Below, piece after piece: positions 1 through 31,555 of a stretch of DNA of 31,555 nt; positions within the stretch are counted from its first letter, which is position 1; every line of letters starts with the position of its first letter. The translations under genes were made by a program, and so were the position numbers. The notes below the pieces were generated by a model. That model saw only the letters and a list, made by a program, of their open reading frames with translations, ran no database searches and was not told the origin of the DNA. Origin of the DNA: a bacterium (lineage in GTDB: Bacteria; UBP6; JAFGXH01); contig JAMOQH010000153.1 of the NCBI GenBank assembly GCA_027064085.1, forward strand, positions 1-31,555, written 5' to 3'.

Positions 1-633
1 TTAGGAGAATCTACAGATAAAAATAGTAATTTTAAAGTAGTTAGAGCTTTCAATCAACCAGGGGAGAGAATTTTGCAGGCAATTGGCTATAATAATAATG
101 ATATAGCAATAACCAATGCAAAAGATGAAGTACATGTAACCGTTCCTAAAATAGATGATAACATAATTGAGGAATGTGTTGATGAATGTACTAATGATAA
201 AGAAAAAAGATGTAATATTAATGGTGGAGTTGACATTTGTACTAAAGTTGATGATTGTTTAATATGGCAATCAAGCCAAGAATGTGGTGGTGACGAATAC
301 TGTGATAGTGGAAAATGCTTAAGAAGAGAAACGACTAGAGAATGTAAAGATGAGTGTAGTTTTGTAAACCAAAGGGAATGCCGAGCAGGCTCAGCAGTAT
401 TGGTTTGTAGCTTAGATAAAGATAATTGCTTGAAGCTATATTTAGAAGAAAGCTGTCAAGATGGATTTATTTGCCAAGTTGGTAAATGTATGGATAAATC
501 ACAGGTAAAAACTGAAGAAAGCTCTAATGAAGGCTGTTCATTTACCACTAATAGTGATAATTATGGAGTTTATTTAATATTACTATTAATGTTAATTTTT
601 TCTGTAAGAAAATTAAAAATAAAAAAAACTTAA
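1..633 (+). CDS. Cys-rich secreted protein with MYXO-CTERM-like tail (5' partial)
   Basis: The frame is open from the first base, so the N-terminus lies outside the window. The visible 210 residues contain two tandem Cys-rich modules of about 48 residues, each with the pattern C-x2-EC, C, C, a CL pair, then C-x4-C-x3-KC (roughly residues 57-105 and 113-162). The end reads Glu-Gly-Cys-Ser-Phe, a short linker, a hydrophobic helix of about 17 residues, and a basic tail (RKLKIKK). This Gly-Cys / membrane helix / basic-cluster order is that of MYXO-CTERM sorting signals, which suggests export and anchoring at the cell surface. The TTG at 73 is an internal codon, not a start. The upstream domain is not recognisable. 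The stop overlaps the stop of the convergent acyltransferase gene. The Cys repeats and tail are seen directly; sorting is inferred from the family. Confidence 0.8.
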   Translation, partial: LGESTDKNSNFKVVRAFNQPGERILQAIGYNNNDIAITNAKDEVHVTVPKIDDNIIEECVDECTNDKEKRCNINGGVDICTKVDDCLIWQSSQECGGDEYCDSGKCLRRETTRECKDECSFVNQRECRAGSAVLVCSLDKDNCLKLYLEESCQDGFICQVGKCMDKSQVKTEESSNEGCSFTTNSDNYGVYLILLLMLIFSVRKLKIKKT

Positions 634-1535
634 TTTATAGTCTTCTCAATAAGTTCATCTTTTTCAATCCATAAATCATTAGACCATTTTTGAAAAGACT
701 CTCTATATTTAGTGTCATTATTGTAATCACCAATTAAATCTTTAGTTACAGGAATTTTATTTATCTTTATAATAATATGATTTAATTCACCTGCAATAAA
801 TTTCCAAAAATTCATATTTTTCTTGTTCTTAGGATAAATAATTGTAACATTTAATATATCATCAAGTTTTAATGCTGAAAGAACAAGAGATATCCCACCT
901 GATTTTGGTTTAAGCAAATGCTTAAATGGAGAATTTTGCTTTTTATGTTTTTCTTTTGTAAATCTTGTTCCTTCAAGAAAATTCATCACAGAAACCGGTA
1001 TTTTTTCAAATCGTTTACAAGCCTTTTGTGCGGACTTTAAATTGACATCTTTAAGCTCTGGATTTTCTTCTATTTGTTTTTTAGAATACCGTTTCATAAA
1101 AGGATAATCCATCCCCCACCAAACCATTCCTAAAAAAGGAATCCATTTTAAACTATCTTTAAGAAAAAATCTAAAGTATGGAATCTTTAAATTAAAAACT
1201 TTTATTAATGCAAGAATATCAACCCATGATTGATGATTGGCAATAACAAGATAATTTTTATCTTTACTTAATTCTAACTTCTTTAAATCATCAATTTCCC
1301 ATTTTATTTTACCCATAGCCGCTATTATAAGATAATTAAGTTGAGCCCATACAGATGCAATGTTCACAATCCATACACTTAGTAAATCCTTTACTTTGTT
1401 AATAGGAATAATTGCCTTTAAAATTATAAATGGTATTAATAGTGTTGAAAATAATAGTGTATTTACCCAGAAAAGTACTCCCGAAATTATAACTTTTATT
1501 GGATAAGGTAAAAAAGATAACATATTAATCCTCAT
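630..1535 (-). CDS. PlsC/YihG-type acyltransferase
   Basis: This is a 301-residue membrane-associated 1-acylglycerol-phosphate acyltransferase-like protein, expected to transfer an acyl chain to a lysophospholipid at the inner membrane. The family's catalytic block I (NHxxxxD form) is present as His101-Gln-Ser-Trp-Val-Asp106, and block III as Phe-Leu-Glu-Gly-Thr-Arg at residues 186-191. Hydrophobic segments lie near residues 15-45 and 55-72. The overall look resembles E. coli YihG rather than PlsC, being longer and having the FLEGTRF form. Two starts are possible: the ATG at 1535 behind a GAGGAG 11 nt upstream, or Met5 behind an AGG. A promoter candidate with a perfect TTGACA lies just upstream. 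The exact substrate cannot be read from sequence. Confidence 0.85.
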   Translation of the reverse strand: MRINMLSFLPYPIKVIISGVLFWVNTLLFSTLLIPFIILKAIIPINKVKDLLSVWIVNIASVWAQLNYLIIAAMGKIKWEIDDLKKLELSKDKNYLVIANHQSWVDILALIKVFNLKIPYFRFFLKDSLKWIPFLGMVWWGMDYPFMKRYSKKQIEENPELKDVNLKSAQKACKRFEKIPVSVMNFLEGTRFTKEKHKKQNSPFKHLLKPKSGGISLVLSALKLDDILNVTIIYPKNKKNMNFWKFIAGELNHIIIKINKIPVTKDLIGDYNNDTKYRESFQKWSNDLWIEKDELIEKTIN

Positions 1536-1561
1536 AAATATTTAATCTCCTCTCAGTAAGG

Positions 1562-1590
1562 TACATACCGTAAGAGTAAATATTTGTCAA
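1562..1590 (-). promoter_or_regulatory. Candidate sigma70 promoter for the acyltransferase
   Basis: On the minus strand a perfect TTGACA (1590-1585) is followed after 17 nt by TATGTA (1567-1562). The -10 is poor, and the promoter sits about 30 nt before the start codon. Confidence 0.5.
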
Positions 1591-1603
1591 ATAAAATTTA
1601 TGC

Positions 1604-1636
1604 AAAAAAAAAAGCTTCACTAATGTGAAGCTTTTT
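1604..1636 (-). terminator. Rho-independent terminator of the tRNA operon
   Basis: AAAGCTTCAC / GTGAAGCTTT forms a 10-bp stem (1611-1620 with 1625-1634) around a TAAT loop. On the minus strand it is followed by an uninterrupted T run. It abuts the 3' CCA of tRNA-Glu. Confidence 0.85.
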
Positions 1637-1712
1637 GGTGATCCCAACGGGATTCGAACCCGTGTTACCGCCGTGAAAGGGCGATGTCCTAACCGGACTA
1701 GACGATGGGATC
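1636..1712 (-). tRNA. tRNA-Glu (anticodon TTC)
   Basis: The minus strand folds as a full cloverleaf. The acceptor stem GATCCCA pairs with TGGGATC, the D arm contains GGTTAGGAC, and the anticodon stem TCGCC/GGCGG encloses the loop CTTTCAC with anticodon TTC. The T arm is the canonical GTTCGAATC. The 3' CCA is encoded (TGG at 1636-1638 on the plus strand). It lies four bases downstream of tRNA-Lys in the same transcript. Confidence 0.96.
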
Positions 1713-1715
1713 ATG

Positions 1716-1788
1716 TGAGCCACGAAGGATTTGAACCTTCGACCACCTGATTAAAAGTCAGATGCTCTACCTACTGAGCTAGTGGCTC
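1716..1788 (-). tRNA. tRNA-Lys (anticodon TTT)
   Basis: On the minus strand the acceptor GAGCCAC pairs with GTGGCTC, the D arm is AGCTCAGTAGGTAGAGC, and the anticodon loop CTTTTAA carries TTT. The T arm contains GGTTCAAATCC. Unlike the neighbouring tRNA-Glu, the CCA end is not encoded, so it must be added by the CCA-adding enzyme. Confidence 0.96.
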
Positions 1789-1803
1789 AAACACAGTAGA
1801 GGC

Positions 1804-1832
1804 TTTATAATATATTTTATTTTCTTTGTCAA
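1804..1832 (-). promoter_or_regulatory. Sigma70 promoter of the tRNA operon
   Basis: The minus strand shows TTGACA (1832-1827), a 17-nt spacer and TATAAA (1809-1804), ending about 16 nt before tRNA-Lys. This is one of the best promoter matches in the window. Confidence 0.8.
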
Positions 1833-1912
1833 CTAAAATTTTATTTTTTTTAAAATCATGGTATTTTTTTTAAAAAAATATTATATTAGGAATACATAAG
1901 GAGGTAAAATAC

Positions 1913-1936
1913 ATGAAAAAACACCTTATGGAGTAA
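1913..1936 (+). CDS. Possible seven-codon leader ORF (MKKHLME)
   Basis: An ideal Shine-Dalgarno AAGGAGG lies 8 nt before an ATG whose frame closes after seven codons (TAA at 1934-1936). The stop falls 33 nt before the hydrolase start, which has only a modest GAGG-type site. The ORF could be a regulatory leader peptide or a remnant. No attenuator hairpin is evident between it and the hydrolase. Translation is an inference from the ribosome site alone. Confidence 0.3.
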   Translation: MKKHLME

Positions 1937-1969
1937 GTAACTTTCAAAAACTAAGAGAAGAGGTAAGAC

Positions 1970-2845
1970 ATGTTTTGTGGTAAAAATACTTATGAACTTG
2001 TAAAATGGATATGGAGAAAATATGCTGAAGTAAAAATAAAAAAAATAGAAGTAAATCATGAAAATATGATTTACCTTGAAGGAAATCATGAAAGTAAAAG
2101 AGTTATTGTGATGCTCCATGGTATTACCGCAGATAAATATGTGTGGTCAATCTTTGCAAGAAAATTTGTAAAAGAAGGGTATAGAGTTATAATACCTGAT
2201 TTACCACCATTTGGAGAAAGCTCATACAATGAAAACATTAACTATTCAATAGAATATCAAGCTAAAAACCTTAAAGTTTTTCTTAAAATACTTGGTGTTG
2301 ATAAATTTCATATTATGGGAAATTCTATGGGAGGAGGAATTGCTACAAAGTTTACAATTTTATACCCCCAAACAATAAATTCGCTTGTATTATTTGATAA
2401 CATGGGAATTTATTCTGTAAAAAAAACAAAATTTTTGAAAAATTTGGAAGAGGGTAAAAGAAATCTTATGCTAATAAAAAATAAAAAAGAACTTGATATT
2501 ATGCTAAAACTTGTTTATCATAAAATTCCTTTTATTCCATTTCCAATAAAAGAAGAACTTCTTAAAGAAAGTATAATCAATTATAATAAAAATAAACATG
2601 TTTTTGATAACCTACTTACCGAAAACTGGGATCTAGAAAAAGAGTTATATAAAATTAATGTTCCTACATTTATTATGTGGGGAAAATATGACAATGTTTT
2701 TGATATTTCAACCCTTGGTGTAATAAACAAGGGAATAAAAAATTCTCAAAGTTTTATTGTTGACAACTGTGGTCATATGCCAATGAACGAAAAGGCTTTA
2801 TTTTCATCAAAAATGATATTAAATTTTTTGCAAAAATTAAATTAG
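1970..2845 (+). CDS. Alpha/beta hydrolase
   Basis: This 291-residue alpha/beta-hydrolase-fold protein lacks a signal peptide. The oxyanion region reads MLHGITA (residues 48-54) and the nucleophile elbow is Gly-Asn-Ser119-Met-Gly. The likely acid is Asp241 (in KYDNVFD) and the catalytic base is His269 (in CGHMP), so the triad is intact. It resembles esterases, lipases and meta-cleavage-type hydrolases, but the substrate cannot be assigned. The start is the ATG after AGAGG; the ORF lies 19 bp upstream of a polytopic membrane protein, and the two probably form one transcription unit ending at the hairpin near 4250. A seven-codon ORF with a much stronger ribosome site precedes it. Confidence 0.85.
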   Translation: MFCGKNTYELVKWIWRKYAEVKIKKIEVNHENMIYLEGNHESKRVIVMLHGITADKYVWSIFARKFVKEGYRVIIPDLPPFGESSYNENINYSIEYQAKNLKVFLKILGVDKFHIMGNSMGGGIATKFTILYPQTINSLVLFDNMGIYSVKKTKFLKNLEEGKRNLMLIKNKKELDIMLKLVYHKIPFIPFPIKEELLKESIINYNKNKHVFDNLLTENWDLEKELYKINVPTFIMWGKYDNVFDISTLGVINKGIKNSQSFIVDNCGHMPMNEKALFSSKMILNFLQKLN

Positions 2846-2864
2846 CTATAAAATAAGGAGTCAA

Positions 2865-4148
2865 ATGTTAAAAACAGAGTTTTTGATATTAAAAAATTAT
2901 TTCAAAAAAAATCTATATAAATCTTTAACTTTTTTGTTGATTATAGTAATTTTGTTGTTTTTTGTAATTAAAAACTTATTAAATATAGAAGTTACAGATA
3001 ATAAAGTAAAAATATATCAAGATTTATATTATTTTATGATGTTTTTATATATGCCTATAATATATTTATCTATGGAATATATTTTTCGGTCTAAAAAAAT
3101 AGACTTTTTAAGATATTTTTCTATTAAAAATAGTAGTCTTGTAAATTATTTATTGTTTTCATTTTTTATAAAATCCTTATTTATGTATTTTTTAGAATTA
3201 ATTGTTATATCCGTATTTATTTTTAAAGATATTTCATTTTTTTATGCAATTTTAACTTATATAACAATTTATCATTTAATGTTTTTTAGTATTGCAGTTT
3301 TTGTATATTCATATATTTCAATTCTTATTATAGATGATGGATATGAAGCTTTAAGAAAAAGTCTCAGTAGTGGTTGGACAGATGAAAAACTTGCTCCATT
3401 TTTATTTGCACCTGCTGTAGTTTTTGCTATTTTGAATTTTGCAAATATTATTGTTGCAAAATTACTAGAAAAAAGTTTTTTTGATTATCAATATTCCATA
3501 AGCACTATTGCCCCTACCCTTATTATTATTATTTTATTTTTAATTTTTAAAGGAAAACAAATTTTAGCAGTAAATTTATTAAAAAATTATGCAATTATTT
3601 CAGAATTTAAAAATTTATATGCTGATGGTTCTTATATAGTTGAAAAAACTTTTATTGAAGAAAGATTTATTAACAAACTATTTACAAGATTATCGTTTAA
3701 TATAATGAAAGATTTCAAAATTTTGAAACGAGCATTTAGGCTTCAATCATTATTTATTTACTTTTCTTTTATTGCTTTTATTGCTCTTGAAACAACAGTT
3801 TTAAACTCAAATATCAAATTTATTGCTTATTTTCTATTATATTTAATAGCTTTTTTACCAATTCATAAGTTTTATTATCCTCCTATAGAATTAAAATATA
3901 GGAGTTCGATATATGCAATTTCAAATAAAGATATTTTTATATCAAAGCTAGTTTCTTCTTTATTTTATTTACTCCCTTTGATGATTTATACATTTATTTT
4001 TTCAATATATTACAATCATTTTTCCTTATTGATTTTCCCTGCTTTTTTCATAATACAAACAATAATAATTTATTTTATTTCTAATAAAACAATTTCAGGA
4101 TTAATTCTAAATTTTTTAATGCTTGTAAGCCTATTTTACTTTCTGTAA
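2865..4148 (+). CDS. Polytopic membrane protein, ABC-2-permease-like
   Basis: This 427-residue, strongly hydrophobic protein has about ten predicted membrane helices in two clusters (residues about 20-230 and 300-427). Between them is a soluble stretch of about 65 residues that is charged and contains ERFINKLFTRL. Topology and length recall ABC-2-type exporter permeases, but no ATPase gene is adjacent and I see no defining motif, so function is unassigned. Codons are almost entirely A/T-ending, with very frequent Phe, Ile and Leu. The start at 2865 follows AAGGAG with good spacing, 19 bp after the hydrolase, suggesting co-expression. Confidence 0.7.
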   Translation: MLKTEFLILKNYFKKNLYKSLTFLLIIVILLFFVIKNLLNIEVTDNKVKIYQDLYYFMMFLYMPIIYLSMEYIFRSKKIDFLRYFSIKNSSLVNYLLFSFFIKSLFMYFLELIVISVFIFKDISFFYAILTYITIYHLMFFSIAVFVYSYISILIIDDGYEALRKSLSSGWTDEKLAPFLFAPAVVFAILNFANIIVAKLLEKSFFDYQYSISTIAPTLIIIILFLIFKGKQILAVNLLKNYAIISEFKNLYADGSYIVEKTFIEERFINKLFTRLSFNIMKDFKILKRAFRLQSLFIYFSFIAFIALETTVLNSNIKFIAYFLLYLIAFLPIHKFYYPPIELKYRSSIYAISNKDIFISKLVSSLFYLLPLMIYTFIFSIYYNHFSLLIFPAFFIIQTIIIYFISNKTISGLILNFLMLVSLFYFL

Positions 4149-4237
4149 ATACCAAACCACCGAGACTTTCGCCCCAGTCAGTTTAGTATAGTTTAATTTC
4201 AAAACAGGAGGTTTATGAATGAGATTAATATACATAT
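4149..4237 (+). other. Intergenic region with GC-rich patch and abortive ORF
   Basis: About 31 nt (4150-4181) are near 58% G+C, twice the local level, and contain GACT-N8-AGTC. After this, AGGAGG (4207-4212) precedes two overlapping starts. ATG 4215 gives eight codons, with its stop inside the following hairpin. ATG 4219 gives 28 codons that read through the hairpin into the end of the convergent gene. It may be a small RNA, a leader, or the remnant of a lost gene. Confidence 0.3.
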
Positions 4238-4263
4238 TTGACGCACCGTGTCAAGAGTTTTTT
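4238..4263 (+). terminator. Candidate rho-independent terminator
   Basis: TTGACGC / GTGTCAA (4238-4244 with 4248-4254, one G-T pair) closes on a 3-nt loop and is followed by GAG and six T. It would end the hydrolase and membrane-protein transcript. Confidence 0.6.
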
Positions 4264-4272
4264 CAGGATTTT

Positions 4273-5133
4273 TTACTCACCCTCCTTTTCCAACATCTTA
4301 TTTAATTTCTCAATAGGATCATCTTTATCAACTTTATTTTCTTTTTTTTCTGCTTCCAATCTTTTTTCCCTCTCAAGAGCCTTTTTCCTCATTTCTTTTT
4401 CTCTCATAAAAGCCTCATTCATCTGAAAAATTCTATTTATGAAATCAAGCACAGGAACTTTTTTTGGAAAAATAGATAGTGAATTATCTCCTAATTCTTT
4501 TAAATATAACTCTAAACCCTTTTTTTGCTTAAAATATGCAATTCCTAGCACTTTTGTATCTTTATCTTCTAATAAGGCATATTCTATTTTATTTTTTTTA
4601 TCCTGACTTTCGATACGATAAACTTTCACCTTATATTTTTTGCCTGAAATTTGAACAAAATCATTTCTTATAAACTTTTTATTCTTTAAAATCTCTTTTG
4701 ACTCTCTTTCTAAAAAAGATTTAGTAATATTTTGTTCTATTCTTTTGTTTTTAGATAAATCAATTTCAAAGGGATAATGTTTAGAGTATTTTATTTGGAA
4801 TCTTTTTAATTTTCCTTTTAAAAGCCCTTTGCTTCCAAGTATCTTTATCGTTGTTCTTCCTGAAGAATAAGAATCAACTGACATTTCTAGCCATTTTAAA
4901 GCAGGAGTTTTTACACTATCAAATATAGAAAATTTAATTTCCTTAGCATCAAGAGTTTTACTTACAATACTATAAACTTCATAACCTCCACTTTTAAGAA
5001 CACCTCTAAATTCAGCTTCTTTAAAAATTTTATTCATGTCATTATTTTCTAAGTATTCTCCAGGCATTTTATTTATAGAAAATATTGAAATAGTTATTAG
5101 TAAAAATGGAAATACTATAAATTTAATGTCCAT
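4273..5133 (-). CDS. Uncharacterised exported protein, last gene of the recN operon
   Basis: I do not recognise this 286-residue protein. It starts with a hydrophobic segment (residues 4-19) that may be a signal peptide or anchor. The middle is rich in Lys and beta-prone residues (about 40-235). A highly charged Glu/Lys coiled-coil-like tail fills about residues 236-286. Its ATG shares one base with the recN stop (TAATG) and has an AAGGAGG ribosome site, so it is translationally linked to recN as the last gene of the operon. The location after recN does not by itself imply a role in DNA repair; the leader segment argues for an envelope location. Confidence 0.7.
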   Translation of the reverse strand: MDIKFIVFPFLLITISIFSINKMPGEYLENNDMNKIFKEAEFRGVLKSGGYEVYSIVSKTLDAKEIKFSIFDSVKTPALKWLEMSVDSYSSGRTTIKILGSKGLLKGKLKRFQIKYSKHYPFEIDLSKNKRIEQNITKSFLERESKEILKNKKFIRNDFVQISGKKYKVKVYRIESQDKKNKIEYALLEDKDTKVLGIAYFKQKKGLELYLKELGDNSLSIFPKKVPVLDFINRIFQMNEAFMREKEMRKKALEREKRLEAEKKENKVDKDDPIEKLNKMLEKEGE

Positions 5134-6791
5134 TATTCCTCCTTGTTTAGATCTAATAAACTTTTTATATAGGCTTTAGTTTGATTCATGTTTTTATCCC
5201 CTATCATTCTTGATAATTCATGTTCACGATTTTCACCACTTAAAGTTTTTACCTCAGAAATAGTATCACCACTTAAAGTTTTCTTGTCAACGTAAAAATG
5301 CCTATCTGCTTTAGATGCAACTTGAACCAAATGAGTAATTACAATAATTTGACTATTAAAAGATATTTTCTTCAATAAATTTGCAATTTTATGAGCAGTA
5401 TCCCCTCCTGTTCCTTGATCTATTTCATCAAAAATATAAAGCCTAGGATCTGTGAATGTTAGTATCTTTTTAATTGCAAGTAAAACCCTTGATAACTCAC
5501 CTCCAGAAGCAATATTTTTTAAACTAGAAAAAGAATTATTTCTATTTGTTTTTATTAAAAAATCTATAGTATTAAAACCTTTAGAATTTAATTCTCCTTC
5601 TCTTTTAACTTCAATATTCAAAACGGCATCTTTCATATCCAAATCATTTAAAATATTACTTATCTCAATAGATATTTCTTTTGAAGTATTTATTCTCGCT
5701 TCCTCAATTGCAATAGCGTCTTCATTCAATTTTGCTTCTAATAAAGAAATATCTTTTTTATTCTTTTCAATTTGCATGTCAATGTCATCAACTTCATCAA
5801 TTTGAGTTCTAATTTCTTTATATCTTTCAAAAAACATAGCTTCATTGCCACCATATTTTTTATAAATAGAAATCAAATCATGATATCTATCTCCAAGAGT
5901 TGTTAATTTATCAAAATCAACATCAACATCATTATATAATTTTTGAATATCATCACCTAAATTTTCAATAGAATAGTAAATTTCATTTATATTAGAGATT
6001 ATCTCAGATGGAATAAATTTTTCATATTTATTTATATTTCTAATTACATCAGTAAATATATAATACGCACTTTCTCTATCCCCTACAATTTTTGCGAGCA
6101 TATTTTGGTATATTTTTTTTAATTCTTCACTATTTTCTAGTAATTCTAATTCATCCTCTACATTTTTGAGTTCTCCTTTAACAGGTTGAACTACTTCAAT
6201 TTCTTTAAGCATAAATAAATAAAACTCTCTTTTTTCAGCTAATTCTTTTTTATGAGTCAACAAATTCTCTAAATCACTTCTTTTTTCTTTAAGAATATTA
6301 AATTTTTCAGTAAATAAAGCTACTTTATCTCCTAAATTAGCATAATTATCAATAATATTAATGTAAGATTTTTTATTTAATAATAGATTATACTCTCTTT
6401 GGCTTGAAACATTAAATAACATACTTGCAATAGTTGAAAGTGCTTTAAGATTAAACATAGATCCATTAATATAAATCCTATTTTTTTTACCAATAGTTAA
6501 TACTCTTTTGATGATTAACTCATCACATATATCAACACCAAAGCTTCTTATGCCCTCTATAACATGAGGAGCATACTTAGTTAAATCAAATAAAGCCTCT
6601 ACACTTACTTCAGTTTCATTATTTTTTATAAAATTAAAATTTGCTCTATCTCCAGATATCATTTTAAGAGCATCTATTATTATAGATTTCCCTGCTCCCG
6701 TCTCACCTGTTATAACATTAAATTTTTCATCAAAAATTATTTCACTATATTTAATTATCACAAAATTTTTAATTATTATTCTTTTCAACAT
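5133..6791 (-). CDS. recN: DNA repair protein RecN
   Basis: RecN is an SMC-like ATPase that acts at double-strand breaks. This copy has 552 residues, the usual family length. It shows Walker A GETGAGKS (29-36), a long central coiled-coil region with charged heptads (about 165-375), the ABC signature ASGGELSR (428-435), Walker B LYIFDEID and the switch histidine in ITHLVQVA. The chosen start is the ATG at 6791, preceded by GGAG; a TTG 18 bp earlier would only add six residues inside birA. The start overlaps the birA end by 23 bp, indicating tight operon coupling. No LexA-type operator was looked for beyond inspection, and the gene has no promoter of its own that I can see. Confidence 0.95.
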   Translation of the reverse strand: MLKRIIIKNFVIIKYSEIIFDEKFNVITGETGAGKSIIIDALKMISGDRANFNFIKNNETEVSVEALFDLTKYAPHVIEGIRSFGVDICDELIIKRVLTIGKKNRIYINGSMFNLKALSTIASMLFNVSSQREYNLLLNKKSYINIIDNYANLGDKVALFTEKFNILKEKRSDLENLLTHKKELAEKREFYLFMLKEIEVVQPVKGELKNVEDELELLENSEELKKIYQNMLAKIVGDRESAYYIFTDVIRNINKYEKFIPSEIISNINEIYYSIENLGDDIQKLYNDVDVDFDKLTTLGDRYHDLISIYKKYGGNEAMFFERYKEIRTQIDEVDDIDMQIEKNKKDISLLEAKLNEDAIAIEEARINTSKEISIEISNILNDLDMKDAVLNIEVKREGELNSKGFNTIDFLIKTNRNNSFSSLKNIASGGELSRVLLAIKKILTFTDPRLYIFDEIDQGTGGDTAHKIANLLKKISFNSQIIVITHLVQVASKADRHFYVDKKTLSGDTISEVKTLSGENREHELSRMIGDKNMNQTKAYIKSLLDLNKEE

Positions 6792-7491
6792 ACTCAATAT
6801 CTCCAGCAATAAGCTTTATAATACTTCCATCTTTTCTTTCGACCATAATTGAGCCATCATTATTCAATTTAATTACCTTTACAATTTCTTTTTTATTAGA
6901 AATAGTTGTACGAAGTAACCTATTTTCTATTTTAGCATATTTGTTCCAGTTTTTAAATATATATTTAAACTCCTTTTGTTTATATTCTTCATTTAACTTA
7001 TAAAATATTTCTAGAATTTTTTTAAATAAAAATTCTTTATCGAGGGATTTAATATGATAATGTAAAGAAGTTGCAATATCTTTTAACTCACTATTATCTA
7101 CTTCAAAAAAACAATTTATTCCAACTCCAATTATCAGATTTAATTCTGAATTTTTATTATCTATTTCAGATAAAACTCCTGAAAACTTTTTATTTTCAAT
7201 TAATAAATCATTAGGCCACTTAATAGTAACAACAAAATCATACAACTCATAGATTGCTTGAGCAATAGCCAAAGAGGTCATAAAATTATAATAACTTGCT
7301 TGAATATAGTTTGAAATTTCCATTTTTATTGAGAAATATAAATTTTTATTTTTAGGCGACTCCCATTTTCTACTAAATCTCCCTCGCCCATTTGTTTGAG
7401 TATCTGCAATAAAAACGGCATTGGTAATTTTTTCTTTTTTAGCCCAATTATTTGTAGAGTCAATAGTTTTTTTATGTAATAATTTAAACAT
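6769..7491 (-). CDS. birA: Biotin-[acetyl-CoA-carboxylase] ligase BirA (HTH-less)
   Basis: This enzyme attaches biotin to the carrier domain of acetyl-CoA carboxylase through biotinyl-AMP. Its 240 residues include the adenylate-binding loop GRGRFSRKW (35-43), KWPNDL (91-96), KFSGVLSE with the expected Lys, and GVGINC (122-127). The small C-terminal domain follows (about 195-240). There is no N-terminal winged helix, so it is a monofunctional (group I) ligase and not a repressor of biotin genes. It begins two bases after the stop of the upstream membrane protein and overlaps recN, so it is the third gene of the five-gene operon. Confidence 0.95.
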   Translation of the reverse strand: MFKLLHKKTIDSTNNWAKKEKITNAVFIADTQTNGRGRFSRKWESPKNKNLYFSIKMEISNYIQASYYNFMTSLAIAQAIYELYDFVVTIKWPNDLLIENKKFSGVLSEIDNKNSELNLIIGVGINCFFEVDNSELKDIATSLHYHIKSLDKEFLFKKILEIFYKLNEEYKQKEFKYIFKNWNKYAKIENRLLRTTISNKKEIVKVIKLNNDGSIMVERKDGSIIKLIAGDIEYVEKNNN

Positions 7492-7493
7492 AA

Positions 7494-8255
7494 TTATTTT
7501 TTCAAAGAATCAATTAATTCGTTATAGATATATTCTTTTTTATCTTTATTTCTGAGTCTATCTCTTATCATAATCTCTTCTTTTAGAATAAATGGGTTCC
7601 CATTATAACTCAAAACGATGTCCTTTCCATTTATATAACTATTTTTTATAATAGCAGTTATCCAATAATGCTTTGCTATAGAATCAACTACAACAACAAT
7701 AGTAGGAGCTTTATAGTTATCAGTATTTTTAACATAAGCTGATATTTTATCAAACTTATAAATAAATTTTACTTTTTGTTTTTTAGTTTTATTTGTATAG
7801 TTAGTAATAAGAAATTTTTTATTTATATTTTTTGTAATTTTATTAAAAAATCTATCTTTAGTTTTTGGATAAAATTTTGTTTCAACTCTATACTCTTCTA
7901 AATTGGTTTGAACTCTAAACATTAATTCTTGAATTTTAAAGTTTGGTAATTGATAGCCTTTAAAATTATCATAAGGAGACTTATTTAAAGTTATTAATAT
8001 CAGCAAAATTGGAAATGCAAAAAGTATATTTAATTTTTTAGTTATAAATTTTTTAAAGACTAATTCGTATGTAAGTATTATTTGATAAACAACTTGAAAA
8101 GCTAAAATAGGTAAATATAAATACAATGCAGGTAATACAGGTATAAAAACGGTTTCACCTAAAAAATAGTAATAAATTATATCATAGTTTTTTTTAAACA
8201 TTATAAATAATATAATATTTAAAAATGAAAAAATTATTATTCTTAAAAATCTCAT
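7494..8255 (-). CDS. Uncharacterised membrane protein
   Basis: This protein of about 253 residues is not recognised. Hydrophobic segments at about residues 4-20, 32-62 and 72-92 suggest three to four N-terminal membrane helices. A basic, beta-rich C-terminal domain of about 150 residues follows, likely outside the membrane, with the striking stretch TIVVVVDSIAKHYW. Two starts compete: ATG at 8255, used here, or TTG at 8264, three residues longer; neither has a strong Shine-Dalgarno. The longer form would abut the kinase stop exactly. It sits between the pseudokinase and birA in one operon. Confidence 0.7.
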   Translation of the reverse strand: MRFLRIIIFSFLNIILFIMFKKNYDIIYYYFLGETVFIPVLPALYLYLPILAFQVVYQIILTYELVFKKFITKKLNILFAFPILLILITLNKSPYDNFKGYQLPNFKIQELMFRVQTNLEEYRVETKFYPKTKDRFFNKITKNINKKFLITNYTNKTKKQKVKFIYKFDKISAYVKNTDNYKAPTIVVVVDSIAKHYWITAIIKNSYINGKDIVLSYNGNPFILKEEIMIRDRLRNKDKKEYIYNELIDSLKK

Positions 8256-8264
8256 TTTTACCAA

Positions 8265-9755
8265 TTATTTTAAAAAAGTAATGGCTAAGCCTATCGCTAA
8301 ACCAACAACTAAACCAATAATAAATGACTTAGCATTAAAATCTGATTTATTATTTAGTAAATTAATTAACTCTTTTTCTTGAGTTTCATTATTCTTTTTA
8401 TTCTTTTTTCTTGATTTTTGTTTTTCTGCTTTTTGAGCTTTAATATCAGTAGAATCTTCTTCATCTTCTTCATCAGATTCATCTAATATATTAGTTGCCT
8501 CATCATCATCATATAAATCTTCATCAGCTTTAATACTATTAGTATCAAATTCATCCTCATCGTCAAGAACACTAGTTTCATCATCTTCTTCATAGATACC
8601 GTCATCTATTTTGAAAACCAAATCTTTGGTATTTTTAGGTTTAAGACTTTCTATTTCATCAACAGATTGAATATCATCAACATTATCAAATAATATTGAA
8701 GTCGCTTCGTCTTCTCCTTCAAATAAATCATCATCGATATCAGGCGTAAAGTAACTATCCATTTCTATAGGTTTTTCTATAGGTTTTAATAAGTTTTGAT
8801 AATCATTTAAAACAAGTTTTTTGTAAGATGAATTTTGTGCAACTTCCCTTGAGACAGAAGATGAAAATAATTTAGCTACCAAACTATAAAAATGTTGTGC
8901 TGAAAATATTTTATTTCCTTGTATCAAATACCTCTGTATTGCATATTTAAACTTAATAGGGTCTTCAAATCTTTCTGATGGCTCTAAATTTAAAGCTTGT
9001 TCAACTATTTTTGCCAAGCCTTCTGGAACATCTGGATTTAATCTATTTATTGGAATAAATTTACCCTCTTTTATTTTATCTATTAATACATTCATATCTT
9101 TTGAGGAATATATTATTTTACCTGTTAGCATTTCATACAACATAACAGCCAAACTATAAACATCTGATTGGGGAACTATTTGATTTGATGAAAATTTTTC
9201 AGGAGCAATATATCTAAATTGCTTAAAGTTTAAAGCTTTTACATTTGTGGAAACTGATAAATTGTTAAAAAAGGAAAACTCTTTTACTTTTATCAATCCT
9301 TCGTGGGTAATCAATATATTTAAGGGATTAATATTACCATGAAGAATTTGTTTTGATTGTGCATATCCAACAGCATCGCATACTTGACTAATAATAAAAA
9401 CAGCAACAACAACAGGAATCTTTTTCTTTCTTTTAAAATAAGAAGCCATTAAGGCAAGTAATGGTTCATGAGAAAAATATTCTGAAATAAGAGCATAAGT
9501 ACCATGAAAATCATGAAAATCAATAATTTTAATAATATTTGAGTGGTTTAATTTAGAATTAGTCTTTATAATTCTCATAAATTTATCAAAAACGATAGGG
9601 TCTTCTGTTACCAATTCTGATATTTCATCAAAAGAAAATATTTTATAAAAATCATCCGTTCCAAAAAATTTAGATTTATATGATTTTGAATAAAAGCTTT
9701 CTGAAATAAAGTCTAATTTTAAATATTTTCCATATCTATTATAATTTTCGGCCAT
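8265..9755 (-). CDS. Hanks-type pseudokinase with C-terminal membrane anchor
   Basis: This 496-residue protein has a Ser/Thr-kinase fold over residues 10-285. The fold is clear from the alpha-C/LNHSNIIKI region (67-77), the APE motif (IAPEKF, 183-188) and DVYSLAVMLYEMLTG (198-212). Key catalytic residues differ: HRD is His-Gly-Asn141, DFG is Glu159-Phe-Ser, the Gly loop is degraded, and the alpha-C Glu is not obvious; Lys38 may be the VAIK lysine. Phosphotransfer is therefore doubtful, although the NPLNIL asparagine is kept. Residues 340-440 are very acidic, with three copies of acid-x-Thr-(Ser/Asn)-x-Leu at Thr352, Thr394 and Thr421. A basic patch (446-455) and a membrane helix (478-495) end the protein, leaving the kinase domain in the cytoplasm. 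It heads the recN operon. Confidence 0.88.
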   Translation of the reverse strand: MAENYNRYGKYLKLDFISESFYSKSYKSKFFGTDDFYKIFSFDEISELVTEDPIVFDKFMRIIKTNSKLNHSNIIKIIDFHDFHGTYALISEYFSHEPLLALMASYFKRKKKIPVVVAVFIISQVCDAVGYAQSKQILHGNINPLNILITHEGLIKVKEFSFFNNLSVSTNVKALNFKQFRYIAPEKFSSNQIVPQSDVYSLAVMLYEMLTGKIIYSSKDMNVLIDKIKEGKFIPINRLNPDVPEGLAKIVEQALNLEPSERFEDPIKFKYAIQRYLIQGNKIFSAQHFYSLVAKLFSSSVSREVAQNSSYKKLVLNDYQNLLKPIEKPIEMDSYFTPDIDDDLFEGEDEATSILFDNVDDIQSVDEIESLKPKNTKDLVFKIDDGIYEEDDETSVLDDEDEFDTNSIKADEDLYDDDEATNILDESDEEDEEDSTDIKAQKAEKQKSRKKNKKNNETQEKELINLLNNKSDFNAKSFIIGLVVGLAIGLAITFLK

Positions 9756-9777
9756 TTAAGCTCCAATATATCTAATT

Positions 9778-9807
9778 ATTATACAATATTTTATTTTTTT
9801 TTTGCAA
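9778..9807 (-). promoter_or_regulatory. Candidate promoter of the pseudokinase-recN operon
   Basis: On the minus strand TTGCAA (9807-9802) is separated by 18 nt of nearly pure A from a perfect TATAAT (9783-9778). It lies 22 nt before the ATG, and a GGAG site follows. Confidence 0.6.
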
Positions 9808-9833
9808 GTAATATTAAATTTATTGTTATTTTA

Positions 9834-9842
9834 TGCTACAAT
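9834..9842 (+). promoter_or_regulatory. Candidate extended -10 promoter of the LRR peptidase gene
   Basis: TG-C-TACAAT forms an extended -10 element with no good -35. Transcription would start near 9849, which excludes the upstream ATG at 9833 as the start codon. Confidence 0.45.
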
Positions 9843-9862
9843 CAATTTATTTAAGGATTTTT

Positions 9863-11692
9863 ATGAAAACTTTGATTAAACTTATTTTTATACTCTCACT
9901 AGTTTTAGTTTCTTGCTCTGAAGAAAAAAAAGAATTTAATTGTAAAACAGATGGCTGCAAAGAGGGCTATTTTTGTAATACTGAAAAAAATTACTGTCAG
10001 AAATTTTGTGACCAAAACTATTGTGATGGTATAGGTGAAAAGTGTAATACATCTACTGGTTTATGTGAAGCATGGTGTACTAAAAACAAAGATTGTGATG
10101 AAAATTCAATTTGTAATAGTGAGCAAAAATGTGAATTGTTCTTTATGACTATTAATGATAAAAATTTAGATAAGTGTATAAAAGAAGAAGTAAATATTTC
10201 TCCTGATCAAAAAATTTCGGTATTGCAATTGGAGAGTATTAAAAAATTAGAATGTTCAAGCCAAAATATATCTAGCTTAGATGGTATAGAAAACTTAAAA
10301 AACTTAGAATATTTATCTCTTTGGGAAAACAATATAACCGACATCTCAAAATTAATAAATTTAACCAAATTAAAAACACTACAACTAGGGCTTAATAATA
10401 TTACAGACATAAACTCATTAATAAATTTAACTGATTTAGAGAAATTATCTCTTGCCGAAAATAGCCTAGAAGATGTTTCAACATTAAGATATTTAACTAG
10501 TTTAAAATGGTTAAACTTAGATAACAATAATATCAAAAATATAAACTTTTTTATAAATTTAACAAAATTAAAATGGTTAACCATAGAAAATAATCCAATT
10601 TCAGGAGCAAGTACAACTATTTCTCAACTCAAGAACAATGGAACAAGAGTTTATTATAAAATTGATAACAAAAAATCACTAAATAAAATAAATTTAATGC
10701 AATCAACTCAAAACTATAAAAAAATTGATTATAATAGACACAATATTATTAGACCTGAAGAATATGTAAGAACAACATCTAATACATCTTATAATAAACT
10801 TGAAAATTTTATTTTAGAATCTCCGAATCAGGAAGATGCTGGAAGTTGCTTATATATGGCCAATACTGGTGCAATGGAAATCATATTAAACCAAGTAACA
10901 GATAAAGAAATCAAAAACGATGGAGATACAGATATTTCAGAACGATATTTAATGAATGCAGATAAGTATGCAAATACTGTAATTAATTATACTATGACAG
11001 ATTTAATAAAAACATTTAATTATAATAATGGAGCATTATTAAATAAGGATTATCCTTTTACTGTTGGTTGGGTAAAAAAAGATGCATCTGGGCACAGAAC
11101 AGAATCAGCCGAAGGAGTTGATGGTGCGGAGTTTACTGCAGAATATAATTGGATAGACAAGTTACCTGAAAACTGGAGGAATTTACTCATTTCTACTCCT
11201 AAAGTAACAAGAACTATACTGTATTTAGACCCTAATTTAAATTCTAATAGCATTTGGAATCTTGGGATTATAAATGATGATATTATTGAAAGAGTTAAGT
11301 ACGAGCTAAGAACTAAAAATGCACCAGTTATCGTAATTTATAATCATTATTTGGTTTGGCACACAGTTATTATTGTTGGATATGATGATGAAGCAGGATT
11401 TCAAGAAGAATGTCCTATGGTGATGGACAGCATTAAAACATTTAGAGAAAAAGGAAAAGATAGTTATGCTGATAAAATAGAAACTCACATGGCTCAAGAA
11501 GGTGGTTGCAGTAAAAAAGGTATTTTTTATGTAAGAGATAGTATTGCCGATGGAGATAAAGATACCGCAATGTATTATTATGGAGGTAATGTAGATTTTG
11601 AAGATTCCTATTCTAGAAAAATAATATATCATTCTTATGATTGGCTTAAGTACTTAGGAAACCATGTTTATTCTGTTCATAGAGCTAAATAA
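9863..11692 (+). CDS. Lipoprotein with Cys-rich, leucine-rich-repeat and papain-like peptidase domains
   Basis: This protein has 609 residues from the ATG at 9863 (AAGGA site). A lipobox LVSC puts the lipidated Cys at residue 18. Residues 27-91 are Cys-rich, including C-x4-DC-x5-C. Residues 130-255 hold five leucine-rich repeats of about 22 residues of the internalin/SDS22 kind (LxxLxxLxLxxNxIxDI). The C-terminal 300 residues look like a C1 (papain-like) peptidase: Gln and Cys329 in NQEDAGSC, His500 in WHTVIIVGYDD, and an Asp-Ser in FYVRDS near the usual Asn position. A surface-anchored peptidase whose LRRs bind a target is the natural reading. The peptidase assignment rests on motif order alone. 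Confidence 0.8.
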   Translation: MKTLIKLIFILSLVLVSCSEEKKEFNCKTDGCKEGYFCNTEKNYCQKFCDQNYCDGIGEKCNTSTGLCEAWCTKNKDCDENSICNSEQKCELFFMTINDKNLDKCIKEEVNISPDQKISVLQLESIKKLECSSQNISSLDGIENLKNLEYLSLWENNITDISKLINLTKLKTLQLGLNNITDINSLINLTDLEKLSLAENSLEDVSTLRYLTSLKWLNLDNNNIKNINFFINLTKLKWLTIENNPISGASTTISQLKNNGTRVYYKIDNKKSLNKINLMQSTQNYKKIDYNRHNIIRPEEYVRTTSNTSYNKLENFILESPNQEDAGSCLYMANTGAMEIILNQVTDKEIKNDGDTDISERYLMNADKYANTVINYTMTDLIKTFNYNNGALLNKDYPFTVGWVKKDASGHRTESAEGVDGAEFTAEYNWIDKLPENWRNLLISTPKVTRTILYLDPNLNSNSIWNLGIINDDIIERVKYELRTKNAPVIVIYNHYLVWHTVIIVGYDDEAGFQEECPMVMDSIKTFREKGKDSYADKIETHMAQEGGCSKKGIFYVRDSIADGDKDTAMYYYGGNVDFEDSYSRKIIYHSYDWLKYLGNHVYSVHRAK

Positions 11693-11701
11693 GAGGTAAA
11701 A

Positions 11702-12484
11702 ATGCTAAAAAGGATAATTATTTTAATGTTTTTTGCAACAATTATATCTGCGAACGATAAAAAAACTTATTATGATGTAGATTATAATATTGACATTCCA
11801 ATAATCATTACTTCTACTTTGATAGGAGTATTACCTCGCTTTATTACTCCAAAACTGCCTTCATATATGAAATCAGAAAATTTAAATATTGATGATGTTA
11901 ATTCTTTTGACAGATTAACTATTTATAACTACAATGAAACTAGTGCTAAAATATCTGATTATATGGTTGCCTCAATGGCAATTATGCCTTTTGCTATAAA
12001 CTGGATTGAAAATAACGATACTGAATATTTCAAAGAATCATTAATTATCATAGAAAGTATTGCAATTAGTAGTGCATTAAATAATATAGTAAAATATGCA
12101 ATAAGTCGTCCAAGACCATATATTTATACTAGTAAGGCAAATACTAAAGAAAAAAACAATAGAGATGCCCATTTATCCTTTTATTCAGGACACACTACTT
12201 TTGCATTTTCCACAGCTGTATCATTTGCAACAATAATGAGCAAAAGATTTGATAAAACATGGCAAAAATCTTTAATTTGGGGTATTCCTTTAACACTTGC
12301 TTCTACTGTTGCATTTTTAAGAATAAATGCTGGAAAACACTTTTTAACCGATGTTATCACAGGAGCAATTATTGGTAGCTCTATTGGTTGGATTGTTCCT
12401 TATTTACACGAAAAAAGTAGTAATCAAATTCTTGCAGGAGGAAGCCCAGAAGGATTTATGTTAGGTTATTCAGGAAGTTTTTAA
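11702..12484 (+). CDS. PAP2-family phosphatase, exported
   Basis: This is a 260-residue type 2 phosphatidic acid phosphatase-like enzyme with a hydrophobic N-terminus cleaved or anchored near residue 17. The three family motifs are present: Lys131-x6-Arg138-Pro, Ser-Gly-His164 and Arg207-x5-His213-x3-Asp217. Hydrophobic helices surround them. Members dephosphorylate phosphatidate, undecaprenyl pyrophosphate or lipid A precursors on the periplasmic side of the membrane; which of these is not evident. It lies 9 bp after the LRR peptidase gene with an AGAGG site, so the two are likely co-transcribed. Confidence 0.88.
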   Translation: MLKRIIILMFFATIISANDKKTYYDVDYNIDIPIIITSTLIGVLPRFITPKLPSYMKSENLNIDDVNSFDRLTIYNYNETSAKISDYMVASMAIMPFAINWIENNDTEYFKESLIIIESIAISSALNNIVKYAISRPRPYIYTSKANTKEKNNRDAHLSFYSGHTTFAFSTAVSFATIMSKRFDKTWQKSLIWGIPLTLASTVAFLRINAGKHFLTDVITGAIIGSSIGWIVPYLHEKSSNQILAGGSPEGFMLGYSGSF

Positions 12485-12547
12485 AAGAAAACCTTGATTT
12501 TTTATCTATTTTAATATATTTTTGTATGTTAATCAGGTGGAGAGTAT

Positions 12548-13549
12548 ATGCCAAATGAAATAAATGATATTGAAAAAGCAAAAGAACTTGCTATAGTTTA
12601 TCAAAAGTTGAAAACAGAAATTGCCAAGGTAATTTTTGGTCAAGAAAGAACAATAGAGCATCTAATTATTGCATTGTTTTCAAATGGACACTCACTTTTT
12701 GTTGGTGTTCCTGGATTAGCCAAAACATTACTTATATCAACTCTTGCCAAAACTGTTGATTTAGATTTTAAAAGGATACAGTTCACTCCAGATTTGATGC
12801 CTTCTGATATTTCGGGTTTTGAATTACTTCAATATAATAATGAAACAGAAAAGAGAGAGTTTAAATTTATTAAAGGGCCTGTTTTTACTAACATCTTATT
12901 AGCTGATGAAATAAACAGAACTCCTCCTAAAACACAATCGGCACTTTTACAAGCAATGCAAGAAAGAGAAGTTACAATTGCAGGAATTAATTATAATTTA
13001 GACTATCCATTTTTAGTATTTGCAACTCAAAATCCAATAGAACACGAGGGTACTTACTCTCTTCCAGAAGCTCAACAAGATAGATTTATGTTTAATATTG
13101 AAGTGAGTTACCCTAACCTAAAAGATGAAGTCAAAATTGTTCAAGAAACTACAATAGGTAAAAATGTAGAGGTTAACAGTATACTATCTCCTGAAGACTT
13201 AATTGAATATCAAAGTTTAATAACTAAAGTACCAGTTAGTGAAGTTGTTATTAAGTACGCAGTTAAAATTGTTCATTTAACAAGGCCAGAAACAAGCGAC
13301 TTGGATTGTGTTAAGAATTTTGTAAAATGGGGTGCAGGCCCAAGAGCTAGTCAAAACTTAATTATTGCCGCCAAAACAAAAGCTCTTTTAGAAGGAAGAC
13401 ATCATGTCTCTATTGAAGATATTAATTATCTTACTTATAGCATATTAAACCATAGAATTATTATAAATTATAGGGCAAAAGCCGAAAAAATTGATGCAAA
13501 TTATATTATTGAAAAAATACTAGATTATATGAGGAAAAACGATGAATAA
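12548..13549 (+). CDS. MoxR-family AAA+ ATPase
   Basis: This 333-residue AAA+ ATPase of the MoxR group acts as a chaperone-like ATPase, usually with VWA-domain partners. Walker A is GVPGLAKT (53-60), Walker B LLADEIN (117-123), sensor 1 lies in FATQNP (158-163), and an arginine finger is likely in QQDRF. The lid domain covers about 215-333. GGTGGAG gives a good ribosome site. The usual DUF58 and VWA genes are not nearby; instead the 3' end overlaps a Cys-rich lipoprotein gene by 8 bp. A potential pairing of ACCTTGATT (12491-12499) with AATCAGGT (12531-12538) could mask the ribosome site. Confidence 0.93.
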   Translation: MPNEINDIEKAKELAIVYQKLKTEIAKVIFGQERTIEHLIIALFSNGHSLFVGVPGLAKTLLISTLAKTVDLDFKRIQFTPDLMPSDISGFELLQYNNETEKREFKFIKGPVFTNILLADEINRTPPKTQSALLQAMQEREVTIAGINYNLDYPFLVFATQNPIEHEGTYSLPEAQQDRFMFNIEVSYPNLKDEVKIVQETTIGKNVEVNSILSPEDLIEYQSLITKVPVSEVVIKYAVKIVHLTRPETSDLDCVKNFVKWGAGPRASQNLIIAAKTKALLEGRHHVSIEDINYLTYSILNHRIIINYRAKAEKIDANYIIEKILDYMRKNDE

Positions 13550-13871
13550 AATACTTATAACGCTACTCTTATTTATATCTCTATTTTTTATGGCTTGTAG
13601 TACTGTTGTTGGAGACAGTTGTTCGCAAGATGCAGACTGTGATAGTGGGCTTACTTGTGAAAAAACTTTTCCTGATGGATATTGCATTAAAAATAATTGT
13701 AATAAATATGATACTAGCTCATGTTCTGATGAAGCTCAATGTACTTACTTTCCTGAAACTGAAACAACTTATTGTTTAGCGAAATGTAATAGTAATGATG
13801 ATTGTAGAAGTAATTATACTTGCCAAGCAGTTCCAAATAATGAGTATAGAGTTTGTTTACCTGAAGAATAA
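13542..13871 (+). CDS. Small Cys-rich lipoprotein
   Basis: This 109-residue protein has a signal peptide ending in the lipobox FMAC (Cys at residue 19). The mature part holds 12 further Cys residues, including two copies of C-x4-DC-x5-C (CSQDADCDSGLTC and CNSNDDCRSNYTC) flanking a second pair of Cys loops. Disulfides in the periplasm or at the surface are expected. It overlaps moxR by 8 bp and has a GAGG site inside it, so it is coupled to moxR translation. The same Cys spacing appears in the LRR peptidase lipoprotein, pointing to a shared module. The function is unknown. Confidence 0.8.
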   Translation: MNKILITLLLFISLFFMACSTVVGDSCSQDADCDSGLTCEKTFPDGYCIKNNCNKYDTSSCSDEAQCTYFPETETTYCLAKCNSNDDCRSNYTCQAVPNNEYRVCLPEE

Positions 13872-13892
13872 ATTTCTATATAATTATCTCCG

Positions 13893-13907
13893 AAAGCTTA
13901 GCTTTTT
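13893..13907 (+). terminator. Weak hairpin after the moxR unit
   Basis: AAAGC-TTA-GCTTT forms a 5-bp stem with a short T stretch, 20 nt after the lipoprotein stop. It is weak. Confidence 0.3.
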
Positions 13908-14014
13908 ATAAAAATAGTACTTATTTATTTAATATATATTCTTTTTCCCTTTTGAATAACTATGAGTGTATTTACCAATTTTCAAACATATACACTGCTA
14001 ACTATGTAAATAAT

Positions 14015-14043
14015 TAGACTTTAATATTCTTTTTTGATAGAAT
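14015..14043 (+). promoter_or_regulatory. Candidate promoter of the ankyrin gene
   Basis: TAGACT (14015-14020), a 17-nt spacer and TAGAAT (14038-14043) lie 22 nt before the start codon. The rest of the 194-nt gap (13872-14065) holds no gene I can support. Confidence 0.4.
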
Positions 14044-14065
14044 GATTTGTTTTTAGTGAGGGGCT

Positions 14066-15667
14066 ATGAAAACTTTAATATTTTTTCTACTTATTTCTTT
14101 AATTTCAACTCAATCTATATATGCTAAAATTAACAAAAAAATCTATAAAGCAATTAAATTAAATCACATGAAAACAATAAAACATTTAATAAATAAACGA
14201 AATGTTAATCAATTAGATTCAAATGGAGAAACAATACTAAACTATGCAATAATAAATGGAAATATTAAAATAATTAAATATCTTGTAAAACAGGGCATAA
14301 ATATCAATAAAAAATCTAAAGTAAAGTATAAATTTATAATAAAGAATAGAGAAATAAAAAAAACAATAAAAATTATTGAAAATAATAAAAATATAGGAGA
14401 TACTCCACTAATAGTTGCTATTAAAGCTAATAAAGATAATATTGCAAAATTTTTAATAACTTTAGGAGCTAAAATAAATCTTAAAAATAATAGATCAAAT
14501 ACTCCTTTAAATACAGCAATTAAAAATCAAAATATTGAACTTATAAAATATTTAATTAAAAAATCAGCTCAGCTTAATCCCAAGTATGAATCATGGAATA
14601 CACCTCTAATTGTTGCAATAGAAACTCAAAACTTAGATATAATTAAACTTTTAGTAAAGCATGGTGCAAATATAAATACAGCAAATTCTAACGATGTAAC
14701 CCCTTTATATTATAGTTTTGGATTTTCAGGAACAAATAATAAATTTACCGAAAAGAAATTTAAAATAGTAAAATATTTAATAAATAATGGAGCAAAATTA
14801 GAAGATAACACCCTCTATAATTCAATTAGAACAAAATCTTTAAAACTTGTAGATTTTTTAATTAAAAAAGGAGCAACTTTAAGTAAAGATGCAAGAAAAC
14901 AGGACTATGAATTTAAATTAGCTGCCAAACTGGGTACTATAGATATATTTAAAAAATTATTGAATTTAAAAAATACCAAAGAAGTAATAAGCAAAGCTTT
15001 TTTTGAATCTGTTGGAACAAAAAACAATAACAAAATGGTTAATTACTTAATTTCTCTTGGGGTTGATGTTAACTACATTGATGATAAAACAGGTAAAAAT
15101 ATTCTAATAAAGGCAATTGAAAGTAATGATATCAAATTAGTAAAATTAATTGTATCAAAAGGGGGTAATGTAAACTTTATTTCAAAATATGGTTACACAC
15201 CTCTAATGGCAGCAATAAATAATTTAGAAATAACCAAATACCTTATAGAAAATAAAGCTAGAGTTAATCTATATAATCCAAAATACAATCAAAATCTTCT
15301 TTCTTATGCTATTTCTATGGGAAATAATAATAATGATGTAATAAAATATTTAATCAAAAAAAGAGCAAGTATCAAAAATACACTATATAATGCTTCAATA
15401 AAATTTAATGAAGAAATTATTAAAATTTTAATATCTAAAAATGTAAAAATAAATAAAAAACATAAAGGAGACACCCCTTTAAATGCAAGCATCAAATATG
15501 CTGTTTACAATATTCACAATTTTGAAAAAAATCCACATATTAAATCAACAATTTCACTTCTTATTTCAAAAGGTGGTAAATTTGATAAAGATTATCTAGA
15601 ATCACAAGAAGTTAAAAAGCATAAAAAGCTATATAAATTTATAAAATCAAAAATAAAGAAACTATAG
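14066..15667 (+). CDS. Exported ankyrin-repeat protein
   Basis: This 533-residue protein has a signal peptide (cleavage near residue 20, after IYA) and then ankyrin repeats to the end. Recognisable helix pairs of the type TPLxxAIxxxxxxIIKYLIxxGAxIN recur about a dozen times. The clearest are near residues 112-140, 147-175, 181-210, 360-395 and 425-450, and some are degenerate. No catalytic domain is seen. Such proteins act through protein-protein contact, and the signal peptide places this one in the periplasm or outside the cell. Lys and Asn are extremely abundant, as expected at this base composition. GAGGGG precedes the start. It is a monocistronic unit with its own candidate promoter. Confidence 0.88.
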   Translation: MKTLIFFLLISLISTQSIYAKINKKIYKAIKLNHMKTIKHLINKRNVNQLDSNGETILNYAIINGNIKIIKYLVKQGININKKSKVKYKFIIKNREIKKTIKIIENNKNIGDTPLIVAIKANKDNIAKFLITLGAKINLKNNRSNTPLNTAIKNQNIELIKYLIKKSAQLNPKYESWNTPLIVAIETQNLDIIKLLVKHGANINTANSNDVTPLYYSFGFSGTNNKFTEKKFKIVKYLINNGAKLEDNTLYNSIRTKSLKLVDFLIKKGATLSKDARKQDYEFKLAAKLGTIDIFKKLLNLKNTKEVISKAFFESVGTKNNNKMVNYLISLGVDVNYIDDKTGKNILIKAIESNDIKLVKLIVSKGGNVNFISKYGYTPLMAAINNLEITKYLIENKARVNLYNPKYNQNLLSYAISMGNNNNDVIKYLIKKRASIKNTLYNASIKFNEEIIKILISKNVKINKKHKGDTPLNASIKYAVYNIHNFEKNPHIKSTISLLISKGGKFDKDYLESQEVKKHKKLYKFIKSKIKKL

Positions 15668-15724
15668 AAAATAAGTGTAATATAAAAAATTTTCACATTA
15701 ATATCAGTAAAACTTATACCATTC

Positions 15725-15767
15725 TTGACTTTATTCGATAAATAAGGTAAATAAAGACTTATTTATC
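15725..15767 (+). promoter_or_regulatory. Promoter candidate overlapped by a 10-bp inverted repeat
   Basis: TTGACT (15725-15730), a 17-nt spacer and TAAATA (15748-15753) form a weak promoter. The perfect inverted repeat GATAAATAAG / CTTATTTATC (15737-15746, 15758-15767) brackets the -10, which suggests an operator or a 5'-UTR hairpin for the barrel gene. Confidence 0.4.
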
Positions 15768-15789
15768 TTGTTCTTTTAAAGGAGAATTT

Positions 15790-16770
15790 ATGAAAAGAAT
15801 TTTAATTTTAACAATTTTATTGCTAACGACTTCAGTATTTGCTTCAGACATAATTAAAGAAGAAGTTAAAAACGCACCAACTAAAGTAACTTCTAAAGAT
15901 GGTTTCCATTCCAATTTATCTATTTCATCAAATTTTATTTTTGCAAATAGTAAAGATGTAATTGGACAACAGGATGGTACTAATATTACAATTGGTTTTG
16001 CATCAAAAGGTGGATTTACATATTTAAAGGGAGCAAATGAAGTTCTTTTTAACATGAATATTTCAGAACAATTTACCCGAACACCTGAACTGGAAAGATT
16101 TATTAAAAGTTCTGACTTAGCTAAATTTGATACATCTTATCTATATCATGTTAGTAGCGTATGGGGGCCTTTTGCCAAATTGGCACTTGATACATCCCTA
16201 TTACCTGGATACAGTGAAACAAAAGATAAAGTAAATTATAAACTTCCTGACGGATTAATTAAGAACACTAAATCCATGAAGCTAGTATCATCATTACAAC
16301 CAATGATTATTAAAGAAACAGTTGGTCTATTTTACAGGCCAATTGATAAAAAAGCAATTTATTTTCAAGTAAATGCTGGTGCTGGTACAATTCAAACTAT
16401 TGCAGATGGTGGATACATTGTAAAAAATGATGATGCAACTCCTGAAATAGATTTAATGGAACTTAAATCATACAATGAATTGGGTTCATCTATTTATATG
16501 GATTTACATGGAACAATTAAAACAATGTCAGTTATTGATTATAAAGCAACTCTAGAATTAATGACTCCATTTTTAAATGATGATCCTCAAAAAAGAGCTG
16601 CTGGAGAATTAACAAATATTGATTTTAATTTAACTCTATCATCTAAAATTACATCTTGGTTATCACTTAATTATGAGTTAAAAATAATTAAAAAACCACA
16701 ACTTTTAGATAAATATCAAATTCAAAACACTTTAATGATTTCACTAAACTATATCTTACTAGGAAAATAA
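15790..16770 (+). CDS. Outer-membrane beta-barrel protein, DUF3078-like
   Basis: This 326-residue protein has a signal peptide cleaved near residue 19 (VFAS). The mature chain alternates polar and hydrophobic residues throughout, as in a barrel of some 10-12 strands. The region from about residue 36 to 145 (repeated strands, then YLYHVSSVWGPFAKLALDTSLLPGY) recalls DUF3078/DUF481-type outer-membrane proteins. It does not end in the usual terminal aromatic residue. A cargo or ligand cannot be proposed. AAAGGAG precedes the start. It lies upstream of mscS with a small hairpin between them (16788-16802). Confidence 0.7.
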   Translation: MKRILILTILLLTTSVFASDIIKEEVKNAPTKVTSKDGFHSNLSISSNFIFANSKDVIGQQDGTNITIGFASKGGFTYLKGANEVLFNMNISEQFTRTPELERFIKSSDLAKFDTSYLYHVSSVWGPFAKLALDTSLLPGYSETKDKVNYKLPDGLIKNTKSMKLVSSLQPMIIKETVGLFYRPIDKKAIYFQVNAGAGTIQTIADGGYIVKNDDATPEIDLMELKSYNELGSSIYMDLHGTIKTMSVIDYKATLELMTPFLNDDPQKRAAGELTNIDFNLTLSSKITSWLSLNYELKIIKKPQLLDKYQIQNTLMISLNYILLGK

Positions 16771-16812
16771 TTACTTAATCTTATTTTAAAGCAAAATGCT
16801 TTTGGAGGAAAC

Positions 16813-17613
16813 ATGAGTTTCGATTATATTTTAAACCGTTATATTATACCTTATTCAATTAATATAGCTATTGCAATTTTAATTTACTTAGCTGGTAAAT
16901 TTATTATCCCTATAGTACTTAGTATTGCAGATAAATTAATGAATAAATCTTCAGTTGAAGACACATTAAAGAAATTTATTAAATCTATAGTAAATGCTTT
17001 GTTATATGTATTTTTAATAATTGCAGTATTGAGTCAACTAGGTGTTGATACTAGTTCATTTGTTGCAATATTAGGAGCATTAGCATTTGCAATTGGTTTT
17101 GCATTAAAAGATAGTTTAAGTAACTTTGCAGCTGGTGCAATGATTATTGTATTCAAACCTTTTAAAGTTGGTGATGTTGTAGAAGTAGCCGGAACAGTTG
17201 GTGGAGTTGAAAGTATTACCTTGTTTAATACTGTTTTAACAACACCTGATAACCAAAAAATAATTCTTCCCAACAGCAGTATATGGGGTGGAAAAATTGT
17301 AAACATTACAGCTCATGATACAAGAAGAGTTGATATGGTATTTGGAATTGGTTACGATGATGACATGAAAAAGGCCAAAGAAATTATGGCAAATGTTCTT
17401 GAAAACAATCCTAAGGTATTGAAAGATCCAGCATATACAATCGCTGTAGCTGAATTAGCAGATAGTTCTGTTAATTTTGTAGTTAGACCATGGGCTAAAA
17501 CTTCTGATTATTGGGATGTAAAATTTTCTGTTACAGAAAAAATCAAAGAAGAATTTGATGCAAATGGCATCTCAATTCCTTACCCTCAAATGGACGTTCA
17601 TCTAGATAAGTAA
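16813..17613 (+). CDS. mscS: Small-conductance mechanosensitive channel MscS
   Basis: This 266-residue inner-membrane channel opens on osmotic downshock to release solutes. Three N-terminal helices are visible (about 15-37, 57-78 and 80-115). The pore helix is Ala/Gly-rich with the pattern ALAFAIGFALKDSLSNFAAG. Then come the beta domain (FKVGDVVEV, about 117-180) and the alpha/beta vestibule (180-260). Length and order match E. coli-type MscS (286 residues). The start follows TTGGAGGAAAC, an excellent ribosome site. The gene is 42 bp from the barrel gene and probably co-transcribed. Confidence 0.95.
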   Translation: MSFDYILNRYIIPYSINIAIAILIYLAGKFIIPIVLSIADKLMNKSSVEDTLKKFIKSIVNALLYVFLIIAVLSQLGVDTSSFVAILGALAFAIGFALKDSLSNFAAGAMIIVFKPFKVGDVVEVAGTVGGVESITLFNTVLTTPDNQKIILPNSSIWGGKIVNITAHDTRRVDMVFGIGYDDDMKKAKEIMANVLENNPKVLKDPAYTIAVAELADSSVNFVVRPWAKTSDYWDVKFSVTEKIKEEFDANGISIPYPQMDVHLDK

Positions 17614-17636
17614 AACCTTACCACTCTCTTTACAAA

Positions 17637-17652
17637 AAATTTTATAAAATTT
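17637..17652. terminator. Perfect AT palindrome between convergent genes
   Basis: AAATTTTA-TAAAATTT is a 16-bp perfect palindrome between mscS and the convergent gene, possibly a weak bidirectional terminator. It contains only A and T, so the structure would be unstable. Confidence 0.3.
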
Positions 17653-17665
17653 ATTTCAGAAAAGT

Positions 17666-18769
17666 TTAATTAACAGTAATATCTAATTTTAATTGGGCAT
17701 TATCTCTGCCATATACAATAACAATAGTTTTACCTTTTGATGTCCCCGTCACTTTAATAGATTTACTATCTTGTTTTACATCTACAACGCCATGATTGGT
17801 TATTGAAATAGATGAAATTTCATCAAACTTTATTTCTTTTGTTTCCAGAGGTTTTAAAAGCAAAGTCCTTTTTTTATCATATGGTTTTAATACTTTTATT
17901 TTTATATCAACTTTTGTTCCATCTTTTTTCATTAAAGTTAAAGTTAAATTTCCTTCTTTTTTAGTATTCATAGATATCACACTATCTTTTGCAGAAAGTT
18001 CAACATTATCATTATCAGCAGCTATTTTCTCCATATTCGTGATATGAACTTCTTTTTTTTCTCCTTTTATCAAATAAACATCATTAATTTTATTATTTAC
18101 AGCATCAACAACATGAATATTTACATAATTTTCTTTTCCACTATTTTCCTTAATCATTATTTCGGAATATCCAACTTTTTTTCCAACAATAGTAACAACA
18201 GAAGTTGTAGGTTTAATATCAGCAATACTTGGATCACTTGCTCCTAGCCCTTTAACTCCATCAAAACTCAATTCAATCTTTTCTCCAATATTTAAAATAT
18301 ATAAAGGAGCTGTTTTACCATGTCTGTACTTATCATTATCAAAGGGGCCTTTTTTCACAATAACTTTATTTATCTGTGGAGTAACTGTTGTGGCTTTTGA
18401 AGTACTAGATTTTACTGAATTAAGACTATTAGGATTACAAGAAGCAAGTCCTTTTGATAGTCTAGCTAAACCACTAGTAGCTAAATATTTTAAGCCTTTA
18501 AATTGTGAATACTTACTAATTACCATTTTATAATAACTTTCTGCTGTTGCTTTTTGTGCATACATCTCAGAAATAAAAGCAATATGGTACATAGATCTTG
18601 CAATGTATTCTTGTTCTGTTACATGTTCTGCAATAATTTTACTATATAGTTGCTTTGCTTTTACAAAATTAGCATCAGTTTCTTCGTATTTTAAAGCTTG
18701 ATGGTAAAGTGATTCTGCACTAGTAGCAAAAATTCCTAGTGGAATCAAAAATAAAATTAAATATCGCAT
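17666..18769 (-). CDS. Exported TPR-like protein with pilus/secretin N-type domains
   Basis: This protein has 367 residues from the ATG at 18769, which has an ideal TAGGAGG; an ORF start 30 bp upstream lacks one. A signal peptide covers residues 1-18. Residues 20-105 are helical and TPR-like. After a Ser/Thr/Pro linker come three beta domains at about 156-222, 230-296 and 302-367. The first closely resembles the pilus-formation/CpaC N-terminal domain of secretins (LYILNIGEKIELSFD ... DPSIADI ... VTIVGKKVGYSEIMI ... VNIHVVD); the other two look like diverged copies. No secretin barrel follows, so this is a periplasmic accessory-type protein at most. It may belong with the upstream lipoprotein and CNB genes, but it has its own promoter candidate. 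Confidence 0.8.
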   Translation of the reverse strand: MRYLILFLIPLGIFATSAESLYHQALKYEETDANFVKAKQLYSKIIAEHVTEQEYIARSMYHIAFISEMYAQKATAESYYKMVISKYSQFKGLKYLATSGLARLSKGLASCNPNSLNSVKSSTSKATTVTPQINKVIVKKGPFDNDKYRHGKTAPLYILNIGEKIELSFDGVKGLGASDPSIADIKPTTSVVTIVGKKVGYSEIMIKENSGKENYVNIHVVDAVNNKINDVYLIKGEKKEVHITNMEKIAADNDNVELSAKDSVISMNTKKEGNLTLTLMKKDGTKVDIKIKVLKPYDKKRTLLLKPLETKEIKFDEISSISITNHGVVDVKQDSKSIKVTGTSKGKTIVIVYGRDNAQLKLDITVN

Positions 18770-18791
18770 ATTTCCTCCTAACATAAATAAA

Positions 18792-18856
18792 ACAGACAAA
18801 GTAGTCTGTACTCTTCTTTCTTAGACACTATTAACATAATTTTATTTAAAGTTCAA
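18792..18856 (-). promoter_or_regulatory. Promoter candidate and leader hairpin for the 17666-18769 gene
   Basis: On the minus strand TTGAAC (18856-18851), 17 nt, then TAATAG (18833-18828) preceded by TG. The inverted repeat ACAGAC-N6-GTCTGT (18809-18792) lies in the presumed leader, 22 nt before the ATG. Confidence 0.4.
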
Positions 18857-18860
18857 AAAA

Positions 18861-19670
18861 CTATTTTTTTGTTTTGAAATTTTTTTCTATCATTTTCAAT
18901 AAAACTTCTTCTTTAAAATCATTCTTAATTAATTTTGAAATCAATTTTTGATACGATTTATTACTATCTTTAGATATATATAACTCTTTTATAAAAGAAT
19001 TTAGTATATTGTATTCATCAAGTTTTTCTAAATAAGATATTGCTATTTTTTTATCTCCATTTGCTATTTTAGGCATTGAATATAAAAATATAACTTCAGA
19101 AAATATCTTTTCTTTAACATTTGAAATTTTATGAAAATATTTTATGCATGCTTCTATATCATCTTTAAAAAGTACTATATTTTCTTGTTCTTTTCTTAAA
19201 AAGATAAGATTATTTATGTACCAATACAATAAACTAGGATTTAATGAATTCACTAAATTTATTATTTGATAATCCTGATAATTTTCATCTAATTTTTTTT
19301 TATACTTAGGAGAAGATAATTTTAATCCTTCTCTGGAATTATAATAAGCTTTTTTTAAAGCTTCAGTTTTTTTACCTTTCTGTTTTGTTAAAAAAGATAA
19401 ATAGAAGTAATATTCTGCTAAAAACAATCTATCTTCAATTACATTATTAGAAAATTTTATATAATTTTCTTTTGCAATTAAATATTTATCTAATGTATTA
19501 AAATCTTTCTTATTTCTCCATATAAGAAGTCTTCTCTCCATATTCTTTATGGAGTTAATTTTTTCATGTGAAATAAGTTTCTTTTTTTTTATTACAAATT
19601 CTTTATCTCTTCTACATGATGTAGTTGTTAATAAAAAGCCTATTATGAAGAAGTAATAAAAAAACCTCAT
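18861..19670 (-). CDS. Helical lipoprotein, possibly TRAP T-component-like
   Basis: This 269-residue lipoprotein has the lipobox TTSC (Cys19). The remainder is almost all helical and rich in Lys, Leu and Tyr. The middle (LLYWYINNLIFLRKEQ, about 147-162, then helix pairs with SYLEKL) is reminiscent of the TPR-type TatT lipoproteins that accompany TRAP transporters. I see no TRAP subunit genes nearby, so this is only a weak lead. The ATG follows the TAG of the CNB gene with no gap (TAGATG), so translation is coupled and the two products may act together. Confidence 0.6.
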   Translation of the reverse strand: MRFFYYFFIIGFLLTTTSCRRDKEFVIKKKKLISHEKINSIKNMERRLLIWRNKKDFNTLDKYLIAKENYIKFSNNVIEDRLFLAEYYFYLSFLTKQKGKKTEALKKAYYNSREGLKLSSPKYKKKLDENYQDYQIINLVNSLNPSLLYWYINNLIFLRKEQENIVLFKDDIEACIKYFHKISNVKEKIFSEVIFLYSMPKIANGDKKIAISYLEKLDEYNILNSFIKELYISKDSNKSYQKLISKLIKNDFKEEVLLKMIEKNFKTKK

Positions 19671-20957
19671 CTATTTTTTAACCTTCTCATTAGTTTCTCT
19701 TAATCTTTTGGAAAGAGTTTGTATGAAAACTAAATAAATCTTTCTTGCAATTCTATCATCTTTTTCTAAAAGTTTATTAAACTCTTCTTTAGAAATTTTA
19801 AATGCAAGTACATCTCCTCTTGATATAACAGTTGCTGATGTTTTAGAATCATCAACTAAACTCATCTCTCCGACATGAACTCCAGATGGCAATGTTACAA
19901 TATGCTTAGGAATCTCACCTTTTTCGTCAATAATATCAATTTGACCATTTCTAATAATAAATAATCCTTCTCCTTCTGTGTCTTGAGTAATTATTCTATC
20001 TCCTTGTTCAAATTTAATAGTTTCAGTAATACTATATAGGTCTTTTAATTCTTTTAAAGAAAGTTCACTAAATAGAGGTAGTGAAGATAAATAATTAAAA
20101 CCTTCCATAACAGATACATAAGATTTATTATCTTCTGTTTTATCAACTTCAACATCAATTTCAATATCAACATCAATTTCTTTATTATTTTCTTCTATGA
20201 TTTTATTAATTAAAAGTTGAGCTTTTTTATAGTTTTCATTTAGAACATCTACTTTCTGCAATAAATCCATTGCTTTTTTATATGAATTTAATTTAAAGTA
20301 AATCTCTCCAGCCTCGAATAATTTATCTAATTTTTCAAGCATTTCTGCAGCTTTTAGTAGATTTCCAATTTTTTTATAAATTAGAACAGCTTTGGAGTAA
20401 TTCTGTAACTTTTCAAACATTTTTGCAGCCTTTTGATTGTTTTTGACTTTTAGATAAGTTTCTGCAGCCATATAATAATCATCTCCTTTTTCATATAACA
20501 TAGCAGCTTTTTCATAAGCATCAATTTGTTCACATACAGCCGCCGCTTTATTCCAATCTCTTGAACGATAAAACATATTTGCTAAAACCTTCAAATAAGG
20601 CTTGCTTCCTGAAAGTCTGTTTATAAGTAAAAAACCTATATCATCTTGGGAATGAGAATAAGTTTCACATGCCTTTTCCAAATTACGATTTTTTAAATAG
20701 TGAATAATATAATCAATATATTTTCCTTTACTCACAAATTTTTTATCTAAAATCTTGCTATTATTTACACTTTCAACTCTTTTATCAAATCTTGAAGTTA
20801 TTACCTCTGCACCTTGTAAAACTTCGCCTTCATCTATATCATCATCTAAATCTAGTGTTAATTTTTTAATTTTAGATTTAGGTTTATTTTGTTTAATAAG
20901 CTTTTGAGGCTTGATTGTAACCATCTTTCCTGTAATAGGATCAAAAAAAGTAGACAT
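19671..20957 (-). CDS. TPR-like repeat protein with C-terminal cyclic-nucleotide-binding fold
   Basis: This protein has 428 residues from the ATG at 20957 (GGGAGA site); the TTG 12 bp upstream lies in that ribosome site. Residues about 130-230 form five or six 20-residue helical repeats (AAxxYEKxxDYxxAAExYLK pattern). An acidic Asp/Ile/Val linker (260-275) leads to a cNMP-binding fold (about 288-405): FSELSLKELKDL, FEQGDRIITQ, GEGLFIIRNGQID and GEMSLVDD are all typical. In the phosphate-binding cassette the usual Arg before Ser-Ala is Thr373 (KTSATV), so cAMP/cGMP binding is uncertain. There is no DNA-binding domain, so it is not a CRP-type transcription factor. It leads a two-gene unit with the lipoprotein at 18861-19670. 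Confidence 0.85.
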   Translation of the reverse strand: MSTFFDPITGKMVTIKPQKLIKQNKPKSKIKKLTLDLDDDIDEGEVLQGAEVITSRFDKRVESVNNSKILDKKFVSKGKYIDYIIHYLKNRNLEKACETYSHSQDDIGFLLINRLSGSKPYLKVLANMFYRSRDWNKAAAVCEQIDAYEKAAMLYEKGDDYYMAAETYLKVKNNQKAAKMFEKLQNYSKAVLIYKKIGNLLKAAEMLEKLDKLFEAGEIYFKLNSYKKAMDLLQKVDVLNENYKKAQLLINKIIEENNKEIDVDIEIDVEVDKTEDNKSYVSVMEGFNYLSSLPLFSELSLKELKDLYSITETIKFEQGDRIITQDTEGEGLFIIRNGQIDIIDEKGEIPKHIVTLPSGVHVGEMSLVDDSKTSATVISRGDVLAFKISKEEFNKLLEKDDRIARKIYLVFIQTLSKRLRETNEKVKK

Positions 20958-20983
20958 ATATTCTCCCAAAAATTTATATTAAA

Positions 20984-21012
20984 GTAATATCAACTTATTC
21001 TCACTTAGTCAA
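20984..21012 (-). promoter_or_regulatory. Candidate promoter of the TPR-CNB gene
   Basis: On the minus strand TTGACT (21012-21007), 17 nt, then TATTAC (20989-20984), 27 nt before the ATG. Confidence 0.45.
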
Positions 21013-21047
21013 GAAATTACATTTTTTTATTCTTTTTTAAAGATAGT

Positions 21048-21076
21048 TTGAAAATCTACATTGTTATATGTATAAT
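21048..21076 (+). promoter_or_regulatory. Strong promoter of the GAF-protein gene
   Basis: TTGAAA (21048-21053), 17 nt, then a perfect TATAAT (21071-21076). The predicted start near 21083 leaves a leader of only about 20 nt with GGGAGG in it. Confidence 0.7.
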
Positions 21077-21103
21077 AACCTAAATTAAATGGGAGGATTA
21101 ATG

Positions 21104-22180
21104 ATGAAATATGAAGTGTATGTTCCAGGAATAACAGAGGACGATTTTGATATAACACTGAAAATAAAAGCAAAATCTTGGATTGATGCATTAAAAATTG
21201 GTCTAAACCGTTTAGGTGAAGATGCAAAACTTATTAAAAATCTAATGATAGACATCATGGATGATGAATCTATACATGTTACAGAAACAATAAATAATAG
21301 AGTTTTCAGAATAAAGGAACTCGTTGAAGCAAAACCTGTTGATAAGGATAAGTCGGCGACTTATCCTCCTAAAGAAGAAAAACCTGTAGTTGAAGCAAAA
21401 CCTGTTGTGGAAGCTAAACCTATTGGTAAGGATAAGTCGGCGACTTATCCTCCTAAAGAAGCTAAACCTGTAGTTGAAGCTAAACCTATAATGGAAGCTA
21501 AACCTGTTGGTAAGGATAAGTCGGCGACTTATCCTCCTAAAGAAGCTTCTAAAGAAAAAAGCTTAAAAAGTAGATTCGCTCAACATTTTGATATTGAAGA
21601 TGAAGTAAAAGTAAAAACAGATACAACACAAAAAATTAAATTAGGTAGAGAAGTTGTTCAGAAGAAAATAGATGTTGAAGAAATCCTATCAGATTTATAC
21701 TTTGATATTGCTGATATAGACAAAGAGAAGAATATAATGAATGCAATGGAAATAGTTATGGACTTAACAATGAAATATATGGATAGTGAATCAGGTTCCG
21801 TATATTTGGTTGATTTAGATAAAAATGACATCATTTTTGCAGCAATAAGAGGCCCAAAAGCAGAAGCATTAAAGAAATTAAATCTAAGAATACCTATGGG
21901 TATGGGTATTGTAGGGTTTTGTGTTGAAGAAAATGTTTCTATTGCTATTTCCGAAGTTAATAGAGACCCACGATTTTATAGAGCAATCTCTCAAAAACTT
22001 GGTTATCCTACATATAGTATTTTATCTATTCCTATCTATAAAAACGGTAGGGTTTATGGAGCTATACAATTAATAAATAAAAAAAGCAGTAATAAGTTTA
22101 CTTCTGAAGAAGTATCAGTTGTTGATTATATTGCAAATCATGCAGCAGACTATCTTGAAAGAAAATACAATAAATTCTAG
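21104..22180 (+). CDS. GAF-domain protein with 28-residue tandem repeats
   Basis: This protein has 358 residues. The ATG at 21104 has the best spacing (7 nt) from GGAGG; the ATG just before (21101) is also possible. An ORF start at 21089 lies in the ribosome site itself. Residues 1-75 are a compact, unassigned domain (KYEVYVPGITEDDFD...). Residues about 78-148 are two and a half units of a 28-residue repeat containing DKSATYPPKE and EAKPV blocks, a likely flexible linker. Residues about 206-355 are a GAF domain (SGSVYLVD, RIPMGMGIVGFCVEENVSIAISE, YSILSIPIYKNGRVYGAIQLINK), a small-molecule sensor in the cytoplasm. There is no output domain such as a kinase or cyclase, so it probably acts by protein contact. 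The DNA of the repeat carries a GC-rich palindrome in each unit. Confidence 0.88.
   Translation: MKYEVYVPGITEDDFDITLKIKAKSWIDALKIGLNRLGEDAKLIKNLMIDIMDDESIHVTETINNRVFRIKELVEAKPVDKDKSATYPPKEEKPVVEAKPVVEAKPIGKDKSATYPPKEAKPVVEAKPIMEAKPVGKDKSATYPPKEASKEKSLKSRFAQHFDIEDEVKVKTDTTQKIKLGREVVQKKIDVEEILSDLYFDIADIDKEKNIMNAMEIVMDLTMKYMDSESGSVYLVDLDKNDIIFAAIRGPKAEALKKLNLRIPMGMGIVGFCVEENVSIAISEVNRDPRFYRAISQKLGYPTYSILSIPIYKNGRVYGAIQLINKKSSNKFTSEEVSVVDYIANHAADYLERKYNKF
21345..21367. repeat. GC-rich palindrome, copy 1
   Basis: The arms AGGATAAGTCG and CGACTTATCCT are perfectly complementary around a single central G. The codons TCG and GCG at its core are rare in this AT-rich window. Confidence 0.9.
21429..21451. 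repeat. GC-rich palindrome, copy 2
   Basis: Identical to copy 1 over all 23 nt, in the same reading frame, 84 nt downstream. Confidence 0.9.
21513..21535. repeat. GC-rich palindrome, copy 3
   Basis: Identical to copies 1 and 2 and again 84 nt on, just before the repeat array ends. Confidence 0.9.
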
Positions 22181-22820
22181 TTATAAAAAACTTTGCCCTA
22201 ATTGTGGTTTACCTAATATTATATGTATTTGTAGTAAAATAGAACAAATTTCATTAAAAAATAAGGTATCTGTTATTATTCCTCATATAGAAAGGCATAA
22301 ATCAAGTAATACGGGTGGTTTGGTTAAAGCTGTATTAAATAATAGTGAAGTATTTATTAGGGGAGAAAAAAATAAATTATTTAATCCAAATAATGTCATA
22401 AATCAAAATTATCAAAATCTAATTTTATATACTGGTGGTAGGGGATTAACTACGAAATATATAAATTCATTTGACAAACCAATAAACTTAATTGTTCCAG
22501 ATGGAACATGGACAACTGCTCCAAGAATTGTAGTTAGAGAACCAATATTTCATAAAATCCCTAAAGTAAGCTTATTAAATCCTCCTAAATCACAGTATAA
22601 ATTAAGAAAACATCCAAATCCTTATTATATATCTACTTTTGAAGCAATTTTATATTCTTTAGAAATAATTGAAGATAACCATGAATTAAAGAATAAACTC
22701 TTATATTATTTTCTAATGAAAATTGATAATCTTCTTTGGCTTGCAGGGAAACTACCTCCTGAAAAAGTTAGAGGAGGAATTTCCTCAAAAGCAATAAGTT
22801 GGAAAGAAAATCGCTTATAA
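22140..22820 (+). CDS. DTW-domain tRNA-uridine aminocarboxypropyltransferase
   Basis: About 226 residues of the DTW family (TapT/TuaA in bacteria, DTWD1/2 in animals), which transfers the 3-amino-3-carboxypropyl group of S-adenosylmethionine to a tRNA uridine. It has a Cys cluster C19-x2-C22-x6-C29-x-C31, the motif Pro-Asp-Gly-Thr-Trp (residues 120-124, in place of strict DTW), and STFEAI, the usual S-T-x-E-A signature. The start is uncertain: ATG 22140 overlaps the GAF gene by 41 bp without a clear Shine-Dalgarno, and TTG at 22155 or 22119 are alternatives. The overlap suggests coupling to the GAF gene, an unusual partner. Confidence 0.88.
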   Translation: MQQTILKENTINSSYKKLCPNCGLPNIICICSKIEQISLKNKVSVIIPHIERHKSSNTGGLVKAVLNNSEVFIRGEKNKLFNPNNVINQNYQNLILYTGGRGLTTKYINSFDKPINLIVPDGTWTTAPRIVVREPIFHKIPKVSLLNPPKSQYKLRKHPNPYYISTFEAILYSLEIIEDNHELKNKLLYYFLMKIDNLLWLAGKLPPEKVRGGISSKAISWKENRL

Positions 22821-22896
22821 AATTGTGAACAATATGTGAGTGTTTTATTTCTTTTATAAGAATAAATTTTAATTATACTTTTTTTCATTAAAAAAC

Positions 22897-22925
22897 TTGT
22901 TTTTTTACAAAAAATACTATACTAT
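22897..22925 (+). promoter_or_regulatory. Candidate promoter of the alginate-export-like gene
   Basis: TTGTTT (22897-22902), 17 nt, then TACTAT (22920-22925), about 35 nt before the start; an overlapping TATACT is an alternative -10. Confidence 0.4.
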
Positions 22926-22959
22926 ATCCATAGGTTTTATATAATTACTTGGAGGAAAT

Positions 22960-24300
22960 ATGAAAAAAATTAACTTGTTCTTAATAACAATGCTCATGGC
23001 AGTATTTTCAATACAAATATTTGCAACAGAAAATATACCCAAAGAGCATAAATTAGAAAAAATGGAAAAAACTCATTCTGAAAAAATGAAAAAAATGATA
23101 CTTAAAAATGAATGGAAAAAAGATATGATTATTAACTTTGATTTTTTCAATAGAACTCGTTTTTATGGTAGCAAAGATGATAGTAACGACTGGAATGACC
23201 AATTTACACAAAAAACTGTTTTTGGAATGAAAGCCATGAAAAGAGGCATGGGAATGGCAGTTTTTCAATTAAGAAATGCAAGTATACTTGGAGTAGGATA
23301 CCCTCAAAGTCATATAGGAACGGATGCCTTAAGTGTTTATCAAGCTTATGGACAATTTAAACTTCCTTTTGGAGTACATTCATGTTTATATTTTGGTCGT
23401 AAAGAAATTAATATTGATACTCAATATATCTTTGGTGCAGTTGGCTTTAGTGATTTAGGAAAAACATTTGATACAGCTGGATTAAAAATGGTATTTATGA
23501 ATAAAAAATTAAAACTTAATATATTTCATGTTAGGCAATTTGAAAAAGATGCAGGTTTGAATGATGAAATCCTAAATACATTACATACAAGATATGATTT
23601 AAATAAGAACATGGGGTTTTCATTCTTATTTATTAATGATATGCTAAATATGGCAACAAGCAATAAAAAATCATATATGTCACATTTAATTGGTTTCAGA
23701 GCAAATGGTAAACTTAACTTTGGTTTTAATTTTAATTTTGAAGCTTATTATCAATTTGGAGATAATATTACTATTGGCTCCGGTAAAGCAACAGATGGCT
23801 CAGTTTCAGCTTATGCAGTATTGTTAGACTTATCCTATTCATTAAAAAATATAGCTCCAAAACCTACTTTGGGCTTATTAATTAACATGAATAGTGGTGA
23901 TGATGATACAACAGATGATACAAATAAAAACTTTTTGGTTGCAATGGGTACTAAACATAAATGGTTTGGATTGATGGATATATTTATGAATCCAGAAAAC
24001 TGGGGAGGACAGGGAGTTATGGATATAAGTCCTTATGTAAACTGGACATGTGCTTTTAATAAAGCAATTTCTTTCAAATTTAATTATCATTATTTTATGC
24101 CTTTAGTTAAAGTTGACAATACTGACAAGAAAAGTTTGGGCATGGAATTTGATTTATCAACAAAAATTGCATTTAATAAAATGTTTTCCTTTGTAGGTAC
24201 CTTTGGATATTATGTACCTGGAGATTTACAAAAAGAATCAATAACTCTTGTTAAAGATAAAAAGATTATGGCCTATGGTGCATTCCAAGTAAAATTCTAA
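22960..24300 (+). CDS. Outer-membrane beta-barrel, alginate-export-like
   Basis: This 446-residue protein has a signal peptide cleaved near residue 22 (IFA). A charged Lys/Glu/Met helical stretch (27-50) is followed by a large beta-rich domain and a C-terminal VKF, typical of outer-membrane barrels. Residues 333-343 (HKWFGLMDIFM) and the surrounding NSGDDD...NWGGQG context match the alginate-export family (AlgE-like porin) signature. Some members of that family are generic porins, and no alginate synthesis genes are nearby, so the substrate is open. It has a TTGGAGG ribosome site and its own promoter candidate. A second barrel gene follows after 183 bp. Confidence 0.75.
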   Translation: MKKINLFLITMLMAVFSIQIFATENIPKEHKLEKMEKTHSEKMKKMILKNEWKKDMIINFDFFNRTRFYGSKDDSNDWNDQFTQKTVFGMKAMKRGMGMAVFQLRNASILGVGYPQSHIGTDALSVYQAYGQFKLPFGVHSCLYFGRKEINIDTQYIFGAVGFSDLGKTFDTAGLKMVFMNKKLKLNIFHVRQFEKDAGLNDEILNTLHTRYDLNKNMGFSFLFINDMLNMATSNKKSYMSHLIGFRANGKLNFGFNFNFEAYYQFGDNITIGSGKATDGSVSAYAVLLDLSYSLKNIAPKPTLGLLINMNSGDDDTTDDTNKNFLVAMGTKHKWFGLMDIFMNPENWGGQGVMDISPYVNWTCAFNKAISFKFNYHYFMPLVKVDNTDKKSLGMEFDLSTKIAFNKMFSFVGTFGYYVPGDLQKESITLVKDKKIMAYGAFQVKF

Positions 24301-24422
24301 TCAATATTAATTCCATAGAATATCAAGCATATTGATTTTATTGAATTTTTTGTGTACTTTGTGTACTTACGATGTCCCTTTTCTAAATAATTTGTAACCA
24401 CCTAAAAACAATATCAAAAAAG

Positions 24423-24451
24423 TTGAACTAATAACACTAAATAAATACTAT
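24423..24451 (+). promoter_or_regulatory. Candidate promoter of the second barrel gene
   Basis: TTGAAC (24423-24428), 17 nt, then TACTAT (24446-24451), the same -10 as the previous barrel gene. The rest of the 24301-24483 gap has only a loose 7-bp inverted repeat and a 9-bp direct repeat. Confidence 0.45.
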
Positions 24452-24483
24452 AAGTTATGTTTATTTTTATTTAAGGAGAAAAA

Positions 24484-25374
24484 ATGAAAAAACTTACATT
24501 TCTATTTATTGCAGTTGTTGCAATGATCTTTTCAAGTGCATTTGCTCAAAATACTCAAGTTAAAGCGGGTAAAGCAATTGGAACCGGTAAAATGAAAGCA
24601 AGTGCTTCACTTGGTTTTAAAATGGTATCCCCTGAAGAAGGTGATAGCAAAATACTTATTGATGTTGCTCAATTAGGTGCTTATAGCTTTTTAAGCCCTC
24701 AAGCAGCTGGTTTACATTTTGGTTATGGAATTAACAATGAAATGCATGTAGCATTAAGTATGCCCCTTTATACAAGATTTTCTGTTGGTGACGATATGAG
24801 TGCAAGCAAAACATTTGGTTCTCCAAGATTAGGATTTGTATATGCTAAAAACATAGGTTCTATAGATATTACTGTTGCACCATATTTATCTTTACCTTTT
24901 ATGGAAATGACTAGTGTAACTGTAGGTGATAATAGCAACAGTGATGATGCAAACTTTAAGCAAGCTATTGCGTTTGGTTTAAACCTTGCAATTGACAGCC
25001 ATACTCCAGGAAAATTATTTTGGGGATTTTGGACTAATTTATACTATAGCCTAGAAAAAAAAGATGGTGATGTTGTAACTAGCCCTAAAGCATTATTACT
25101 TAATTTAACTGGCTTAGTTGGTTATAAGGTTGCTCCAGGAATGATGGTTAAGTTTCAATTGTATTATGATGTTCCAAATCTTCAAGCAAAAGGCGAGGAA
25201 GCACCGGGTTTCGGTGATGGCAATTTAAAAATGAAACTTGTTTATGGTATGAAACTTAATAAAACATCAGGGATTCATGCAGGAGCATTATTTGGAATGG
25301 GTATTTCAGACAAAAGCTCTTTAAATAAAAAAACTTTAATGGGATTAATTCTAGATTATTGGATTAAATTCTAG
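24484..25374 (+). CDS. Outer-membrane beta-barrel protein
   Basis: This 296-residue protein has a classic signal peptide with AxA cleavage (SSAFAQ, residue 21). The mature chain has alternating strands with Gly/aromatic turns and ends in WIKF, the aromatic C-terminus recognised by the BAM machinery. The pattern (LGAYSFLSPQAAGLHFGYGINNEMHVALSMPLY ... GSPRLGFVYAKN) is that of 10-12-stranded transporter-type barrels of unknown cargo. Its codon choice is richer in G/C than its neighbours (Gly, Ala, Ser), consistent with high expression. TAAGGAG precedes the start. The stop abuts that of the convergent hemerythrin-like gene with no spacer. Confidence 0.8.
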   Translation: MKKLTFLFIAVVAMIFSSAFAQNTQVKAGKAIGTGKMKASASLGFKMVSPEEGDSKILIDVAQLGAYSFLSPQAAGLHFGYGINNEMHVALSMPLYTRFSVGDDMSASKTFGSPRLGFVYAKNIGSIDITVAPYLSLPFMEMTSVTVGDNSNSDDANFKQAIAFGLNLAIDSHTPGKLFWGFWTNLYYSLEKKDGDVVTSPKALLLNLTGLVGYKVAPGMMVKFQLYYDVPNLQAKGEEAPGFGDGNLKMKLVYGMKLNKTSGIHAGALFGMGISDKSSLNKKTLMGLILDYWIKF

Positions 25375-26118
25375 TCAATTTAAAAGTGCAGGAAACAGCA
25401 CACTCTCTTCCTGTTTGATTCTATCAGTTAAAATTCTGATAATATCTTTAGTTTCATCATAAAAAGTATCCTTGTTTTCTGTTGTAGTATCAACTGATTG
25501 CCATTTTCTATAATAATCTATAACCAAACTGTTGATTAAATCCATACTTGTTAAATATATATTAGTTAATGTTTTTAACTTTGTATTATTTTTAAAATCA
25601 TTATACAAAAAATCATTTTCACGCTTTAAATGAAGTCCTAACAATTTCATAAAATGTTCAAGTAAAATATCCACATTATAACAATCACAAGTTTCATTTG
25701 ATAAAGCATTGCTTAAAGAATTCATAACTTTTTTAAGTTCTTTATGTTCTTTTATTGATTCGTCTATTTGTTTTTTAATAATTTCAAGTTTTTTATCAGT
25801 TTGCCCTGAATTTAACAATACACCTGAAAATCCTTCTTCAAAAGAATAAACAGTTTCATCATTTATTATTGCCGTATCCATATAAACATCATATTGATGT
25901 ATAGCAAGTTCTTCATAAGTAAAAAATTTACCATTTAAATCATCTTTTAATTCTCCAACTAGCTTTTCTTTAAATTTTACAGCAGGAGTTAATTGATAAG
26001 TTAGACCATTTTGTAATTTTAACTTCAAGTTTTTATCTAAATTTCCTTTTTTACTTCTTTCTAAATTTTCAAGAAGGTCATTTTTTATAAAAATCTTACT
26101 TCTGTCCTTATTGGCCAT
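25375..26118 (-). CDS. Hemerythrin-like (HHE) domain protein, degenerate metal site
   Basis: This 247-residue cytoplasmic protein is all-helical in its C-terminal half (about 110-247) with the spacing of a hemerythrin-like four-helix bundle: His125 in KEHKEL, His163 and Glu167 in GLHLKREND, and EE-xx-LFP (237-243). The His expected before that last motif is Arg233 (DRIKQEE), so a full di-iron site is doubtful. The N-terminal 105 residues form a separate, unassigned domain. The start has a GGGGG ribosome site. It is transcribed toward the barrel gene from a good promoter of its own and could sense oxygen, NO or iron if the site is functional. Confidence 0.65.
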   Translation of the reverse strand: MANKDRSKIFIKNDLLENLERSKKGNLDKNLKLKLQNGLTYQLTPAVKFKEKLVGELKDDLNGKFFTYEELAIHQYDVYMDTAIINDETVYSFEEGFSGVLLNSGQTDKKLEIIKKQIDESIKEHKELKKVMNSLSNALSNETCDCYNVDILLEHFMKLLGLHLKRENDFLYNDFKNNTKLKTLTNIYLTSMDLINSLVIDYYRKWQSVDTTTENKDTFYDETKDIIRILTDRIKQEESVLFPALLN

Positions 26119-26144
26119 ATTAACCCCCGCTAAGCTATTCTAGT

Positions 26145-26173
26145 ATTATAAAATATCTAGTGTAATAAATCAA
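26145..26173 (-). promoter_or_regulatory. Promoter of the hemerythrin-like gene
   Basis: On the minus strand TTGATT (26173-26168), 17 nt, then a perfect TATAAT (26150-26145), 27 nt before the ATG. Confidence 0.65.
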
Positions 26174-26245
26174 TTTAATTTATGATATTCTATACTTATA
26201 ATATAACCTAATATCTATAGCAATCATAAATATTGATTGTAACAC

Positions 26246-27664
26246 CTACTGCTTTAAAGATAAAACAATTTGTAATAACTGATCTGTTGTTTTAATAATT
26301 TTGGAATTTGCTTCAAAAGAACGCTGAAATTCAATTACTTTTATCATTTCTTCATCAATACTAACACCACTAATTGATTCTCTAAAGTTATTTAATTGTT
26401 CCTCTTTAGATGTTTCTACCTCAATATAACTACTATTTTCTTTTTTATCATTTCCAATTTGGTAAACTAAGCCTCTAAAATATTGATTAAATGTTTGACT
26501 ATTTCCATTCATAGTTAAAGAATTTTGTAAATTTATTAAATTTAAAGCCGTTTCATTATTACCTTGTACTACATTACCATTTATATCTAATTGAGAAGAA
26601 GTAGCAATTCCGTCTGGATTATCTAAAACAGCAATTGATAAATCAATATCTCTTGCAGCAAAAGCAGGAGAAACTAAAGTTGCAAAAAAATTATTTCCTG
26701 TTGTTGAATTTAAATCATAACCTGTTTGATGTATAGTATTTACCTGATTTGTAAACTCAAATGCAAGTTGATTTAGATCCGTTTTGTATCCTTCTAAAGT
26801 AGTATCTCTGACATAAATAAGGCCTCCTAATTCCCCACTATCAATAATATTTGTTATATCCGTTTCTTGACCATTTGGCCTGATATGATGAATTTCCATT
26901 AACCCATTTGTTGAGATATGGCCTTTTAAAGTATTAAAATCACTTCCTGTTACTAAAGGAATACCATTGCTTGTTAAAATATTTGTATATCCCTTTTCAT
27001 CAGTAAAGACATTCACTCCAATTAATTCTGAAATTCTTTTAACAGAAGCATCTAATTGGTCTCGCATGTCATTAGCATTTGAAGGCAATGATTCACTACC
27101 ATGAATCTTTTTATTTAAGGTAGCAATATTTTCTGTTAATTGGTTTATTTCGTCAACTTTTCCTTTTATGTCAATATTTAGACCTTTTTGCAAGTCAAAA
27201 ATATGGTTATAATCTTTATGAAACATTGTTGTAAGTTGCTCTGATTTTTCTAAAACATCCATTCTTAATGTTGTATCAGAAGGATTATTTGATAGCTCTC
27301 TCCATGAATTAAAAAATTTATCCATAGATTTTGATATAGAATTTCCATTATTTTCATTAAAATACATTTCTATATCTCTTAACACTGATGATTGAGAAGA
27401 AAATTCCCCTAAGATTGATTTTTGACTCACAATTTGCCTTTCCAATAAAGGGTCTAAGGCTCTTGTTACAGATTCTAACTCTATACCTTGACCTAGTTGT
27501 CCATTTCTGATTATTTCGGGTCTATTTGTTTTAAAAGAATTTCTTTGACGAGTATATTTATCATTATTAGCATTTGAAATATTATGTCCAGCAGTGTGAA
27601 TTCCTGTTTGAGAAGCAAATAATCCACTCCTTCCAATTCCAAGTATATCAATTAATCTAGGCAT
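26246..27664 (-). CDS. flgK: Flagellar hook-associated protein 1 FlgK
   Basis: FlgK is the first hook-filament junction protein. This copy has 472 residues from the ATG at 27664, placed after GGAGG; an ORF start 18 bp upstream adds residues from the leader. The N-terminal flagellar rod/hook motif is clear (GRSGLFASQTGIHTAGHNISNANNDKYTRQR, about residues 9-40), as is the C-terminal counterpart (EEMIKVIEFQRSFEANSKIIKTTDQLL). It is somewhat shorter than the E. coli protein (547), through a reduced middle domain. The usual partner flgL is not downstream; a hemerythrin-like gene follows instead. It is divergent from the TPR-flgB-flgC operon. Confidence 0.95.
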   Translation of the reverse strand: MPRLIDILGIGRSGLFASQTGIHTAGHNISNANNDKYTRQRNSFKTNRPEIIRNGQLGQGIELESVTRALDPLLERQIVSQKSILGEFSSQSSVLRDIEMYFNENNGNSISKSMDKFFNSWRELSNNPSDTTLRMDVLEKSEQLTTMFHKDYNHIFDLQKGLNIDIKGKVDEINQLTENIATLNKKIHGSESLPSNANDMRDQLDASVKRISELIGVNVFTDEKGYTNILTSNGIPLVTGSDFNTLKGHISTNGLMEIHHIRPNGQETDITNIIDSGELGGLIYVRDTTLEGYKTDLNQLAFEFTNQVNTIHQTGYDLNSTTGNNFFATLVSPAFAARDIDLSIAVLDNPDGIATSSQLDINGNVVQGNNETALNLINLQNSLTMNGNSQTFNQYFRGLVYQIGNDKKENSSYIEVETSKEEQLNNFRESISGVSIDEEMIKVIEFQRSFEANSKIIKTTDQLLQIVLSLKQ

Positions 27665-27764
27665 GATTCCTCCATTTAACATACTCTTGTTACTACAATA
27701 TTATTTCCATAAACTAAAACTTAAATAAGGAAAAAAAAATGCTATATAATTGGGAGGAGGTTTT

Positions 27765-30233
27765 ATGAAAACACTTATTTTTATTATATTTTTATTTCAA
27801 TTAACAATAACAGCAAAAAAACTTGATATTGAACTATTTGGGAATATGACTAAAATTAAAGTAGCAATTAATAATGATACTCGCATAAAAGTAAAAGAGA
27901 ATTACTTTAAAAGATATATTGACTTAGAAGTAAAAAATCCCCCTAAAAAATTTAAATCAGAAATACTAGCATATAATGATAACATTATAGATGACATTAA
28001 AGTATTAAAGGAAACTAAAAAATTACTATTATTTAGAATTTTTATATCAAAAATCAACTTTTTTTATGATTATAAAATAGAAAATAATTATTTTTCAATG
28101 CCTATTGGTTTAGGATTAAAAATAGTTCCATTAAAAACAAATCATAATTTAATATTTGTTCCATATTTTTTTAATATAGTATTGCCAGAACAAGAAGTTG
28201 AAAATCTTTCATTAGGACAAATATATTCTATAAATAAAGTTGCCAAAAAATATAATCAAATTATAGCTCTTTATAGTGAAAACAAGTATAAAAAGGCTAA
28301 AAAGCTTCTTAATTCTTTTATGAAAACTAATATTGATAGAAGTTCATTGACTCTTTTAAAATACTTAGATGCAGAATTAGATTTTAGATTAAAAAAAGAA
28401 AATATTAAAAATTGTACTGAATCAATTATAAAATTTAAAAAATTAATAAAAGAAAACCCAAGCAATTCTTATAACGACAGAGCTGTTGTATTTATGTACT
28501 TATGCTCAAAAGAAAATGATGCATTAAGTGATAGTAAAGAAATGATTAAAAAGATTATTAATGAATACACTGATTCTCCATATTATTATAGATTTCTATA
28601 TGAAGATGCATTAAACGATTTTAGTAATGGTAAATATAAAAATTTTAAGTATAAATTAAGAACAATTATTAAAAGAAGTCCAAATAATGAGCTAAAGATT
28701 TATACACTTTATAAATTATATGGTTTTTATTTAAAAGAACACAATATTGCAGAAGCTTATGAATTAGTAAAAGAGCATTCAACGGAATATTCAAAATACA
28801 CATCTTATCCTATTAGTCCCTATTATCTAATTGCTTATGGTGATAGTTTATTTTTTGAAAGAAATTTCGCTAAAGCGAGAAAAATATATGAAAATGTTAT
28901 TAAATTAACTCCAAATATTTCTCTTGTAAAATATGCAAAAGTTAGAATTTCAGATACTTATTTGTATCAATATAATTATGATAAAGTAGAAAAATATTTT
29001 AAAAATAATGAAAAGTTTTTTCATGGTGAAGATATTGGAAGCCAATTGGCACAAATAAGAATAGATGAGTATGAAGGAAATTTTTATGATGATGATAAAT
29101 TAACTCAGAAATTTAATATTATGCAACAGTATTTAACTGATTCTACATTAAGAGAAGAACTAATTTTTAGAGAAGCTCAGATTTATTTTTACAAAGAAGA
29201 TTATTTAGTTGCATATTTAAAAATAAAGAAATTATTAAGTGATTATCCCAAAACAACATTAATGATAACTGCTAAAGAAATGATAGATAGAATAATATAT
29301 GCAGTTTATTATACAGAATATAAATCAAAAAAATACACGAATATTTATCAAATTTATAGTGATGATTCTGAAATAATAAAGTTACATCAAGAATATTATA
29401 GTTTGACATACATTATAATCAACAGTCTTAATGAATTAGAACAATACAAAAAATTAACACAATTAATAAACTATATATTAACTAAAAAACTACCCTTTGT
29501 GTACGAAGAATACTTTTTATATAAATTAGCTTATGCATATTTAAATGAAAAAAAATTCTATAAAGCAATACATGTTTTAAATTATATAAAAATGAAGGAT
29601 AAACGCTTTAAGTTTAATTATAGAAATTTTAGATTTTTAGGAGATTACTATTGGGCAAAAAATAAGTATAAAAATGCCATTAGAAATTATAATAAAGCAT
29701 TGAAAAAACAAGAATTAGATAAAAAAGAAAAATTTAGAATAAATAATAAAATCGCAAATTTCTTTTTTAAAAAACGAGCATATAGTCCTGCTTTAAAATA
29801 CTATATTAAAGCTCAAGAAATTAAAGAAAATCAGGAAATACTGCTTAAAACAGGTGAAATTTACTATTACATGGAAGAATATGATAAATCTATTATAATT
29901 TTAAACAAATTCTTAGCTAAATATCCTAAAACTGAGGAAAAATCTCATATCATTTATAAAATAGGTCTATCTTGGATAAGAAATGGATATTATGATAAAG
30001 GAATATTTATTTTAGAAAATTATATTAGTAAATATAACAAAAGGAGAAAAAAGATAAAAGAAAAGAAAAAAAATAACAATGCTATCTCAAGTAAGGATAA
30101 AGTGGTGACTAATACCACAAAAACTAATGATGATTTTTGGATAACTCAAATAAAAAATGTAATAAAACACGAAAAATATAAGCATAACTTAAAAAAACTA
30201 AAAGAAATAAAAATTAATAGGAGTGGCTTATGA
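27765..30233 (+). CDS. Large exported TPR protein in the flgBC operon
   Basis: This protein has 822 residues from the ATG at 27765, which follows GGGAGGAGG; the TTG at 27750 is in the leader. A signal peptide covers residues 1-18. Residues about 20-125 form a beta-rich domain of AMIN-like appearance (TKIKVAINNDTRIKVKENYFKRYIDLEV). From about residue 160 to 790 there are many TPR-type helical pairs (for example YSPALKYYIKAQEI, YDKSIIILNKFLAKYP, YDKGIFILENYISKYN). A Lys-rich tail ends the protein. It overlaps flgB by ATGA and is thus translationally coupled to rod genes, suggesting a periplasmic accessory of the flagellar motor or rod. No characterised flagellar protein is matched with confidence. 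Confidence 0.8.
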   Translation: MKTLIFIIFLFQLTITAKKLDIELFGNMTKIKVAINNDTRIKVKENYFKRYIDLEVKNPPKKFKSEILAYNDNIIDDIKVLKETKKLLLFRIFISKINFFYDYKIENNYFSMPIGLGLKIVPLKTNHNLIFVPYFFNIVLPEQEVENLSLGQIYSINKVAKKYNQIIALYSENKYKKAKKLLNSFMKTNIDRSSLTLLKYLDAELDFRLKKENIKNCTESIIKFKKLIKENPSNSYNDRAVVFMYLCSKENDALSDSKEMIKKIINEYTDSPYYYRFLYEDALNDFSNGKYKNFKYKLRTIIKRSPNNELKIYTLYKLYGFYLKEHNIAEAYELVKEHSTEYSKYTSYPISPYYLIAYGDSLFFERNFAKARKIYENVIKLTPNISLVKYAKVRISDTYLYQYNYDKVEKYFKNNEKFFHGEDIGSQLAQIRIDEYEGNFYDDDKLTQKFNIMQQYLTDSTLREELIFREAQIYFYKEDYLVAYLKIKKLLSDYPKTTLMITAKEMIDRIIYAVYYTEYKSKKYTNIYQIYSDDSEIIKLHQEYYSLTYIIINSLNELEQYKKLTQLINYILTKKLPFVYEEYFLYKLAYAYLNEKKFYKAIHVLNYIKMKDKRFKFNYRNFRFLGDYYWAKNKYKNAIRNYNKALKKQELDKKEKFRINNKIANFFFKKRAYSPALKYYIKAQEIKENQEILLKTGEIYYYMEEYDKSIIILNKFLAKYPKTEEKSHIIYKIGLSWIRNGYYDKGIFILENYISKYNKRRKKIKEKKKNNNAISSKDKVVTNTTKTNDDFWITQIKNVIKHEKYKHNLKKLKEIKINRSGL

Positions 30234-30655
30234 GTTTAAACAATAAACTATTTGATAATTTAATCAATACTGTTGGAAAATCTCTTGATTTAAGAGTAAA
30301 AAGGGAAAATATCATATCTTCTAATATCTCTAATATTGATACTCCAGGCTATACTCCTATGGATATTTCATTTGATAAACAACTCAAAGAATTATTAGAT
30401 AAAAATAAAGATAATGAAGTTAATATTAATTCAACAGATCAAATGCATATTACAGATGAATTAAATATTGATGAAGTTGAAGGTGAATTATTCTTTGACC
30501 CTCATGCAAGCCCAAATAACGATAAAAATACTGTTGACCTAGACCAAGAAATGTCAAAACTATCAATAAATTCGGTTTTATATAATGCACAAGTAACTGT
30601 TTTAAATAAAAAACTTGCCTTGCTAAAATATGCAGCTACTGACGGTGGCAAATAG
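30230..30655 (+). CDS. flgB: Flagellar basal-body rod protein FlgB
   Basis: This 141-residue proximal rod subunit has the family N-terminus (KRENIISSNISNIDTPGYTPMDISFDKQLKELL, about 23-55), the VDLDQEMSKLSINSVLYNAQVTVLNKKLALLKYA C-terminal block and the usual length. It starts by ATGA overlap with the TPR gene and lies 8 bp before flgC. Confidence 0.96.
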   Translation: MSLNNKLFDNLINTVGKSLDLRVKRENIISSNISNIDTPGYTPMDISFDKQLKELLDKNKDNEVNINSTDQMHITDELNIDEVEGELFFDPHASPNNDKNTVDLDQEMSKLSINSVLYNAQVTVLNKKLALLKYAATDGGK

Positions 30656-30663
30656 GAGGAAAT

Positions 30664-31152
30664 ATGAATCTTTTTACAGCATTCAGAATATCACATGACG
30701 GTTTGAGCTCTCAAAGAACTAGGCTTAATACTGTGGCGAGTAATTTAGCTAATATTAATACTACAAGAACCAAAGAAGGAGGCCCTTATAAAAAGAAAAT
30801 GCCTGTTTTTGAAGCTAATAAACTAGAAGAAATTTTTCCTGAAGGAGAAGATGCAAATATGGGATTTAATGAATCTATGTTTGATACAGATTTAAACGAT
30901 GTAGATGAAGAAAATTCTATTTCTTCGGTAAAAGTTAACTCTATAGAAGAAGATAAAAGACCTCCTAGAATGGTATATGAACCAGATCACCCTGATGCTA
31001 ATGCAGATGGTTATGTAGCTTACCCAAATATTGACCCTGTAATGGAAATGGTAGATTTAATTTCAACAACAAGGTCTTATGAGGCTAATGTATCAGTTGT
31101 TGATTCTATTAAAAAGATGGCAACACAAGCAATTTCAATTGCAAGGTCTTAA
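30664..31152 (+). CDS. flgC: Flagellar basal-body rod protein FlgC
   Basis: This 162-residue proximal rod subunit shows the motif SSQRTRLNTVASNLANINTTRT (about 14-35), the GPYKKKMPVFE block and the C-terminal GYVAYPNIDPVMEMVDLISTTRSYEANVSVVDSIKKMA. An acidic insert (DANMGFN ... VDEENS, about 60-85) replaces the usual short linker. AGGAGG precedes the start. FliE, normally next, is absent; a convergent oxidoreductase gene overlaps the stop by 4 bp, so the flagellar unit ends here. Confidence 0.96.
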   Translation: MNLFTAFRISHDGLSSQRTRLNTVASNLANINTTRTKEGGPYKKKMPVFEANKLEEIFPEGEDANMGFNESMFDTDLNDVDEENSISSVKVNSIEEDKRPPRMVYEPDHPDANADGYVAYPNIDPVMEMVDLISTTRSYEANVSVVDSIKKMATQAISIARS

Positions 31153-31555
31153 ATTTCAAGCCCAAGTTCCGTTCCTTCTTTAATTGCTCTTTTAGCATCA
31201 AGTTTTGCTGATTTCTTAGCTCCTCCTATTGAGTAAGTGGCAATATCTTCCATATTTTCTAATTCTTCAAGATATGGATTATAACTCTCCTGACCAGAAC
31301 AAATCAAAAGAGTATCTATTTCTAGTTCTCGCTTTTCATCGTTTACTGTTATATAAAATTTATTGTTTTCTATTTTATCGTATGAAACTCCAGCAATCAT
31401 TTCTACACCTTTTTTTTGTAAAAATGCTCTATCTATCCAACCTGTTGTTTTTCCTAAATCAGAACCTACTTTTCCCTTTCGTCTTCTCATTAGATACAGT
31501 TTTTTATCTGATATTTTAAACTCAGCTTTTGTTAAAGAACCTCTATTTTTATATT
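31149..31555 (-). CDS. fadH: 2,4-dienoyl-CoA reductase FadH-like, C-terminal part (5' partial)
   Basis: The minus-strand frame is open to the window edge, so the gene continues beyond it; 134 residues are visible. They match the end of NADPH-dependent 2,4-dienoyl-CoA reductase (old yellow enzyme family with an FAD/NADPH module): LYLMRRRKGKVGSDLGKTTGWI, GVEMIAGVSYDKI, LLICSGQESYNPY and YSIGGAKKSAKLDAKRAIKEGTELGLEI. In FadH this region belongs to the pyridine-nucleotide-binding domain, and the enzyme works in beta-oxidation of unsaturated fatty acids. The internal ATG at 31490 is not the start. The stop overlaps that of flgC. Confidence 0.9.
   Translation of the reverse strand, partial: YKNRGSLTKAEFKISDKKLYLMRRRKGKVGSDLGKTTGWIDRAFLQKKGVEMIAGVSYDKIENNKFYITVNDEKRELEIDTLLICSGQESYNPYLEELENMEDIATYSIGGAKKSAKLDAKRAIKEGTELGLEI

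Follow-up and report, generated by a model that had tools for sequence, protein, structure and literature searches.

The window considered here, i.e. the whole stretch of 31,555 nucleotides that was analysed, contains a gene in which one GC-rich palindrome occurs three times, and this raises the question of whether the palindromes are a repeat of the protein, a DNA or RNA structure under selection, or the product of a mobile element. The gene is an ORF of 363 amino acids (21089..22180, + strand, from the ORF list), with a conserved N-terminal part (about residues 1–80), a repeat-bearing linker (about residues 80–155) and a C-terminal GAF domain (residues 220–353, Pfam E 5.4e-12). The AlphaFold2 model of this protein, computed from the single sequence without alignment, has a mean pLDDT of 36, too low to be used for any statement on disorder in the linker. 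The repeats form a tandem array (21326..21547, + strand), which TRF describes as 2.6 copies of an 84-bp unit with 92% match; the alignment of the units shows one hairpin per full unit, and also 18-nt subrepeats of the EAKPVV type. As stated in the initial annotation, and confirmed by exact search and TRF, the 23-mer AGGATAAGTCGGCGACTTATCCT is found unchanged at 21345–21367, 21429–21451 and 21513–21535 (+), at a spacing of exactly 84 nt, its arms are perfect 11-mers flanking a single G, and the three copies are read in the same frame (GAT AAG TCG GCG ACT TAT CCT), as DKSATYP. The expectation for this 23-mer in shuffled sequence is 0, even at 3 mismatches.

The GC content of the palindromes is 48%, compared to 26% for the window. 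The codons TCG and GCG had been described as atypical, and rightly so: the gene uses them in the palindromes only, and in the rest of the window they account for 10 of the 591 serine codons and 12 of the 400 alanine codons, respectively. The conservation of the palindrome next to subrepeats that vary had also been put forward as a sign of selection or of recent insertion. Within the array, this argument is weak: of the 84 positions, 9 distinguish unit 1 from unit 2 and all of them are outside the 23-mer, but this has a probability of 0.047 by chance, so that the identity is only marginally unusual and is well explained by recent duplication. For conservation, the strong evidence is found elsewhere in the genome.

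The palindromes of the window are members of a family of hairpins that is dispersed in this genome (3.65 Mb in 195 contigs, GC content of about 27%) and that was counted on the basis of pattern and covariance-model searches. The exact pattern GGATAAG..CTTATCC is found at 36 sites and the widened pattern GGRYRAG-N7-CTYRYCC at 71 sites, the reversed-pattern control being 0 in both cases. The covariance model, built from 50 distinct copies, brings the number to about 96 distinct sites after strand merging, including one non-coding site that was added by hand. The oriented consensus is GTAR followed by GGRYRAG-N7-CTYRYCC, for an element of about 25–30 nt. In the window, the model matches three REP-like copies, all on the + strand, around the exact 23-mers: copy 1 at 21342..21370 (ATAA foot, hairpin GGATAAGTCGGCGACTTATCC, TCCT; E 2.0e-8), copy 2 at 21426..21454 and copy 3 at 21510..21538 (GTAA foot, E 1.0e-9 in both cases). 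GTA is present at the foot of most of the 70 sites considered (GTAA 36, GTAG 15, GTAC 3, GTGG 3); the strict GT[AG]G tag is found in 18 of the 70, the last base of the tag being relaxed, and several exceptions are reversed copies, in which the tag is on the opposite side. A subfamily of about 10 genes has in common a context of about 70 nt, NSKDKTxSYPTKNTNGE. The assembly is broken within hairpin arrays at the contig ends C24/C72, C56/C116 and C105/C53 (L046/L051, L049/L055, L053/L290); each pair looks like the halves of one gene, and the copy number is probably underestimated.

In the pattern search, the hairpin family is missing from two genomes of the same taxonomic family and is at control level across the rest of this small phylum (27 other genomes were compared), so that its expansion is lineage-specific among the genomes compared. 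The pattern GTARGGATAAGN7CTTATCCT has 3 scattered single matches in the GTDB 220 contigs, which is about the chance number, and the pattern search of IMG/VR also returned scattered single matches; no further host was found in these two collections, which may not include the records of the genome that contains the window. The inserts of TilS and ABC-F are missing from the orthologs in the two same-family genomes. These genomes are also the nearest ones compared for the window gene, whose orthologs keep both ends; their linkers are not simply empty, they are long, unrelated to that of the window, and without hairpin. The sister genus has a different REP family, GTAGAGACGTTTCATGAAACGTCTC, present in 14 genomes (loci L243-L258, L297-L336): among 46 examined copies, 26 are in ORFs, most of those in one frame, coding for ETFxETS, and, when species are aligned with each other, sites at orthologous places are filled in some and empty in others. 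The placement of this second family indicates that the in-frame, intragenic habit of REPs is phylum-wide, with unrelated hairpin sequences. We consider it very likely that a single GTAG-type REP, inserted in frame in a linker and then amplified in tandem with a unit of 84 bp, gave rise to the three palindromes of the window.

We infer that the copies of this family were moved by a RAYT, from the hairpins that RAYT genes contain and from the cleavage of GTAG hairpins by the RAYT of E. coli, as cited in PMC3733652. The genome of the window contains Y1/HUH transposase genes and, with the C185 transposase as query, it appears that the hairpin array of contig C192 is itself inside a RAYT gene. The C192 and C185 RAYTs match the NCBIfam model REP_Tyr_transpos (NF047646) with E values of 2.9e-15 and 4.7e-19, and with scores (56.4 and 68.7) that do not reach the curated threshold of 80 bits, probably because inserts split the domain; a phmmer search of the PDB with the C192 RAYT gives no match at E 0.1. 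In both ORFs, hairpins of the family are in frame between the HUH and tyrosine motifs, and so is a near-family hairpin in a third RAYT, that of C182. The closest RAYT-borne hairpin differs from the core of the window hairpin at 4 of 21 positions, and exact copies of the hairpin of the C192 RAYT are also present on C179 and C189. We surveyed 18 RAYT ORFs, all from the phylum except for one from outside it: 17 have internal hairpins, 25 of the 26 hairpins are located between the HUH and Tyr motifs, and each lineage has its own hairpin type, often in the flanks too. A further Y1 transposase is encoded at L042:1310-1925 (G000 C32), among restriction-modification-like genes, with palindromes of a different type (AACAAGGGGTTGCAACCCCTTGTT, GATGCA repeats) in and ahead of its gene.

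An alternative, although we find it improbable, is that the hairpins were copied from gene to gene without any transposase, through template switching primed by the hairpins, gene conversion among repeats, and slippage. Such processes could leave an inverted duplication of host sequence like that around the Maf copy, arrays of half units (see below) and the context shared by the subfamily of about 10 genes, but they do not predict the constant GTAR tag at one foot, which is the published recognition mark of RAYTs, nor the presence of same-family hairpins inside RAYT genes. The hairpin of the Maf gene (L054:1470-1550, G000 C112) is reversed and in another phase; the host sequences that flank it in inverted duplication are CAATTACAATATTGGGT ... 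ACCCAATATTGTAATTG, and the Maf protein with the hairpin is about equal in length to that of a relative. On C189 (L040:1440-1980, G000), five identical hairpins form a non-coding array that adjoins a 45-nt inverted repeat at the 3' end of a gene, in which the last codons of the gene are repeated in inverse.

What sets the family apart is the position of the hairpins: 86 of the 96 copies are genic (ORFs of at least 90 amino acids), in 52 ORFs that include DnaX, FtsK, CheA and TilS. Since 92% of random positions are also in ORFs of that size, this means that the family does not avoid genes. Of the 86 genic copies, 81 are in sense orientation and in phase 2, which gives the peptide D[K/E]xxx[Y/H/R]P. 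When each ORF contributes a single site, 50 of 52 are in sense phase 2, compared to 16.6 expected if all stop-free placements were equally likely (P 1e-23, a value that treats the ORFs as independent, whereas some have the context of about 70 nt in common and each of three pairs of contig ends probably belongs to a single gene). If only stops were avoided, about 35 of the 52 ORFs would have the hairpin in another placement, so that an additional filter, on the peptide or at the insertion step, must be assumed. In sense orientation, phase 1 is hydrophobic (mean hydropathy +0.93) and phase 2 is hydrophilic (-1.31), which makes it plausible that insertions are subsequently filtered at the level of the peptide. 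Antisense phase 2 would be hydrophilic too, and it is open in less than half of the cases; the peptide filter alone does not account for the missing copies in this placement. According to Pfam, the insert has an interdomain position in TilS, CheA, FtsK and ABC-F, and that of DnaX lies past the domains annotated. A Ser/Thr kinase has the insert downstream of its kinase domain, and the RDD and 5'-nucleotidase proteins have it ahead of their domain. Among the proteins scanned, only Maf has the insert within a domain.

The use of a single frame and orientation could also be taken to mean that it is the protein that repeats, i.e. that selection acts on the peptide D[K/E]xxx[Y/H/R]P of the linker, which is indeed hydrophilic and contains a proline, and that the palindrome merely results from the codons of this peptide. 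This is very unlikely. The common 7-codon stretch of the hairpin encodes 52 distinct 7-mer peptides, and paired changes in the stem turn K..Y into E..R or E..H; the hairpin and its tag are retained in the non-coding copies too; and TCG and GCG are rare codons here. A mere protein repeat was expected to be confined to this gene and to lose the palindrome while keeping the peptide, but we find the opposite, the hairpin being kept while the peptide varies. The covariation of the stems is marked: 94.9% of the stem cells are paired, compared to 34–49% when the 3' side is slid, and there are 63 double changes, compared to 25 after shuffling (0 of 500 shuffles). Compensatory changes occur in 5 of the 9 stem pairs; the middle pairs swap TA/CG and AT/GC, and one inner pair shows 4 Watson–Crick types. 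The search pattern permitted G-T and A-C at the variable outer pairs, so the covariation is not forced by the pattern.

A function of the hairpins in the mRNA, or as a binding site for a protein, had been suggested too, and selection could in principle maintain them for translation pausing, mRNA stability, or the binding of gyrase or of a nucleoid protein. The RNA fold of the window 23-mer is stable (-11.9 kcal/mol, z -5.3) and, like the covariation of the stems and the sense orientation in genes, it speaks for such a function; yet we hold this explanation to be highly improbable, because the host genes have no functional relation, the family is missing from the same-family relatives, and the half-site GGATAAG is no more frequent in the window, away from the palindromes, than expected by chance. 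The structure of the arrays also argues against it. Within genes, the spacings of the arrays are divisible by three (84, 63, 60, 45, 42, 33 nt, etc.), with exceptions only in C80 and C18, whereas those of the non-coding array of C189 are not. In at least nine gene arrays (L031, L032, L038, L027, L048, L050, L051, L059, L063), one full hairpin comes first and is followed by short tandem units that consist of the loop and the 3' arm only, the 5' arm being unrepeated. These units possibly originate from slippage bounded by the hairpin; they fit slippage after insertion, and argue against a selection that keeps each hairpin. Other candidates were rejected: an Rfam family (Rfam matches nothing in the window but a tandem pair of tRNA genes at 1639–1788, minus strand), an uptake-type or binding half-site motif (the chance level of GGATAAG in the window), and a terminator or CRISPR (most copies are in frame within long ORFs).

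The initial annotation had also considered that the palindrome is mobile, that a linker tolerates it, and that its insertion was followed by tandem amplification, as in Rickettsia, and it is this reading that is supported by the dispersal of the copies in unrelated genes, the covarying stems, the linker positions, the absence from orthologous sites and the transposase genes that bear a similar element. Most likely, the family spread in the genome by the action of a RAYT (TnpA-REP, subclass 2.4-like) that would recognise the GTAG-tagged hairpin in single-stranded form. One copy would have entered the linker of the GAF gene in the sense direction, in a stop-free phase that codes for the hydrophilic, proline-containing peptide KDKxxxYP. 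Selection after insertion would filter frame and site, by acting against placements with stops or hydrophobic peptides. The linker would then have grown by tandem duplication of the hairpin-bearing 84-bp unit, all window copies deriving from a single insertion.

This suggests that mobile DNA is here a source of new protein segments, and the locus provides a countable case in which mobile DNA lengthens the linkers of proteins, with subsequent tandem growth. It is possible, without being probable, that the REP/RAYT system of this phylum is adapted to genes, in the sense that the hairpin has evolved into a harmless sense-frame linker, genes are its main habitat, and it is a continuing source of linkers in essential proteins.

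Parts of this behaviour are already known from the sources compared, which describe both intragenic REPs and REPs within RAYT genes. The GTAG REP elements, as presented by Di Nocera et al. (2013, PMC3733652), resemble the present family in that they are hairpins of 20–40 nt with an unpaired GTAG-type tag at the foot, form subfamilies and tandem clusters, and coexist with RAYT genes in the genome. Most of their copies are intergenic, the intragenic ones being a known minority that is found in several species and counted as members, whereas here 90% are in ORFs, nearly all in one frame and orientation, and the tag is more often GTAA than GTAG. We found no description of such a REP family (90% genic, one frame and one orientation) in the REP literature compared. 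According to Quentin et al. (2018, PMC6006769), TnpA-REP subclass 2.4 is marked by in-frame REPs that interrupt the tnpA-REP gene in the interval from HUH to Tyr; by this precedent, the present family belongs to the REP/RAYT world. The RAYTs described above share this internal REP, and the long canonical REP of the subclass has GT[AG]G at its foot, a tag that is relaxed here at its last base. The RAYTs of C192, C185 and C182 have no hairpin outside the gene within 250 bp; we call them 2.4-like, on the basis of the internal REP rather than of a tree.

The palindromic elements of Rickettsia (RPE), as covered in the review PMC10969869, are likewise palindromic mobile DNA found in frame in unrelated genes, but they are about 150 bp long and no cognate transposase is named for them there, whereas the elements described here have about 25–30 nt and RAYT genes carry the hairpin. 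The intragenic RPE-4 and RPE-6 are CGTC-tagged REPs according to PMC3733652. We do not file the present family as an RPE, although it behaves like one; the described length and the tag set it apart. PARCEL repeats are also palindromic coding repeats in tandem arrays, but they are presented in PMC2996958 as 75-nt repeats of an amphipathic protein motif, unlike the GTAR-tagged hairpins that are dispersed singly in housekeeping genes here. In the literature compared, REPs are termed extragenic, and no mover is named for the palindromes that Rickettsia has in its genes; GTAR-tagged REPs with linked RAYT genes, located mainly in coding sequence, in one frame, in about 50 genes (replication, division, chemotaxis), connect both phenomena, and the spread of protein-coding palindromes, a long-standing question, can now be tested.
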